A DNA stretch of 64,000 nucleotides. Origin: Pseudomonadota bacterium. Its GTDB lineage: Bacteria; Desulfobacterota; Binatia; Binatales; Binataceae. The stretch is from assembly GCA_021323945.1 (NCBI GenBank), contig JAJPKA010000014.1:1-64000 (forward strand), read 5' to 3'. Made by a program: the position numbers and the translations under genes. This document shows positions 1 through 64,000 of this stretch, piece after piece (within the stretch, counting starts at the first letter, position 1; every line of letters starts with the position of its first letter). The notes under the pieces are model-generated. The model was not told the origin of the DNA and ran no database searches. It was given only the letters and a program-made list of their open reading frames with translations.

Positions 1-60
1 GCCTTTAAAGGCCAGAGCTACCTGATTGCGCAGTTACAGTACAACTTCAATCTGATGTGA
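1..60 (+). CDS. C-terminal end of a probable outer-membrane protein (partial)
   Basis: The window opens inside an open frame that ends at a TGA at 58-60, giving the last 19 residues of a protein. The tail alternates polar and hydrophobic/aromatic residues and ends in Tyr-Asn-Phe-Asn-Leu-Met, as expected for the last strand of an outer-membrane beta barrel. The fragment is too short to name a family. The rest of the gene lies upstream of the window. Confidence 0.4.
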   Translation, partial: AFKGQSYLIAQLQYNFNLM

Positions 61-238
61 AGGAACACCCGCTTCGGCGCCAGGGAGCTTAGAACCAAGT
101 GCTTACGCAGCGTCGCTCAAAAGCCAATGCCCTTGGGCGGGGGCCTGCTGGTCAACGCGATCATGATAAAATGCAGTCGCGTGTGGGATGTGGCGGATAA
201 CGTCATATAGTCGAGTGCCGCCAGGACCAATGTGACAT

Positions 239-1276
239 ATGGAGCAAACAACGATGCCTTCAAAACTCGCCGAAGATCCTCGTATCGATCCACGCATTAA
301 ACAGATGTTCGCCAATATCGAGTTGCGTCCTCAGCGAGACGTGAGCAGCCGGGAGGAGTTGTTGAACGACGAGCGCTTCAGGTCGGAGATCGAAGCGTTC
401 GGAAAGATGCTTAATTCCTTTAACTACGAAACCGTCGCACCGTCAGCGGGACTGAGTATTCGCACGGAACAGGTTGTTTCGAGTCCCGATCAAAACAGGA
501 TTAATATTCAATTTATTCGTCCGGACAATAACACTCAGCTGCCCTGTGTCTACTATATACATGGTGGTGGGATGCAGTTTTTATCCTGTTATGACGCTAA
601 TTATCAGGCCTGGGGTAGGATTATTGCCGCCCATGGTGTGGCGGTGGCGATGGTTGATTTTCGCAACGCGCTGCTGCCGTCCTCCGTTCCGGAGGTCGCA
701 CCGTTTCCGGCGGGTCTGAACGATTGTGTCTCTGGTTTGAAGTGGGTTCATGCCAACAGCTCAGCGCTTAACATCGACCCTGAGCGCATCATTGTCGCAG
801 GCGAAAGCGGGGGAGGAAATCTCACCCTGGCAACGGGCCTCAAGCTGAAACGGGACGGCGAGCTTGGTTTGATAAAGGGGCTTTACGCCCTATGCCCCTA
901 CATTTCGGGCCAATGGCCCCTCCCGCAGTATCCCTCCTCGATCGAAAATAACGGGATTCTGATTGACCTTCACAATAATCGCGGTGCGATGGGCTATGGC
1001 ATTGAAGCGTTCCGTCGTCGCGACCCGCTGGCCTGGCCAGCTTTCGCAACCGATCAAGATGTAAAGGGATTTCCCCCTACCGTGATTAGCGTCAACGAGT
1101 GCGACCCCTTGCGAGATGAGGGAGTGAGTTTCTATCGACTCCTCATACGTAACGGTGTTCGTGCGCGGTGCCGCCAGCTGATGGGAACTGTTCACGGGAC
1201 TGAGATCTTTCCAATTTGCTGCCCGGACATCAGTTACAATACCGCCGCTGACATTGCCTACTTCTGTACGCGATAA
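239..1276 (+). CDS. Alpha/beta-hydrolase of the hormone-sensitive-lipase type (esterase)
   Basis: A 345-residue protein with the signature of HSL-type (family IV) carboxylesterases. The oxyanion-hole motif HGGG is at residues 108-111. The nucleophile elbow GESGGG is at 188-193 with Ser190. Asp289 (in ECDPLRDEG) and His319 (in GTVHG) complete the triad. It should hydrolyse short acyl esters; the natural substrate is unknown. No signal peptide is seen, so it is probably cytoplasmic. The ATG at 239 is used; a second in-frame ATG at 254 is also possible. It follows an unrelated outer-membrane protein by about 180 bp and stands alone. The C-terminus is complete. Confidence 0.85.
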   Translation: MEQTTMPSKLAEDPRIDPRIKQMFANIELRPQRDVSSREELLNDERFRSEIEAFGKMLNSFNYETVAPSAGLSIRTEQVVSSPDQNRINIQFIRPDNNTQLPCVYYIHGGGMQFLSCYDANYQAWGRIIAAHGVAVAMVDFRNALLPSSVPEVAPFPAGLNDCVSGLKWVHANSSALNIDPERIIVAGESGGGNLTLATGLKLKRDGELGLIKGLYALCPYISGQWPLPQYPSSIENNGILIDLHNNRGAMGYGIEAFRRRDPLAWPAFATDQDVKGFPPTVISVNECDPLRDEGVSFYRLLIRNGVRARCRQLMGTVHGTEIFPICCPDISYNTAADIAYFCTR

Positions 1277-1506
1277 ACAGTTGCATAAGAGCTTGCCGAG
1301 CAGATTCCAGACGTCTTCGATCCATGAACACGCGGAGAAGCCCTCACAAGGCGTGCCGCTGCCGTTTGTCGAGCATCTTCCCGGGTAGCCCGGTTGAGTC
1401 GTCTCTAACGTCCTGAGGTGACCGAAGATCCGTTCGACAGGAGGCTTTTGCCCTGAGTCGAGGCTCCATTTGGCATGCAGCGTGTCGAACCTTTCCTGCG
1501 TGGCCG

Positions 1507-2340
1507 CTAAACGTGCCCGTCCAAAGGGCTCCGGATGTGTTGCGGGTCGGAGTCAGCCCGTGCTTTCCGAGAGGATCGTGCGCGGCGGTTAGCGGCTCGT
1601 TCATCGTCCTCGACGTATTGTTCCAACATGTCGATTGTCTGGCGCGCACGTTCCATGAGGGTGGCGCTGGCCTTGTCGATGTTGGCGGGGTCGGGAACGG
1701 GTGGAGTCCCGTGTAGGAGGTTGGCGTACCCTTCCCAAAAACATTGCTGGTCAAAATAATTCATGAACGCAATTTCCGTCTGAACCAGCTTCGAGAGCGC
1801 CCTCTGCGTCTGTTCCGGCGGGCGAAAAAGGAAGGAGGTTACGAAGCTGGAGACGCCAAGCCCTCCGAAAAGGACCGAGTACACCTTCTCTTTGGCATAA
1901 AGAGCGTATATGGCGGAGAAAACGAACAGCCCGATTCCGGTGCCGAAGGTAAGCCAGTTCATCCAAATGATCGACTTGTAGGTGAAACTGGCATAACGGA
2001 AAGTTTTCTTTACCGTTTCGAACATGTACTCGGTGAGCCGGCCCATTCGCTCAAACTGCTCCATTCGAAGCTTGCGCACCTGCTCTTGTTCAACCGGACT
2101 CGGCGGCGCCACGTAGGGTGGCAGGGCATTCGCCAAGGGATCGAACATCAGCCGTTCAACGGCCTCGCGTGCGTCCGAGAGCTCGGTTGGAGTTAGCTCG
2201 TAGCCGGCTTCGCGCACCGTTCCGGCGAAATCCTGCCTCAGCTTTCCACCAAAATTTAGGTCGAAGCGGGCGCGACCGACGACCTTCCAGAGATCTTCAC
2301 TGGCCACAGTACGCGATTTCCCCGGCGCGCTTACCGCCAC
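1507..2340 (-). CDS. Unfamiliar two-helix membrane protein with a leader-like N-terminal segment
   Basis: About 277 residues if it starts at the GTG at 2340, which overlaps the stop of the upstream gene; the frame is open further upstream to an ATG at 2439, but that part overlaps the ribbon-helix-helix gene. Residues about 14-60 follow the pattern A..D..F...L......GY.LT..E, which resembles the recurring small segment of Nif11-like leader peptides. Two strongly hydrophobic helices lie at about 123-149 and 155-172. A charged, probably cytoplasmic C-terminal helix follows and ends in an Arg/Lys-rich tail. The two-helix part recalls SLATT-type or TRADD-N-associated 2TM domains of prokaryotic conflict systems, but this is impression only. 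I do not assign a function. Confidence 0.6.
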   Translation of the reverse strand: MAVSAPGKSRTVASEDLWKVVGRARFDLNFGGKLRQDFAGTVREAGYELTPTELSDAREAVERLMFDPLANALPPYVAPPSPVEQEQVRKLRMEQFERMGRLTEYMFETVKKTFRYASFTYKSIIWMNWLTFGTGIGLFVFSAIYALYAKEKVYSVLFGGLGVSSFVTSFLFRPPEQTQRALSKLVQTEIAFMNYFDQQCFWEGYANLLHGTPPVPDPANIDKASATLMERARQTIDMLEQYVEDDERAANRRARSSRKARADSDPQHIRSPLDGHV

Positions 2341-2528
2341 AAGTTGGAGAGTTCGAGCGTACGACGCTGAATTTGTTGGCCCAGCTCCTTTTGCACCTGG
2401 TACTGAATGAGCATGTTGCCTATGGTGTTGCGAAGCCACAGCTCGCGGCTTCCCGCCCCGGTTTGGATCACTAGCTCGTCCAGGGTCGGCAGGAATTCGT
2501 TTGGGACATTGATTGAAAATACCGCCAT
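2331..2528 (-). CDS. Small ribbon-helix-helix-like protein
   Basis: A 65-residue protein starting at an ATG at 2528, with a purine-rich ribosome-binding site (AAGGAAGGA) just upstream. The sequence fits the ribbon-helix-helix fold: a short strand (FSINV), a first helix containing LDELV, then a turn with Gly and Ser before a second helix containing LWLRN. Proteins of this fold usually bind DNA as dimers and often act as autoregulators or antitoxins. The stop codon overlaps the likely GTG start of the membrane protein downstream, so the two are probably translated together. Regulation of the pair by this protein is inference. Confidence 0.6.
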   Translation of the reverse strand: MAVFSINVPNEFLPTLDELVIQTGAGSRELWLRNTIGNMLIQYQVQKELGQQIQRRTLELSNLWR

Positions 2529-2870
2529 GGTCCTTCCTTGGGGCTCAGGCCTCTCTCGCTCAACCTACGTGATCAAGCGCCGCATTGCTGAGGCTCTGCT
2601 TGGAGCTGTCCCTTGCAGCTGCAACTCGGCGACGGCTCGTTGCGGTAGCTTTGCTGACTCAATGTCAAGCTATCACGGGATTCTTGTATTCAGCAACTCG
2701 AGTTGGTCCTCCCGCTGGTTACGAATCGAGCTGGTTCAATAGCTCCGGACCGATCGGGCAAGACTTGCTTGCTTCCACGGCGTCGGAGTCGAAGCAGGTA
2801 CGATCTATGCTCCGACCTGCGGCTCCTGGGCTGTGTCGAGAACGATCGATGCATGACCGGAGGACTTGTG
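2529..2870. other. Intergenic region without a recognisable gene (342 bp)
   Basis: This stretch lies between the start of the ribbon-helix-helix gene and the 3' end of the amidohydrolase gene, both on the reverse strand. It should hold the promoter of the ribbon-helix-helix gene and the terminator of the amidohydrolase gene, but I see no convincing hexamers or hairpin. Open frames on the forward strand look like chance. Confidence 0.4.
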
Positions 2871-4067
2871 TTAACCGTGGGTCTTGGACGAGCGATTGGT
2901 CTCATCTGCTGCCGAAGGTGAGGTCACCTTGTAGAGCCTTTGCGCGTTGTCCCACAGAATCTTGCGGCGGACTGACTCATCGCATTCAGCCAGACCGCTT
3001 TTGATTCGAGCATGAACCTCTTCGCCATAAAGCGAGGTGGGATGGGGGAAGTCGGTTTCAAACATTATGTTGTCCACACCGATTTTATCGAGTAAGCGCC
3101 GTGGCGCGACCTGTTCGAACCAATAGCAGGCATATATGTTGCGGGCAAAATACTCCGAGGGTAGCAATTCGAACTCGGGACGTTCGTCGCGGACGCCGTT
3201 GCCTATAAACTGATAGTCCATCGCCTCCAACATGAATGGGATCCATCCGATACCGCTCTCAACCGAAACAAACTTAATTGTCGGGTAGCGATTAAGTACT
3301 CCCGACATAATCAGGTCGCTCAGCTGGCGGCCATTCTGCAGCAGTATGTCGATCGCCAGGGCGGTGAAAGCGGGTGCCAGCCCATATGACGAGACTCGGC
3401 TCTTGAGCAGGCCTTCGGTCATATCACCTGACCCGACGTGAAAGCTGATTGGCAAATCGAGATCGCACGCAACTTGCCACAGCGGATTCCAATGAGGATC
3501 GCCAAGCAGGGGCTGCCCGAAATACTGTGGTTCGCCGGTGAAGAGAATCCCGCGATGGCCCATCCGCGCGCAGCGCTGCACCTCCTGCACCGCGGCCTCA
3601 ACATCCCAAAAGGGAATCGATGTGATGGGCAACAGCCGGCGGGGATCAGCAGATGCCCATTCGGTTTGCCAATCGTTATAGATCCGTACGCAAGTGAGCA
3701 TCAGGTCAGGATCATTCAGCTTCAGGAATTGTTGAGCACCGAAACCGCCGACATTCGGATACATTACCATCGCCCAGATTCCCATGTCGTCCATGTACTT
3801 GAGGCGCGCCTTGGCGTCGTAGGCGCCAGGATGCATTTCCTCGTAGCTTTTCGGCGGATTTTTGAAACTGCCTCGGCCCGCGGTAGCGGTCATGCCCGGA
3901 TTGGCAAGAATGCCCTGGTTGTCGCCGAGCACCCATCTCTGGGTTCCCTTGGCAGTGGTCTCAATCCGGGGCACGCGGTCTCGCAAATGGGCGGGAGCGC
4001 GGCTAATCCAAACATCTGGCGTTTCAGTAACATGAGTATCAGCGTCAATAATCGTAAAGGCAGGCAT
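2871..4067 (-). CDS. Amidohydrolase family 2 (TIM-barrel metal-dependent hydrolase)
   Basis: A 398-residue protein of the Amidohydro_2 family (ACMSD/LigJ-like). The N-terminal metal motif is DADTH (Asp10, His12). Further candidate ligands are His210 in a beta-strand (SFHVG), Glu270 in ESGIGW, and Asp339 in ETDFPHP near the C-terminus. The family hydrolyses or decarboxylates cyclic and aromatic carboxylates; the substrate here is unknown. The start is an ATG at 4067, preceded on the reverse strand by a purine-rich AAGGAG. It stands alone. Genes of this type are abundant in soil bacteria that degrade aromatic compounds. Confidence 0.85.
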   Translation of the reverse strand: MPAFTIIDADTHVTETPDVWISRAPAHLRDRVPRIETTAKGTQRWVLGDNQGILANPGMTATAGRGSFKNPPKSYEEMHPGAYDAKARLKYMDDMGIWAMVMYPNVGGFGAQQFLKLNDPDLMLTCVRIYNDWQTEWASADPRRLLPITSIPFWDVEAAVQEVQRCARMGHRGILFTGEPQYFGQPLLGDPHWNPLWQVACDLDLPISFHVGSGDMTEGLLKSRVSSYGLAPAFTALAIDILLQNGRQLSDLIMSGVLNRYPTIKFVSVESGIGWIPFMLEAMDYQFIGNGVRDERPEFELLPSEYFARNIYACYWFEQVAPRRLLDKIGVDNIMFETDFPHPTSLYGEEVHARIKSGLAECDESVRRKILWDNAQRLYKVTSPSAADETNRSSKTHG

Positions 4068-4461
4068 TATTTCTCCTTGTAAAAAGTCGGCAAACTGGTG
4101 GCGAACATTAACCCGCGGTCCGGGATGCAGCTTCGATCATGTTGGTCAGCGAATTCAAGCGTTGTGGCGATCAGTTCACTCCGGCGCTCGAGCAGCGGGT
4201 TACGGCGAGCTCTTCGGAGCCCCGGTTACCAGTCGACGAGGATGCGCCCTTGGCCGGGTTTTGATTGCCCGGGCGGAATGATCTCGGCCGCGAGACGTCA
4301 GGCGCCCTGATGCTGCCTCGCGCCTGGACCCGAGCCCAGCGTCCACACGCAGAGAGAAAGATAAGGCGCCGGCAGCGGCTAACGGATACCGGAAAACGCG
4401 CTCTGCCGACGGCTACTTTGGAATTGGTGACAGCAGCTTATTGCGGTCAAGGTTTGACGAC
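4068..4461. other. Intergenic region without a recognisable gene (394 bp)
   Basis: This region separates the amidohydrolase start from the 3' end of the ArsR regulator. It carries the amidohydrolase ribosome-binding site at its left edge. Short frames on both strands are rich in Arg, Ser and Pro and look like chance. A reverse-strand stretch around 4200-4300 is weakly protein-like but too short and broken to name. Confidence 0.35.
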
Positions 4462-4884
4462 TCAGGAACGCTGATGCCTAGTTTGCCCAGCCGCGCTGCC
4501 GCGCATCCGTCGACGTCTGAATGTTGGCTGTCTGAGAGCGCCAGCCTGGGCTTGCAGTCGGTCGCGGAGTTTCGAGCAGACCATGTCGCAGAGCTCAAAC
4601 ACCATTTCATCGGCGATCGAGTAATAGGCGCTGGTCCCAACCTGACGCCTTTTGACCAAGCTCACGTCCTGAAGGACCTTGAGATGTTTGCTTACATTGG
4701 GCTGGGTCGAACCCACGCTCCGGGAGAGCGCCGAGACACTAAGCTCACCATTCTGCAGAACCTGAAGAATCCGCAACCGGACAGGCTCGCTGAGCGCGCG
4801 AAAACGCTCGGCGATGAGTTCGAGAGCGTCCCAGCTCGTTTCATGCGATTCGTGCCGAGCGCCATCGGCGGTTCTTGCATTCAT
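4462..4884 (-). CDS. ArsR/SmtB-family transcriptional regulator
   Basis: A 140-residue winged-helix repressor. The helix-turn-helix spans about residues 47-75 (LSVSALSRSVG...QPNVSKHLKVL) and is followed by the wing. Two cysteines, Cys99 and Cys103 (ELCDMVC), sit in the C-terminal helix and could bind a metal or respond to reactive sulfur. It is divergent from a sulfur-transport operon with only 49 bp between the start codons, so it very likely controls that operon and itself. By analogy with BigR/SqrR-type regulators it may sense sulfide or persulfide, but this is inference from context. The last 20 or so residues are an Arg-rich tail. Confidence 0.85.
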   Translation of the reverse strand: MNARTADGARHESHETSWDALELIAERFRALSEPVRLRILQVLQNGELSVSALSRSVGSTQPNVSKHLKVLQDVSLVKRRQVGTSAYYSIADEMVFELCDMVCSKLRDRLQAQAGALRQPTFRRRRMRGSAAGQTRHQRS

Positions 4885-4903
4885 TCCTTCATAACTCTAT
4901 AAT
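4875..4903 (+). promoter_or_regulatory. Sigma70-type promoter of the sulfur-transport operon
   Basis: A -35 box TTGCAT (4875-4880) is separated by 17 bp from a perfect -10 box TATAAT (4898-4903). The start codon of the first transporter gene is at 4934. The -35 box overlaps the first codons of the divergent arsR gene. On the reverse strand two direct TTATGA repeats flank the -10 region, a possible operator. All this is read directly; activity is inferred. Confidence 0.6.
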
Positions 4904-4933
4904 CATAAAAGCGGAAAGGCAAGAAGCTCACGC

Positions 4934-5359
4934 ATGACAGACTTTACTCCGATTTCAGCTCTTCTCGGCGGCTGTCTGATCGGCCTGAGCGCTTCGGCCA
5001 TGCTGTTGTTCGATGGCAAGGTTGTCGGGATCAGCGGAATTTTGGCTGGCGTCCTGCGTCCGGTGAGAGGTGACACGCTGTGGCGTGCCTGCTTCATCGG
5101 TGGACTGGTGGTTGGCGGGCTCATACTGCGGATGCTCCTGCCAGCGGCATTCGATTTCGGCATTCTTCGTTCGCCCGCTGCTCTCGTCGTCGGAGGTCTT
5201 TTGGTGGGCTTCGGCACGCGCCTCGGCAACGGATGCACCAGCGGTCACGGGGTTTGCGGGATAGCAAGATTATCGGTTCGGTCGTTGGTTGCGACGACGA
5301 CCTTTATCGCGACCGGTGCAGCGGTCGTTTACGCGCTCAAGCACGTGCTTACAGGTTGA
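4934..5359 (+). CDS. YeeE/YedE (TsuA-type) sulfur-transport protein, first half
   Basis: A 141-residue membrane protein with about four hydrophobic helices. It holds the signature [12 protein letters not shown] with Cys101 and Cys108, the conserved cysteines of the YeeE/YedE family. In TsuA, such cysteines carry thiosulfate through the membrane. The protein is half the length of TsuA; the other half is encoded by the next gene, two bases downstream. It probably moves thiosulfate or another reduced sulfur species across the inner membrane. The ATG at 4934 has a purine-rich AAGAAG stretch upstream. The divergent ArsR regulator is the likely controller. Confidence 0.85.
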
Positions 5360-5361
5360 TT

Positions 5362-5829
5362 ATGAAAGCATGCGTGGTTTCCTGCATATCCGGGATCGTG
5401 TTCGCTGTCGGCCTGGGCATTTCTGGCATGACGCGACCGGTCAAAGTGATCGGCTTTCTGGATTTTGCAGGAAAATGGGACGCGAGTCTGGCGTTCGTGA
5501 TGATCGGGGCAATCGCCATCTACTTTGTCGCCTATCGACTGATACGGAGACGTTCGGCGCCGTTACTCGCAGACAAATTTTGGGTGCCGTCGCGTACCGA
5601 CATTGATTTGAATCTGATTGGTGGCGCGGCAATCTTTGGGGCCGGATGGGGGTTGAGTGGGTTCTGCCCTGGTCCGGCAATCACTTCGCTTGCGTCCGGG
5701 GTTCCATCGGTTGGGGTCTTCGTCCTTGCCATGGCTGCCGGGATTTATCTACACGGCCTAGTAATCGGGTTGCGCCGTTTCAGAATTCGGTCCGTTCCGA
5801 GTGGCATCCAAATCGCTGCCGACGCCTAA
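5362..5829 (+). CDS. YeeE/YedE-type sulfur-transport protein, second half (DUF6691-like)
   Basis: A 155-residue protein starting at the ATG at 5362, just after the stop of the first half. Four to five hydrophobic segments are visible. The conserved motif GWGLSGFCPGPAI carries Cys102, matching the second-half cysteine of the YeeE/YedE family. Together with the gene before it, it should form one pseudo-symmetric transporter of thiosulfate or persulfide-type sulfur. The open frame runs far upstream of 5362 inside the first half gene, but that part is out-of-frame shadow and has no family features. Confidence 0.82.
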   Translation: MKACVVSCISGIVFAVGLGISGMTRPVKVIGFLDFAGKWDASLAFVMIGAIAIYFVAYRLIRRRSAPLLADKFWVPSRTDIDLNLIGGAAIFGAGWGLSGFCPGPAITSLASGVPSVGVFVLAMAAGIYLHGLVIGLRRFRIRSVPSGIQIAADA

Positions 5830-5918
5830 TACTCGTCGGCCCCGGAAGCCGCGCTTGCCGGAACTCAGGGCAGTTTTGCTAGCGAAAGCCGCCGTACAAT
5901 CCCAAGGAGTCGAGCTAC

Positions 5919-6746
5919 TTGTTAACCCTGATTGTTTTACTGATAGGACTTGCGCTGATTGCTGGTTTCGTAGGCTCGCTTTCGGGTCTCGGTGGGGGAA
6001 TGTTCATAGTCCCTGCCTTGGTGATTTTCGCACACGTGCCGATGCAGGCCGCGGTGGGCGCCAGCCTCATGGCGGTGGTGGCGACCAGCGCCGGCGCCAG
6101 CGTTGCCTTTGTGCGTGACGGTTGGACCAACCTCAAGGTGGCCATCGTTCTGGAATGCGCAACCGTGACGGGTGCCATAGCCGGGGCTTTTCTGGCCGGT
6201 CTGGCTTCGACAACTGTTCTTGAGTCGCTGTTCGCGGTGGTGATGCTGCAGTCCGCCTATTTTTCGTTGCGTAAGCGCGACGGCGATTTGCCGACGTCCA
6301 GTGATCGACTCTGCCGTCGGCTAGGGTTGGATGGAAGCTTCCCCGGTTGCAATGGAAGTAGCGTGTCTTATGGGGTTGCCAATTTGCCCGGTGGTGCAGC
6401 GTTGATGATGCTCGCAGGTTTGATGTCCGGTCTTCTTGGTATCGGTTCCGGCGCACTCAAGGTTATTGCGATGGATCAGATAATGCACCTGCCGCTCAAG
6501 GTGTCGAGCGCGACCAGTAATTTTATGATCGGAGTAACGGCCGGTGCGGGAGCGTTAGTCTTTCTGGCGAGGGGCAATGTGTTGCCAATGGTGGCAGCAC
6601 CGGTTGCCTTGGGCGTGACTGCCGGGGCGATCGCCGGCAGTAAACTTCTGCCCTATGCCGACGTGAGATGGCTGCGTGCGGGATTCGTCGGCGCGCTGGT
6701 TTTAATCGCCTTGGAAATGGGTTGGCGCGCATTGACTGGAGTCTAA
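5919..6746 (+). CDS. TauE/SafE-family (DUF81) anion permease
   Basis: A 275-residue inner-membrane protein with about eight hydrophobic helices in two similar halves. The first half opens with GSLSGLGGGMFIVP and the second with GLMSGLLGIGSGALKV, the repeated hallmark of TauE/SafE proteins. The family exports sulfite, sulfoacetate and related anions. The start is a TTG at 5919 with AAGGAG nine bases upstream (5904-5909); no ATG lies nearby. Position after the split YeeE pair suggests removal of a product of sulfur oxidation. It shares a base with the start of the following DUF1634 gene (TAATG). Confidence 0.85.
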   Translation: MLTLIVLLIGLALIAGFVGSLSGLGGGMFIVPALVIFAHVPMQAAVGASLMAVVATSAGASVAFVRDGWTNLKVAIVLECATVTGAIAGAFLAGLASTTVLESLFAVVMLQSAYFSLRKRDGDLPTSSDRLCRRLGLDGSFPGCNGSSVSYGVANLPGGAALMMLAGLMSGLLGIGSGALKVIAMDQIMHLPLKVSSATSNFMIGVTAGAGALVFLARGNVLPMVAAPVALGVTAGAIAGSKLLPYADVRWLRAGFVGALVLIALEMGWRALTGV

Positions 6747-7156
6747 TGACGGGCGGAATGGTAATTCCTATGAACAATGCCGAAGACCGCATCTTAAGAG
6801 TCTGGACGCCTATATTATTGCGCGTCATTCTGGCCGCTGCCGTGAGTTTGCTGTCGATCGGTTTGCTTGTATCGCTCAGGCATTCGAACAGCGACTATTC
6901 TTCCGCCCTTGAAACAATTCGGCAAAGTTTCGCCTCGCGGCCTCGGCCGCCGGAGTCTCTTTTGAGAGAGATTGCTGAAGGCAACCCCATCGCGATCGCC
7001 ACGCTCGGTCTGTTCGTTCTGACGCTGGTGCCACTCGCCCGCGTCAGCTTTTGCTTCCTGCTTTTTCTGAAGCAAAGGAGCTTCGTCTTTGCCAGTTTCA
7101 CGGCTTATGTGTTGGTCGGGCTGATCTTAGGAATGCTGCTCGGCAGAATTGGCTGA
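6746..7156 (+). CDS. DUF1634 membrane protein
   Basis: About 136 residues starting at the ATG at 6746, which overlaps the TAA of the permease gene; in-frame ATGs at 6758 and 6770 are alternatives. Three hydrophobic helices are seen: near the N-terminus after ILRVWTPILLR, in the middle (IAIATLGLFVLTLVPLARV), and at the C-terminus (LVGLILGMLLG). DUF1634 proteins commonly sit beside TauE/SafE permeases and may be partner subunits; their biochemical role is unknown. Translation is probably coupled to the permease. Confidence 0.75.
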   Translation: MTGGMVIPMNNAEDRILRVWTPILLRVILAAAVSLLSIGLLVSLRHSNSDYSSALETIRQSFASRPRPPESLLREIAEGNPIAIATLGLFVLTLVPLARVSFCFLLFLKQRSFVFASFTAYVLVGLILGMLLGRIG

Positions 7157-7352
7157 GACGACTGATTACAGACGACCGAGCCCGAGACCCATCACGCCAA
7201 GATTTCGGGCTTGGTTTTTCAAGCGGTACCGAAAGCGGGGCGCGGTCGCGGTCCAACCTTGCCGTCTTGTAACTGGCAGGCTTCGCTTGACCGAATTGCC
7301 ATCGTTCCGCCGCCTCTAGATATAGTTTGAAGAAAAGTTGCCCTCGGCTGGC

Positions 7353-8024
7353 TCAGTCCCTCGGTACCGCGATCGCGCTCAGACGGAGCTGCTCGATCTT
7401 GTCGAGCGCTTCGGAAAGGCGAGCCCTATCGTCCCATTGATAGCCGACCTCAGCGGTCGCCTTGATAAATTCGGAACCAAAGGTCCTGTCGGTGATGGTT
7501 TCGGTGCCGTCCATTGAGAAGAGATCGTTGGAAAACAGCGTGTTGGTAGTCCCCTCGTCCACCATCAGGCTGTCCCACTGATTGACCTCAGGCTGTTCCA
7601 CTGATTGACCTGTGGCGTCATCAAAAAACGCAAGCGATGGCTGCCGAAGTCGATGACTTCACCGTCATTGACGACCCTCGGCTCTTTCGACGCGAAGTCG
7701 CGCAACGAGAGCAACGCGCAGAGCTCGGAGCACACCGCGACTGCGTTGGCTGCCGCGGCCAGCCATTCATTAACCGCGCCGCTGGATTGCCCTCGTGATG
7801 CGCCACGACGATATAGTGCAGTTGCGCTGGATCGATGACCTCGGCGACCTTCGCGCGCAGCGGCCCGAAGCTGCGCCTGAACATCGTGTTGATTATCGCG
7901 GGCTCGTCCGCCGCGATCAGAAACATGTTGTAGGAGGTGCCGGGAAACGACATGCCCGCGAGGCATGGATCGTCCAGATGCTGATCCGGTAGATGCGGTC
8001 GGCGATCTCATTCGATTCTATCAT
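7353..8024 (-). pseudogene. Broken flavodiiron-type metallo-beta-lactamase-fold (ODP) gene
   Basis: Pieces of one oxygen-binding diiron/metallo-beta-lactamase-fold protein lie in order but in different frames. The start ATG is at 8024 (frame carrying MIESNEIADRIYRISIW). The frame changes near 7975-7980 (PGTSYNMFLIAADEPAI and VIDPAQLHYIVVAHHE), again near 7785-7795 (GAVNEWLAAA and VIDFGSHRLRFLMTP), and again at a 23-bp tandem duplication at 7565-7610 (VNQWDSLMVDEGTTNTLFSNDLF-type end). Joined, the pieces resemble the diiron domain of flavodiiron proteins, without a flavodoxin part. The last residues also look frameshifted. The gene is dead unless the indels are sequence errors. Confidence 0.75.
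7565..7610. repeat. 23-bp tandem duplication with one mismatch
   Basis: Two head-to-tail copies of a 23-bp unit occupy 7565-7587 and 7588-7610; each begins TCAGGCTGT and ends ATTGACC on the forward strand. They differ only at the tenth base (C against T). Since 23 is not a multiple of three, the duplication shifts the reading frame of the diiron gene. Removing one copy restores a continuous conserved block. Confidence 0.9.
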
Positions 8025-8059
8025 TGGCTCACTTCTCGCCTAAGCCGGCGCATGCTGGG

Positions 8060-8729
8060 CTACCAGGGCTTCTTTGCACTCCAACTATTCCAGTGGGTGT
8101 GTTCGCTTGCCGGCCGTCGTTTCGCCGGCTTAAAGTCTGTGCCGGTGAAGTAGCCCGCCGCGACCATTCCCGCCTGAGTTATGTCTTCTGGGATCTCGAG
8201 GATTCTCGCCACTTCCCGCGCGAAGTCATGTAGGTGCCACGTCATCATGACGGAACCGATACCGCGGGCACGAAGCGCCAGCATGAGCGACCAGGTCGCC
8301 GGGAAGATCGATCCGTACAACCCTGCTTGCGCTCGCGGGCCAGCGTTCTCCACCCGGCCTTCGACGCACGGGAACACCCAGGACCGGAACTTCGTGCAGA
8401 TGAGTAATCAGATGCGCGCCGGCGGCGAAGGTCCGCTATTGTTGAGCGAAATGCGGATCGTCTGCGCTGAGCGCGTGTAGCCGCGCCAGATAAGGATAGA
8501 AGTGGGTGGTGCCGCTCACAAAATCAGCCGCCAGCTTTCTAAAGATTGCAGCAATGCTCGCGCGCTTCTCGGGATCTGTGACGACTACAAAATGCCAGGT
8601 TTCGCCGTGAAGACCGGTAGGCGCCTGCGTAGCAATCTCGATGCATCGCTCGATGACATGCGGCTCGACCGGACGGTCTAAGTCGAGCCGCCTTCTGACC
8701 GCGCGGGTCGTGGTCAGCACGTGGTCCAC
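8060..8729 (-). pseudogene. Broken nitroreductase-family gene
   Basis: The N-terminal part (from a GTG at 8729, with TTRAVRRRLDLDRPVEP and ATQAPTGLHGETWHFVVV) and the C-terminal part (LYGSIFPATWSLMLALRARGIG, then YFTGTDFKPAKRRP and HTHWNSW) are those of an FMN-dependent nitroreductase. They are separated by an in-frame TAG at 8436-8438, in the context FAQ-Q-stop-RTFAAGAHL where a CAG codon would fit. A frame change follows near 8378-8385 (VPVL then FPCVEGR). Beyond the TAG the same frame still reads family-like sequence (LITHLHEVPVL), which argues for recent damage. Family substrates are nitro compounds or quinones. Confidence 0.75.
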
Positions 8730-8832
8730 GCTCGCGAGGTCGATGTGCTATGTCCATCTGGGTTTCCTCAACGTTCATCACTGCGAGATTCAACGCTGAT
8801 TTCCGCCGGCGCTCGGGCCTCCAAGCCAGTTT

Positions 8833-9012
8833 TCATTTGGGCGTAAACTCCAAGACGCCTAAGAGCCTGAACACGACATCGCCGCCGTCTGTGTTGCCGG
8901 TGATTGTTATGGAGTCCGAACCTGGGCCACCCTCGCCTGGGCCATCGCTGTCAGTGAGCTCGCCGAACTCGCCTCCCGAGCCGCCAGTCACGAAGAAGCT
9001 GCCCGTAAGTTA
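8833..9012 (-). pseudogene. C-terminal fragment of an unknown Gly/Asp-rich protein
   Basis: A reverse-strand frame of about 59 codons lies between a TAA near 9016 and a TGA at 8833-8835. It is rich in Gly, Asp, Ser and Thr (SDSITITGNTDGGDVVFRLLG) and ends in LEFTPK. It has no proper start and no detectable N-terminal part. It looks like the remaining tail of a secreted or surface protein. I cannot name the family, and chance is possible. Confidence 0.3.
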
Positions 9013-9034
9013 AGGTACTGACACGAAAAGAACT

Positions 9035-10446
9035 TCACTCAGCCGGCGCGCTTCGTCTTGTAGCTACTCCCCCTGCTGCGTGCACGGCAAACAGACCGTC
9101 AGGATCGTATCGGCGACGTAGCTCCTGGAGGCGGCGCCAGTTGGCTGCGGCATAGGAGCGCTCGGCGCGCCGCGGGTCGCCGATAATGTCTGACTCGCCC
9201 ACGTAGTGGCCGACCGCATACCGGTCGAGCGCCGTTATCGTCGCGCGGTGCCATGCGGCGTTAGCCGCATCTTCTTCAGGCCGCTCCCATATCGCATAGC
9301 AGAGTAGGAGCGCATCGCCTCCCATCGAGTATGCGGCGTCAGGCAGGGGCCTGCGATCCCCGGTCGACATTGCGAATACGGCGAGCGACTTGGGAGAGGG
9401 AGCGTACACAAAATGGTCGCGCAAGGCTCCCAGCGGCTCCCCCGGCGGCGAATTCGTCCATAGGGTGTCGGCGAGATAGCGATGCCCCTCGGGCCACAGC
9501 ATCGCCCCCACGTCATGCAGGGCGTCGATGGGGGTCGGCAGGTTCGGCTCCTTCAGCAGGCAAGCGTTCAAGGCGGGGCAACTATGCAGCATGCTGAGCA
9601 CGCTGGCGGCTTCCTCCTGACTGTTGACGAAGGCGCTCGCGCTTACGACGCAGGCGAAGCCATTGTTCGAGCGGCATCGACTAGCGATCGCGGGTGGAGC
9701 AGCTGCGATAAAAATCGTCAGCTCGACGCGATTGGGCAGTTCGCGCGCGACTCCGCCGGCCCAAGTACCGACCTCTTCGATCTGTTCGAGGGGGTAATAG
9801 TAGTTACTGGTCATAACCGCCAGCGGGGCTGGATATAGCCTCAGCGTGTATTCAGTGACCACACCAAAGAAGCCCGGCCCTGCGCCGCGAACAGCCCACA
9901 GCAGATCGGAATTCTGGCTCTCGCTCGCAACAACCAGCTCGCCGTCGCCGGTGACGACTTTCGCTCCTTAATGCTTAAGCAGCCCGGTCCCCAGCCGTTA
10001 CAATTCCACCCTAGACCGCCGTTGAGCAGGAAACCGCTCATCGCGACCGTCGGGCAATGCCCAACCGGGAATGCCAGACCCTGCGCGGCCAGCGAACGGT
10101 TAAACTCGCGGCTGCGCACGGAAGGCTGAATCACCGCCACCCGCGCGGCGCAATCGATCGCGACTTTGTTGAGGCGGCCCAGATCGATCAGCAGGCCGTC
10201 ATCGTGGAGCGAATAGCCGATCCAACTGTGGCCCCCACCTCGCACCGCGACTTTTAGTTGATTCGCGCGTGCAAATTTGACCACCTCGACCACGTCCGCT
10301 TCACTGTCAGGCTGCACAATAGCGCGAGGATACCGCTCGGGGACCAGCTGGTTCCACATTAGGGAGCGGCGCAGCACCGCATAGGCGCGCTCGCTTGAAG
10401 TCGTGACCTCACCGCGGATTCGGTCGCGCAGTTCCTTCAGTTTCAT
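9035..10446 (-). pseudogene. Frameshifted FAD-linked oxidase (berberine-bridge-enzyme type)
   Basis: Two overlapping frames make one FAD-linked oxidoreductase of about 460 residues. The N-terminal frame (ATG at 10446) has the FAD-binding PCMH block: RYPRAIVQPDSEADVVEVVKFAR in outline, then VRGGGHSWIGYS and GGLGWNCNGWGPGC. Near 9968-9971 the frame changes by one base: reading on in the other frame gives GAKVVTGDGELVVAS, SDLLWAVRGAGPGFFGVVTEY and then the substrate-binding domain. The C-terminus has the expected RRRYDPDGLF. Otherwise the sequence is well kept, so damage is recent or this is one missing base in the sequence. Confidence 0.8.
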
Positions 10447-10667
10447 GCCCTAGGCGCTTAGCTCAGCAGCAGCAATGGCCATCGGCTCCAAAGCGGACGC
10501 TTTCTGACTTGGACGGTTTAGCAGAATTTGCGGCTTTGATAAACCTGTCTGCGTCACAAGCCCGGGAATGCGTTCGGCGATGTCAGCCACCAGGGCCAGG
10601 ACGCGGGCGCGAGCGGATCGTGGCGGTCAATACCATTTAGTCTTTCCGGGGGATTGAGGATGAAGCC

Positions 10668-10829
10668 ATGCCTGAAGCGCAGCCCGCTTCGTTACACCCG
10701 CTGGCGCTCCATGAATCGGTTAAGGCACTCATTGCCGTTGATCCTGATCGGGTTGGTTTCGCTCCCAAGCGGGGTAAAAGGAAGCAGCAGACGGAACCAA
10801 AACGGAGCGGGTGCCGAGGCCGGAAGTGA
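10668..10829 (+). CDS. Possible small protein, 53 residues, Lys/Arg-rich tail
   Basis: An ATG at 10668 follows a good ribosome-binding site, GAGGA, seven bases upstream. The frame gives 53 residues: a first half that could form an amphipathic helix (HPLALHESVKALIAVDPDRVG) and a strongly basic tail rich in Lys, Arg and Gln. No family is recognised. It could be a real small protein or the start of a decayed gene, since it lies next to a decaying block. An overlapping longer frame from a TTG at 10654 looks less like protein. Confidence 0.4.
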   Translation: MPEAQPASLHPLALHESVKALIAVDPDRVGFAPKRGKRKQQTEPKRSGCRGRK

Positions 10830-10946
10830 ATATCCGAACGCAACGTATAATTACTACAGCGCGTATCATGTTGAAGTCGCCCATAGGGCTCATATCACCA
10901 CTAACTGCTATTTACTCGACGAACAGACTTGCGCCCGACTGAAGGC

Positions 10947-11216
10947 ATGTCAGATGACCCCGCGCCCAGGTGTGCCTTGATGACGCCGGACATCAATGAC
11001 CAAATGCGGTCGCTAACCGGCGGTAAAGAATCGTTCTGGCGAATCGTGGCGAATTTGCGGCACGCTGTGAACTATCTGAGCGCCACGATTCGCATGAATG
11101 TGGATAACGATAATTTCAAATACGCCGCAGAACTATTTCGGCTCCTTGCGGCTTTATCAGGAGCAGGTACTCGCTTTTGTCGAGCATGCGAGCCGCGAAG
11201 CTTCTCATGGCTGTAA
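10947..11216 (+). CDS. Hypothetical protein, about 89 residues
   Basis: A frame open from before 10929 with ATGs at 10947 and 10980. The middle part has helix-like protein character (SFWRIVANLRHAVNYLSATIR followed by NFKYAAELFRLLAAL). The last residues look less natural, so the end could be frameshifted. No family is recognised and no ribosome-binding site is convincing. I rate it slightly below even odds of being a gene. Confidence 0.35.
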   Translation: MSDDPAPRCALMTPDINDQMRSLTGGKESFWRIVANLRHAVNYLSATIRMNVDNDNFKYAAELFRLLAALSGAGTRFCRACEPRSFSWL

Positions 11217-11513
11217 AATGCCGCCATGGGGTGGCAAATAGTTGACGGTGGGTGGAACACATGGCGCCTATCGCTTTCGCGGTGGCAGTTGACCGGCGTC
11301 TCCACGGTATAGATACCAACAGCTTCGATCGCCGTAGTTCCATCCGGCGTTGAAACAAGCTTCGCCCTTGAGGCAAGCTCATAAGAGCTATCGCGGTAAA
11401 GCCCGTGAACGTCGTCTGCCGGACTTTGGTTATGTGGAGGCCAAAGGTGGCGACGCGAGCCGGTTCTGAGACGGTGCGTCTCGGTCACCAAGGAGCTTCC
11501 GAAGAGGAACTCC

Positions 11514-12416
11514 GTGACACCATCAGACTTCGATCAAGCGATGAGCGAATTTGGGCAGAGCTCGGGACTGAGGGGCCTCCGGCCCTTGATCATCGCCATC
11601 CTGCTGGCGATCGGAGCGCTCGCGGGATGTAGCGCGCGACAGGCGCCACCGCGAATAGCCAATCCAAATCGCTATGTATATGTCACTGCTGCAGACTTGC
11701 CGGGGCAGTGCTACCGCTATCTGGGTTCGGTAGCCTTTGAAGAACCATTCGCAGCGGCAGCAACCGACCAAGATGCCTCGAACATGGCGGCCGCGCTCCG
11801 CAAAGTCGCGGTCAGCAAATATCCCAACGAGGTCGACGCGATCATCAAGGTGCATCCCGAACAGAACGATGCGGGGACAACCGTAAAGGTCAGTGGTGAT
11901 GCAGTCGAATTGGTGAATCATCCCACTCTCGCGTGCGCCTTGCGCGATTTACCTCCGATCATCGACAGCGGCGCTGCCGCGGCCAATGCTGGCATCATCG
12001 GTACAATAGCGGGCGGCCTGCTGAGCGGGACTCCCAACGGAGCGATGGGTGCCGGCACCTTCGGCGCGGGGGCGGCTGCCGCACAACAATTCATCGCGCG
12101 TCAGCAAAACGAGCAGCTGGAGCGAGAGCAGTTATATCATCAGTTGCTCGAGCAGCAGCGGCAAATTCGAACCTTGCTGGCCGAACGTGGACGCTTGAGC
12201 AGTTGCCAGGAACAGGAAATATCCTTGGCTGAGTGCAAAGCTGAGTCAGTTGGTCTGAGCGACAATGGTCCTCCAGCGTCGACGCGCGCCGACTATCAGC
12301 GGCTGTCGGCCTTCGAACTTCAAAAGCAAGTGGCCGAAAACCACGACTACATTCTAAACCTCGAGCAGCAAATTGCGGACATGAAATGGGAGATGAGCCA
12401 TCCGCCCTCCCCTTAG
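11514..12416 (+). CDS. Predicted lipoprotein with glycine-rich zipper and coiled coil
   Basis: A 300-residue protein starting at a GTG at 11514 with a purine-rich site (GAAGAGGAA) upstream; an ATG at 11541 is an alternative. A hydrophobic signal segment (about residues 24-38) ends in the lipobox LAGC, so the mature protein should be lipid-anchored. A globular part follows with four further cysteines. Residues about 150-190 are Gly/Ala-rich (AGIIGTIAGGLLSG, then GAGTFGAGAAAA) like a glycine zipper. Gln/Glu-rich coiled coils follow (about 190-225 and 265-295). Function unknown; an envelope-bound structural role is plausible. Confidence 0.65.
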   Translation: MTPSDFDQAMSEFGQSSGLRGLRPLIIAILLAIGALAGCSARQAPPRIANPNRYVYVTAADLPGQCYRYLGSVAFEEPFAAAATDQDASNMAAALRKVAVSKYPNEVDAIIKVHPEQNDAGTTVKVSGDAVELVNHPTLACALRDLPPIIDSGAAAANAGIIGTIAGGLLSGTPNGAMGAGTFGAGAAAAQQFIARQQNEQLEREQLYHQLLEQQRQIRTLLAERGRLSSCQEQEISLAECKAESVGLSDNGPPASTRADYQRLSAFELQKQVAENHDYILNLEQQIADMKWEMSHPPSP

Positions 12417-12662
12417 GAGCAGCGAGAGGGATTCGGTAAGAACGAAACAAAAGCCTACGAACGCTTACAGTGGGTTTCGCCGGCGGCGGCTTAACCACCT
12501 CTGGCGACCGCATAGGGTGCGCATGATGGCAACTGTTAAGGGTACCGAAGACCGAGTGGCACGCGTACTCACCAGCGCGCTTGCGAACATTGCGCGCTGG
12601 AAAAGAGCGATTTATCCTTAACAGCAATTCAACCTACTGCTGGTAGAAAACTGCCGGCGACC

Positions 12663-12875
12663 GTGAATGTCGAGCTTATGGCGCAAAGAGGGGCTTCGTT
12701 TGAGCGGTTAGAGGCGACGCTGCTTGCCTGCCCCAAGTGCCGGCGCGCGGTACAAGTACGCAAGCGACTGCTGTTAATCCTGCCAGAGGGCGACAAATAC
12801 GAGTACGTTTGCCCTCACTGTGGTTCCACTTGCGGGAGCACGGTAGAGAAAGACACCTCACGGCGCCTAATGTAA
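12663..12875 (+). CDS. Small zinc-ribbon-like protein
   Basis: A 70-residue frame from a GTG at 12663 (an in-frame ATG is at 12678). It holds two CxxC pairs, CPKC at about 24-27 and CPHC at about 50-53, separated by a basic, beta-prone stretch. This is the layout of a one-domain zinc ribbon. Such proteins can bind nucleic acid or act as small adaptors; no specific function is assigned. The ribosome-binding site is weak, so the start is uncertain. Confidence 0.5.
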   Translation: MNVELMAQRGASFERLEATLLACPKCRRAVQVRKRLLLILPEGDKYEYVCPHCGSTCGSTVEKDTSRRLM

Positions 12876-13001
12876 GGCTTCGTAAGGTCGCGACTGATTA
12901 GCTCAATTGTCTCAGGTTGAACCGGCCGGTGCTTGCCGACATAGAGTGGGCTCGGGCGGGGAACGCATGAGTGAGCCCGCGATGAACGACGCCTTCAATT
13001 C

Positions 13002-13400
13002 TCATCCCATACCCTGTGCCGAGGTCGGCTCTATCTCGCATTTGATCCGAATCTCACCGGGCTGTCGGAACGGATATTTGTCCCGTCCCAGATACTTCTT
13101 GGCCAGTGAATCAATATGGGCGTCTGCCCCCTCTCGGGTGATGTTTACGACGCGTCCTCGCACCTGCAGGTAACGGTAGGGATTATCGGGGTCGAGGATT
13201 GCCATCGCGACCCGTGAGCCGGGTCGCAAGGTTCGGGCCTTGACTCTCCCTTGGGCCGTATTAATTCGGATCTTACCATCGGTATAGTCGAACCAGACCG
13301 GTGTTACCTGGGGTGAGCCGTCCTTCAAAACAGTCGCAATATTGGCAAACGCCTTTTTAGAGGTAAGCAGATCCAAAAAATTGTCAGGAATAGTTCCCAT
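13002..13400 (-). CDS. PPOX-class split-barrel protein, probably F420-dependent
   Basis: A 132-residue protein starting at the ATG at 13400. The pattern FANIATVLKDGSPQVTPVWFDY near the N-terminus, then VKARTLRPGSRVAMAILDPDNPYRYLQVRG, is typical of the pyridoxamine-5'-phosphate-oxidase-like split barrel in its F420-binding branch (TIGR03618 type). These proteins use reduced F420 to reduce small substrates or serve as carriers. The length fits the family. It stands alone. Other predicted F420 proteins in the window (31.7, 32.6 and 56 kb) support an F420-using host. Confidence 0.82.
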   Translation of the reverse strand: MGTIPDNFLDLLTSKKAFANIATVLKDGSPQVTPVWFDYTDGKIRINTAQGRVKARTLRPGSRVAMAILDPDNPYRYLQVRGRVVNITREGADAHIDSLAKKYLGRDKYPFRQPGEIRIKCEIEPTSAQGMG

Positions 13401-13677
13401 TAAGATGCTCCTGATGAAATAAGCGAAAGCCTTTGGTGATTATGAAAACTTTTGGCTGCAGCGGCGTTTTCACTCCGGCAGGTTATCGGATAGTCAACAG
13501 CAGTCAAGTATTTGGCGATACGGGGAGCTCCGTCTGCGGATAACGTGTGCACTAAGTGTGTACGAGTATCATCGTTTAGGCCCAAAATTCCATCACGCAA
13601 TGGTCGGTGTAATTGTATCGGCCGATGCCTCCGCGTACACTTGGCGCATCGTAATTGAGCAAATTGGGGGAAACGCA

Positions 13678-14244
13678 ATGGCGCTATTCAACAAGGAAGC
13701 AGACCGCAATACGAAGGCCGAGGGAGCCACAAAACTCCAGCCCCAACCACAGGTCTCGCCCGCGCCGGCCCCATCGGCGGTCCCCCCGAGTTCATCGGTG
13801 GACAAAGCGGCCGCCTCGAACCGACCTACCGTTGTCGAGACTCGTAGTGTCGAGGGTCGCGCATACCTCGATGCTGGATCGAAAATCAGTGGCAAATTAT
13901 TGTTTGAGGGCGCCACTCGAATCGACGGGCAAGTCGATGGCGAGATCAGCGCAAAAGAAAGCCTGGTTATCGGGGAAAGCGCGGTAATTACTGCCCAGAT
14001 CAAGGCAAGTTCAATAATCGTTGCCGGCAAGGTGAGCGGTGACATCATTGCCAGTCAGCGGCTGGAAATCCGACCATCCGCCCGGGTCATTGGTAATCTC
14101 ACCGCGCCTGTGCTGATTGTCCATGAAGGGGCAATGTTCGAGGGTCACTGCTCGATGCAGCCCGAGGGTGCCCGCGAAGATCGCAAGGTAGCGGTATTCC
14201 CCAAGGAAGAACGGCTCAATCAAGTTGCGCAAAAACAAGCTTGA
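13678..14244 (+). CDS. Bactofilin (DUF583 cytoskeletal polymer protein)
   Basis: A 188-residue protein from the ATG at 13678, with GGGGGAAA upstream. The N-terminal third is a disordered Pro/Ala/Ser-rich linker. From about residue 60 a regular right-handed beta-helix repeat follows (ISGKLLFEGATRIDGQVDGEI..., VIGESAVITAQIKASSIIVAGKVSGDI, then LEIRPSARVIGNL). Bactofilins form non-polar filaments involved in cell shape and anchoring. A bactofilin gene just before atpF-type genes is also known in Geobacter-like Desulfobacterota, which supports that kind of host. About 120 bp separates it from the ATP synthase operon. Confidence 0.9.
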   Translation: MALFNKEADRNTKAEGATKLQPQPQVSPAPAPSAVPPSSSVDKAAASNRPTVVETRSVEGRAYLDAGSKISGKLLFEGATRIDGQVDGEISAKESLVIGESAVITAQIKASSIIVAGKVSGDIIASQRLEIRPSARVIGNLTAPVLIVHEGAMFEGHCSMQPEGAREDRKVAVFPKEERLNQVAQKQA

Positions 14245-14365
14245 CTGCGCGTCGGGGGTCCCGGGCGTCAACAGCGAGCTGTCTTATCGCGTCGCATTCT
14301 GCCTGCGCAGACTTGCCCTGATCTGACGCGTGCATTACCGTCGGCGTAGGAGTTGATGCTTTGAT

Positions 14366-14803
14366 ATGCACATACCGCCAGACTGGGGCATCTTTGCCGC
14401 GCTGATTGTCTCCTTCCTGATTTTCTGGTTTATATTCGGTCGGCTTTTTTTCGTTCCGTTCCTTGACCTTCTTAGTGATCGCGAAAGGCGATTGCGTGAG
14501 CTAGGTGAACGGACCGAGCAGTTGCTTCGGGAACAAAGAGCGGCGATTGAAGCTCGTGACGCGAGCCTGGCCCAGGCCCGCCGTGAAGCGCTCAGCCGAC
14601 GCGAGGCGGAGCGGCGCAGGGCTGAGGCCGAGGCGGCTCGCATAGTGAGTGAAGCGCGAGCCGCCGCCAAGGCCGAACTGGATCAGGTGCGCGACCGAAT
14701 TGAACACGACTTCAAGGCGGCCGCCGCCGAGCTCGAACAATTTGCTCAACTTTTGGCTGCGGAGCTGGCCAGACGCGTGCTGGGTCGGCCGGTGAAGGGA
14801 TAG
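14366..14803 (+). CDS. atpX: ATP synthase Fo subunit b' (AtpF2/AtpX type)
   Basis: A 145-residue protein with one N-terminal membrane helix (IFAALIVSFLIFWFIFGRLFF) followed by a long, highly charged coiled coil rich in Ala, Arg and Glu. That is the structure of a peripheral-stalk b subunit. It is the first of two consecutive b-type genes, so b' is assigned by order. It anchors F1 to the membrane as part of the stator. It opens the operon; the a and c subunit genes are not in this cluster. Confidence 0.85.
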   Translation: MHIPPDWGIFAALIVSFLIFWFIFGRLFFVPFLDLLSDRERRLRELGERTEQLLREQRAAIEARDASLAQARREALSRREAERRRAEAEAARIVSEARAAAKAELDQVRDRIEHDFKAAAAELEQFAQLLAAELARRVLGRPVKG

Positions 14804-14837
14804 CGACGGCACGAGGTGCGAACGACGGCATGAGACA

Positions 14838-15413
14838 ATGAATTCGCGAATCGCCAAATTAGCGCTTGGTATGGCCGTACTCTTGTGGCCCGCTTCCGGA
14901 CTTGCAGCAGAGGCGGAGCCGAGCGAAGGCAGTTGGCTCGCTCTGATTTTTTATGGCATCAATTTTGTGCTTTTTGTGTGGATCCTCCGTGCGTATGGCT
15001 GGCCGCGGATCTCGGAGTTTTTCCACAATCGGTCGGGTGTGATTCGTGATAACCGAAACCGTGCCGAAAGGGCCTTTCGCGACGCGCAGGAACTGGCTAA
15101 CCGTGCGGCCCAACAATTGCGCCAGTTGGATGCGGAAAAGCGTGCGATGCTGGCCGAGCTGGACGATGAGACGAATTATGAGATTCGCCGAATCGAAGAG
15201 GCTGCTCGGGAGACCGTTGACCGCATTCGGCGCGACACGCAGCGGGCTCGGGTCGCGCTGCTCGACGGGGCTCAACGCCGGCTGCGCCAGGCGCTGGCCG
15301 AAGCGGCGGGTGGAATCGCTCGGGAACTTGTGACTCGTAATTTCCAGCCTTCCGATCAGGCCCGCCTGTTGCACAATTTCGTCGAACATGTGGGCGAGGA
15401 AACGCGGCAGTGA
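14838..15413 (+). CDS. atpF: ATP synthase Fo subunit b
   Basis: A 191-residue protein with a signal-like hydrophobic N-terminus (LALGMAVLLWPASGLAAEAEP), then a second membrane helix (LALIFYGINFVLFVWILRAYGW) and a long charged coiled coil to the C-terminus. The extra N-terminal hydrophobic segment is common in the longer b subunits of Desulfobacterota. It forms the peripheral stalk with b'. Its last codons overlap the GTG start of atpH (15410), so translation is coupled. Confidence 0.9.
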   Translation: MNSRIAKLALGMAVLLWPASGLAAEAEPSEGSWLALIFYGINFVLFVWILRAYGWPRISEFFHNRSGVIRDNRNRAERAFRDAQELANRAAQQLRQLDAEKRAMLAELDDETNYEIRRIEEAARETVDRIRRDTQRARVALLDGAQRRLRQALAEAAGGIARELVTRNFQPSDQARLLHNFVEHVGEETRQ

Positions 15414-15946
15414 GAAGCTCCAAAGTCGCAAAGCGGTATGCCCGCGCGTTGTTGGGGTTGTCGAATGACTCGCACCAACTCGAGTCATGGGGCGAGGAAG
15501 TGGAGCGATTGGCCCGAATTATTGAAATGCCGGAAGTTGATGCCGCCTTCGCCTCGCCGGAGGTCGCGCTTAGCGCAAAGATCCAGGCACTGGCGATCAT
15601 CACCGAGAAGGCGGATTTGAGCTTTCCGATCAGGTCGTTCGCTGCTGTGGTGGCGCGGCACGGCCGAATCCAAGAGCTGCCAGCTGTGGCTGTTGCGTAC
15701 AGGAGTATGCTTGATGATCTTATGGGCCGAGCGCGCGCGACCATGACGTTTGCCGTCGAGCCGGGCCAGCGCGACGTAGAGCGTATTGCCAACCGGTTCG
15801 AACAGGTCGTGCACAAAAAGATCGTACCTACGATTAGAGTCGATCCGACGCTTATCGGCGGCGTGGTCGTGGAACTGGAAGGTAAGACCTACGACGGCAG
15901 CTTGTTAAACCAGTTGCGAGAAGCGCAACTTCGCCTCGGTGGTTAA
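15410..15946 (+). CDS. atpH: ATP synthase F1 subunit delta
   Basis: A 178-residue protein starting at a GTG at 15410 that overlaps the end of atpF. The N-terminal helical domain begins [12 protein letters not shown], typical of delta/OSCP. The C-terminal region ends with the family signature [21 protein letters not shown]. It joins the F1 head to the peripheral stalk. The order b', b, delta, alpha is standard. Length is normal for the family. Confidence 0.93.
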
Positions 15947-15965
15947 AAGTCTTCGTAAAGTAGCT

Positions 15966-17500
15966 ATGGCAGAAATCAGGCCTGCAGAAATCAGCGAAAT
16001 TCTTCGAAACGAAATCCGGGGGTTTGAGGGGTCGGTCGCAGTTCGCGAAACCGGCCGGGTCTTGTCATGCGGTGACGGTATCGCCCGCATTTACGGGCTG
16101 CAAAACGCGGCATCCGGAGAATTGCTCGAATTCCCCAACTCGATCTACGGAATCGTCCTGAATCTCGAGGAGGACAACGTGGGCGCGGCACTGTTCGCCG
16201 AGCCGCAGCAGGTTAGAGAGGGCGATGAGGTCAAACGGACCGGGCGCATCGCTGAGGTGCCGGTGGGGGACGCGATTCTCGGGCGCGTGGTTAATGCGCT
16301 AGGGCAGCCCATCGATGACCGCGGGCCCATCAAAACTACCGAAGCGCGACGCATCGAACTCAAAGCGCCAGGGGTAATCAAACGTCAACCGGTCAAAGAG
16401 CCGCTGCAAACCGGGATAAAAGCGATCGATTCGATGATCCAAATCGGCCGTGGGCAGCGCGAGCTGATTATCGGTGATCGCCAGACCGGCAAAACCGCAA
16501 TTGCGGTCGATACAATTATCAATCAGCGTGGCCAGAACGTTAACTGCATTTATGTCGCTATCGGCCAGAAACGCTCGACTGTGGCCCAGGTAGTGGAACG
16601 ATTAAACCGGGCGGGGGCGATGGAGTATACCACCGTGGTTGTCGCAACAGCTTCGGAGTCAGCCCCATTGCAATATATTGCCCCTTATTCCGGATGCACG
16701 ATGGGCGAATACTTCAGGGACAGCGGCCGTCACGCCCTGGTGGTTTACGACGATCTTTCCAAACACGCCCAGGCATACCGGCAGCTTTCGCTGCTGTTAC
16801 GACGCCCTCCCGGGCGCGAAGCCTACCCGGGTGACGTCTTTTACCTGCATTCCCGGTTGCTTGAGCGAGCGGCCAAAATGTCTGATGAGTACGGGGGAGG
16901 CTCCTTGACGGCGCTGCCGATTATCGAAACTCAGGCCGGCGACGTTTCCGCTTATATTCCGACCAACGTGATCTCGATAACCGATGGGCAAATCGTGCTG
17001 GATGCCGATTTGTTCAACTCCGGCTTGCGTCCGGCGGTGAACGTCGGGCTTTCGGTGTCGCGAGTGGGCTTCTCGGCTGCCGTCAAAGCGATGAAACAGG
17101 TTGGCGGAACGCTTAAGCTGGACCTTGCCCAGTACCGGGAAATGGCTGCTTTTGCTCAATTCGGCTCGGAGCTCGACCCCTCCAGCCAGCGGTTGCTTCA
17201 TCGGGGTGAGCGGCTCACCGAGATGCTGAAGCAGAATCAGTACGATCCGCTTCCGATTGAAAAAGAGGTGCTGATCATTTTTGCTGCGAACGAAGGCTAT
17301 CTGGATAAGCTGGAGGTGAGCCAGGTGAAGCCTTTCGAGCGGGAGCTGTACGCTTTCGTCGAGGCGCATCATCGCGAAGTGCTCGACGAAATCCGCACGC
17401 GGCGAGAGATCACCGATGATTTGCGCAAGCGCCTGCTGGAGACGCTGAATAACTTTGCCAGGACGTTCGGCTCCGGAGAGGCGGTGCGCTCGGCAGCCTG

Positions 17501-17501
<1 letters not shown>
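15966..17501 (+). CDS. atpA: ATP synthase F1 subunit alpha
   Basis: A 511-residue protein from the ATG at 15966 (the frame is open a little further upstream, but the alignment with known alpha subunits starts at MAEIRPAEI). The P-loop GDRQTGKTA is intact, and [38 protein letters not shown] and [31 protein letters not shown] are the expected conserved blocks. It is the non-catalytic nucleotide-binding subunit of F1. Its TGA overlaps the ATG of atpG (TGATG). Confidence 0.98.
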
Positions 17502-19835
<2,334 letters not shown>

Positions 19836-19844
19836 TCGTCCAAC

Positions 19845-20267
19845 ATGGCTGCGAGCTTCCCCTTCCGGCTCATAGCACCAACCGGCATAGTGTATGAAGG
19901 GCAGGTTGAGCAGGTAATTGCCGTTGGTCCCCTCGGCGAATTCGGCGTATTGGCCGAGCATGTGAATTACATAACGTCGATTGTACCGTGTGTGGTCACC
20001 CTTAAGTTGGGCGATGGTTCAGCTAATGAATTTCTTGTAACCGGAGGCCTGGCTGAGGTGAAGGATGGCTCGATGACCTTGCTCGCCGATGAGGCAATTC
20101 CGGTCGCCGCAGTCGACGCGGTAGCTGCGGCGCCTGAAGTTCAGGCCGCTGAGGAGAAGCTTTCGCAGCTCAGTTTTTACGATCCGGGCTACCCTGAAGC
20201 GGAACGAGCGCTCCAGCTCGCCCGCACCCGAGCAGAAATTGCGCGCCTGCGCCGAGTGCTAAACTAA
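19845..20267 (+). CDS. atpC: ATP synthase F1 subunit epsilon
   Basis: A 140-residue protein nine bases after atpD. The N-terminal beta sandwich has FPFRLIAPTGIVYEGQVEQV and GPLGEFGVLAEHV, as in all epsilon subunits. A C-terminal pair of helices follows and ends in ARLRRVLN. It couples gamma to the c ring and can inhibit ATP hydrolysis. It ends the operon. No clear terminator hairpin is seen in the following 115 bp, which separate it from a convergent gene. Confidence 0.95.
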   Translation: MAASFPFRLIAPTGIVYEGQVEQVIAVGPLGEFGVLAEHVNYITSIVPCVVTLKLGDGSANEFLVTGGLAEVKDGSMTLLADEAIPVAAVDAVAAAPEVQAAEEKLSQLSFYDPGYPEAERALQLARTRAEIARLRRVLN

Positions 20268-20382
20268 GTCGTCCCGGTCACTCAATCAGTTTCGACCCAA
20301 CTCCAAGACTTTTTCAGGGTCTATGGCGCCAACGGATAGGGCTGCTGCAGTGAGGACCGAAATGCGCGAATTCGGCGATCTT

Positions 20383-21273
20383 TCACTGCTGTGTGGCCCC
20401 GTAATCCTGCACACTTTGGTCGGCGGGCTCCTCGCTAATCTCTAGCGCGACGCCCATTGTTTGGTGCTTGCCTGCGCTCTGATACACGCCTCGAATAGGG
20501 GGAACGTCCGCGTAATCGCGGCCGACTGCAAGTCGTATGTGGCGTTCCGTAACGCGCGCGCCGTGGGTAGGATCGAAGCCAAACCAGCCGTCAGGTAACA
20601 GGACTTCAAGCCAGGCATGACTCGCCTGGCTACCCAGTGGGCGACCGCTGTCGATCTTTGGCGCGAGATAGCCTGAGACGTAGCGCGCCGGCACTCCGGC
20701 GAGGCGAAAGACACCAATTGTCAAATGCGCGAAATCCTGGCAGACGCCGGCTCCTGTGGTGAGCACCTGCGTGACGTCGGAGTGTACGTCGGTACTTCCA
20801 GGTTCATAAGCGAACTGGTCACGCACCCAGGCGACTACCCGCTGGCTGTAATCAGCGACTGGTTCGTTCATCCGCGGGCGTATCAACCAGAAGAACTTCT
20901 TAAGTTGATCGGTGAACGGGATATACCGGCTGGGACTGAGAAAGTCATAATTCTCCTGAGACCGCCGCTGGTCGTCGCATAGAAAACGAGCGAATCGCTC
21001 TTTGTTCAACAACTCGCGGGGCGCCTCGCGTTGGATCAATGATTCAGCGCAAACCATTAGTTCAGTGTGGGGAGGATGGACTGATGCGGCGTGGACCATG
21101 TTTCCGAATGCATCACGATAGCTGATGACCGCGGCTGGTGGAGTAATGTCGAGGCGAAATGCCAACGTCCGCTGACGCAAACTATCCCGAGGCTGCAATC
21201 TGAGTTCATTATGGGATTGCGAGGCAGGCATTTCATAGGTGAAACGGGTTACGTGACGAATCCGATATCGCAT
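20383..21273 (-). CDS. Transglutaminase-like protein with bacterial N-terminal domain
   Basis: A 296-residue protein. The N-terminal Bact_transglu_N domain (YRIRHVTRFTYEMPASQSHNEL...) is followed by the transglutaminase core. The catalytic Cys lies in GAGVCQDFAHL, the His in GSQASHAWLEV and the Asp in GWFGFDPTHG. It is the last gene of an ATP-grasp/alpha-E/transglutaminase operon, and such trios are widespread in bacteria. They may make and process a peptide, but the product is not known. No signal peptide is visible. The start ATG at 21273 is five bases from the stop of the alpha-E gene. Confidence 0.9.
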   Translation of the reverse strand: MRYRIRHVTRFTYEMPASQSHNELRLQPRDSLRQRTLAFRLDITPPAAVISYRDAFGNMVHAASVHPPHTELMVCAESLIQREAPRELLNKERFARFLCDDQRRSQENYDFLSPSRYIPFTDQLKKFFWLIRPRMNEPVADYSQRVVAWVRDQFAYEPGSTDVHSDVTQVLTTGAGVCQDFAHLTIGVFRLAGVPARYVSGYLAPKIDSGRPLGSQASHAWLEVLLPDGWFGFDPTHGARVTERHIRLAVGRDYADVPPIRGVYQSAGKHQTMGVALEISEEPADQSVQDYGATQQ

Positions 21274-21278
21274 GGCAA

Positions 21279-22241
21279 CTACTCACCTGTAAAGAATGCG
21301 GCAGAGATTTGATCGCCGATTGCGGCGCAGTCGTTCTGGATTTCGAGCAAGTATTCATGCAAACCGCCAGCTATCGCGGCTGCCGCTGTGCCGCTTCGCA
21401 GCTTGTTAAACAAATTGTCCGCAGCCGGGACATCGACTGCAGCTGATTTTATGATTTCAGTCTCGCCGTTCCACGCGCCTGGAGTTCGCTTCAATGCCGA
21501 TTGAAGGTGATCGATGCAGAAGCGGGCCGCTCGAGGGAACGTCGGATTAAACAGCATGAATTCGACTACTCGCTCTATCGCGATCTGGTTACCGTAGGTG
21601 TTCCGATAAGACTCGAGGGCCGAGGCACTGCGCAGCAGTGCGGTCCATTGGGCGAAATCGAGCGGCGAGCCTATATCCCTGGGGTGGGGCAGCAGGAAAT
21701 GGTACCTGGTGTCGAGCAGCCGCGTAACGTTCTCGGCCGCTTCGAGCCACTTGCCCAGGCTCAAAAAATCATACCCTAAATCGCGCGGCAGAGTATTCTC
21801 GATTAGTCCGGAGATGCGATAGAAGTGCTGGCGCAACTCGGCAAAAAAGGCCATCAGCCCGTGCGACAGCAGCAGGTCGGAATTCCAGCGCCTGGCTTCG
21901 AGGTGGAGTGTGTTGATTTCAAGCCAGAGCTCGGAGGAAATCCGGTTACGCGCCGCTCGGCAGTTCGCCCGGGCGTACTCCAGGCAACTGGCGATTGACG
22001 ACCGATTGCGGCGATCGAAGGTGAGAAAAGCGAGAATCGAACGTTCGTCCGCAGTATCATAGTCTTCACAAAAGAGTTCCCACTCGCCTGTAACGGTCAG
22101 TAGCGGCCACAATTCATCCTTCCGACTACCCGGATTTTCGACCAGCAGGCGATAGTTCGCATCGACTAGACGTGCGCGCCATTCCGCGCGTTCAAGATAA
22201 CGTGCCAGCCAGAAAAGGTTGCCAGCAATCCTTCTTAACAT
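21279..22241 (-). CDS. Alpha-E domain protein
   Basis: A 320-residue all-helical protein of the alpha-E family (DUF403). It starts MLRRIAGNLFWLARYLERAEWRARLVDANYR, matching the family N-terminus, and has the conserved FLSLGKWLEAAENVTRLLDTRY block. The biochemical role is unknown. It always travels with ATP-grasp and transglutaminase genes. Its ATG at 22241 overlaps the end of the ATP-grasp gene by seven bases, so the two are translationally coupled. Confidence 0.9.
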   Translation of the reverse strand: MLRRIAGNLFWLARYLERAEWRARLVDANYRLLVENPGSRKDELWPLLTVTGEWELFCEDYDTADERSILAFLTFDRRNRSSIASCLEYARANCRAARNRISSELWLEINTLHLEARRWNSDLLLSHGLMAFFAELRQHFYRISGLIENTLPRDLGYDFLSLGKWLEAAENVTRLLDTRYHFLLPHPRDIGSPLDFAQWTALLRSASALESYRNTYGNQIAIERVVEFMLFNPTFPRAARFCIDHLQSALKRTPGAWNGETEIIKSAAVDVPAADNLFNKLRSGTAAAAIAGGLHEYLLEIQNDCAAIGDQISAAFFTGE

Positions 22242-23773
22242 GATGGTCCCAACACCCAGGTGTCTTTGCTGCCGCCTCCCTGTGACGAGTTGACGATGAG
22301 CACGCCCTCGCGCATCGCTACTCGCGTAAGCCCTCCAGCCAATACCCGAGGACGCTGCCCAAACAGGACGAACGGTCGCAGGTCAATGTGTCGGTGAGTC
22401 AGGCTCAACTTTCCATCTGCTCCACTCACGAAGGTCGGATGCACCGACAATTTAACCGGAAGCTGGGCAATGTACCTGTGAGGCTCGCGTTCAATGTGGC
22501 TTCGTAATTCCGCCAATTGCCGCTCGGTAGCATGTGGTCCGATCACCACTCCATACCCGCCAGAAGCGTCGGTCGGCTTTATCACGTATTGATCAAGATC
22601 GCGGAGAACCTTCTCCCTGACTTCCCGGTGACGCAGCAGGAAGGTGTCGACAATGGGAAGAATCGGCTGTTCGCCGAGATAATAGCGGATCATATCGGGA
22701 GTATAGGCGTAGACAGCCTTGTCGTCGGCGATACCCGTACCGATAGCATTGGCAACAATCACGTTGCCCGCTCGCAGCGCCGCAGTGAGCCCGGCTACAC
22801 CGAGCAACGAGTCAGCCCGGAAGACCACTGGGTCAAGAAAATCGTCGTCGATTCGGCGATACAAGACATGCACGCGCCTAAGGCCATGCACGGTTTTCAT
22901 CCATAGTTTGTGATCTTTGCAAACGAGATCCTGCCCCTCGACCAGTTCAATACCCATCTGCTGGGAGAGAAAGACGTGCTCAAAAAAGGCTGAGTTGAAG
23001 GGGCCGGGGGTCAATAACGCCACGGTCGGATCGGAAAATCGCTCGCTCCCGAGCTCCGTCAGGCATGCAAGCAAATCGGCCGGATAGCTTTCGATCGGAC
23101 GTACGCCACTGGCACGAAGTACTTCCGGTATCAGCTGCGCCGTGATAGCGCGATTCTCCAGTGCATACGATACACCGGAAGGGGTGCGGACATTGTCTTC
23201 GAGGACGCGAAAGTTTCCGTCATCCCCGCGCACCAGGTCGATTCCGGCAATCGTGATGAAGATATCCAGCGGTACCTTCAGCCCGACTACAGCTCGCCGG
23301 TACTGCGCCGATTCAAGTATCAGGTCGCGGGGAATTAGGCCGTCCTTGAGAATGTTCCCCTGACCATAAACGTCTGCGACAAAAGCATTGAGTGCCTTGA
23401 CGCGCTGGATCAGCCCGGCCTCGAGGCGGCTCCAGGTTTGGTAATCGATAATTCGCGGTATTACATCAAAGGGAAAGATCCGCTCGATACCGGCGTGTCC
23501 ATTGTAGACATTGAAAGTGACGCCTTGATGGAGCAACGAGCGCTCAGCGGTGATGCGCATCTCGTCGAGCTCATCATGCCTCATCCGTAGAAGGGGCAGT
23601 ATCGGTGCGTAATGGGGCCGCACTTCACCGGTCGAGGTAAACATCTCATCATACAAACCGGGCGGCGGAAGATATGCCTGCGAAAATGGCAGCTTCGTGC
23701 CTGTGGCTGAGGCATTTCGGACGGACGCAGCCGTTGCGGGCGCGTAACTCTCGACGTCAATTTGGCTGTGCAT
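22235..23773 (-). CDS. Circularly permuted ATP-grasp protein
   Basis: About 512 residues from the ATG at 23773; a TTG five codons upstream also lies in frame. It belongs to the CP_ATPgrasp family (DUF404/DUF407). Typical blocks are YNGHAGIERIFPFDVIPRII, GNFRVLEDNVRTPSGVSYALENR, KPTDASGGYGVVIG and the end HIDLRPFVLFG. The family probably ligates carboxylates to amines using ATP, perhaps forming a short peptide. First gene of the three-gene operon with alpha-E and transglutaminase. Confidence 0.92.
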   Translation of the reverse strand: MHSQIDVESYAPATAASVRNASATGTKLPFSQAYLPPPGLYDEMFTSTGEVRPHYAPILPLLRMRHDELDEMRITAERSLLHQGVTFNVYNGHAGIERIFPFDVIPRIIDYQTWSRLEAGLIQRVKALNAFVADVYGQGNILKDGLIPRDLILESAQYRRAVVGLKVPLDIFITIAGIDLVRGDDGNFRVLEDNVRTPSGVSYALENRAITAQLIPEVLRASGVRPIESYPADLLACLTELGSERFSDPTVALLTPGPFNSAFFEHVFLSQQMGIELVEGQDLVCKDHKLWMKTVHGLRRVHVLYRRIDDDFLDPVVFRADSLLGVAGLTAALRAGNVIVANAIGTGIADDKAVYAYTPDMIRYYLGEQPILPIVDTFLLRHREVREKVLRDLDQYVIKPTDASGGYGVVIGPHATERQLAELRSHIEREPHRYIAQLPVKLSVHPTFVSGADGKLSLTHRHIDLRPFVLFGQRPRVLAGGLTRVAMREGVLIVNSSQGGGSKDTWVLGPSC

Positions 23774-24034
23774 CGCGCTTTGAAGCAAGCGCTATGCCCT
23801 TGCCGCGTAAAGTTCAATTACGCCCGTGACAATCGCCTGTTAATCGTGTCCACGGCGATCGATTGAGCCCGACTCGGTTCGGGGTCCTGGCGGTAGACTA
23901 GATTGACACCCGGACAGAGTGCCCTGCCAGTGAAAAGCAGGCTGCACTCGAATCCGACTCGAGCAGAGGAAAGCTGTGGGAGATGGCGGCCGCGAAGCGC
24001 GGTTGAGCTTAGCGGCCATCTGCCTTGGCGATTC

Positions 24035-24316
24035 TTAGCGAGTTCCCAGCACAGAGTCTTTCAAAGACTTAGCCGGAGTAAATCGCAGCCGGGTGCGGGC
24101 AGGGATTTTGATCTGTTCTCCTGTCGCCGGATTCCGTCCCATCCGCGCTTTGGTCCGGCGCTTGCGGAAAATCCCGAGGCCGGCTAGACGCAACGAGCCT
24201 TCACGCTTAAGTTCGCGCACAACCAGAGCGGTAATTTCGTCGAGCGCGCTTTTGGCCTGCTTTTTGGTTATTCCGACCTTGTCCGCCAGATGGGCTGCAA
24301 CCTGCGACTGCGTCAT
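24035..24316 (-). CDS. HU/IHF-family DNA-binding protein
   Basis: 93 residues if it starts at the second of two adjacent ATGs (24316); the first is at 24319. A very strong ribosome-binding site AAGGAGGAGG sits directly before the ATG pair and favours the inner one by spacing. The sequence has the HU/IHF fold: an N-terminal helical part (LADKVGITKKQAKSALDEI) and the DNA-binding arm (RRTKARMGRNPATGEQIKIPARTRLRFTP in outline). It bends and compacts DNA. The tip residues RNPATGE match HU. The frame is open upstream, but that part is not protein-like. Confidence 0.9.
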   Translation of the reverse strand: MTQSQVAAHLADKVGITKKQAKSALDEITALVVRELKREGSLRLAGLGIFRKRRTKARMGRNPATGEQIKIPARTRLRFTPAKSLKDSVLGTR

Positions 24317-24493
24317 CATCCTCCTCCTTGTGCCCCGTGACACGGGTCTGAAATGAAGGGTGGACGACGCCACCGAGTTTTGCAAGCGGGGGCCTTTCAA
24401 AAAAGCGCATTTTTCTTAAGGATCACGTCAATTTTTGCACATTCAGGCCATTTTCTCGGCGTCTGGTCGGTGGTTTGTGAAGCCTAGCATCGG

Positions 24494-24517
24494 AAAAGGC
24501 GGCGGCCGCGGCCTTTT
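24494..24517 (-). terminator. Possible rho-independent terminator
   Basis: A 7-bp perfect inverted repeat, AAAAGGC and GCCTTTT, encloses a GC-rich loop of ten bases. Read on the reverse strand it gives a stem ending in TTTT, about 540 bp downstream of truA. The distance is long, so a role for the leuB-usg-truA transcript is uncertain. Confidence 0.3.
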
Positions 24518-24824
24518 GCGGCACCAAGGCCTTAGCGGCGCAGCGCAAATGGAATCCATTTCGCCCTTAAGCGCAGTCAAGATAACCTGATCCGGAATCC
24601 AGCCGCGCCCGCTAGGGCTGGTGAGATTTTTGATGATGAATTGTCAACAGCTAATGCGGATTAAATTGCCTTTTGCTGAATTGCTCGGGATGCGTTTGAA
24701 TTAAAGCGACGCCTGAGCGTCTCAGCGCCGAGTTGCAGGTCTGCGAGGAACTCTCCAGGAATCCCGCGGTTTGGCATGGTGACCGCTCGATGGCCTTGAC
24801 GGATACCCTCGGGCGCCTATGCTA

Positions 24825-24964
24825 ATGAACACAATCTTGGTGCCCACCCCTATCGAATCGAGGATTAATTTCTTCGCTCCCGCACCGGTGAGTCCCAAGG
24901 TTTTGGCCCGATGCGTACCGCTTCATCGCTGTTGGCGCACCATTTTGTGGCAGCCTCGTATTGA
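24825..24964 (+). pseudogene. Possible remnant of a phosphorylase-superfamily (PNP/futalosinase-like) gene
   Basis: An ATG at 24825 begins NTILVPTPIESRIN, which resembles the N-terminus of futalosine-hydrolase-type nucleosidases. In a second frame, ending at a TGA at 24962-24964, follows GFGPMRTASSLLAHHFVA, which resembles the family's next conserved block. The two need at least one frameshift to join and nothing follows. The resemblance is by eye and the fragment is short. Confidence 0.28.
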
Positions 24965-25053
24965 GAGCGAAAGCGGCAGGTTATTACCCATCGTTACGCA
25001 AACCCAGACGGTGCTTGGAGCGACCCAGGTCAGCCGGATCAGCCGTACCGACT

Positions 25054-25788
25054 CTAGTAAGTGACCTTCACTAGATATAACCCGCAAGCCGGTGCAGGCG
25101 CGGGCGCAAGCATACGATTTCGGCTCTCCAGCAAACGGAGGATTTGCTGAGGGCTCGAGATGCCACGGCCGACCTCAACCATGGCAGCAACCATGGTCCG
25201 GACCATGTGGCGTAAAAAAGCTGTGGCTTCAACATGATAAGTGACAAAGGTGCCGTCACGACGCCATTCGCTGGCGAGCACGCGGCGGACCGTGGTCTTT
25301 TCGGCAGAGCCGAGCGAGCGCATGGCGGCGAAATCATGTTCCCCCACAAAGAATGAGGCTGCCTCGTTCATCGCGTCTACGTTCAGCGGATCGCGCACCA
25401 GCCACGAGTAGCGGAATTCGAAGGCCGAGCGGGTTTGTTGGTTCAATATCCGATACTCGTAGCTTCGTGAGCGAGCGTGCCGGCGAGGATCGAAGGAATC
25501 GTCGACGCTGGCGGCGTCCGTTACTGTGATATCCGGCGGCAGCAGCCGATTCAGGGCTCGCATCAAATCCTGCGGGGCAAAAGGCCGGGGCAGGCGAACT
25601 GCAGCGACCTGGCCCCGTGCATGGACTCCAGCGTCGGTTCGCCCCGCGGCATGTACCCGCAAAGGCTCCATGAAGATGCGCTTGAGCGCCTCTTCCAGTC
25701 TTGCTTGGATCGAATCCTGGCCGGCTTGGAGCTGCCATCCGCAGTAGGCCGTACCATCGTACTCGAGGATGAGCCGAATCTGCGTCAT
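25054..25788 (-). CDS. truA: tRNA pseudouridine synthase A
   Basis: A 244-residue protein starting at the ATG at 25788. The catalytic Asp52 is in the motif GRTDAGVHARGQ. Other family blocks are YDGTAYCGWQLQ at the N-terminus, RSYEYRILN in the middle and FLRHMVRTMVAAMVEVGRG near the C-terminus. It converts uridines 38-40 of tRNA anticodon stems to pseudouridine. The gene follows a usg-like gene by 113 bp; a usg-truA neighbourhood is also found in E. coli (pdxB-usg-truA). Confidence 0.96.
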   Translation of the reverse strand: MTQIRLILEYDGTAYCGWQLQAGQDSIQARLEEALKRIFMEPLRVHAAGRTDAGVHARGQVAAVRLPRPFAPQDLMRALNRLLPPDITVTDAASVDDSFDPRRHARSRSYEYRILNQQTRSAFEFRYSWLVRDPLNVDAMNEAASFFVGEHDFAAMRSLGSAEKTTVRRVLASEWRRDGTFVTYHVEATAFLRHMVRTMVAAMVEVGRGISSPQQILRLLESRNRMLAPAPAPACGLYLVKVTY

Positions 25789-25901
25789 GCGAAGTGAATG
25801 CGCGCGACGGTTCGGATCGATCTAATCGGAATTTTCCTGAACCCCATCAGCCGATTTCACAGGATGAGCGACGGACCTTTCCAATTAGCGCAGCAGGTCG
25901 T

Positions 25902-26903
25902 CTAATCAAATTCGCTGATGCCGGTGAGTGCTTCAGCGATCCATACGGCGGTTAGAGCGGCCAATCGCGCAGCATCGAAGGTACACCAGATGGTCGCGCC
26001 AGTGTCGTTCAACCCTACTCGCGCAATCGCACCTTCCTGCCCGACCGCATCGACGAATCCGGTGGCGTCCTCGTTGTCCGTTACGATCAGCCCCGGCGCG
26101 GAGCGCAGGGAATGGGAAAGGTTCTCGGGAGGGCGGGTCGTCCGCACGAAGAGAGCGACCCCGCTGCCGTGGAAGGCCGGGACTCGAACGATGTTGAGCA
26201 AAATGGGCTCGCTTTTGTGCAATAATGCCTGAACTTGTCCCGCAATCGCCCCGCACAGTTGATCGGTCTCGGCAGACCGAAAGACATTAAAAGCGACCTG
26301 AATCTTGTCATCGGCATCAAGGCGGGCATTGAGAACATCAGCCGATTGTTGAAACAGTTCCGAGATGCTCTCGTGCCCGCCCGCGCTAGCGCTGAGCATG
26401 ATCGAGGCCGCCGCCGAAGCGTCGTCGCCTACGACACTTAGAATCGTCGCGATCAACTGCGCAGCGGGATGCGGGACGGCCAAGAGGCGGCCGCGCTCGG
26501 GCCGCGCGATCTGCTCGCGGCCGGTTAGTCCGGGAGCAAGCAGTAAACTTCTGTCGTCTGGCGGAGATGTCGCGGCGCTCAGGTCGATTAACAGCGGCCC
26601 CGGTCGCGCAGCAATGATCCGCCTGACCGTGGGGTTTGGAATCGCCAGGAAAGCAAGGTCGAACGTCGAGAGCACGTCGGGTCCGGTAAAGTGATGAACC
26701 GGCAGCGCGCGGTCCCCTGCCTCGACCACCCGGTCGCTCGAATCTCGCGCGAACAGCTTTAACTGTGAATACGGAAAGTTGCGCTGGACGATCAGCTCCG
26801 CTATCTGACTTCCGACGGTCCCAGTAGCACCGACCAGCGCGATTGCCAGTTCCCTACCGGCCAATTCGCTACGCTCCGGGCTGCAAACTTTCGATCCTTT
26901 CAC
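25902..26903 (-). CDS. usg: Aspartate-semialdehyde-dehydrogenase homologue lacking the catalytic cysteine (Usg-like)
   Basis: About 333 residues from a GTG at 26903, inside the end of leuB; a TTG 13 codons later is another possible start. The Rossmann motif VGATGTVGSQIAEL is clear. Where aspartate-semialdehyde dehydrogenases carry the catalytic N-C-S/T, this protein has PHPAAQ (residues 144-149), so there is no Cys. This is the pattern of Usg-1 proteins, homologues without known dehydrogenase activity. The substrate-loop block GGHESISELFQQS is partly kept. True Asd activity is unlikely; the gene's role is unknown. It lies between leuB and truA. Confidence 0.8.
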   Translation of the reverse strand: MKGSKVCSPERSELAGRELAIALVGATGTVGSQIAELIVQRNFPYSQLKLFARDSSDRVVEAGDRALPVHHFTGPDVLSTFDLAFLAIPNPTVRRIIAARPGPLLIDLSAATSPPDDRSLLLAPGLTGREQIARPERGRLLAVPHPAAQLIATILSVVGDDASAAASIMLSASAGGHESISELFQQSADVLNARLDADDKIQVAFNVFRSAETDQLCGAIAGQVQALLHKSEPILLNIVRVPAFHGSGVALFVRTTRPPENLSHSLRSAPGLIVTDNEDATGFVDAVGQEGAIARVGLNDTGATIWCTFDAARLAALTAVWIAEALTGISEFD

Positions 26904-27981
26904 GGACCGTTCGGCCCATCGCCTTGCATCCGATAACCCTGGCTCCGGGTCCTCCGCCTAAATCGCGAGTCCTATAGCCGTCACGAAGAACGGCCTCGAC
27001 TGCTTGCAGAATAAGCTCCGCCTCGGCTTTTAAACCAAGGGAATAGTCGAGGAGCATAGCGGCGGACAGGATCGCGGCGAGCGGGTTGGCCTCGTCGCGG
27101 CCAGCGATATCTGGTGCACTGCCATGAATTGGCTCGTACAAGCCCACCCGGAACCCAGCGCTATTCAATTCCTCGCCTAACGAGGCCGAGGGAAGCAGTC
27201 CCATCGACCCCGCTAACACGGAGGCCTCATCGGTTAGGATATCACCAAACATGTTCTCGGTGACGATAACGTCGAAGTCACGCGGACGCCTGATGAGATG
27301 CATCGACATCGCATCGACCAGCTGATTCTCGAACTTGACGTCGGGGAATTCCGCGCTGATTTGGGTCGCAATCTCACGCCACAAACGCGAGGTGGCAAGG
27401 ATATTGGCCTTATCGACGGAGGTGAGTCGTTTGCGGCGTTCCCGGGCCATTTCGAAGGCGAAACGCAGCACCCGGCTGATCTCGGCCTCGGTATACACAC
27501 AGGTATCGACCGCTTCGCGCCCGTGTTTTCCCTCGCGACGCTCGCTGGGTTGTCCGTAATAGATCCCGCCGGTGAGTTCGCGGATCACCACCAGGTCCAC
27601 ATCATTGATGATTTCTGGCTTCAGCGGCGAGGCAATGGCCGTTTCCCTGAAAGCCTTGACCGGCCGGACATTGGCAAAGAGTCCCAATTCCTTCCGCAAG
27701 GTAAGTAGCGCCTGTTCGGGGCGCTTATCTGCTCTGGGATCGTCCCACTTGGGGCCCCCGACCGCACCGAGCAAGATCGCGTCGGCCTCCTTCGCCTGAG
27801 CGAGAACGCTATCGGGGAGCGGAGTGCCGTGGAGGTCGAGCGCATGACCGCCCGCAACCCCTTCTTTGAATTCGATGTCGACCGCCGCCTCGCGAGTTAC
27901 GACTTTAAGCACTTGCAAGGCTTCGCCTACCACTTCCGGGCCGATGCCGTCCCCTTTAAGAACTAGAACTTTATAGGCCAT
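26869..27981 (-). CDS. leuB: 3-isopropylmalate dehydrogenase
   Basis: A 370-residue protein with the expected VLKGDGIGPEVVGEALQVL start, substrate-binding RELTGGIYYGQP, catalytic Tyr and Lys in the central part (KANILATSRLWRE), the metal-binding Asp region (NMFGDILTDEASVLAGSMGLLPSASLG) and the NAD motif EPIHGSAPDIAG. It catalyses oxidative decarboxylation of 3-isopropylmalate in leucine synthesis. Its 3' end overlaps the likely start of the usg-like gene by 35 bp. No leuA, leuC or leuD is in the window. Confidence 0.97.
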   Translation of the reverse strand: MAYKVLVLKGDGIGPEVVGEALQVLKVVTREAAVDIEFKEGVAGGHALDLHGTPLPDSVLAQAKEADAILLGAVGGPKWDDPRADKRPEQALLTLRKELGLFANVRPVKAFRETAIASPLKPEIINDVDLVVIRELTGGIYYGQPSERREGKHGREAVDTCVYTEAEISRVLRFAFEMARERRKRLTSVDKANILATSRLWREIATQISAEFPDVKFENQLVDAMSMHLIRRPRDFDVIVTENMFGDILTDEASVLAGSMGLLPSASLGEELNSAGFRVGLYEPIHGSAPDIAGRDEANPLAAILSAAMLLDYSLGLKAEAELILQAVEAVLRDGYRTRDLGGGPGARVIGCKAMGRTVRERIESLQPGA

Positions 27982-28292
27982 CTATTATGGGTGATTTAGC
28001 AGACGGGGTGTTCCGTCGCATACAGTTCAACAAAGCGTGGTGCACTTCCCCCTGTCATCTGCCGGAAAATAATGCCAGCATTGAACAGCAAGAAGCATCG
28101 TGCTCTTACTCCAACGCTCTAGCACTTAATCCAACTCGTCGATGACGGCAAGGCCCTTTCACGGAATTCCGCGGACAAATTCTTCGCGGCAGTTTCCTGG
28201 TTCCCCAAGGATGAAACTTTCTTTCGTGCCCACCAGGTCAGAACTTATATTGCGCCTCGGTGGGCTCGAGGAATTGAGGAAGAATAGAAAGC
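27982..28292. other. Divergent intergenic region between leuB and ppa (311 bp)
   Basis: It holds the upstream regions of leuB (reverse) and ppa (forward). A purine-rich GAGGAAG precedes the ppa ATG by about ten bases. I see no leucine-rich leader peptide, T-box or other clear riboswitch, and no strong promoter hexamers. Confidence 0.4.
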
Positions 28293-28817
28293 ATGGACTT
28301 CAGTAAGATCTCAAGCGGCAAGGCGCCGCCATTCGATATCAATGTTTTGGTGGAGATTCCGCAAGGCGGCTTGCCGGTCAAATACGAATTGGACAAAGCT
28401 AGCGGCGTTCTCTTTGTCAACCGCTTTCTGCACACGACGATGTTCTATCCGGGTAACTATGGATTCATCCCTAACACGCTTGCCCAAGACGGTGATCCCT
28501 TGGACGTCCTGATCGTGTCGCAAGTCGCGGTCTTTCCAGGTGCGGTGGTTCGGTCTCGTCCAGTCGGCATGTTGCTCATGGAGGATGAGGCGGGACCAGA
28601 TGAGAAGATCATCGCGGTTCCAGTCGACGACCTCAACCCCTATTTCAGCGGTGTGCGTTCGTACGAAGACCTGCCGGCCATACTGCGCGATCAAATCGTC
28701 CATTTTTTCCGGCACTACAAGGACCTGGAAGAGGGTAAGTGGGTCAAAGTGGTGAGATGGGCGACCGCGAGCGAGGCTGCCGCCCGGATTCAGGCGGCAA
28801 TCGAACGTGCACATTAA
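28293..28817 (+). CDS. ppa: Inorganic pyrophosphatase, family I
   Basis: A 174-residue protein of the soluble family I type. The metal-binding signature DGDPLD is at residues 66-71 (Asp66, Asp68, Asp71). Other conserved parts are EIPQG with KYELDK near the N-terminus, FYPGNYGFIPNTL, and the basic HFFRHYKDLE near the C-terminus. It hydrolyses pyrophosphate to phosphate and pulls biosynthetic reactions forward. Length is normal. Confidence 0.97.
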   Translation: MDFSKISSGKAPPFDINVLVEIPQGGLPVKYELDKASGVLFVNRFLHTTMFYPGNYGFIPNTLAQDGDPLDVLIVSQVAVFPGAVVRSRPVGMLLMEDEAGPDEKIIAVPVDDLNPYFSGVRSYEDLPAILRDQIVHFFRHYKDLEEGKWVKVVRWATASEAAARIQAAIERAH

Positions 28818-28913
28818 GCCGTTTTGTGCGGCAAAACACGCGCGTGCAGCCGCTGTCGGCGACCAGTTACAGTTTAAAACCGTGCTTATATTAGCGATTA
28901 GAGGAATCGCCAA

Positions 28914-29939
28914 GTGAGACCAAAATTGGCTTTGGTGGCCGACGGCGATGCCGCTCGAAGGCCTGCTCGGTCTGCCCATTCGGAAGAACTTGAGATTTTT
29001 GACGCTTACTCCCAAGCGGTGATCCGTGCTGCCGATACGATCAGCCCGGCGGTGGTTAACATTGAGGTTATACGGCGGGGATCACCGCTGCATGAGTCTT
29101 CTGGAACACAACCTCATGCGACCGGTTCCGGTTTTCTCTTCACACCCGACGGATACATCCTGACCAACAGCCATGTTGTCCACGGTGCTGGGCGAGTGGA
29201 TGTTACTCTTTCTGACGGACGCCGCATGCGAGCCGACTTAATCGGCGACGATCCGGGAACTGATCTGGCGGTGATTCGAATCAGTGCTGATGGACTGACT
29301 GCGGCAGCGCTGGGCGACTCGAATCGAATTCGCGTCGGCCAACTGGTGGTAGCAATCGGAAATCCTTACGGTTTCCAGTGTACAGTGACTGCCGGCGTGA
29401 TCAGTGCGCTGGGGCGCTCGCTGAGGACGCAGTCGGGGCGCCTAATCGACAATATCATACAGACGGATGCGGCTTTGAATCCGGGGAATTCAGGGGGGCC
29501 ACTGGTTAGCTCTCGCGCCGAGGTAATTGGAGTCAACACGGCGACAATCATGCCGGCGCAGGGCCTTTGTTTTGCGATTGCGATCAACACGGCCAAATTC
29601 GTCGCCAGCCGCTTGATCCGCGATGGCCGCATCGTACGGGGTTATCTCGGAATGGCCGGCCAAAATGTGCGGCTGCCTCGCCGTCTGGTTCACCTTCACA
29701 AAGTCGGCGTCGCCAGTGGCGTTTTGATCCTCTCACTGGAACCTGGTAGTCCGGCAGAGCTGGCCGGATTAAAACCTGGCGATGTTGTAATCAGCTTCGC
29801 AGGCACGCCCGTCGCGGGGATCGACGATTTGCAACGGCTTCTCAGTGGCGATTGCATAGGTGTGGCCACCGAATTGCAAGTGATGCGGCGTGCGGATCTC
29901 ATGACTTTGCGGATTGTTCCCGGCGAGTCACCCAATTAA
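28914..29939 (+). CDS. Trypsin-like serine protease with PDZ domain (HtrA/DegP-like)
   Basis: A 341-residue protein from a GTG at 28914. The catalytic triad is intact: His87 in TNSHVV, Asp117 in GTDLAVI and Ser193 in NPGNSGGPL. One C-terminal PDZ domain follows from about residue 245 (PGSPAELAGLKPGDVVISFAG in outline). Unlike most HtrA proteins there is no signal peptide or membrane anchor, so it may act in the cytoplasm or be exported another way. It stands alone with its 3' end facing an aldo/keto reductase gene. Confidence 0.9.
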   Translation: MRPKLALVADGDAARRPARSAHSEELEIFDAYSQAVIRAADTISPAVVNIEVIRRGSPLHESSGTQPHATGSGFLFTPDGYILTNSHVVHGAGRVDVTLSDGRRMRADLIGDDPGTDLAVIRISADGLTAAALGDSNRIRVGQLVVAIGNPYGFQCTVTAGVISALGRSLRTQSGRLIDNIIQTDAALNPGNSGGPLVSSRAEVIGVNTATIMPAQGLCFAIAINTAKFVASRLIRDGRIVRGYLGMAGQNVRLPRRLVHLHKVGVASGVLILSLEPGSPAELAGLKPGDVVISFAGTPVAGIDDLQRLLSGDCIGVATELQVMRRADLMTLRIVPGESPN

Positions 29940-30024
29940 GGAGCCGCAGTGAAAGCGGCGGAGGTTTTGGGGTAGTGACTTCGACCTGCCAGCCAATACG
30001 TGGTGTCGCTGACCGGCGCACCGT

Positions 30025-31038
30025 CTAACGGTACTCGGCACCGCAATCGCCAATTTCGTTCATCAAATCGCGTGACCTCGCCAATACTGTTTCGATCAGC
30101 GCGTAATCGGCCGGGTCGAGGGCAAAACTGAAGACTCGCTGATTTTCGGCAATGTGCTCCGACAGCCCCAGACGGGTGCCGACAATCACACCGGCGACGG
30201 CCGGTTGTTCAAGAACGTAACGGACCGCCACATTGGCGATGCTCACTTGATGTTTGTCGGCGATTTGCTTCAGTTGTACAAGCAAATCCTGAAAAAGCCT
30301 CCATCCGCCCCAGACGTCAATCATCCGCTTATACTTTTGCAACGAGGCGGTAATCAGTCGGTCGCGTTGAGGTTCGGGCTGGCCAAGATAGGCATCCGAC
30401 ATCAGTCCGCCCAACAGCGTACCGTATGTCAACAGGCTGATACCGTTTCGCTGGCAATACTCGGCCATTGCCCGGGCCGGGCGGCGGTCGACCAATGAGT
30501 ATTGGACCTGGTTGGAGACAATAACAGTACCTCGTTCGACAACTGCGCGCAGATGAGCGGTATCAAAGTTAGTCAGAGCCAGATGCTTGATCGGCCCCTT
30601 CTGCTGTAATTCGGTCAGATGGTCCAGTGCGACGAAATAGCGCTGATCACCATAGTCCCACCAGTGGAACTGCAGAAGATCGAGCGACTCGACGTCCATG
30701 CGTCTACGCGAAATGTCAACGGCTCGTTCGACGCCGTCTCGGGACATGGGGCCGGGATAGGGCACCCATTTGGTAAACGCTTGAATTTCGCTGAGACGTT
30801 GCCGCCCGTGGCGGGCCGCGAACCGGCGTCGAAACTCACCGACAAAATCTTCCGCCGGGCCATAGTGGTCGGCAAGGTCCCAGGTCCTAAACCCAGCGTC
30901 ATGGTAGCGGAACATTTCGGATACCGCACGGTCGGGTTCCACATAACCATGTGCTCCCGAGACTTGCCACATACCATTGAGGATGCGGCAGATTTTGAGG
31001 TCAGGGGTCAGCTGGAAGCGAGAAGCCTCCGGTAGCAT
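30025..31038 (-). CDS. Aldo/keto reductase
   Basis: A 337-residue TIM-barrel protein of the aldo/keto reductase family. The catalytic Asp and Tyr are in TWDLADHYGPAED (near residue 60), and the Lys in QAFTKWVPY. The core block SLDLLQFHWWDYGD and the strand LALTNFD follow. The NADPH-binding end contains GVIVGTRLGLSEHIAEN. The substrate is unknown. It starts at an ATG at 31038 and is divergent from a small secreted protein gene. Confidence 0.9.
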   Translation of the reverse strand: MLPEASRFQLTPDLKICRILNGMWQVSGAHGYVEPDRAVSEMFRYHDAGFRTWDLADHYGPAEDFVGEFRRRFAARHGRQRLSEIQAFTKWVPYPGPMSRDGVERAVDISRRRMDVESLDLLQFHWWDYGDQRYFVALDHLTELQQKGPIKHLALTNFDTAHLRAVVERGTVIVSNQVQYSLVDRRPARAMAEYCQRNGISLLTYGTLLGGLMSDAYLGQPEPQRDRLITASLQKYKRMIDVWGGWRLFQDLLVQLKQIADKHQVSIANVAVRYVLEQPAVAGVIVGTRLGLSEHIAENQRVFSFALDPADYALIETVLARSRDLMNEIGDCGAEYR

Positions 31039-31155
31039 GGTAACTCCCGTCAGCGTGTTCGAATGAACAGCGTCAGTGTGTTTTCCGGATCTTGTGCTAC
31101 ACTCGGGGCGATTTGCAAAGAGCTAATCGCAGGAAGAAAAGGTAGGGAGGAAGAA

Positions 31156-31659
31156 ATGAAGAAATCCACGGTCCGGCTCGCATTGGCGGCAGCTGTTCTG
31201 TTTATGCCGACAATGAGTCTCCAGGCGCTTGCAGCGGGCAATGCCAAACAAGATATTACGGAACTGGAGCACAAGTGTATTGCCGCAACCAGCACGGACG
31301 AGGCAGCGTCATTGGGCTGCTTCGATGAACACGATATCGTGCTTTATGATTTCATCCCCCCGCTGGAGTACTCCGGAGCCAAGGCGGTTCGCGGGGATCT
31401 TGACAATTTCTTTAACAATGCCAAGAACGTCAAGGGCGAATTCGTCGAACTCCAAGTAGTAACGGATGGCAAGCTGGGCATCGCCCGCAGTATTCAACAT
31501 TTCACCTGGACCAGCAAGGACGGCAAACCAATGGAAGCGACGTTTCGCGTGACCGATGCCCTGCATAAAGTCGGGGGTAAGTGGAAGATTTTCCACACCC
31601 ACGTCTCTGTCCCGGTCGATCCTAGTACCGGCAAGGCGCAGATGGATTTAAAATCCTAG
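31156..31659 (+). CDS. Secreted SnoaL/DUF4440-like (NTF2-fold) protein
   Basis: A 167-residue protein from the ATG at 31156, with GGGAGGAAG upstream; the frame runs further upstream without a better start. A Sec signal peptide (basic MKKSTVR, then a hydrophobic core) ends near ALAAG. The mature part has the layout of an NTF2-like SnoaL/DUF4440 domain: helices, then YSGAKAVRGDLDNFF and repeated beta strands ending in KVGGKWKIFHTHVS. It is probably periplasmic. Such proteins bind or convert small organic molecules; the ligand is unknown. Confidence 0.8.
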   Translation: MKKSTVRLALAAAVLFMPTMSLQALAAGNAKQDITELEHKCIAATSTDEAASLGCFDEHDIVLYDFIPPLEYSGAKAVRGDLDNFFNNAKNVKGEFVELQVVTDGKLGIARSIQHFTWTSKDGKPMEATFRVTDALHKVGGKWKIFHTHVSVPVDPSTGKAQMDLKS

Positions 31660-31698
31660 AATCGCGACCTGGAGCGGTTAGTTATTGCGGAGTCAGCG

Positions 31699-32571
31699 AT
31701 GAATATTGGCGTGTTGTGCTTTTTGACTGAACAATCCGGCAACCCCGGTTCGATCGCACGTGTCGCTGAGAACCTCGGCTTCGATTCGTTCTGGGTGGCG
31801 GAACATCTGGTCATGCCGAGCCATTACACGGTCCATTATCCGCGTTCGGCTGACGGCAAGGTGCCCGAGTTTTACGCCCACCTGATCGATCCGTTTGTTG
31901 CACTTGCGATTGCCGCGCAAGCGACCTCGCGCATTCGGATCGGCACCGCAATCTGCTTGTTACCTGAGCGCAACGTAATTGAAACGGCCAAAGCCGCTGC
32001 CTGCCTCGACCTCTATTCCGGCGGTCGCTTGAGTTTTGGAGTCGGAGCTGGATGGTTTCCGGAAGAAGCCGGAATCATGGGAGTTGATTTTCGGCGACGC
32101 TGGCGTCACTTGCGCGAAGCGGTCGAGGCCTTGCGCGCCTTGTGGTCGCAGGACGATGTTGCCTACCAAGGACAATTCGTTAAATTCCCACCGGTGCGAT
32201 TGTATCCACGGCCCGTACAGAAGCCCGGACCGCCCATCCTGCTAGGTGCGCATGATCCGAAATATGCTCTGCGGCGGGTGGCACGTTACGCTGACGGATG
32301 GTGTCCCGGCGGGCTTAGCGTCGAACAGGCGCGCGAATGTATTCCTCAGATCCGCCGGATGGCCCGCGAAGATTATGGGCGCGACCCGGAGAGATTGGAA
32401 TTCTCCGTCCTGATGATGGGCGGGCAAAAGCCTACCAAAGAACTGATGAAGCGCTATGCAGAAGCGGGGGTCACGCGGCTGATAGTGGCGGCCGCCGCTT
32501 CCGCCCATGGCGACGGGATTAAAGCTGTCGAGGAGGCGGCCGCTGTGGTCGAGCAGGCCGCGCACGTCTAG
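31699..32571 (+). CDS. Luciferase-like (LLM class) oxidoreductase, probably F420-dependent
   Basis: A 290-residue TIM-barrel protein. It has NIGVLCFLTE at the N-terminus, then FDSFWVAEH, RIRIGTAICLLPERNVIETAKAAACLDLYSGGRLSFGVGAGW in outline, and RPVQKPGPPILLGA, all of the LLM F420 type. Substrate unknown; relatives oxidise alcohols or reduce enones and sugars-phosphate. It faces another LLM gene (32613-33455) tail to tail across a hairpin. F420 use is inferred from the family. Confidence 0.85.
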   Translation: MNIGVLCFLTEQSGNPGSIARVAENLGFDSFWVAEHLVMPSHYTVHYPRSADGKVPEFYAHLIDPFVALAIAAQATSRIRIGTAICLLPERNVIETAKAAACLDLYSGGRLSFGVGAGWFPEEAGIMGVDFRRRWRHLREAVEALRALWSQDDVAYQGQFVKFPPVRLYPRPVQKPGPPILLGAHDPKYALRRVARYADGWCPGGLSVEQARECIPQIRRMAREDYGRDPERLEFSVLMMGGQKPTKELMKRYAEAGVTRLIVAAAASAHGDGIKAVEEAAAVVEQAAHV

Positions 32572-32579
32572 AACCACCC

Positions 32580-32610
32580 GGGGGGCCAGAAAATGATCCT
32601 GGTCCCCCTG
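32580..32610. terminator. Bidirectional terminator hairpin between two convergent oxidoreductase genes
   Basis: A GC-rich stem of GGGGGCCAG (32581-32589) pairs with CTGGTCCCCC (32599-32608) with one bulged base around an A/T-rich loop. A TGTTT follows on the forward strand. The hairpin lies exactly between the stops at 32571 and 32613. Confidence 0.6.
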
Positions 32611-32612
32611 TT

Positions 32613-33455
32613 TCAAACTCGCCCTACCAAAGTCCGACCGGCAATGTTTACTGCCTGTAATATTTGGTCCAGGTCTTTGGCCCGGGGCGCAATGATCATG
32701 CGCGTAACTCCCAGCGCGGCGAGTCGATGCGCCAGCTCGACGTCGGCCTCACCCTTGGGCGTGACGCTAATGTCCAGATGAGCGAAGTCGCGCCCGTGTT
32801 TACTGCACGCCGCGCGAATTCCGTTGAGACAGTTGCTCGTCGCTTCGAGATCGAGGCCAAAACCATACCATCCATCGCCCAGGCGTGCGGTTCGGTCAAA
32901 GGCATATTTGGATTTTCCACCGAAGATAATTGGCACATGGGGCTTTTGCACCGGCCGTGGTTCGGCCCGAACTCCCTCGAGCGAAAAAAATCGGCCGTGA
33001 AATTTCGGGCGCTCCATTGTCCACAGTGACTTCATCAGTGCTATCGCTTCTTCGGCGCGTTTGCCCTTCTCAGCGAATGGCACGCCAACGGCCTCGTACT
33101 CCTGCTCAATGCTGCTGATCCCCACTCCCAGGATAAAACGGCCGCGCGTCAACACATCGACTGAGGCCAGCTGCTTGGCAAGGATTACCGGATTGCGCAG
33201 TGGCAGAATCATAATTCCCGTGCCAAAACGGAGCGTGCGGGTGTGGGCGGCTGCGAAGGCAATAGTGACGCACAAGTCAACAAAAACGGTGCGCGGCGAC
33301 ATTGGTGTGGATGTCGTGGGAGGGTCCGGAAGTGCGATGTGCTCGCCGCCCCAGAAACTGTCGAAGCCGGCATCCTCAGCGGCATGTGCGACCACACTAA
33401 CCGCCTGCGGCGTCACGCACGGCCACATGTTAAGCCCGAAAAGACCGATTTTCAT
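32613..33455 (-). CDS. Luciferase-like (LLM class) oxidoreductase, probably F420-dependent
   Basis: A 280-residue protein starting at the ATG at 33455. N-terminal KIGLFGLNM, the block FDSFWGGEHIALPD, the strand LRFGTGIMILPLRNPV and GRFILGVGISSIEQEYEAVGVPF are typical of LLM oxidoreductases. It is clearly a different subfamily member from its convergent neighbour, sharing the overall layout and the RPVQKPHVPIIFGG motif. Cofactor F420 is inferred; substrate unknown. Confidence 0.85.
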   Translation of the reverse strand: MKIGLFGLNMWPCVTPQAVSVVAHAAEDAGFDSFWGGEHIALPDPPTTSTPMSPRTVFVDLCVTIAFAAAHTRTLRFGTGIMILPLRNPVILAKQLASVDVLTRGRFILGVGISSIEQEYEAVGVPFAEKGKRAEEAIALMKSLWTMERPKFHGRFFSLEGVRAEPRPVQKPHVPIIFGGKSKYAFDRTARLGDGWYGFGLDLEATSNCLNGIRAACSKHGRDFAHLDISVTPKGEADVELAHRLAALGVTRMIIAPRAKDLDQILQAVNIAGRTLVGRV

Positions 33456-33570
33456 GTCCAGTTACCTTGGCAACGCCTCTACGATTTGCGAGCTGTGTGC
33501 TTGATTGGGTTGTGTCGGCTAAGAGTATCGATTGTCGTGACAGGAACCAAAACCCAAGTGGGAGTCGGAA

Positions 33571-36500
33571 TCATGGCACGCGCCGAACCTCATGAGTCTG
33601 TTCACGAGCGAACAATGTTTCAAATAAGGCCCTGACTCGCGAGCGACGCTCCTCGAGCTCGTAGAGCAAGCGCGCTGCGCTGTTGCCTTGTTCCAATCCC
33701 ATACGGCGTGCGATTGGCGTCAGGTGCGCGTCGTCGATCGGCAACGCCCATGCCGGCTGATCACTCTCGATGCGCAGGCGATTTTCCAGCTGTAAAAGAA
33801 AACGGTAATCAGCTTCGAGCTCCGTCGCTTCTTGCTGCCGAAGCAACCCGGTCTCGCCCAGTGCCCGAATAAGCTCGGTGGTGTTGCGCCGATGAAGTTG
33901 CTTAAACTGATGGCCGTAGCGCAATGCCATCATCTGAGTGATGAACTCAACGTCGACCAGACCCCCGCGGCCTTGCTTGAGGTTGAGCCGCTGATGATTC
34001 TCGGCTCCGATTTCCTTTTCCATCCGCATGCGCATGGCTGCAATTTCGGCGACCTCTGAGGCCGCGAGGGGTCGATTGAAAACGAATTCTTCGCGCGCTT
34101 GCTCGAGCGCCTGTCCCAAAACCTCATCGCCGGCGATGACGCGCGCACGCACCAAGGCTTGCCGTTCCCAAACTGCAGAGCTTTGGCGATGGTATTTGCG
34201 AAAGGCTTCCAGTGACGTAACCAGCGGACCCGCGTTGCCCGACGGCCGCAGCCTCAGGTCAAGCTTGTAGGCGTAACCCTCACGCGTCCGCGCTTCCAGG
34301 ACGGCGATGAGCTTTTGCATGATGCGCGAGGCTATTTCGTGACCTGCGGCGGCAGTTTCACCGGGCAAGTCGTAGACGAAGATTAAATCGAGGTCGGAAT
34401 TGTAGGACATTTCGGCGGCGCCGAGACGACCCATCCCAATGATGGATAGTCGGAGCTGAGGAGGCACCGACCAACGGTGACGCACTTCGGCCACGGCCAG
34501 TCCAAGCGCCTGCCGCAATTGCGCTTCTGCCAAATTGGTTAGTTCAATCTGCACCTGGTCAAGCGTGAGGCTTCCCCACAGATCGGCAATCGCGATTCGA
34601 AGAAATTCCTGATGGCCAAAGGCGCGCAAAGCATCGAGACGATTCTCGAAGTCACCGGCAGCGGACAGCAATTCCCCCAGTTCGCACTCGAGCTCGACTG
34701 CCGACCGCCGCAGCCGCGCTAAATCGGAGCGTACCAGCGTGTCGAGCATGTCAGGATGGCGAATAAAAAGGGCAGACAAGAAACTGCTCGACGCGAAAAG
34801 CCGTAGCAACATTCGACGGGTCGCCGGATGGTGTTCGAGCAACTCCAGAAAAGAGGTTCGTGCACCAACCGCATTAATAAATGACACCAGATTCATCAGC
34901 GCGAGGTCTGGATCAGGTAACGCAACGATCTCGTCCAGCAGATGCGGTCCCAGTGCTTCGAGCAATTCCTGGCGGCGCGGTCGAACGCGGAGGTGTTCAG
35001 GTCCGCGCACGAGCACCGCCAGCTGATTTGCACTCGGTTGTGGATTAGCGAAACCTAGTTCCTGCAAATCCGCGGCAGCGGCCGTTGGTTCCAACGCCTT
35101 GCGCCAAGCACGTACCGCGGCAGCCGAAGCGGGTTGTCGGAGGCTCTCTTCCCCGCCGGTAAGCATCTCCCGAAACAGGCCAGCCACCAGGTTGCGCTGA
35201 GCCGCAAGCGTTGTGGTGAAAAGTGAAATTGCTTCCGGTCCCTTCCCAAATCCCAGCCGGGCGGCCAGAATCTCAAGGTCGACCTGATCTGCTGGCAAAC
35301 GGTGGGTTTGCAGACCTGAGGCTACCTGCAGTTTATGTTCGACGTCGCGCAGGAACAGATAGGCGGACGCAAGTGCATTCGCACGTTCAGAACTCATATA
35401 GCCGTATTTCCCCAGCCGCTCCAAGGCCTGCAGGGTGCGCGCCGTACGTAGGCGGGGGTCGCGCCCGCCGTAAATCAACGTTAGCGCCTGAACTATGAAC
35501 TCAAGTTCTCGGATCCCGCCGTAACCTAGTTTCAGGTCGCGCCGGAGGAGCTCGGGTGACCCCGCTTCGGCCTCGATTCGATGCTTCATCGCACGTAACT
35601 GACGCAAGGTGTCGAAGTCGAGATAACTTCGGTAGATGAAGCGGCTTAATTCGCCGATCAATCGCTTGCCAAGCTTGAGTGCGCCACCAACTGGTCGGGC
35701 ACGGAGCAGCGCTGCGCGTTCCCAGGTCTGGCCGAGAGTTTCATAGAATCGAAGAGCCGCTTCAAGCGAGAGGACCAGCGGAGAACTACGACCCCCCGGC
35801 CGTAAACGGAGATCTACACGGAAACAATTGCGTGAAAGAATGTCAGTAACGACTTCGCCAAGACGACGGGCCGACTCTTGCTGCGCAGCGTCGTCCGGTC
35901 CCTCAAAGATAAACATCAGGTCAATATCGGAACTTAGGTTTAACTCCTCCGCGCCGAGCTTCCCCATCGCGATGACGCAAAAGTCGCCGCCCTGCTTAAT
36001 CGTTTCGCTGCTGCTAGCCGCTATACCGAAAGCGGCACGAATACACTCATCCGCCAGCGCCGACATCGCGGCTAAGGTGTCTGTGACCGCGAACCGCCGG
36101 AGGAGATCGGCGATTGCGATCGCCAGGAACCGCTGACGTTTAAACTCGGCGAGTCGTTGTGTCGCTTCGGCGGTATCTCTGGCGGCCGATCCGTCGAAGT
36201 GGATGTTGCGGAGAATTTCCGAGACGGTGCCCAAGCGTGCGTCGTTGAACGCGCTGGACCATTGAGGACCATAGGTAACAAGGCCGGTCGCTATAAGTTC
36301 GGAGGCCCCCAGGCAGAAGATCAGATCGGAGGCGCATTGCGGGTCGCGCAACAACTGCAAGGTCTGCTCTCGGGATTGCTCGAGCAACTTCAGAAGAAAG
36401 GCGAGAGCGAGCCGCTCGTCCGGGGCCCGCTCCCGAACGTGTTGCATAGTGGCTTGCGCTAGATCGCTGTCGGCGATGGCCCTGCAGACGTTGGCGGCCA

Positions 36501-36582
36501 GCTGCGCGAGTGGCCCCTCGAATCGGAGGTGCCGACTATAAGCCTCGCACGAAGCTTCACCTGAGACCCGCTTTTCCACCAT
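33571..36582 (-). CDS. glnE: Glutamine-synthetase adenylyltransferase/adenylyl-removing enzyme
   Basis: About 1003 residues from the ATG at 36582; a TTG start 11 codons upstream is less likely. Two nucleotidyltransferase domains are seen: the N-terminal adenylyl-removing half with GKLGAEELNLSSDIDLMFIF (about residues 210-230) and the C-terminal transferase half with GMGRLGAAEMSYNSDLDLIF (about 720). Each is followed by a helical domain (GYGGIRELEFIVQ and GRGGLVDVEFITQ). It attaches and removes AMP on glutamine synthetase in response to nitrogen status. No glnA or glnB is nearby. Confidence 0.96.
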   Translation of the reverse strand: MVEKRVSGEASCEAYSRHLRFEGPLAQLAANVCRAIADSDLAQATMQHVRERAPDERLALAFLLKLLEQSREQTLQLLRDPQCASDLIFCLGASELIATGLVTYGPQWSSAFNDARLGTVSEILRNIHFDGSAARDTAEATQRLAEFKRQRFLAIAIADLLRRFAVTDTLAAMSALADECIRAAFGIAASSSETIKQGGDFCVIAMGKLGAEELNLSSDIDLMFIFEGPDDAAQQESARRLGEVVTDILSRNCFRVDLRLRPGGRSSPLVLSLEAALRFYETLGQTWERAALLRARPVGGALKLGKRLIGELSRFIYRSYLDFDTLRQLRAMKHRIEAEAGSPELLRRDLKLGYGGIRELEFIVQALTLIYGGRDPRLRTARTLQALERLGKYGYMSSERANALASAYLFLRDVEHKLQVASGLQTHRLPADQVDLEILAARLGFGKGPEAISLFTTTLAAQRNLVAGLFREMLTGGEESLRQPASAAAVRAWRKALEPTAAAADLQELGFANPQPSANQLAVLVRGPEHLRVRPRRQELLEALGPHLLDEIVALPDPDLALMNLVSFINAVGARTSFLELLEHHPATRRMLLRLFASSSFLSALFIRHPDMLDTLVRSDLARLRRSAVELECELGELLSAAGDFENRLDALRAFGHQEFLRIAIADLWGSLTLDQVQIELTNLAEAQLRQALGLAVAEVRHRWSVPPQLRLSIIGMGRLGAAEMSYNSDLDLIFVYDLPGETAAAGHEIASRIMQKLIAVLEARTREGYAYKLDLRLRPSGNAGPLVTSLEAFRKYHRQSSAVWERQALVRARVIAGDEVLGQALEQAREEFVFNRPLAASEVAEIAAMRMRMEKEIGAENHQRLNLKQGRGGLVDVEFITQMMALRYGHQFKQLHRRNTTELIRALGETGLLRQQEATELEADYRFLLQLENRLRIESDQPAWALPIDDAHLTPIARRMGLEQGNSAARLLYELEERRSRVRALFETLFAREQTHEVRRVP

Positions 36583-36694
36583 GATCAGCCCCACAATAGC
36601 AAAACTGATCGGCAAAGAACGTCAGCGCCCTTGGAGAATCGTTTACAATCGATGCTAAGCTCCCCATATAAGTAATCCGGAGAGATGTTGGACG

Positions 36695-37384
36695 ATGATC
36701 ATCCTGTATACAACTGAGCGTGACTATCCATGGGGAACGCTTCGGTCGACCCATGCGAGCAAGACCAAGGTGGTGTTGGAAGAAAAGCGCCTGCCCTACA
36801 GAATAGAGAATCTTCCCCCTGGGAACCTCTGGAAGAAGCCGCCGGAGATGACCGCGCGCCATCCGCTGGGCAAAGTGCCCTATGTCGAAATCGAAGAGGA
36901 GGGAGTTACGATCTACGATTCGACGGTCATCAATGAGTATCTGGAAGATCGCTACTCTTGGCCGCGGCTCTTGCCGTTAGATCCTTTGCTGCGAGCGAAA
37001 GTCAGAATGGTTGAGCAATTCGCCGACGAAGCCCTATTGGGGGGAAATCTGCCACCGATTTGGATGCCCTACTGGAGCGAGCCCGAAAAGCGTGACATCA
37101 GCCGCATGGAAAAAGGACGCGAGGGCCTGCGCACTCGTGACCTTCCATACATCGAAAAGTTGCTGGCAGATGCTCCACCGGGCGGCTATTTGTTTGGCAG
37201 CTTCTCAATGGCCGACGTGCCGATGATGGTGCTGGCGATGGTGCTGGAAGTCGATGAGCTCCCACTCCATCAATTCCCTCAAACAGACAATTATCTTCGA
37301 AGATTGCGTGAAAGACCCAGCTATCGGTCGATTAGCCCAAGAGTGAAAGTTGCCGAAGCCAGCGCGCTACGCAATCCCACATAA
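36695..37384 (+). CDS. Glutathione S-transferase family protein
   Basis: A 229-residue protein with the two-domain GST layout. The N-terminal thioredoxin-like domain starts IILYTTERDYPWGTL and contains VVLEEKRLPYRI, the cis-Pro motif GKVPYVEI and the glutathione-binding IYDSTVINEYLEDRY. An all-helical C-terminal domain follows (FGSFSMADVPMMVL). It resembles SspA-like and other dehalogenase-type GSTs. Substrate unknown. It sits upstream of a SMP-30-type lactonase gene by 100 bp. Confidence 0.88.
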   Translation: MIILYTTERDYPWGTLRSTHASKTKVVLEEKRLPYRIENLPPGNLWKKPPEMTARHPLGKVPYVEIEEEGVTIYDSTVINEYLEDRYSWPRLLPLDPLLRAKVRMVEQFADEALLGGNLPPIWMPYWSEPEKRDISRMEKGREGLRTRDLPYIEKLLADAPPGGYLFGSFSMADVPMMVLAMVLEVDELPLHQFPQTDNYLRRLRERPSYRSISPRVKVAEASALRNPT

Positions 37385-37486
37385 GCCAACTCGGAGGCGC
37401 ACGCCATTAGCCCGCTCCAGTGCGGAGACGCACACTGCAGAAGATAGCGGCGCCCATTTTCTTACCCTGCGAATAGGAGGAAAACG

Positions 37487-38347
37487 ATGGAATTTGAAAC
37501 CCTCGCGACCGGATACGGGCTACTGGAAGGGCCTAGGACCGATGAGCTCAATCGCCTGTATTTCAGCGATGTCAGAGGCGGAGGCGTATTTCGGCGCAAT
37601 CCCGACGGTCGAATTGAAACCCTGATTCCTGAGCGCAAATCCGTTGGCGGGATAGCACTGAATGAAGACGGTGGCCTAGTGGTGACGGGCAGCGGCCTGG
37701 CTTATTGGGACGAACGGACCCGTCGGATCCGCGATATCTTTACGGAATGGGAAGGTCGACCTTTGTTCGGGCTGAACGATCTTACCGTGGACGACAACGG
37801 CGCTATCTGGGTGGGTTCCTTTGGCTGTGACATCAATAAGTTTGATTTTAAAACAACCCCACCACCGGGCGCGCTCTTCAGAGTCGAGCCTCCAGCAAAG
37901 ATTACCAAGTTGTGGGAGGGTATCGAGGTTACCAACGGTCTGGGCTTCAGCCCTGATCGTAAGTTGCTTTACCATAGCGATTCAACGACGCGGGCGGTTT
38001 GGGTCTACGAGGTGCGCGCCGACCAGACGGTTAGCGACCGCCGCCTCTTTGGCCGGCTGCCGGAGGGGATGCCCGATGGCCTGACGGTTGATGCTGAGGG
38101 AGGCGTCTGGGTAGCCGTCGTGGGCGGACCCGGTGAAGTGGTCCGATTCAAAAGTGATGGATCAATTGATCGGCGAGTCAAAGTACCGGCGAAAACGGTG
38201 ACCAGCGTCGCCTTTGGCGGGCCCGACCTGTGCGACCTCTATGTTGTTACCGCCAATAACAGCAATAATCGCGAGCTTAAGGGCACAGTGTTTAGAACTC
38301 GTTCGGACATTCCCGGCCTGCCTGTGCCAAAATCGAAATTTCATTGA
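37487..38347 (+). CDS. SMP-30/gluconolactonase-family lactonase
   Basis: A 286-residue six-bladed beta-propeller protein. A strong GGAGGAAA ribosome-binding site lies just before the ATG at 37487. Candidate metal ligands follow the family pattern: Glu in LLEGPRTDE near the N-terminus, Asn in FGLNDLTVDDNG, Asn in VTNGLGFSPD and Asp in MPDGLTVDAEGG. Members hydrolyse lactones. It probably acts in the cytoplasm because no signal peptide is seen. Its substrate and any link to the upstream GST gene are unknown. Confidence 0.9.
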   Translation: MEFETLATGYGLLEGPRTDELNRLYFSDVRGGGVFRRNPDGRIETLIPERKSVGGIALNEDGGLVVTGSGLAYWDERTRRIRDIFTEWEGRPLFGLNDLTVDDNGAIWVGSFGCDINKFDFKTTPPPGALFRVEPPAKITKLWEGIEVTNGLGFSPDRKLLYHSDSTTRAVWVYEVRADQTVSDRRLFGRLPEGMPDGLTVDAEGGVWVAVVGGPGEVVRFKSDGSIDRRVKVPAKTVTSVAFGGPDLCDLYVVTANNSNNRELKGTVFRTRSDIPGLPVPKSKFH

Positions 38348-38438
38348 CCTATACTGCCCCCACACCAAGCCCGTGCTCGCTGGTTGGAGCTGGTCGCCCA
38401 GATAGTTTGGCCCTGAAAATGCCCAGTGCGCAGATGAG

Positions 38439-39884
38439 CTACTTCGGGTTGGCCAGCATGCCGGCGTATATGGTGCGACGCTGGGTCAACCAGTAGACGG
38501 GAATTCCGCTCAATGCGATCAGCAACCCCGGCCAGGTATAACGCGGTTTGACGACAAGCAGGTCTGTCATCAGCACCAGACTTGCCAATATGTAGCCGGC
38601 CGGTAGCCAGGGATATCCCCAGACACGGTAAGGGCGCGGAGTGTGAGGACACTTAACACGCAATACAAAAACGGTGCCCACTGTGAGCACGTAGAAGATC
38701 AGTTGGGCAAAAATAACGTAGTCGAGCAGCTGAGAATAACTACCCGACAGCGTTAATAGCGATGACCAGACTGCCTGCAGGATAAGGGCAAATGCTGGCA
38801 CTGCAGCCTTATTTAGATGGCCTGCACGCGCCAGGAACACGCCGTCACGCGCCATTGCATACATTACCCGGGCGCCCGTCAAAATCAGGCCATTGGCGCA
38901 GCCGAATGTGGAGATCATCACAAGTATGGCGGTAATGAATGCGCCGGTTTTTCCCCACACAACCTGCATCGCCGCAGTGGCAACGCGGTCACTTGCCGCG
39001 CCCGCGATCCCAGCGGAAAAGATGGTTGCGGGCGTACCAGCTGAAGCGCCAGTGCCTACTACAGGAAGCTCGAACATATAAGCAACGTTGGTTAAGAGGT
39101 AAAGACAGATAACTAGGCTGGTACCGATCGCCAAAGCGCGCGGCAGATTTCGCCTGGGATCACGCACTTCAGCGGCGGTGAAGGTTACATTGCCCCAGGC
39201 ATCGGCCGAAAAAAGCGCGCCTACCATTGCCGCTCCGAACGCGACCAGCTTCTGGAAGGACCACTGATGAGCTCCTAAAAAATTTTCCACATTAGCCAGG
39301 TTGGCACGGATAGCCGGCGGATTCGGCAGGACGGCGCACCCTATTATGATAAAGAGCAGGGAGAAAACTTTAGCGCTGGTGAAGACATTCTGTACTATTC
39401 GGCCAAGATTAAGGCCGCGCAAGTTAACCATTGTCAAAGCGCCGATCACGCAAATGGCCGTGAGCCGCTCGCCTGATAAACCAAAGATGCCCGCGCTGCC
39501 AAGAATATGCGAGCCGAGAAGGGGGAAGATTACAGCACAGAACCGGGCAAAGGCGACGGCCACCGCTGCAATCGTACCGGTTTGAATGACCAACAGCAGC
39601 GTCCAGCCGAAGCAAAAAGCTAATGTTGCACCGTATGCCTCGCGCAAGAATACGTACTGTCCGCCCGCTTGTGGCATCATTGCCGCAAGCTCGCCATATG
39701 AGAGAGCCCCCGCAACTGTCATGAGCCCGCTGATCGACCAGACCGCCAGCAGCCCTGCTGGCGAACCGGTTTGCCGTGCTATGTCCGCCGAGACAATGAA
39801 GATACCTGAACCAATCATCGATCCCGCGACTATAGTCACTGCGTCAAACAGCGAAAGACCGGGCTTGAGTTCGTTCTCCTTCAT
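38439..39884 (-). CDS. APC-family amino-acid permease
   Basis: About 481 residues from the ATG at 39884; the frame stays open upstream, but the family N-terminus (LKPGLSLFDAVTIVAGSMIGSGIFIV) starts here. The G-S-G-I-F motif of helix 1 is the substrate-binding signature. About twelve hydrophobic helices follow. The protein is likely an amino-acid/proton symporter or exchanger of the LAT/APC type; the substrate is not known. It is convergent with the SMP-30 gene. Confidence 0.92.
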   Translation of the reverse strand: MKENELKPGLSLFDAVTIVAGSMIGSGIFIVSADIARQTGSPAGLLAVWSISGLMTVAGALSYGELAAMMPQAGGQYVFLREAYGATLAFCFGWTLLLVIQTGTIAAVAVAFARFCAVIFPLLGSHILGSAGIFGLSGERLTAICVIGALTMVNLRGLNLGRIVQNVFTSAKVFSLLFIIIGCAVLPNPPAIRANLANVENFLGAHQWSFQKLVAFGAAMVGALFSADAWGNVTFTAAEVRDPRRNLPRALAIGTSLVICLYLLTNVAYMFELPVVGTGASAGTPATIFSAGIAGAASDRVATAAMQVVWGKTGAFITAILVMISTFGCANGLILTGARVMYAMARDGVFLARAGHLNKAAVPAFALILQAVWSSLLTLSGSYSQLLDYVIFAQLIFYVLTVGTVFVLRVKCPHTPRPYRVWGYPWLPAGYILASLVLMTDLLVVKPRYTWPGLLIALSGIPVYWLTQRRTIYAGMLANPK

Positions 39885-40412
39885 CCGCTTCTCCGCTCGA
39901 GGCCAGGGGTCCTCCCACCGATTGCAATCAGAGTAACGACGAAGAGATTTTCTTACATCGGATTGAACATTGCGATTGGGGGCAGATGGCTGCGCGTCAT
40001 CTGCAAAAGATCCTGACCACCTCTGGGTTACCACGCTGCCCCATGAACTGCCCAAGAACCCTGGCATTGCTTGATTCAACTACATGTTCGAAAGAGGAAA
40101 ATGTGGTCAGGCATGAGCTCCATGCTCTTTCTTATGCCGTCTTGACTGATCCAGCGGATATCTGACCGCTCTATCTCAAAGCGATGCTTGAGAACAGGGG
40201 CTGTGGTCGAGGGGGCGATGTTTGTAATGAGCGCGTCAGGTAGACGTGCTCGACAAATTCCAACTCTCAGTGATGTCGCGTTTTCACCTTGAAACCCACT
40301 CCGATTTTTCCGCGCGTTGAGGCCACCGACCTAATTTATTTGGCGACGACACAGCTGGCGCCGACACGAGGTTGATTTGACCGGGGCGATCTCGTGCCCT
40401 GCTTGACCGGCA
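39885..40412. other. Intergenic region without a recognisable gene (528 bp)
   Basis: It carries the upstream region of the APC permease and lies beside a decayed gene. The permease frame stays open to about 40079 without homology-like sequence. No promoter hexamers or hairpins stand out. It may hold further eroded sequence. Confidence 0.35.
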
Positions 40413-40933
40413 TCACAGCCATTGCTCGAATTTTCGCGTCGACCTGCTCGCGGGGGAACTCACCGCTTCCGACAAGAGAACGTATCTGGAACCGCAATAG
40501 GAAAGTTTTTGACCCTGGATCCGATGTCGCTCGCAGTTCAGGCCCCTCGGTTGAATGAGTTCACCGCTCATAACAGCAGGATGCTTGGTGAACTGGATAT
40601 CAGCGTATTCGACGATCTGTATGCGGTTACCCCACGGATCTCGAAACTCGACTCCTCCACCAGGCAAAAGCTCCACTCCCGCGCGTTGGAGCTGCTCGCA
40701 GTACCTTTTCCTTCGCGTCGACGACCAGGCCAAAATGGCGATTACCGTCGGCTTGCGCCTGCTCTCACTCAGAGAGCGCAATGAATTGATCCCCCATATC
40801 GATAAAGGCGCTTTTTTCGCCGCGACCCCTTAGGGTGAATCAAATACCCGTCCATAAAAGGAGCGCGTCTCGTCTATATCGGCGACCGCGAGCGCCACGT
40901 GGTTAATGCCTGATGATCCGCCTTGTCGCCCAT
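40413..40933 (-). pseudogene. Decayed VOC (glyoxalase/bleomycin-resistance) family gene
   Basis: Pieces of one VOC-fold protein lie in order in changing frames, starting near an ATG at 40933. The first is GINHVALAVADIDETRSFYGRVF. After a stop or shift near 40835 comes GEKSAFIDMGDQFIALSE, then DGNRHFGLVVDAKEK in another frame, and the final CEQLQRAGVELLPGGGVEFRDPWGNRIQIVEY. At least three frame changes are needed. Joined, they give a typical small lyase/dioxygenase-type VOC protein of about 130 residues with the usual C-terminal metal-ligand motif FRDPWGN. The gene is clearly inactive unless the sequence has several errors. Confidence 0.75.
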
Positions 40934-41258
40934 TGATTTGCCTCGAGCCGGCTTAAAAATCACGAAGCCCGACCAACATTACGAGCATAACATTGGCGGG
41001 CATCCCACCGGAGTCATTGGCTCCTGCCAGTAATTGCTAATTTGGTGCTAGGGCGCGAACGAAAGGCGATGGACTAAGCGCCAACCGGAAGGACCGCTGG
41101 CAAACCAGCTTTCAGCAATGAGGCCGGCTCACTGGGTGAACCGGCCTTGATTCAGCTACTCAGATTTTACTCACCTTGGAAACCTAACGAGGCTTGACCG
41201 TGCGACCAACGTCGCGACAGGCTCGAACGGATCCGACCAGCCTGTCTGTCCGTGTCAT
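40934..41258. other. Intergenic region with a terminator-like hairpin (325 bp)
   Basis: Between the decayed VOC gene and the 3' end of the repeat membrane protein. It contains the hairpin at 41121-41148. No gene is recognised. Confidence 0.4.
41121..41148. terminator. Terminator-like hairpin downstream of the three-repeat membrane protein
   Basis: AGGCCGGCTCA pairs with TGAACCGGCCTT with one G-T type mismatch around a short loop (CTGGG). On the reverse strand it lies about 110 bp beyond the stop at 41259. There is no long T run, so termination is only likely. Confidence 0.4.
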
Positions 41259-41933
41259 TCACTGGGCGACTGCGGGGCGCTCCCGCCCGAACAGGTAACC
41301 GGCAGTCCCAATACCTTTGAGGAACATGTAAGAGCCGAAGCTGAGGAAAGCGACTGCAATCAGGCTCTCACTCCGCACGCCCGTAATAGCCAAAATCCCA
41401 AGCACGACGAGCGAGATCGCGAAAAGAATGCTGGCCATTTCGGCATTGGCCGCAGCCGGCGGAACCATCCGAGCGTTACCGGGAGATGCGCCGGTGCGCG
41501 TCATCCGCATGATTCGGGTTTGTGTCGTCACGATGAAGTCAAGAAAGACCGCCGCTCCGAACACGATGAGCGACACAGCAATCAGAGTGGGTCTGGCCAC
41601 GTCCAATACCGCAAGAACGCCGAGTACTATACCGGCAATCCCTGCGATTGTCCCTCCGCTGAAGCTACCTGGCTCCCAAGGAAGACTCTCGTGGCCCGTT
41701 GCGGCAAGGGCGTTATTGAACTCTCTGTTAACCCCCATGCTCATAAAAACCACGGCTACGCCCGATAAAATCGTGGCAATCGAGGTGAGCAGGGCTGGAT
41801 AAATGCCAACCAACGCCAAAATACCGAGCACGACGAGCGCCAGTCCGCCGACCGTTTCATCAACGGTCAAGCCCAAATCTTTGCTGACAACCCGCTCAAA
41901 CAATTCTTCTCGAACAGCTTCAGTAACAGCCAT
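41259..41933 (-). CDS. Membrane protein with three repeated two-helix units
   Basis: A 224-residue protein starting at an ATG at 41933 with AGGTGAG-type purines upstream. Three similar hydrophobic segments are seen, at about residues 28-66, 93-132 and 164-206. Each has a stretch like VVLGILAL/VLGVLAVL/VVLGILAI, then a Pro or Ser-containing turn and a second helix ending in F and G-rich sequence. So it looks like a triplicated two-helix hairpin, six helices in total. Charged linkers separate the units. I do not recognise the family with certainty; it resembles HdeD-type small membrane proteins in helix pattern. Function unknown. Confidence 0.75.
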   Translation of the reverse strand: MAVTEAVREELFERVVSKDLGLTVDETVGGLALVVLGILALVGIYPALLTSIATILSGVAVVFMSMGVNREFNNALAATGHESLPWEPGSFSGGTIAGIAGIVLGVLAVLDVARPTLIAVSLIVFGAAVFLDFIVTTQTRIMRMTRTGASPGNARMVPPAAANAEMASILFAISLVVLGILAITGVRSESLIAVAFLSFGSYMFLKGIGTAGYLFGRERPAVAQ

Positions 41934-42328
41934 TGGATCTCACCTCCAAAATTGAACTGTATCTGCGACTGTTATCGCGAACAGTCCTACTATGTAAAAT
42001 AATAAAGTTAGAACTTGCTAATCAAGTAATCTTGGCGATCCAGTATCTTGATAAGTTCAGAAGCTGTCAAAAAGGAAAAGGTTGAGTTACATACACGATA
42101 TCTATCAGCTTTTCTCACGCCGTCACCATATTGGGAAATTGTCTTATAGCATTCAAACTTGCGTGCTTTGCGACGCAGAACGGCAAATGAATGAGATGTA
42201 GATTAGGACAGTGCTAACTAGAGGATTCGACGCGAAACGCTAGCATTCACGCTTCCTGGGTGCATTGGTTGGCTTAGTCCGTTGGTTAGGTGCTGAGTAG
42301 CTGCGCTGGCGCGAAAGGTTATGCTACG
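41934..42328. other. AT-rich divergent intergenic region (395 bp)
   Basis: It lies between the reverse-strand membrane protein and the forward-strand Gfo/Idh/MocA gene and is visibly richer in A and T than its surroundings. It should hold both promoters. A small palindrome ACTTG-CTAAT-CAAGT occurs near 42014-42028. No gene is supported. Confidence 0.45.
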
Positions 42329-43429
42329 ATGCCACCCTACGACAAGTTGGATCGAAGCGCTCAACTAGCACCGAAAAAACCGGCAAAGAATGGGGGTCAG
42401 GGAGTGTTGCAGGGTGCAATTTCAGGATTCGGCGCAATGGCGGCGCGCGCGCATCTTCCGGGGTGGCAATCGCGAAACGGGGTTAGTATTGTCGCAGTCC
42501 ACGACCCAGTTCGAGAGCGTCGGGAAAATGCCATCGACTTGATCAGGAACGTAAGAGTTTACGATGACCTCGCGCAGATGCTACGGAACGAGACGCTGGA
42601 TTTTGTTGACATTGTCAGTCCGCCCGACGGCCATGCGAGCGCAGCAAGGCTGGCGTTGCGAGCCGGCGTCAATGTTATCGTGGAGAAACCCTTGTGCCTC
42701 ACGGCAGCCGAGTTCCAAGAGTTGATCAATCTGGGGAGGCGTTACAGGCGGTTGATCCTGTGCGTGCACAACTGGAAATACTCGCCGGTGTACAGGCGAG
42801 TACATGAACTGATAGGGGCTGGAGTTGTCGGAAGAGTTCAGTATCTTTCTCTGGTGCGAATGCGGTCCGAGCCCGCGGCGACCAGCTCGAGCGGCGCAGG
42901 ATGGCGTCTGAGCTCGGCAGCGGGAGGAGGAATTCTTATAGATCATGGATGGCACTGCTTTTATCTGGCGCACTGGCTGCTGAATGGCGACAGACCGATG
43001 GCCGTCTCGAGTTACTTTCAGTTCCATCGCCAGAGCGGGGTTGATGATCTGGCCGACCTGAGAATCAGTTTCAGAGACAATCGACTAGTCAATGTACTAC
43101 TAACATGGAATGCTCCAGTGCGCCGTACTGGGGCGTTAGTGGTTGGCAGTACTGGCGTGGTTGAAGTCGAGGATAACAAAATCCGGGTGGGTAGAGCTTC
43201 CGGACGGAGCGTTGAATATTCGGTGAGCGAAGCCTCTGACGACTCCTACCATCCGGGATGGTTTGCGTCTGCCGCGGCTGATTTTGAGCGGGTCTTGAAA
43301 GAAGGGCCTGATGCCGAATTCGCCCGCGTCAATCTGGCCGAAGCCGCGACGGCGTTGGCACTGACGATCGCGGCCAGGAAATCCGCGGCGCGCGACGGCG
43401 CTCTCATAACTGTCGACCCGGTCGAATAG
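42329..43429 (+). CDS. Gfo/Idh/MocA-family NAD(P)-dependent oxidoreductase
   Basis: About 366 residues from the ATG at 42329; the frame opens 13 codons earlier. The N-terminal Rossmann fold has GAISGFGAMAARAHLPGW and FVDIVSPPDGHASAARLALRAGVNVIVEKPLCLT, including the EKP motif of the family. The C-terminal alpha/beta domain has GGGILIDHGWHCFYLAHWLL with the conserved Asp-His region. It probably oxidises or reduces a sugar or related polyol. The neighbourhood gives no substrate clue; it precedes the hopanoid locus. Confidence 0.88.
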   Translation: MPPYDKLDRSAQLAPKKPAKNGGQGVLQGAISGFGAMAARAHLPGWQSRNGVSIVAVHDPVRERRENAIDLIRNVRVYDDLAQMLRNETLDFVDIVSPPDGHASAARLALRAGVNVIVEKPLCLTAAEFQELINLGRRYRRLILCVHNWKYSPVYRRVHELIGAGVVGRVQYLSLVRMRSEPAATSSSGAGWRLSSAAGGGILIDHGWHCFYLAHWLLNGDRPMAVSSYFQFHRQSGVDDLADLRISFRDNRLVNVLLTWNAPVRRTGALVVGSTGVVEVEDNKIRVGRASGRSVEYSVSEASDDSYHPGWFASAAADFERVLKEGPDAEFARVNLAEAATALALTIAARKSAARDGALITVDPVE

Positions 43430-43597
43430 CTTTGAAGAGCTTAGTCATTCAGAGTGTTGACTTTTCCCACGATGCCGCTAGACTTCGGATTGACCGCAAG
43501 GTTAGTGGCGGTCGAAATAAGGGTGGTCCTTAGCGTACAACCGAAGAATCAGCCTCGACGGGCGGACGGACGGGCCGGTGAGGACGACCCGACCTGA

Positions 43598-44272
43598 GTG
43601 AGTGCGCAAGTGGTAACTGAGGGTGTATCGCGCCCGGGTTCTGGTGAATCGCGAGCCCAGGATTCGCGCGATGAAATCCTGAGAGCTGCCACAGATTTGT
43701 TTGCGACTCGCGGCTTTCACGAGACCTCAATGGCAGAAGTGGCACGGAGCGCGGGGGTCAGCAAAGCACTCATCTTCTGGCATTTTAAGAACAAAGAAGA
43801 ACTGTTCGTCGCCGTTCTCGGTAAGTTGCTGGAGCCCTACGTGATCGATTTCGCCGAGGAGTCCGGTGCGCTCGATGAAAAGTCCCAGCTGCTAAAGCTT
43901 ATCGAATCCTATTTACAGTTTGTGCGCGAAAACGCGAATTCGATCAGGTTTCTAGTCGCCCAGATTTTGCGCGACGAGGCGGGCCATGACTCCTTGTCAA
44001 GTCAGGTGCTCTCATTGTTCGAGGGCTACCGGAGCCTGGTGACTGAGTTGATTGCGCGGGCGCAGGCCAAGGGAATATGCGCCTGCAATGTTCCTCCGCC
44101 CGAGGCGGCGGGCTTCTTGCTGGCCGCACTTAATGGACTGCTCATAGGCCGCCTGTTCCTCGGTAGCGGGACGACGGATCTCGATACCGGGGGGAAGATG
44201 CTGCAGCAATGGCTCTTTGGGGATAAGCTGGGATTCGCGCAGACTCCCCAATTCATGAATCCGGACAAGTAG
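43598..44272 (+). CDS. TetR/AcrR-family regulator at the head of the hopanoid locus
   Basis: A 224-residue protein from a GTG at 43598. The N-terminal TetR helix-turn-helix is clear: ILRAATDLFATRGFHETSMAEVARSAGVSKALIFWHFKNKEELF in outline, about residues 27-71. A helical ligand-binding domain follows. The stop lies only 17 bp before hpnH, so it is probably in the same transcript and likely regulates the hopanoid genes. That role is inferred from position. Its effector is unknown. Confidence 0.85.
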   Translation: MSAQVVTEGVSRPGSGESRAQDSRDEILRAATDLFATRGFHETSMAEVARSAGVSKALIFWHFKNKEELFVAVLGKLLEPYVIDFAEESGALDEKSQLLKLIESYLQFVRENANSIRFLVAQILRDEAGHDSLSSQVLSLFEGYRSLVTELIARAQAKGICACNVPPPEAAGFLLAALNGLLIGRLFLGSGTTDLDTGGKMLQQWLFGDKLGFAQTPQFMNPDK

Positions 44273-44289
44273 GCAGGAGCACTTGATTC

Positions 44290-45288
44290 ATGCGGATGCC
44301 TCTCAAACAGATGCTCGATCTTGGGCTCTATATACGCCGGAAAAGACGGGCGGGCGAAAAGTATTTTCCCTTGGTGCTGATGCTCGAGCCTTTACATGCC
44401 TGCAATCTCGCGTGTGTTGGTTGCGGGCGGATCGTCGAATACAAAGATACGATTCGCGACCAAATGCCGCTGGAAGAGGCGTTGGCTTCAGCAGAAGAAG
44501 CAGGTGCTCCAATCGTCTCCATTTGTGGTGGCGAGCCCCTGATGTACAAACATATTGTGCCCTTGACTAACGGGCTGATGGCACAAAAGCGCCACGTAAT
44601 GATTTGTACCAACGCCCTGCTGCTCGAAAGGTTTGTGAAACAAGTCCCGCCGAATCCCTATCTCAGTTTCAATATTCATCTGGACGGTATGCGTCAGACG
44701 CACGACCGTTTGGTCGACCGCCCCGGCGTATTCGACGTTTGTGTGCGGATGATCAAGCTGCTCAAGAGCCGGGGCTATCGGGTGCAAACCAACTCAACCA
44801 TCTATCGAGAGACCAGCGAGGAAGAAGTAGAAGAACTGATAAGATTCCTCGGTGAGCTGGGCGTGGATGGGATGCTGCTGACCCCTGGTTACCATTACCA
44901 GGTCCTGCAGAACGACATCTATCTCAGCAAAGAGGAGATGCCGCGCAAGTTCAAGAGAGTCCGCGACCTGGCTCTCGACTACAAGATCATTAATACACCG
45001 ATCTACCTTGACTACCTTATCGGCGAACGCGATCTGTTGTGCAGTCCATGGACCACAGTGACTCGTAATCCTCGGGGCTGGAAGGGTCCGTGCTATCTCA
45101 TAACCAATGGTCATTACCGGAGCTTTGCAGAGTTGCACCAAGCTACTGATTGGGAGTTTTACCGGACAAAACAGGATGTTCGCTGCCGTGACTGCAAACT
45201 ACATTCGGGATTTGAGGGCACGGTCGCATTGGAGTTTGGCAAAAGCTTCAAGGATTCCTGGCGCATGATGCGTCACTACCTGGCTTAA
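44290..45288 (+). CDS. hpnH: Adenosylhopane synthase, radical SAM
   Basis: A 332-residue protein of the HpnH family. The radical-SAM cluster motif CxxxCxxC is at Cys38, Cys42 and Cys45 (ACNLACVGC). It also has the GGEPLM block and the HpnH-type ends QDVRCRDCKLHSGFEG with further cysteines. The enzyme adds the 5'-deoxyadenosyl radical to diploptene, the first step to extended (C35) hopanoids. It is the first enzyme gene after the TetR gene in the locus. Confidence 0.95.
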   Translation: MRMPLKQMLDLGLYIRRKRRAGEKYFPLVLMLEPLHACNLACVGCGRIVEYKDTIRDQMPLEEALASAEEAGAPIVSICGGEPLMYKHIVPLTNGLMAQKRHVMICTNALLLERFVKQVPPNPYLSFNIHLDGMRQTHDRLVDRPGVFDVCVRMIKLLKSRGYRVQTNSTIYRETSEEEVEELIRFLGELGVDGMLLTPGYHYQVLQNDIYLSKEEMPRKFKRVRDLALDYKIINTPIYLDYLIGERDLLCSPWTTVTRNPRGWKGPCYLITNGHYRSFAELHQATDWEFYRTKQDVRCRDCKLHSGFEGTVALEFGKSFKDSWRMMRHYLA

Positions 45289-45477
45289 GCGACGCCATAA
45301 CGTCGAGGCCGGCATTTGGCTACCTAACCGGAAAGTCCTAGGGGAGCCATCAAAGGGTGTCGTATTGTCGAGCTGTGTCGGGCGAGTTTTCAGTCCCTCG
45401 GAAGGATAGGCCGGCGAAGGATCACTATAGGCAAATTTCCCAATAATTCTTGCTTCGCAGGGCAAATTCGAGGGCCG

Positions 45478-46437
45478 ATGCATCCTAAGCCGTTATCCGA
45501 TCCACCTGCCGTTGATCACCCAAAAGCTGCGATTGATGGTAGTAGCCTTGATCTTGGTGATTATCTCAAAGATCGTGCGGGCTTGGTCGAACGCCACCTA
45601 AGCGCCTGCCTGGACGCGGCGAAGGCGCCGGTCGGCCGTCTCCAGGAAGCGATGCGTTACAGTCTGATGGCCGGTGGCAAACGTTTGCGCCCTATTCTGG
45701 CCTTGGCTGCGTGTGAGGCGGTTGGCGGCGAAATCGAGAGCGTATTGGGCTACGCCTGCGCGCTCGAGATGATTCATACCTATTCGTTAATCCACGACGA
45801 CTTGCCCTGTATGGACGATGACGATCTTCGACGGGGCCGCCCGACCAACCATAAGGTCTTTGGAGAGGCGATAGCGACCCTTGCCGGAGATGGTCTACTT
45901 ACTGATGCGTTTGCTCTGATTGCCCGTTCGGCCAAGCAGGCCGGGGTGCCAGCGGAATTGATTGTCGATACAATCGCCGAGCTGGCCGAGGCTTGCGGTT
46001 CATCGGGGATGGTGGGCGGCCAAGCCATCGACTTATTGACAGAAGGTCAGCGTCTGAGCCAGTCGGAACTTGAACTGCTGCACGGCATGAAAACCGGGGC
46101 ACTGTTCGTAGCCGCCGTCTGCGGCGGAGCACGATTGGGCGGCGCCGGTCCTGCCCAGCTGCGTGCCCTGCACAACTACGGTAGTGCCTTGGGCCTGGCG
46201 TTCCAGGTGACTGACGATTTGCTCGACGTTGTGCAGACGACTGATCATTTGGGCAAGCGCTCGCAAAAGGATCAGGAACGGGGCAAAGCCACCTATCCGT
46301 CAATTCTGGGTGTCGAGGAGGCCCGGTTGCGGGCACAGCAGCTCGCCCAACAGGCGCGTGAGGCTCTGACCTCTTTCGATAGTCGGGCGGACCCTTTGCG
46401 GATGCTCGCGCAATTTGCTGTGGAGCGCAGTCTGTGA
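45478..46437 (+). CDS. ispA: Polyprenyl diphosphate synthase (farnesyl diphosphate synthase type)
   Basis: A 319-residue trans-prenyltransferase. The first Asp-rich motif HDDLPCMDDDDLRRGRPT is near residues 106-122, and the second is QVTDDLLDVVQ near 243. MAGGKRLRPIL also fits. Residues before the first motif suggest a short-chain product, so farnesyl diphosphate is likely; this supplies the squalene enzymes encoded downstream. Geranylgeranyl diphosphate cannot be excluded from sequence alone. It starts at 45478, 190 bp after hpnH, and is followed after 28 bp by the zinc dehydrogenase. Confidence 0.93.
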   Translation: MHPKPLSDPPAVDHPKAAIDGSSLDLGDYLKDRAGLVERHLSACLDAAKAPVGRLQEAMRYSLMAGGKRLRPILALAACEAVGGEIESVLGYACALEMIHTYSLIHDDLPCMDDDDLRRGRPTNHKVFGEAIATLAGDGLLTDAFALIARSAKQAGVPAELIVDTIAELAEACGSSGMVGGQAIDLLTEGQRLSQSELELLHGMKTGALFVAAVCGGARLGGAGPAQLRALHNYGSALGLAFQVTDDLLDVVQTTDHLGKRSQKDQERGKATYPSILGVEEARLRAQQLAQQAREALTSFDSRADPLRMLAQFAVERSL

Positions 46438-46465
46438 GGCCAGTCGGGTTGACTAGGCAAGCGAC

Positions 46466-47509
46466 GTGATCACTTCCGAGCAAACACGACAGGCGGTGCT
46501 GCTCGAACCTGGTCGCCTGGAGATGCGACAGGTGAGACCGCCACGCCCAGGGCCCGGTGAGCTTGTCCTGCAGGTTAAGTGCGCGATGACATGTGGGACC
46601 GACTTGAAGGCTTATCGCCGAGGGCATCCGATGTGGCCGGTGCCGACCCCATTCGGCCACGAATTCGCTGGGATCGTCGCCGAAGTCGGGCCGGGAGTCG
46701 ACACGTTTCGACCGGGTGACGAGTTGATGGCGGCGCCGACCGCCCCCTGTGGTGAGTGCTTTTTCTGTCGCAGGGGGCAGGAGAATCTTTGCGCCCAGAC
46801 AATGGAGAAGATGGTTCTGGGTGCTTACGCTGATTATCTTTTAGTTGGCGCCCACGTTGTCGGACGCAATGCCTTTCGCAAGCCTCCTGAGTTGTCATTT
46901 GAGGAGGCCGCCTTGCTTGAGCCGCTCGCCTGTGTTGTCCATGCGCAGAGTTTGGCATGTCCGGCGGCATCGGAAAGCGTCCTAATCATAGGTGCCGGAC
47001 CGTTTGGTCTGCTGCACATGCTCTTGCTCAGGGCGCGAGGTGTTCGCGAGATCACGGTTGCGGGGCGGGGAGCGCAGCGTCTCGAATGGGCTCGGCAGCT
47101 TGGCGCTGATCTTGTTGTTGATGTCACTCAGGCCGCTGCAGAACGGATGATATCGAGCCTCAATGATGGCTACGGCCCCGATCTCGTGATCGAATGCACC
47201 GGGCAGGTCTCAGGATGGACGGATGCGGTCGCCCGAGTGCGGCGCGGGGGGCGGGTGGTCTTCTTTGGCGGCTGCCCGTTAAACACCTCGATCGCGCTCG
47301 ATACGCGCCGGATGCACTACGACAACCTCACGCTCCTGTCGCCCTTTCATTACCGACCCGTGGACGTGGAGCAGGCTTATGAGCTGTTGTGTCGAGGTAC
47401 GGTCAGTGCCGCCAGGATTGTGACCGCTCGCAGGCCACTAAGCGAGTTGGGCTCGATATTCGAGATGCTGCAAAGCGGTACCGTTTTAAAGTGCGCGGTA
47501 ATCCCCTAG
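46466..47509 (+). CDS. Zinc-containing medium-chain dehydrogenase of unknown role in the hopanoid locus
   Basis: A 347-residue MDR protein from a GTG at 46466. The catalytic-zinc motif has TCGTDLKAY and GHEFAGIVAEVG, and the structural-zinc Cys cluster is GECFFCRRGQENLC. The Rossmann motif GAGPFGLLHMLLL binds NAD(P). Its relatives include sorbitol and threonine dehydrogenases. It lies between the prenyl synthase and shc and is co-directional, so an alcohol or sugar linked to the hopanoid side chain is a plausible substrate. This is inference; it is not a known hpn gene. Confidence 0.85.
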   Translation: MITSEQTRQAVLLEPGRLEMRQVRPPRPGPGELVLQVKCAMTCGTDLKAYRRGHPMWPVPTPFGHEFAGIVAEVGPGVDTFRPGDELMAAPTAPCGECFFCRRGQENLCAQTMEKMVLGAYADYLLVGAHVVGRNAFRKPPELSFEEAALLEPLACVVHAQSLACPAASESVLIIGAGPFGLLHMLLLRARGVREITVAGRGAQRLEWARQLGADLVVDVTQAAAERMISSLNDGYGPDLVIECTGQVSGWTDAVARVRRGGRVVFFGGCPLNTSIALDTRRMHYDNLTLLSPFHYRPVDVEQAYELLCRGTVSAARIVTARRPLSELGSIFEMLQSGTVLKCAVIP

Positions 47510-47560
47510 GTGAGTTCCTTTGCACGTACACTCTGTTGATATCCGGATCAGTTCCATCTT

Positions 47561-49522
47561 ATGCATGGCGCCGAAATAACTCCTCAAGCCGGTTCGCCGG
47601 ATGTTTCACCGCGTGACGAATTTGGTGCAAGGCTGGCTTTCGCCATCAGGCGTGCCCAGGAATGGTTGATCGAGCGGCAGCATCCCGAAGGTTACTGGCA
47701 GGCCGCGCTCGAGGCTAATGGCGAAATGAACGCCGAATTCATCATCTTCAATCGCTTCATGGGTGTCGATCCCGAACCCGCCCTCGACGCGCGACTCAAA
47801 AAACATCTGCTCGACATTCAACAGCCGGATGGTTCGTGGGCGTTGTTCCCTGGAGCCGAGGGCCATCTGTCGACCACCATTGAAGCATATTTCGCTCTGA
47901 AACTCGTTGGCATGCGAGCCGGTGACGAGCCAATGATGCGCGCTCGACGCTGGGTTCTTGCGCGAGGCGGTATCGCACGAGCCGGAACTTTGGCGCGTTT
48001 TTATCTGGCGGCGATGAACCAGGTGCCATGGGATGCAACACCCGTGCTGCCGGTTGAATTGGTTCTGTTGCCAAGCTGGTTCCCGTTCAACATGTACGAG
48101 CTCTCATCGTGGGCCCGAGGAACGCTCTTCGCACTGATGGTGCTACAGGCCCAGAGACCCACCGTATCGGTGGACTGGCGCCAGGGCGTGCTTGAGCTTT
48201 ACGTACAACCGCCGCACTTTACCAAGTTTAAGCTGCCGCGCGGAGCGAGACTTCTGTCGCTCCGAAATGCACTGTTGGTTAGCGACAAGCTATTGCGCTG
48301 GTATGACCGCAGCCATCATCCGCGATTGCGTGAGCGTGCGCTGCGCCATGCCGAGCAGTGGTTGCTGGAACACCAGGATGCCAATGGGTCATGGGGCGGG
48401 ATCGAGCCCTGTTATCTGCTGAGTCCAATGGCATTGAAGGCCCTCGGCTACCGAAACCATCATCCGGTGATTGCGAAGGCGCTCTCAGCAGTACGGGAAC
48501 TGATCTGGGACTACGGCGACTCAATTCTCTACCAACCGTGCGTGTCACCTAACTGGGATACGGCATTGGCGGCAAAAGCACTGCTCGACTCGGGGATGAG
48601 CGCGCAGCATTCCGCCCTGCGGGCCGCTGCCAAGTGGCTGCTGGATCATCAAATCTTCAGACGCGGCGATTGGGCGATCAAGCGTCCCAACCTGGCGCCA
48701 GGTGGTTGGGCGTTCGAATTCTTTAATGATTGGTACCCGGATGTAGATGACTCAGCGGTAATCCTGATGGTACTGGCGCGTGCAGCCTGTGACGATGAAG
48801 CTCGCCGCCAGTTATCTGTGAAAGCCGGTGCAAACTGGGTTATGGGCATGCAGTCCAAAAATGGTGGGTTTGCAGCCTTTGACCCTGACAATGACGCGCA
48901 ATGGCTCAATCATGTGCCATTTGCTGACGTCGAAGCCTCGACCGACCCGCCCTGCGCTGATTTGACCGGCAGAGTCTTGGAGATGATGGCGGAAGTGGGT
49001 TACACCGCCGCTCACCCTGTCGCCCGCCGTGCTATCGCCTGGCTCAAACACGACCAAAAACCGGATGGTTCGTGGTGGGGAAGATGGGGTGTTTGCTACA
49101 TCTATGGAACCTTCTCGGCGCTTTCCGGTTTGCGCGCCATTGGTTTGAATGTCACCGAACCATGGATACGGCGGGCGGTTGAATGGCTCAAGTCGGTACA
49201 AAATCCTGACGGCGGCTGGGGTGAGACCTGTGCCGCCGATCGCGACCCGGCCCTAAAGGGCAAGGGGCGTAGTACGGCGTCACAAACTGCATGGGCCGTA
49301 ATCGGATTGCTCGCGGGCGAGGATGAGCTCAGCGAATCGCTGATCAGAGGGGTCCAGTGGTTGCTCGAGCATCAGACCCCAGAGGGTAGTTGGGAAGAAG
49401 CCGAATTCACCGGCACAGGTTTTCCCAACCATTTTTACCTTCGCTACCACATGTATGCCCATTACTTTCCCCTGATGGCACTAGGGCGCCTGAGACGGCG
49501 GCTAGCGGGGACGGCCATGTAA
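47561..49522 (+). CDS. shc: Squalene-hopene cyclase
   Basis: A 653-residue enzyme with the catalytic DVDD motif at 394-397 (middle Asp396 is the acid) in NDWYPDVDDSAV. Several QW-type repeats are visible (for example QQPDGSWALFPG, KPDGSWWGRWG, NPDGGWGETC). The double alpha-barrel organisation fits, and so does its length. It cyclises squalene to hopene and diplopterol in one step at the inner membrane. A single copy is here. It is followed after 14 bp by dxr. Confidence 0.97.
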   Translation: MHGAEITPQAGSPDVSPRDEFGARLAFAIRRAQEWLIERQHPEGYWQAALEANGEMNAEFIIFNRFMGVDPEPALDARLKKHLLDIQQPDGSWALFPGAEGHLSTTIEAYFALKLVGMRAGDEPMMRARRWVLARGGIARAGTLARFYLAAMNQVPWDATPVLPVELVLLPSWFPFNMYELSSWARGTLFALMVLQAQRPTVSVDWRQGVLELYVQPPHFTKFKLPRGARLLSLRNALLVSDKLLRWYDRSHHPRLRERALRHAEQWLLEHQDANGSWGGIEPCYLLSPMALKALGYRNHHPVIAKALSAVRELIWDYGDSILYQPCVSPNWDTALAAKALLDSGMSAQHSALRAAAKWLLDHQIFRRGDWAIKRPNLAPGGWAFEFFNDWYPDVDDSAVILMVLARAACDDEARRQLSVKAGANWVMGMQSKNGGFAAFDPDNDAQWLNHVPFADVEASTDPPCADLTGRVLEMMAEVGYTAAHPVARRAIAWLKHDQKPDGSWWGRWGVCYIYGTFSALSGLRAIGLNVTEPWIRRAVEWLKSVQNPDGGWGETCAADRDPALKGKGRSTASQTAWAVIGLLAGEDELSESLIRGVQWLLEHQTPEGSWEEAEFTGTGFPNHFYLRYHMYAHYFPLMALGRLRRRLAGTAM

Positions 49523-49536
49523 ACTTGAGGATACCA

Positions 49537-50712
49537 ATGAAGTCCATCGCAATCCTCGGCTCTACGGGATCGGTTGGCAAAACTACTTTGGACATCGTGA
49601 GCCGGTTCCCCGATCGCTTCCGCGTGGTCGCGATGGCGGCCGGCAGTAACGTCGAGCTGTTGTCGGAACAGGTTCAACGCTTCGACCCGGAACTGGTGTC
49701 GGTTGCGACTCCCGAACTCGCAATTGAACTGGCAGCGCGCGTTAGGCCCAAGCGTCCCACTGTCCTCTATGGTAATGACGGTGCGGTGGCTGTCGCGACT
49801 CATCCGAAGGCTGAACTGGTAATGTCGGCAATGGTGGGTGCGCTAGGCCTGCGACCAACGCTCTCTGCAATCCGCAGTGGCAAAGACATCGCCTTCGCCA
49901 ATAAGGAGGTGCTGGTCGTCGCGGGTGAGTTGGTGACACGGGCGGTGCGCGACAGCGGCGTGCGGCTGCTTCCGGTTGACAGCGAACACAACGCGATTTT
50001 CCAGTGTCTCCAGGGCAGGCCTGCCGACACTGTCAAGCGGGTAATTCTCACGGCTTCAGGTGGACCATTCCGACAATGGCCAGCGGAAAGATTCGCGTGC
50101 ATTACAGTCGAAGACGCGCTGAAGCATCCGACGTGGCAGATGGGCAATAAGATTACAATCGATTCCGCGACTCTCATGAACAAGGGGCTTGAGGTTATCG
50201 AAGCGCACTGGCTCTTCAACCTCGAAGCCGAGCAGATTTCGGTGTTGATTCATCCTCAAAGTATCGTCCACTCGATGGTGGAGATGGTGGATGGAGCTGT
50301 TATTGCGGAAATGGCGATAACCGACATGGCGATTCCGGTCGCCTTCGCGCTGGCTTATCCGGAGCGTCTTGAGTTGGGCCATCTCAAGCCGTTGTCTCTG
50401 CTCGATCATGACCATCTGGCGTTCGAAGAGCCCGACCTGAATCGGTTTCCCTGCCTCAGGTTAGGTTATGAAGCGCTGCGTGCCGGCGGCACCATGGCGG
50501 CCTGCCTGAACGCAGCAAACGAAGAGCTGGTTGCCGGGTTTCTTGCAGGCCAAACCAGGTTTGTAGACATACCTCGCCATCTGGAAACAGTGATGCTTCG
50601 TCATCACAATTCTGCGGCGCATTCCCTCGAAGATTTCCTGGAAGCCGATCAGTGGGCACGAACCATGGCGCATGAACTGATGGGGACCAGGCCCCGACGG
50701 TTTTGGGCGTGA
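49537..50712 (+). CDS. dxr: 1-deoxy-D-xylulose-5-phosphate reductoisomerase
   Basis: A 391-residue MEP-pathway enzyme from the ATG at 49537 with TTGAGG upstream. NADPH-binding GSTGSVGKTTLDIV, the substrate and metal block KDIAFANKEVLV with LPVDSEHNAIFQCLQG, and TIDSATLMNKGLEVIEAHWLF are all in place. It makes 2-C-methylerythritol 4-phosphate, feeding isoprenoid supply. Its presence inside a hopanoid locus suggests that precursor flow is co-controlled with hopanoid synthesis. Its TGA overlaps the GTG start of hpnC (GTGA). Confidence 0.97.
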   Translation: MKSIAILGSTGSVGKTTLDIVSRFPDRFRVVAMAAGSNVELLSEQVQRFDPELVSVATPELAIELAARVRPKRPTVLYGNDGAVAVATHPKAELVMSAMVGALGLRPTLSAIRSGKDIAFANKEVLVVAGELVTRAVRDSGVRLLPVDSEHNAIFQCLQGRPADTVKRVILTASGGPFRQWPAERFACITVEDALKHPTWQMGNKITIDSATLMNKGLEVIEAHWLFNLEAEQISVLIHPQSIVHSMVEMVDGAVIAEMAITDMAIPVAFALAYPERLELGHLKPLSLLDHDHLAFEEPDLNRFPCLRLGYEALRAGGTMAACLNAANEELVAGFLAGQTRFVDIPRHLETVMLRHHNSAAHSLEDFLEADQWARTMAHELMGTRPRRFWA

Positions 50713-51659
50713 ACGGTCAGTTCAAACACGTGAGCGATCATCTGTCGCAGGCCCGACCTGCGATCGCGCCTGCGGCCGGTGGTGAATGGGGCGCGGCTCT
50801 GCGAGCGCCAAACGAATTTTCGGAAGTGGCGGCCGCTTACGCCTGGTGTACGAAGCTGGCCCGCTCACATTATGAGAATTTCACCATCGCCTCGTGGCTG
50901 ATGCCGCGGCAGATGCGCCGGCATGTTCATGCTATTTACGCCTTTGCCCGGATCGCCGACGATTTCGCAGATGAACAGCACAGCCTTGCGCGATTGGACG
51001 AATGGCAGCGGGAGCTGGAACTGGCCTACGACGGGGCGCCGCGTCACCCGGTGATGGTGGCTCTGGCTGACACGGTAAAACGTTTCGCTATTCCACCGGA
51101 CCCTTTCCTGGATCTGCTCACGGCCTTTCGTTCGGATGTCAACTTCCGTGGATTCGAGACGATGGCGGATCTGCTGGGCTACACCCGTTGTTCCGCGAAT
51201 CCGGTCGGACGCTTGGTGCTTTATCTTTTCGGCTTCCGCGATCCCGAGCGCCAGCGCTTGTCGGACTTGATCTGCACTGGGCTACAACTCGCCAATTTTT
51301 GGCAGGACGTTGCTATCGACATTGCGAAAGGTCGAATCTACTTTCCACGCCAGGACATGGAACAGTATTCGGTTACGGACGCGGATCTGCGCGAGGGGCG
51401 AGTAACGGCGGAGTTCATTGAACTGATGCGGCACGAGGTTTTGCGGGCCCGCGAAATGCTGTTGGCTGGATCAGCCTTGAGTACTCTCGTCGGGCCCGAT
51501 TTGCGCCGCGATGTCCTGATGTTTGCCGGTGGTGGACTGGCGATTCTGCGCGCCATCGAACGCGCCCGTTATGATGTGTTCCACGCGCGTCCCAAGCTCA
51601 CCAGGCTGGACTATCTCAGATTGGGATGGCACGCGGTGGGTGGGCGCCTGCGCCTCTGA
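50709..51659 (+). CDS. hpnC: Hydroxysqualene synthase (HpnC)
   Basis: About 316 residues from a GTG at 50709 overlapping the dxr stop. It belongs to the squalene/phytoene synthase fold. Asp-rich motifs are ARIADDFADEQ and DVAIDIAKGRIYFP. HpnC takes presqualene diphosphate, formed by HpnD, to hydroxysqualene. Assigned as HpnC rather than HpnD by sequence style and order (C before D). The next gene, hpnD, begins 20 bp downstream. Confidence 0.92.
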   Translation: MNGQFKHVSDHLSQARPAIAPAAGGEWGAALRAPNEFSEVAAAYAWCTKLARSHYENFTIASWLMPRQMRRHVHAIYAFARIADDFADEQHSLARLDEWQRELELAYDGAPRHPVMVALADTVKRFAIPPDPFLDLLTAFRSDVNFRGFETMADLLGYTRCSANPVGRLVLYLFGFRDPERQRLSDLICTGLQLANFWQDVAIDIAKGRIYFPRQDMEQYSVTDADLREGRVTAEFIELMRHEVLRAREMLLAGSALSTLVGPDLRRDVLMFAGGGLAILRAIERARYDVFHARPKLTRLDYLRLGWHAVGGRLRL

Positions 51660-51678
51660 AAACAGCCTGGAGTCTGAC

Positions 51679-52551
51679 ATGACTGCGAGTCAGGCGCACG
51701 AAGCGGACTACCGCCGGTGTGCGGAAATAACGCGCCGCGCATCTTCGAACTTTTACTACGCGTTCATGTTATTGCCATTCGAGCGGCGCCGTGCGCTCTA
51801 TTCAGTCTATGCCTTCTGTCGGTTCATCGACGATATCGCCGACACTGACGGTGTGAGCAACCCGGCGGAGATGCTGACGCGCTGGCGCGAGGAACTGGAT
51901 AGAGTCTTCAGGGGCTCACCCTCGCGAGCGATCTCGCGGGCGCTTAGCGAGAGCGTCCACCGCTTTAATATTCCCCGACAACACTTCGAGGACGTAATAG
52001 ACGGGGTCGAAATGGATCTGACGCGTCGGCGATATCCAACCTTCGACGAACTGCAGCTCTATTGCCGTCGCGTTGCATCAGCGGTCGGGCTGATTTGCAT
52101 CGAGATTTTCGGTTATCGGAATCCCTCTGCCCGACGTTATGCCGAATATCTGGGTATGGCCTTTCAGCTGACCAATATCATTCGCGACGTAGGTGAGGAC
52201 GCGGCGCGCGGGCGGATTTATTTGCCGCTCGAAGATCTTGCCCGATTCCAGGTTTCCGAGGCTGAGATCCTCAATTCTGTATATGGGGAGCGCTTCCGCA
52301 AGTTAGCGGCATTTGAAGCGCAACGTGCCCGCCTATACTACCGGGAAGCAGAACAGGCTTTGGCTCAGGAAGATCGCCTGTCGATGCTCCCTGCAGAAGG
52401 GATGAGGCTGATCTATGCGAGATTGCTGGAACGCATCGCCCGTGGCGGTTATCGGGTGTTGGACCATCGCATCACGCTCTCGGCTCCGCACAAGCTCTAT
52501 CTGATCGGGCGGGCATGGGCTGGAAGCCGTTTTCGACGGTCTCTGAATTAG
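51679..52551 (+). CDS. hpnD: Presqualene diphosphate synthase (HpnD)
   Basis: A 290-residue protein from the ATG at 51679. The substrate-binding Asp motifs are RFIDDIADTDG and DVGEDAARGRIYLP, with SVYAFCRF, typical of the HpnD branch. It condenses two farnesyl diphosphates to presqualene diphosphate. The HpnCDE route to squalene replaces the eukaryotic single enzyme. About 40 bp separate it from hpnE. Confidence 0.93.
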   Translation: MTASQAHEADYRRCAEITRRASSNFYYAFMLLPFERRRALYSVYAFCRFIDDIADTDGVSNPAEMLTRWREELDRVFRGSPSRAISRALSESVHRFNIPRQHFEDVIDGVEMDLTRRRYPTFDELQLYCRRVASAVGLICIEIFGYRNPSARRYAEYLGMAFQLTNIIRDVGEDAARGRIYLPLEDLARFQVSEAEILNSVYGERFRKLAAFEAQRARLYYREAEQALAQEDRLSMLPAEGMRLIYARLLERIARGGYRVLDHRITLSAPHKLYLIGRAWAGSRFRRSLN

Positions 52552-52593
52552 TTCCTTCATCATTGCCACCTCAGCCAGGTTAACCATCAAAGC

Positions 52594-53952
52594 GTGCACC
52601 AGCCTGACATAGTCATCATCGGCGGCGGCTTCGCCGGTTTGAGTGCCGCTGTAGCTTTGGCCGAAAGAGGACTCGGCGTCACGCTGCTCGAGGCCAAACC
52701 AACGCTGGGCGGACGGGCTTATTCCTTTGAAGATGCGGAGAGTGGCGACCTGGTCGACAACGGCCAGCATGTGATGATGGGTTGTTATCATGAGACGCTG
52801 GATTTTCTCGACAAGATCGGGACCCGCGACCGACTGATTGTTCAACGTGATCTCGAAATTGAGGTGCTTGATGGGCCGGGGCGCCCCGCGCTACTCAAGA
52901 CTGCAGCATTGCCTGGACCTTTTCATATCGCTGCAGGAGTTATGCGTTACAAGCATCTGTCCCTCCGTGAGCGACTCGGAGTGCTGAGCGCAGGACTGCG
53001 ACTCCTGCATATGCGGCGTTTTGCCCCTGACCAGCTGAGGCGGATGACCGTTGCCGAATTCATGACGGCGACCGCCCAGGGCGAGCAGGCGCGGCGGACA
53101 TTCTGGCATCCCCTGGCGGTTGCGACGCTCAACGAGCAGCCCGAATTGGCCTCCGCGGCCTTGCTCGCGCAAGTGCTCAAGCGCGCATTTTTTGCGCGCC
53201 GCGCCGATTCGGCCTTCCTGTATCCGAGGGTGGGGCTAAGCGATCTTTATTGCGCCGCCGCGCGAGAATTTATTGAAAGGCATGGTGGCCAGGTCGCAAG
53301 CCACCGAATCGTCGATCGGCTGGAGTTCACCGACGGCCTCATATCCGGAATACGGCTCCGCGACGGAACTGGCTTGCGGGCCTCCTATGTTATCGCTGCA
53401 GTCCCGCCGCCTCAGCTATGCCGATTACTACCGGATACCATTGCGCGCGACCAGTTTTTTGCGCGCATCGAGGGACTTAAAAGTTCACCCATCATCTGCC
53501 TCCATGTATGGCTCGATCGGGAAGTTACTAATTCAGCATTTGTGGGTTTCGTGGGCACGGTGACTCAGTGGCTGTTTAACAAGCGCCGTATCTTTCGTCG
53601 ACACGGAGCCCGGCATCCTGGATACCTTAGCTTCGTGATCAGCGGTGCCAGCGAATTGGCTGATCTCCCGAACGATGAGCTGCTTAAGATGGTCATGAGC
53701 GACCTGCGTGCAATGGTACCAGCGGCGCGGTCTGCGCGGCTCATAAAGGCGCTTGTGCTGAAGGAGAAACATGCAACGTTTGCACCCGATCCTGTTTCTG
53801 ATGCGGCCCGGCCAACCGTCAAAACCGTCGTGCCAAATCTTTATTTGGCTGGCGACTGGATTCAGACGGGTCTGCCGGCAACGATCGAGAGTGCAGTGAT
53901 TGCCGGACGCTCAGCCGCCGCGGCTATCCAAAGGCGTATAACCAATAGTTGA
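52594..53952 (+). CDS. hpnE: Hydroxysqualene reductase (HpnE), FAD-dependent
   Basis: A 452-residue protein from a GTG at 52594. The FAD-binding GGGFAGLSAAVALAERG is at the N-terminus and the family end LYLAGDWIQTGLPATIESAVIAGRSAA is intact. HpnE reduces hydroxysqualene to squalene. The previous annotation name, squalene-associated FAD-dependent desaturase, refers to the same family. Its TGA overlaps the ATG of hpnA (TGATG). Confidence 0.95.
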   Translation: MHQPDIVIIGGGFAGLSAAVALAERGLGVTLLEAKPTLGGRAYSFEDAESGDLVDNGQHVMMGCYHETLDFLDKIGTRDRLIVQRDLEIEVLDGPGRPALLKTAALPGPFHIAAGVMRYKHLSLRERLGVLSAGLRLLHMRRFAPDQLRRMTVAEFMTATAQGEQARRTFWHPLAVATLNEQPELASAALLAQVLKRAFFARRADSAFLYPRVGLSDLYCAAAREFIERHGGQVASHRIVDRLEFTDGLISGIRLRDGTGLRASYVIAAVPPPQLCRLLPDTIARDQFFARIEGLKSSPIICLHVWLDREVTNSAFVGFVGTVTQWLFNKRRIFRRHGARHPGYLSFVISGASELADLPNDELLKMVMSDLRAMVPAARSARLIKALVLKEKHATFAPDPVSDAARPTVKTVVPNLYLAGDWIQTGLPATIESAVIAGRSAAAAIQRRITNS

Positions 53953-54953
53953 TGAGCACACGCGTCGCTCTCGTGACAGGGGCCAATGGTTTTGTGGGTT
54001 GCCATCTAGTGCGCGCCCTGCTTGCTCAAGGCATTTCCGTGCGCGCCCTGGTCCGCACAGATGCCGATCGGCGGGGGCTGGCGGGCTTGGACTGCGAGTT
54101 TGCTTTTGCCGACATCCGCGATCGTGAGGCAGTCGAGCGGGCCGTGCGCGGCTGTGAGTACGTCTATCACGTTGCGGCGGACTACCGGCTTTGGGTGGTG
54201 GATGAAACTGCTATGTTTGCCACGAATGTCGATGGCACGCGCAATGTCATTGCGGCCGCTCAAGCCGCCAAAGTCCGCCGTATAGTCCACACCAGCACCG
54301 TCGGTACCTTGGGAATCGGCGCCGACGGGATCGGCCGTGAAGATACCCCCGTGGGAGTCGAGATGATGGTGGGTGCCTATAAACGTTCGAAGTTCATGGC
54401 CGAGCGTGAAGCAATGAAGGCGGCACAGGCGGGAATCCCGGTTGTGATAGTCAACCCTTCAACACCGATCGGGCCCTATGATTACAAGCCGACCCCGACC
54501 GGACGGATCATCGTGGACTTTCTCCGCCGCCGGATGCCCGCCTATATCGATACCGGGTTAAATTTGGTTGCGGCGGAAGATTGTGCACGCGGCCACATAT
54601 TGGCTTGTGAGCAGGGCCGTATTGGTGAGAAGTACATCCTGGGCGGCGAAAACCTTACTTTAGAGGAGATGTTCGCGCGACTGTCGCGCCTCTCCGGAGT
54701 GCCCGCCCCGCGCGTGAGACTGCCGCTGACAGTTGCGTTCGGATTCGCGCTGGTGGCCGAGGCGGTCTCACGTACGCTTACTCATCGACCCCCGAGAGCC
54801 AGTCTTACCGAGGTCAGAATGGCCCGCAAGAAAATGTTCTTCGACTCATCGAAAGCCTCGATGGAATTAGGATACCGGCCTGGTCCCATCGATGATGCCT
54901 TACGCAGAGCTATTGAATTCTTCCGAACTCACGGCTATGTCGGCGACTGCTGA
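53952..54953 (+). CDS. hpnA: Hopanoid-associated sugar epimerase/dehydratase (HpnA)
   Basis: A 333-residue SDR protein from the ATG at 53952. The NAD motif GANGFVGCHLVRALL is near the N-terminus, and the catalytic Tyr-Lys pair is in GAYKRSKFMAE. HpnA proteins act on sugar nucleotides in hopanoid locus contexts, though their exact reaction is not well settled. Its TGA shares a base with the ATG of the CruF-like gene, so the two are coupled. Confidence 0.9.
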   Translation: MSTRVALVTGANGFVGCHLVRALLAQGISVRALVRTDADRRGLAGLDCEFAFADIRDREAVERAVRGCEYVYHVAADYRLWVVDETAMFATNVDGTRNVIAAAQAAKVRRIVHTSTVGTLGIGADGIGREDTPVGVEMMVGAYKRSKFMAEREAMKAAQAGIPVVIVNPSTPIGPYDYKPTPTGRIIVDFLRRRMPAYIDTGLNLVAAEDCARGHILACEQGRIGEKYILGGENLTLEEMFARLSRLSGVPAPRVRLPLTVAFGFALVAEAVSRTLTHRPPRASLTEVRMARKKMFFDSSKASMELGYRPGPIDDALRRAIEFFRTHGYVGDC

Positions 54954-55855
54954 TGTATCTGCTGCTTTCAACGATCGCATTGCGCCCCTACGTCTTTGTT
55001 TTCCTAGTCGCCTTCTTGCTCATATCGATCAGTAATTTTGGTGTCCGTACGACCTTACTGTTCTCGCTCCTGACGTACTCTATAGGCTTTCTCTGTGAAT
55101 ACAGTTCGGTGCACAACGGATTCCCATTTGGTTTGTACCACTACGTTGAAGCTACGCGAGGCAAAGAGCTATGGGTGTTCGGCATTCCCTTCTTTGATTC
55201 GATTTCATACACATTTCTGGCATTTGCCAGTTATACGGTTGCGCTCTTACTATGCTCGCCGCTTTATCGACAAGGTTGGGATCTGCGAGTGCTCGATACC
55301 TGGCAGATTCGGCGTTCGCCCCGTGTCTGGTTGATGGCGGCGATGTTGATGGTAATGGTTGATCTGGTGGTTGACCCCTTGAGCGTGCTGGGTGAGCACT
55401 GGTTTTTGGGAAAGATTTTCTGGTACGACCCACCGGGCCCTCACTTCGGGGTTCCCATTAGCAACTATTTGGGCTGGTTCTTAGTAGCAGCCGCCAGCAT
55501 CGGAGCTTTCCAGATGCTCGATTACGGGCTTAACCGTGGGCCTGGCAAACCGCTCGGTGTCGTGACCGCCATCCCCTCTCGTGCGCTGCTGGGACCGCTG
55601 CTCTATGGCGGTATCGTCACGTTCGCGATTACGATGCTTTTCATGATTCATGCCGCTCATATTGCGTGGGCGAGCGTTTTCATCTTCCTGCCGTTTGTGG
55701 CTATGCTTTTGCACACGATGACACGAGCCGAATCCTATGGCAGCGACGAGGCTATCTCGCGACATCTAGCGGATTTTCCCTTCAATCGCGACCGATTTGA
55801 CCCTGCTGTGATGGCTCGCTCGTGTTCGTTGAGCGCGGCACCCGGCACCGATTGA
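54953..55855 (+). CDS. CruF/DUF422-like multi-pass membrane protein coupled to hpnA
   Basis: A 300-residue protein with about seven hydrophobic helices, starting at an ATG that overlaps the hpnA stop. It resembles carotenoid 1,2-hydratase-type proteins (CruF, DUF422): FLCEYSSVHNGFPFGLYHYVE in the first part and DLVVDPLSVLGEHW in the second carry the polar motifs in membrane context (Glu, His, Asp). CruF adds water to a terminal isoprene double bond. Here the neighbours make hopanoids, so a hydration or related reaction on squalene, hopene or a carotenoid is plausible. Function unproven. Confidence 0.75.
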   Translation: MYLLLSTIALRPYVFVFLVAFLLISISNFGVRTTLLFSLLTYSIGFLCEYSSVHNGFPFGLYHYVEATRGKELWVFGIPFFDSISYTFLAFASYTVALLLCSPLYRQGWDLRVLDTWQIRRSPRVWLMAAMLMVMVDLVVDPLSVLGEHWFLGKIFWYDPPGPHFGVPISNYLGWFLVAAASIGAFQMLDYGLNRGPGKPLGVVTAIPSRALLGPLLYGGIVTFAITMLFMIHAAHIAWASVFIFLPFVAMLLHTMTRAESYGSDEAISRHLADFPFNRDRFDPAVMARSCSLSAAPGTD

Positions 55856-55949
55856 GGGCAAAGCGACGGCTACCAAAAGAACCGTGTTGCGGACTTCAGG
55901 GCTACCGCTTTTTTAGAATATGCGGAGCGGGCCGAACTTGCTTGCTCAC

Positions 55950-56366
55950 CTAATTGACGCGTTCGAGCACTACCACCGGAATCTGGCGCGTGGTCTTTTT
56001 TTGATAATCGTAAAAAATGTTCATTCTGTCGGCCTGGAGCTTGAAAAGCCGATCTCGTTCTTCACCACTGACAATCCGCGCTCGCGCCTCAAACCGTTGC
56101 GTCCCGACCTCGACTGTCACCATTCGATTAGCCTCGGGGTTGCAAAACCAGGCCGGATTGTGCGGTGAACCAGCAAAGGACGCGATTACAAAAATCCGGT
56201 CGCCGTCCTGGGAATAAGCCAGCGGCTTCGTTATCTTGCGACCAGTCTTCCTCCCCGTTGTGGTCAGGAGGAGTAGCGGAACCCCTTCCATCTGGCCACC
56301 CACCTTGCCCTGGTTGGCGCGAAACTCAGCAATAACCTTCTGATTGAACTCGTTTAATTCCGACAT
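55950..56366 (-). CDS. Ddn-type (deazaflavin-dependent nitroreductase) family protein
   Basis: A 138-residue protein from the ATG at 56366, with GGAGGAAAA just upstream. The motif LLTTTGRKTGRKITKPL and HNPAWFCNPEAN, then VEVGTQRFEARARIV, are characteristic of F420-binding split-barrel proteins related to mycobacterial Ddn. It probably reduces quinones or fatty acids with reduced F420; the substrate is unknown. Its 3' end faces the CruF-like gene. The frame is open far upstream, but only the part from 56366 matches the family. Confidence 0.88.
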   Translation of the reverse strand: MSELNEFNQKVIAEFRANQGKVGGQMEGVPLLLLTTTGRKTGRKITKPLAYSQDGDRIFVIASFAGSPHNPAWFCNPEANRMVTVEVGTQRFEARARIVSGEERDRLFKLQADRMNIFYDYQKKTTRQIPVVVLERVN

Positions 56367-56494
56367 GTTTTCCTCCCGGACCGAACCTCGATTGGTCTCG
56401 CGAACAGCCTCATACAAAGACAGGCAGTATGGCAAGCGACTCGCCCGAGCCAGAGGGACCTGACAGCATGATCGCTGGTCGAGCTGAGTCACAT

Positions 56495-58174
56495 TCAATG
56501 TGTGACGGCAGTCGACGCTTGAGGTCGGGCACTTTGAAACAATGTGAAAGACGGTATGGTCATCAGCGCGATTACTGCCAGCATGCGGTAGATATCGTTG
56601 AAAGCTAACATGGCTGATTGTTGCTGGACGACGTGGTACACCAGCCCCAATCCCTGATGTTGTCCAGTTACCAGCTGTTCGACGTAACGAAATGACGGGG
56701 AGCCGGGCAAATAAGTGCCTGCGTTGCTGATCCGCCATGCATCAAACACCGAGAAATGCTCGACGAGATAAGATTGATGCACCTGCTGATGACTCAGCAG
56801 CATATTGGTCAGGTAGGCAATTCCTACGGCCGCGCCGGTATTACGCGTCATGTTGTAGAGGCTCGCCGCGTAGCCCATCTTTTCGCGTTGAATGCACGAT
56901 AGCGCCGCTGCTGACAGGATCGGGAAGCTCAATCCCAGACCCGCGCCAAGAATGAAGCTATCAAACATCAGTCGTGCCATACTGACATCGAGGTCCCAGC
57001 CGCTCATCCGCCATAAGGCGTAAGCCACAATGGCGAAAGCGACACCGATGAGCCGGCGGTTATCGTATCCGGCGCGCGCGATTTGACCCGCCAGCAACAT
57101 CGAGGCCATGCCGGCGATTGCGCGTGGCAGCATTACAAGTCCGGCACGCCAGGCGGTATAACCCATAAATTCCTGGAGAAAGACCGGATTGAGAAATCCA
57201 CTCCCGAAGAGAATAAAACTGAGCAGCACCACCACGACCACAGCCGACGAAAACTGGCGGACTTTTAAGATGTGAAGTTCGATTATTGGCTCCGGAAATC
57301 GCAGTTCGTGAAAAATGAGCAGGACCATTGCCAGTCCCGAAAAGCTGGTTGCCCAAATTACCCAGGCCGAGCTGAACCAATCGGCACGCTGTCCGCGATC
57401 ACAGACGATTTGCAACAGCCCTAACCACACCACCAGGCAAACAATGCCCAACCAGTCGATCTTGCTCCCCTCGCGGCGGCGGCCAATATATGCCGGATCG
57501 TGCACGAACGCGGAAACCATGATCAGGGCGGCGATGCCGATCGGAACGTTGATGTAGAAGTTCCAGCGCCAGTTCCAATTGTCCGTGATCCATCCGCCCA
57601 GGGTCGGCCCGACGACCGGGGCCACCATCATGCCAACTCCCCAGGTTGCCATCGCCAGTTGTTGCTCTTCAGGCGGAAAGGTCTCCATCATTATGGCCTG
57701 GGATGACGGCACCATCGCCGCACCCGCCAGCCCTTGAACCAGTCGGAAAACAATCATCTCACCGAGGCTCTGCGCTGCACCGCACACTGCCGAGGCGCAG
57801 ACGAAGCTCAACAACGATAATATGAAGTAGCGCTTGCGTCCGAACCGGGCCGAAATCCATCCCGTCATCGGGATCATGATTCCATTCGCGACCAGATAGC
57901 TGGTAACGACCCACGCGATTTCGTCAACGCTAGCGGAAAATGAGCCCTGCATGTGGGGCAGCGATACGTTCACTATGGTCGAGTCGAGGACTTCGAGAAT
58001 CGGTCCCAGGATCACCGAGATGGCGATTACCCACTTGTGAGGCGCCGCAGCGGGCCGATGCTCAAGCTTGTGCCTCTGCGACGTGTCGTTGCGCGGCGAG
58101 TCAGCTCCCGCCATCTCGCCGGCGCTATTTAATTTGCTCTCGAGAGTTCGGCTGTTTGGTGCCGCAGCAGTCAT
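56495..58174 (-). CDS. DHA2-type (EmrB/QacA) multidrug efflux transporter
   Basis: About 559 residues from the ATG at 58174; a TTG five codons upstream would overlap the stop of the upstream tetR gene. The helix-1 motif ILEVLDSTIVNVSLPHM and motif A GWISARFGRKRYF are those of 14-helix MFS drug exporters. The N-terminal 45 residues are a polar tail. It is in tandem with a TetR-type repressor, the usual arrangement for inducible efflux. The drug or metabolite is unknown. Confidence 0.92.
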   Translation of the reverse strand: MTAAAPNSRTLESKLNSAGEMAGADSPRNDTSQRHKLEHRPAAAPHKWVIAISVILGPILEVLDSTIVNVSLPHMQGSFSASVDEIAWVVTSYLVANGIMIPMTGWISARFGRKRYFILSLLSFVCASAVCGAAQSLGEMIVFRLVQGLAGAAMVPSSQAIMMETFPPEEQQLAMATWGVGMMVAPVVGPTLGGWITDNWNWRWNFYINVPIGIAALIMVSAFVHDPAYIGRRREGSKIDWLGIVCLVVWLGLLQIVCDRGQRADWFSSAWVIWATSFSGLAMVLLIFHELRFPEPIIELHILKVRQFSSAVVVVVLLSFILFGSGFLNPVFLQEFMGYTAWRAGLVMLPRAIAGMASMLLAGQIARAGYDNRRLIGVAFAIVAYALWRMSGWDLDVSMARLMFDSFILGAGLGLSFPILSAAALSCIQREKMGYAASLYNMTRNTGAAVGIAYLTNMLLSHQQVHQSYLVEHFSVFDAWRISNAGTYLPGSPSFRYVEQLVTGQHQGLGLVYHVVQQQSAMLAFNDIYRMLAVIALMTIPSFTLFQSARPQASTAVTH

Positions 58175-58185
58175 GGGTTCAGCTC

Positions 58186-58869
58186 TCAACCGCCGGAAGA
58201 TGGAGGACGCTGCCTGATGGTCCTCAGCCTGTCGTGCTTTGACGTGGCTCGCGGGTCCTGTGCATCTGGTGTGCCGGCCACCCCCGATGACAAGCGCTCA
58301 CCCAGCCAGCGCAGAAATCGGATGCGCTTGCGCTGAAAGCGAGGATCGGTCGGCGCCAGTCCGCTCGTCAGCCGGGTCATCTGTGGAAAAGCCAGCGGAA
58401 AAGCCGTAAGTGCGATGATCGAAATCTGAAGTTGGATGAGGTCCACATCTCCCTGCACCAGCCCATCTCTTTGGGCGCGCCGCAGGCTTTCGAGCGTGCG
58501 CTTGAGGTAGCGGCGACGGTCCCTCTCGCCGACCAGTGGGCGACCAGTAGTGTCCAGCGCTTCCCATTCAAGCAGCCGCACCCATTCGAGGTCGCTGGCA
58601 AACGCCTGGTACCAATGCAATATCGCGCGTCCAATATCCCCCGGCGCCGCCTCATACAGGTTTGCGCGCTCACTGAATTTGCGGCGCAGGATTTCGCGGT
58701 AAAGCTCCTCTTTGGAGCCGAAGCAGTAGAACAACATCCGTTTGTTGACGCGTGCGCGGCGAACGATATCGTCACAGCGGGTTCCCGCCAGACCGTGTGC
58801 CGCAAATTCCGTAAGGGCAGCTTTAACGATGCGTTCGCGGGTGCGCGCTAAATCGCGAGAGCGTTCCAC
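58186..58869 (-). CDS. TetR-family regulator of the efflux gene
   Basis: A 227-residue protein with an N-terminal TetR DNA-binding domain: IVKAALTEFAAHGLAGTRCDDIVRRARVNKRMLFYCFGSKEELY in outline, residues 14-57. A helical ligand domain follows and the C-terminal 30 residues are polar. It lies immediately upstream of the DHA2 transporter on the same strand and most likely represses it. The start is an ATG at 58869. Confidence 0.85.
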   Translation of the reverse strand: MERSRDLARTRERIVKAALTEFAAHGLAGTRCDDIVRRARVNKRMLFYCFGSKEELYREILRRKFSERANLYEAAPGDIGRAILHWYQAFASDLEWVRLLEWEALDTTGRPLVGERDRRRYLKRTLESLRRAQRDGLVQGDVDLIQLQISIIALTAFPLAFPQMTRLTSGLAPTDPRFQRKRIRFLRWLGERLSSGVAGTPDAQDPRATSKHDRLRTIRQRPPSSGG

Positions 58870-58943
58870 TGCTAACCGTCGAGTCAGGAAGAAGTAACCA
58901 GACAGTTAATACAAAGTAGTCTACCGTTCAAGAATAAACGGTC

Positions 58944-59741
58944 CTATAAAACGCCTATCAATACCGTGTCCAAACCGAACAGACGACGGGCATTGTTGCG
59001 GATCTTTTCGGCCAGCAGCTCCGGTTGTGTCTGGTGAATCTCGGCCAGAACCGCGAGAGTTCGGATCACATAGGCGGGTTCGTTGCGCCGGCCACGATAA
59101 GGCTCCGGCGCCAGATATGGCGCGTCCGTTTCGATCATCAATCGGTCGAGGGGAACGTGAGCGGCTGCATCGCGCACTTGTTGAGCGTTGCGGAAGGTCA
59201 AGATCCCAGAAAAAGACAGATAAAACCCCAGTTTCAAAAAAGTCTCGGCGGCGACAGTGTCACCCGTGAAGCAGTGAACCACGCCGCCCCGCCGTGGCAG
59301 AGTCATCTCCGCGATGATGGCAGCGAGCCGCTTTTCGGCCTGCCGACAGTGAATCACGATAGGTTTGTCCAGTTCCGCGGCAAGTTCCAAATGACGCCGC
59401 AATGATGCCTCCTGAACCTCGGCCGGTGAGTACATGTAATGGAAATCGAGCCCGCTCTCACCGATCGCGACCACCTTTGGCGACCTTGCGAGTTCACGCA
59501 GCTCCTCAAGCCGCTTACTGGTGCAGTCGGTTGCGTGATGCGGATGCACGCCGACCGCTGCGCAGACGCCTGGCGTGTGCTCAGCGATTTCGACCGTAAG
59601 CCGGTCGCTTTCGATGGACCCGATGGCGCCGACTGAAATGATTGTCCTCACCCCGGCGAGCCGCGCGCGCCCGATGATCTCATCAAGGTCCGAATAGAGA
59701 CGTTTGTCCGCGAGATGACAATGACTGTCTGTCAAGTGCAT
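58944..59741 (-). CDS. tatD: TatD-family metal-dependent DNase/hydrolase
   Basis: A 265-residue TIM-barrel hydrolase from an ATG at 59741. The DSHCHL motif (HxH) is at residues 5-10, then GESGLDFHY with the metal-binding Glu, IVIHCRQAE, VVHCFTGD and ETDAPYLAP. Members act as 3'-5' exonucleases in DNA repair or quality control. It is the last gene of the tmk-holB-PSP1-metG-tatD cluster, which is conserved in many bacteria. Confidence 0.95.
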   Translation of the reverse strand: MHLTDSHCHLADKRLYSDLDEIIGRARLAGVRTIISVGAIGSIESDRLTVEIAEHTPGVCAAVGVHPHHATDCTSKRLEELRELARSPKVVAIGESGLDFHYMYSPAEVQEASLRRHLELAAELDKPIVIHCRQAEKRLAAIIAEMTLPRRGGVVHCFTGDTVAAETFLKLGFYLSFSGILTFRNAQQVRDAAAHVPLDRLMIETDAPYLAPEPYRGRRNEPAYVIRTLAVLAEIHQTQPELLAEKIRNNARRLFGLDTVLIGVL

Positions 59742-59779
59742 GAGTGCGAGAGAAATGGTCGCAGGGGACCATTGCGCCT

Positions 59780-61363
59780 CTATGGCTTTGAAGTCTTTTC
59801 GATTCGCGGGAACAACGCGACCGGCGGCCTGACCTTATGACCTGGCTTGAGGCCATCGCCGTAGGGCGCGTGTGCGCGGCTCTGGTCGATATTGAGCAAC
59901 TCAAATATCTTGCGGGCGGTCACCGGCATGAAGGGTTGAAGAGCGTCCGCAATTACCCGCAATGCTTCGAGGAGATTGGCAATAATCTGTGCCACCTCAT
60001 CCAGTCGTGCCGGGTCTTTGGCAAGGTTGAACGGCGCACTGGTGGCAATATATTTGTTGCCTGCGTCCAACGCTGCCCAGACGTCGTCCAGTGCTCGCTT
60101 GAAGTCGAGATCTTCGGCGACGCGATCGATAACCGGCGTGGGAAGCCGTTCTATAGCCGACCAGTTGACTCCTTCGTATGCACCGTCTAGCACGCGTTGC
60201 GGCGCGGTCTTCACCTGACCGTCGCAATAGCGTGCAGCCATCGACAGCACTCGGCTGATGAGATTGCCAAGGTCGTTGGCCAAATCCGCATTGTACCGTT
60301 CGATTAGACGTTCCTCGGAGAAGTCGCCGTCGAGTCCGTAAACTATTTCGCGCATCACAAAGTAGCGCAGGACGTCGGAACCGAAGGTTCGTTCGTAGGA
60401 GACCGGATCGGCAACGTTGCCAGAACTTTTGGACATTCGGGCTCCGCCAAAGTTGAGCCAGCCATGGACGTTGAGATGGCGGAACAGCGGTAACCCGGCG
60501 GCCAGCAGGATCGGTGGCCAATAAACCGCGTGCGTTTTGAGAATATCCTTGCCGATAAAATGCTCGGTATAGGGCCAGATTTCGCGGGCGAACGTTTCGA
60601 GACCCATCCGGGTTGCGGGCTCGCTCACATAAGCCCAGAAGGCGTCGTACCAAACATAGGTTACGTAATTGGTGTCAAACGGCAGTTCGATACCCCAGTC
60701 CAGTCGGGCCTTCGGACGGGAGATACACAAATCGCTCAGCGGCTCGGCGAGCATGTTAAGCGCTTCATTCCGGTAGCGCTCCGGCCGGATAAAGTCCGGA
60801 TTCGACTTGAGATGTGCCAGGACCTGCCCGCGGTATTTCTCGATTTTCAGAAAATAGTTGCCCTCGCTGATCAATTCGACAGCCTTGTTGTGAGAAGGGC
60901 ACAGATTACCCGGGAGGAGCTCCTTTTCGGTATAAAATCGCTCGCAATCGACGCAGTACAAACCCTCGTAATCGCGGAAATAGATGTCGCCGCGCTGGTA
61001 GGTGCGTAACAGCATCTGCTGCACGAATTTCTCGTGAACCTCATCGGTGGTCCGTACCCAAAAATCCACCGCGGGAGTCTCGCGCGCAGCCGCTGTGACG
61101 TTAAGTCCGGCAAACGCCTGGCGGAAGATCTCGCTCATACGGTCGGTGTAAACCTTGGGCGCCAGTCCTTGGGCGACTGCAGCGCGGCGAATCTTATCTC
61201 CGTGCTCGTCCGTTCCGCTGAGGAACGTGACCTGGTTGTGCCCAAGTTTGCGTCGCAACACTCGCGCGAAAGTATCAGCCGCTAGCGCCTCGTAAGCGCT
61301 TCCTACGTGAGGAGCACCGTTGCAATAGAAGATTGCGGTAGTGATGTGCACTCGTTCAGTCAT
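59780..61363 (-). CDS. metG: Methionyl-tRNA synthetase (short form)
   Basis: A 527-residue protein from an ATG at 61363. The class I HIGH motif reads HVGS at residues 19-22, and KMSKS reads ARMSKSS. The zinc-binding connective peptide has CVDCERFY and LCPSH. The protein ends after the anticodon domain and lacks the C-terminal tRNA-binding (OB) domain of longer forms. It charges tRNA-Met. It is preceded by a PSP1 gene (84 bp gap) and followed by tatD. Confidence 0.97.
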   Translation of the reverse strand: MTERVHITTAIFYCNGAPHVGSAYEALAADTFARVLRRKLGHNQVTFLSGTDEHGDKIRRAAVAQGLAPKVYTDRMSEIFRQAFAGLNVTAAARETPAVDFWVRTTDEVHEKFVQQMLLRTYQRGDIYFRDYEGLYCVDCERFYTEKELLPGNLCPSHNKAVELISEGNYFLKIEKYRGQVLAHLKSNPDFIRPERYRNEALNMLAEPLSDLCISRPKARLDWGIELPFDTNYVTYVWYDAFWAYVSEPATRMGLETFAREIWPYTEHFIGKDILKTHAVYWPPILLAAGLPLFRHLNVHGWLNFGGARMSKSSGNVADPVSYERTFGSDVLRYFVMREIVYGLDGDFSEERLIERYNADLANDLGNLISRVLSMAARYCDGQVKTAPQRVLDGAYEGVNWSAIERLPTPVIDRVAEDLDFKRALDDVWAALDAGNKYIATSAPFNLAKDPARLDEVAQIIANLLEALRVIADALQPFMPVTARKIFELLNIDQSRAHAPYGDGLKPGHKVRPPVALFPRIEKTSKP

Positions 61364-61447
61364 TTTGGACTATGGATGCGGCGCGGCGGCGGGTTATGGC
61401 CTCGAGTTCATTGGCCGAGCGCCCTTCGTGCTCCATGACTCGCTCGC

Positions 61448-62320
61448 TCATGCGTCGGTCGGATTTTCCTGCTGAGACTGCCGGGCTCCGACCAGATCCT
61501 CGAGTGTTGCTTCGACCACTCCGCCATCGTCTTCGAGTTGGATTAAAACCGTCTGCTTGAGGATATTCTGACGTAACACCTTGCCATTACCTTTAAGCGA
61601 TTCCACCCGTTTGCCGACATTCGGCAGGGTTTTTTTGAGATCGAGATAGGACGCGTACTCGTAGCGCAGGCAACATTTGAGTCTGCCGCACATTCCGGCC
61701 AAACGCGAGGGATTCAGTGCCAGTCCCTGGTCGCGTGCCATTTTAACCGTGACCGAATCGAAATCACGCAACCATGACGAGCAGCAGAGTTCCCGGCCGC
61801 ATGGCCCAATCGCGCCGATCGCCTTGGTCTCATCTCGGTGGCCGATCTGTTTCATCTCCACCCTGACGCGCAAGGCCTGGGCGAGATCGCGCACCAATTC
61901 TCGGAAGTCGATGCGGCCGTCCGCGCTGAAGTAGAAAACCGCCTTGCGGCCTTCGAGGTTATAGTCCACGCTCACCAACTTCATGAGCAGATCGCGTTGA
62001 CGGATTCGCTCAACACATAACTGTTCAGCATAGGCTTGGCGCGACAGAATGTCCTCCTCGAGTCGGTAATCGTGCTCATCTGCGATCCGCATCACGGGCT
62101 TAAGCAGACTCAGATCGAGGCTTGGTGGGGGATCGTGCGGCTCAATTTCGACGGTGCCAATGCGGGTTCCGATATCAGTCTCGACCACCACCCGGTCGCC
62201 GCGCTTTAGAGCCAGTCCCGCGCTAAGAAAGTTATGTAGATGACCGACCCGCTGCAGACTGACGGCGACGATCTTTGAAGTGGTGGGTTGATCTTCAAAC
62301 GGATCCGAATGGGTTGCCAT
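61448..62320 (-). CDS. PSP1-domain protein (RicT/YaaT-like)
   Basis: About 290 residues from an ATG at 62320 that overlaps the holB stop (ATGA). The PSP1 core has KAVFYFSADGRIDFRELVRDLAQALRVRVEMKQIG in outline, then the Cys-rich signature CGRELCCSSW, MCGRLKCCLRYEY, all conserved in the family. In Bacillus, RicT is part of an iron-sulfur complex that affects RNA processing and sporulation. The same gene sits next to holB in many bacteria that do not sporulate, so the role here is only broadly inferred. Confidence 0.92.
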   Translation of the reverse strand: MATHSDPFEDQPTTSKIVAVSLQRVGHLHNFLSAGLALKRGDRVVVETDIGTRIGTVEIEPHDPPPSLDLSLLKPVMRIADEHDYRLEEDILSRQAYAEQLCVERIRQRDLLMKLVSVDYNLEGRKAVFYFSADGRIDFRELVRDLAQALRVRVEMKQIGHRDETKAIGAIGPCGRELCCSSWLRDFDSVTVKMARDQGLALNPSRLAGMCGRLKCCLRYEYASYLDLKKTLPNVGKRVESLKGNGKVLRQNILKQTVLIQLEDDGGVVEATLEDLVGARQSQQENPTDA

Positions 62321-63393
62321 CAGCCGCCTCTCAGCACCGATGCCACAGTCATCCACCAATTTTCAGCTTGCAAGCGTGGGTTCGCCATCTCGTTGACCGC
62401 TGTGTGCGCCTCGAGCGTTCGTTGAAACAGAATACCGATCGTTTCGGTGTCAACCGATCGGGCGAAATGCATCATGATGGCGGCCACCTCCGGTGTGGGC
62501 GGATTCATTGCCGCTCCGAGCAGTTTGAAGCATAGCATTTCCTCAAGTATCCGTGCGATGAGCTCAAAATTATCCGCCGCCTCATCGCGGCTGCTGAAGA
62601 ATTGCTGCGCCAACGAATGAGCCTGCACGAAATCCATGGTGGCGGCGCCATCGAGGGCGCGCACGAGCTCCGATATCGGAGGCTCAGCGCCAGCTGCCAG
62701 GGCGAGGGCCCGCGCTACACTTCCGCGCGCGAGTCGCGCGATGGCGCCGGCTTTTTCTTCTGAGAGCATGGCACGCGCCTTCAGGATGGCCTGAATCTCA
62801 GCGGGTTGGAGTAGTCCGAAACGCACCGGGCGGGTCCGCGAACGTATTGTATCGAGCAGCGCGCGCTCGCTCTTGCTGACGAGGAAAATGACGGTTTGAG
62901 CCGGGGGTTCTTCGAGAGTTTTGAGCAGAGCGTTCTGCGCCGGCAGGTTGAGAGTTTCGGCGTCGTCAATGATCCCGATGCGTCGAGCGCCACGCGATGG
63001 TCGAACGGCCAGGCTTTCGATGAAGTCCCGTACCTGTTCGATCAAAACCTCGGTGCGCTTGGGGTTGCGCCTGGCAAGGATGAAATCGGGATGAACCCCG
63101 ACCGCAATCTGCACGCACGCACTGCAGCACGCGCAGTGCAGCTCCGTTGCTGCGGCGCGTGCAAGGCTGGAATCTGCCTCGGATTTTCGAGCCGGGCAGC
63201 GTTCCACCGCGCAGCAGAAGTTCTCGCCAGGCGAGCGTTCACAGAGCACACTGTGCGCCAACGCATTTGCTACCAGCGCCTTGCCGATTCCGCCTGGTCC
63301 GATGAACAAATAGGCATGGTAGGGGCGTTCGGCGATCTCGGCCGAAAGTCGCTGGATAAGTCGTTTGTTTCCCAAGATACCAGCGAAACTCAC
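62320..63393 (-). CDS. holB: DNA polymerase III subunit delta'
   Basis: A 357-residue clamp-loader AAA+ protein starting at a GTG at 63393 that overlaps the tmk stop. Walker A is GPGGIGKA. The region around 55-105 is Cys-rich (CCAVERCPARK, HCACCSACVQI), like a zinc module with a longer than usual insertion of Ser/Ala residues. The sensor-type motifs IGIIDDAETLNLPAQNALLKTLEEPP and FLVSKSERALLDTIRSR are intact. It loads the beta clamp as part of the replicase. Confidence 0.94.
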   Translation of the reverse strand: MSFAGILGNKRLIQRLSAEIAERPYHAYLFIGPGGIGKALVANALAHSVLCERSPGENFCCAVERCPARKSEADSSLARAAATELHCACCSACVQIAVGVHPDFILARRNPKRTEVLIEQVRDFIESLAVRPSRGARRIGIIDDAETLNLPAQNALLKTLEEPPAQTVIFLVSKSERALLDTIRSRTRPVRFGLLQPAEIQAILKARAMLSEEKAGAIARLARGSVARALALAAGAEPPISELVRALDGAATMDFVQAHSLAQQFFSSRDEAADNFELIARILEEMLCFKLLGAAMNPPTPEVAAIMMHFARSVDTETIGILFQRTLEAHTAVNEMANPRLQAENWWMTVASVLRGG

Positions 63394-64000
63394 AGGCCAA
63401 CCCGTTCGATGACCAGCCGCAGTATGTCAGCACTGATCGCAGCAGGTTCTCGGCTGGAATCAAGCAGTACGACGCGCGACGGCTCGTCTTGAGCGATTGC
63501 ACGAAAGCCTTCGCGCACTCGCTGATGAAAGTCGATCTGCTCCCGTTCGAAGCGGTCAGCCGCGCGAGCTGCGCTCGTTGCACGCGTCTTGATTCGCGCC
63601 AGAGCAATCTCCGGCGGGCAATCGAGCAGGATCGTAAGATCAGGGGTGACTCCAGCGGAGACAAATCGGTTCAGCTCGTGAATCAGTTTCAAATCGAGTC
63701 CGCGCCCGTAACCTTGATAAGCAACCGTTGAATCGCAGTAACGATCGGAGATCACCACCTGACCAGCTCGCAAGGCCACCTGCAGCTTCTCGCGTACATG
63801 CTGAGCACGATCGGCCAACACCAACAGTAATTCGGCCGCCGCTTCGAGTGAGATGCCTGGGTCAAGAAAGATCGCGCGGATGAGCTCGCCCGCGGGAGTT
63901 CCACCCGGTTCCCTGGTAACCGTGACCTCGCCACCCCGCGCGCGCAAGGCATCAGCCAGCAGGGCCACCTGTGTGCTTTTGCCCGATCCTTCGATTCCGT
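63390..64000 (-). CDS. tmk: Thymidylate kinase (5' end beyond the window)
   Basis: The gene runs off the window at 64000. The visible 203 residues begin within the P-loop GIEGSGKST. Then come TVTREPGGTPAGELIR, VISDRYCDSTVAYQG and the substrate-binding regions, and DRFEREQIDFHQRVREGF near the C-terminus. It phosphorylates dTMP to dTDP. The apparent GTG at 63968 is inside the gene, not the true start, because the P-loop lies upstream of it. The TGA overlaps the holB start (GTGA). Confidence 0.95.
   Translation of the reverse strand, partial: GIEGSGKSTQVALLADALRARGGEVTVTREPGGTPAGELIRAIFLDPGISLEAAAELLLVLADRAQHVREKLQVALRAGQVVISDRYCDSTVAYQGYGRGLDLKLIHELNRFVSAGVTPDLTILLDCPPEIALARIKTRATSAARAADRFEREQIDFHQRVREGFRAIAQDEPSRVVLLDSSREPAAISADILRLVIERVGL

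Follow-up and report, generated by a model that had tools for sequence, protein, structure and literature searches.

Hopanoids are the main sterol surrogates of bacteria and leave hopane fossils. In the stretch of DNA analysed here (the window, 64,000 nucleotides of a Binataceae genome), a hopanoid operon ends in a gene whose Pfam name labels it as carotenoid biosynthesis, yet its hosts are mostly without CrtI above cut-off (the phytoene desaturase family, taken here as the marker of the carotenoid pathway). What does a protein with such a label do in a hopanoid operon? Judged from comparisons of sequence, the gene probably encodes a hopanoid-making step that has gone unrecognised.

The operon and its last gene

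The genes of the run, all on the plus strand, are as follows:

43598..44272, +, TetR-family regulator, ahead of the operon (PF00440)
44290..45288, +, hpnH, adenosyl-hopene transferase (380 bits against a cut-off of 225)
45478..46437, +, farnesyl diphosphate synthase, ispA (NF045485, 365 bits against a cut-off of 275)
46466..47509, +, zinc-dependent alcohol dehydrogenase in the operon (PF08240/PF00107)
47561..49522, +, shc, squalene-hopene cyclase, SHC (750 bits against a cut-off of 431)
49390..50712, +, open reading frame (ORF) within the operon that we take to be dxr-like, from the N-terminal signature of its translation; gene order conserved
50703..51659, +, hpnC (311 bits against a cut-off of 250)
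51523..52551, +, hpnD ORF, presqualene diphosphate synthase, true start probably within the ORF (326 bits against a cut-off of 278.6)
52594..53952, +, hpnE, hydroxysqualene dehydroxylase (432 bits against a cut-off of 283)
53952..54953, +, hpnA, NAD-dependent epimerase/dehydrogenase-like (HpnA, 465 bits against a cut-off of 367.65)
54953..55855, +, PF04240 protein of the hopanoid-locus clade, 300 amino acids, final gene of the hopanoid operon

HpnH, SHC, HpnC, HpnD, HpnE and HpnA of this operon all pass their NCBIfam cut-offs. The start codon of the PF04240 gene (ATG, 54953-54955) has one base in common with the stop codon of hpnA (TGA, 54951-54953), just as the initial annotation had read it. 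Because the first gene on its 3' side, that of an F420H2-dependent quinone reductase, lies on the opposite strand, the PF04240 gene ends the operon run; no promoter-like or terminator-like site in the operon rose above shuffle level. The window genome has this one PF04240 gene only, and tblastn of the protein against plasmids returned no match.

The relatives confirmed for the protein number 454, and the best 80 were kept: 30 Binatota loci at 60-75% identity and 50 other loci at 39-45%, the latter mostly from Geobacter and its relatives and also from Nitrosomonas, Nitrospirae and Nitrospinia. All 30 are called Binatota because of their identity and common operon; Binataceae or Binatus appears in the titles of six, and the others are labelled Deltaproteobacteria, Proteobacteria or bacterium. 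Among named relatives the closest, at 75% identity, comes from a Candidatus Binataceae (Binatota).

Within the window's family, the gene was found in 39 of 41 genomes (the window genome included), and in the two misses the contig stops inside hpnA. Of 26 same-family loci, 25 have it directly downstream of hpnA, and 23 show hpnE as well; the remaining locus, G018, has a gap of 3.9 kb between the two genes. Among 29 other Binatota loci with an upstream hpnA, the next start follows within at most a few tens of bases in 26 and after more than 100 bases in three, and the same one-base overlap occurs in none. The overlap is a detail of the window genome; the adjacency to hpnA itself is conserved in the family.

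A match to SHC is present in all 41 same-family genomes (40 above cut-off) and a match to HpnH in 40, and CrtI above cut-off is present in none, the window genome included. The count speaks against an independent carotenoid function, which the initial annotation had offered as one of its readings. For this family, it is also at odds with PMC8262859, where lycopene is predicted for all Binatota orders; in the available main text of that paper, cruF, squalene and hopan each have 0 occurrences.

A separate clade within PF04240

PF04240 is the Pfam family Caroten_synth, formerly DUF422. It is the sole Pfam family found in the window protein, which scores 77.2 bits (gathering threshold 25), and it is matched by 56 of 56 members of the A2 set. 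The CruF equivalogs among the NCBIfam models (TIGR03460, NF045693 and NF041333) give 45.9 bits against a cut-off of 154.7, 35.9 against 400 and 34.3 against 300. Of the initial assignment to CruF/DUF422, the second name stands and the first does not, the protein being above the PF04240 gathering score and below the cut-off of all three equivalogs.

The phylogeny that the initial annotation had proposed places the hopanoid-locus members in a clade of their own, outside the carotenoid-type rows. In the tree of 79 rows, the split between 58 clade rows plus L176 and L177 on one side and 19 other rows, the carotenoid-type ones among them, on the other has a support of 100/98, and the branch that parts the hopanoid clade from the other PF04240 rows measures 1.7 changes per site. 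The carotenoid-type rows are a small set of five with long branches, and the relations outside the hopanoid clade are unsure because many outgroup branches are long. Members of the clade come from Binatota, Geobacter and its relatives, Nitrosomonas, Nitrospirae and Nitrospinia.

The clade retains a core of residues that it has in common with the rest of the family. Six of them (E49, G60, D137, W150, G174 and W175) are found in 58/58 clade rows and in 19/19 others, while D141 and N171 are found in 58/58 clade rows against 18/19 others. Across the best 80 of the 454 relatives, E49, D137 and D141 are present in all 80 loci and N171 in 79, the remaining one being truncated. A further seven residues (Y13, T68, D82, S83, G147, F151 and L152) never vary within the clade and occur in 0/19 of the other rows, and E72 and W74 of the clade sit in a short insert that is missing from nearly all other rows. 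Two rows join the clade from SHC-negative Binatia: L176 and L177, found in G057 and G090. They retain E49 and carry D137Q, D141A, N171A and Y62H; the annotated neighbours of L176 are not hopanoid genes. Relaxed constraint after loss of the hopanoid substrate would give such a picture, though the two related rows count as one event.

A structure model built from 56 sequences has a mean pLDDT of 90.7 and a pTM of 0.89. In it, E49, D82, D137, D141 and N171 lie within hydrophobic predicted membrane helices, in agreement with the polar residues that the initial annotation had placed in membrane helices. Foldseek searches of the PDB and of viral models gave nothing at E below 0.001, and neither the window protein alone nor the A2 profile found a related solved chain. 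Insig binds sterols, which makes one further result suggestive: in the VIA structural alignment of the window model, MvINS, the mycobacterial Insig homologue, comes first at Z 8.7 (139/189 residues, 2.6 Å; next row 5.7), and for a second model, of a Nitrosomonas protein with an overlapping alignment, it scores Z 8.3 (144/189 residues, 2.9 Å; next unrelated row 5.2), values in a range below about 13 that can be chance for helical bundles. With E values up to 10 allowed, the matches of the 56 members included no Insig model, and no Insig chain was reached via the A2 profile, in searches whose fast filters drop weak matches. Because Z is below about 13 and no sequence similarity was found, the Insig resemblance is a weak lead only, and may be just a common arrangement of helices.

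Pairing with squalene-hopene cyclase and gene neighbours

Outside Binatota, the clade is found mostly in genomes that have SHC and lack the carotenoid marker above cut-off. SHC is above cut-off in 46, and CrtI in three, of the 50 non-Binatota host genomes from the best 80 of 454 relatives; L106, which belongs to the 30 close relatives, is left off this host list. In four hosts (G106, G125, G135 and G145) SHC has no match; these genomes measure 1.5-3.0 Mb, their completeness not being given, and their clade proteins have an intact core.

An even sample of 198 genomes from the phylum of Geobacter G104 gives the same pairing. PF04240 occurs in 31 of them and SHC in 31 (30 above cut-off), with both in 22. 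Scored with the clade profile, the PF04240 proteins of the sample fall into two groups, clade members with at least 200 bits and others with at most 87; the profile, A1, had included L002 and L003 (which are L174 and L175), hence their scores near 200, and the tree is independent of A1. The clade is present in 22 genomes, all SHC-positive, and the nine genomes with only other PF04240 types are all SHC-negative (Fisher 2e-22 for the clade/SHC pairing, kinship ignored). At least two of the 22 (G265 and G293) are Binataceae that were also in the first set. The profile also left out extra PF04240 copies in the SHC-negative genomes G186 (C99), G156 (C190) and G229 (C19), which score 45-56 bits against Pfam.

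The reverse does not hold, as SHC is often found without the clade: in 9/31 SHC-positive genomes of the phylum sample, in 23/30 of those among Binatia outside the window's family, and in 16/17 of those in a sample of the Nitrosomonas order, where the clade occurs in 1/150 genomes and SHC in 17/150. One SHC-positive genome of the last sample (G397) has another PF04240 type. Because so many SHC-positive genomes are without the gene, hopanoid synthesis in general does not require the clade step, and a universal hopanoid function was rejected on the same ground.

Among the 55 genomes of Binatia outside the window's family, PF04240 occurs in ten. Seven of these have intact clade members, all in SHC-positive genomes, none with CrtI above cut-off. 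A carotenoid-type member is found in G074, which is CrtI-positive and has no SHC match. The other two, G057 and G090, have clade members by the tree and no SHC match, and G057 has CrtI above cut-off.

The gene repeatedly adjoins hopanoid genes. In the phylum sample, 22/22 clade loci adjoin hpnH or an hpnG-like gene: 17 have the hpnG-like gene no more than 3 kb away, in most cases convergent and at a distance of up to 100 bases (L136, counted here, has a partial match at the end of its stretch), and the other five adjoin hpnH. By comparison, 0/9 stretches around other PF04240 types in the same sample (eight of the nine SHC-negative genomes and a second copy in G146) contain SHC, HpnA, HpnH, HpnG, HpnJ or HpnK. 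Some lineages have the order shc-hpnA-DUF116-hpnH-PF04240 followed by the hpnG-like gene on the opposite strand; in relatives of Geobacter the order is often mlaE, mlaD, PF04240 and the opposite-strand hpnG-like gene, in some with hpnJ and hpnK (both above cut-off in L068). Among the best 80 of 454 relatives, an hpnG-like gene lies within 3 kb in 30 of the 50 non-Binatota loci and downstream in 26 of the 30 Binatota loci, of which 26 also have an hpnK match; the window and its same-genus relative L032 have no hpnG-like gene at that place. HpnG is the best NCBIfam model for 9/11 of these neighbours tested, and they are named HpnG-like because all are below its 187-bit cut-off. Hopanoid neighbours are missing from 7/7 Nitrosomonas loci; among the other Binatia clade loci, seven in all, hpnH is nearby in three, and the four of family f9 have no adjacent hopanoid gene.

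The link to hpnA drawn in the initial annotation holds as an adjacency conserved in the family, and does not extend to hpnA as a general partner: outside the family, the usual neighbours of the gene are hpnH and an hpnG-like gene, and hpnA is often missing. A strict partnership with HpnA was rejected, since among the Binatia outside the window's family HpnA (9/55 genomes) and the clade (7/55) are never in one genome, though other lineages have both. The broader claim, that a DUF422-like membrane protein is tied to hopanoid rather than carotenoid metabolism, is supported by the PF04240 match, the SHC pairing and the hopanoid neighbours.

Proposed reaction, alternatives and known systems

We assign a probability of roughly 0.6 to the reading that the PF04240 hopanoid clade is an integral-membrane enzyme of the hopanoid pathway with CruF-like acid chemistry, and not a carotenoid hydratase. 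The separate clade, the pairing with SHC across genomes, the recurrent hpnH and hpnG-like neighbours, the kept core residues and the scarcity of CrtI above cut-off among the hosts speak for this reading. Carotenoid 1,2-hydratases are thought to work by acid protonation, and the residues in common with them make the addition of water, one reading of the initial annotation, plausible. By analogy, the buried acids E49, D137 and D141, with N171, would protonate an alkene or a tertiary alcohol within the membrane. Squalene and diploptene are alkenes of a suitable kind in the hopanoid pathway, and SHC yields both diploptene and diplopterol. The substrate might be the C22 end of a C30 hopene, and an interconversion of diploptene and diplopterol would feed or drain diploptene, the substrate of HpnH. 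This interconversion next to hpnH is a tentative first choice of reaction, favoured because HpnH uses diploptene and SHC makes both compounds. According to the available text of PMC12583986, HpnH attaches an adenosyl radical to diploptene. A wider form of the proposal would have an unrecognised hopanoid side-chain enzyme in several phyla, which either balances diploptene and diplopterol before HpnH or takes part in the step from ribosylhopane to bacteriohopanetetrol, and whose fold would be a remote relative of that of Insig, which binds sterols; the odds of this wider form are rather short of even. Against the membrane-enzyme reading stand the SHC-positive genomes without the clade, the 4/50 hosts without an SHC match, and the Nitrosomonas and f9 loci that are free of hopanoid neighbours, as well as G053 with the clade and no HpnH match, G397 with SHC and another PF04240 type, the HpnG-like neighbours that score below the HpnG cut-off, and the MlaE/MlaD neighbours and LolA-like fusion, which would also suit transport.

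The protein might instead act after HpnG on ribosylhopane, as the membrane partner or catalyst of its conversion to bacteriohopanetetrol, possibly together with a soluble reductase (HpnA, for example). The two side-chain genes, hpnH and the hpnG-like gene, are its most conserved neighbours, and in genus g34 of Binatia the clade is present in the sole hpnH genome (G058) and absent from two that have SHC and no hpnH match (G065 and G078). The available text of PMC12583986 leaves HpnA, HpnB, HpnL and the step to bacteriohopanetetrol unassigned, and states that the enzyme for ribosylhopane to bacteriohopanetetrol is not established. We consider this reading unlikely: a Pfam scan of the window protein found no nucleotide-binding domain for a reduction, HpnA and the clade never occur together in a genome of Binatia outside the window's family, and of the 28 genomes there with HpnH only six have the clade, while G053 has the clade and no HpnH match. 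Less likely again is a role that is not enzymatic, in which the protein would bind hopanoids and pass them to an export system, or sense them in the membrane. An MlaD-type gene lies immediately upstream in 16/50 non-Binatota loci and MlaE nearby in 15 (relatives of Geobacter, among the best 80 of 454), and G060 has a fusion of the PF04240 protein with a LolA-like domain, preceded by an AsmA-type gene; these neighbours and the fusion would fit transport, and MvINS as the top structural match of both models would fit a binding or trafficking role. The residue core in common with carotenoid hydratases is, however, invariant, which is typical of an enzyme, and the structural match carries the limits given above for its Z scores, the Foldseek searches and the Insig sequences.

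Two further readings keep closer to carotenoid chemistry. The ends of squalene are chemically nearest to CruF substrates, and hpnC, hpnD and hpnE lie in the window operon, so that the protein might hydrate or dehydrate squalene or hydroxysqualene, acyclic C30 compounds with lycopene-like isopropylidene ends, before the cyclase. This is improbable: the neighbours conserved across lineages are hpnH and the hpnG-like gene, not hpnCDE, and substrate would be drawn away from the cyclase. That a true carotenoid 1,2-hydratase (CruF) lies in the hopanoid operon by chance is the least probable of all, even with the Pfam name, the 77-bit PF04240 match, the weak matches to three CruF equivalogs, the Binatota carotenoids predicted in PMC8262859 and the pathway link that the available text of PMC12654047 sees in a hopanoid cluster of Leptospirillum. 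Equivalog scores fall far short, the clade is separate, and CrtI was counted in 0/41 family genomes and 3/50 other hosts; on the cut-offs, the tree and these counts, a CruF role was rejected.

A published link between hopanoids and DUF422 was not found, the sole text match being a mention of DUF4229; nor was any literature on hopanoid with cruF, and PF04240 is absent among the matches listed for PF04240/DUF422. The cultivated hosts (Geomonas, Oryzomonas, Geobacter and Nitrosomonas) make the role of the protein directly testable.

Among known systems, the hopanoid-type cluster of Leptospirillum ferriphilum (PMC12654047) resembles the Nitrospirae and Geobacter loci, with a carotenoid biosynthesis protein domain beside a squalene-hopene cyclase, an epimerase/dehydratase, a B12-binding radical SAM protein, a glycosyl transferase and an EamA-type protein. 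It differs in that the protein is listed there by its domain label, a label that led the authors to infer a carotenoid-hopanoid link; a hopanoid role for the protein is not proposed in the available text. In Acidobacteria, PMC5462960 places the unidentified genes ug1 and ug3 next to hpnG and hpnH, as far as its text is available, and one or both could be this PF04240 protein. The bacterial Insig MvINS (PDB 4xu4 and 4xu6), of which 139-144 of 189 residues superpose at 2.6-2.9 Å, differs in its 12-15% identity, in the lack of any profile-level similarity found, and in the extra C-terminal helices. No hpn gene is described as a PF04240 protein in the available texts of PMC12583986 and PMC5462960, though the PF04240 gene shares operons and genomes with shc, hpnH, hpnG-like, hpnA, hpnJ and hpnK.

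A further known system is CruF (gamma-carotene 1'-hydratase and bisanhydrobacterioruberin hydratase; NF045693, TIGR03460 and NF041333), which belongs to the same Pfam family. E49, G60, D137, W150, N171, G174 and W175 are common to all five carotenoid-type rows, where D141 is D in four and E in one. The window protein differs in falling under the three equivalog cut-offs, in having its own clade with hopanoid rather than carotenoid neighbours, and in the clade-only residues Y13, T68, D82, S83, G147, F151 and L152 and the E72/W74 insert. Sequence and gene context together suggest a hopanoid clade of PF04240 that would have the Pfam family and core residues of CruF and serve a different pathway.

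PF04240 genes with and without the conserved core

In some genomes the PF04240 family is represented by three to six matches (L180 in G302, L118 in G221, L179 in G229 and L181 in G156), all six of those in G302 lying on one contig; these multi-copy genes are a further group of PF04240 outside the hopanoid-locus clade. PF04240 genes are also present on plasmids of Bradyrhizobium, Vibrio and Priestia (L190, L191 and L192). Because no carotenoid gene is listed within 3.5 kb of these plasmid copies, in a gene table that is itself incomplete, the ‘carotenoid’ label of the family may be too narrow. Within the clade, D137, D141 and N171 are gone in two members from Binatia genomes with no squalene-hopene cyclase match, and their residue core appears to have decayed.

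L176 7851-8990 and L177 7929-8786: clade PF04240 members with altered core

In genome G060, a single reading frame joins a PF04240 protein to a LolA-like domain for sorting outer-membrane lipoproteins (PF17131, scoring 149 bits), and an AsmA-type frame lies upstream of it.

L170 1327-3312: AsmA-type ORF
L170 3128-4897: PF04240/LolA-like fused ORF

Predicted carotenoids in Binatota

Lycopene synthesis is predicted for all Binatota orders in PMC8262859, whereas none of the 41 Binataceae genomes, the window's own included, has a phytoene desaturase (CrtI) above cut-off. By our own inference, the carotenoid genes tallied there may include HpnC, HpnD and HpnE.

Neighbouring genes of the hopanoid loci

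Window 46466-47509: zinc alcohol dehydrogenase
Window 55950-56738: F420H2-dependent quinone reductase
L147 from 6089 and L087 8100-8963: DUF116 protein, between hpnA and hpnH

The slot after the PF04240 gene holds an hpnG-like gene in 26 of 30 Binatota loci; in the window's genus the quinone reductase occupies it. The order hpnA, DUF116, hpnH, with an unassigned gene in the middle, recurs in several lineages. Besides the PF04240 gene, the locus has a second unassigned gene, the zinc alcohol dehydrogenase, which gene-order comparison finds kept across Binatota hopanoid operons. The window's copy is similar to ug2 of acidobacterial hopanoid clusters, which adjoins hpnC there, as described in PMC5462960.
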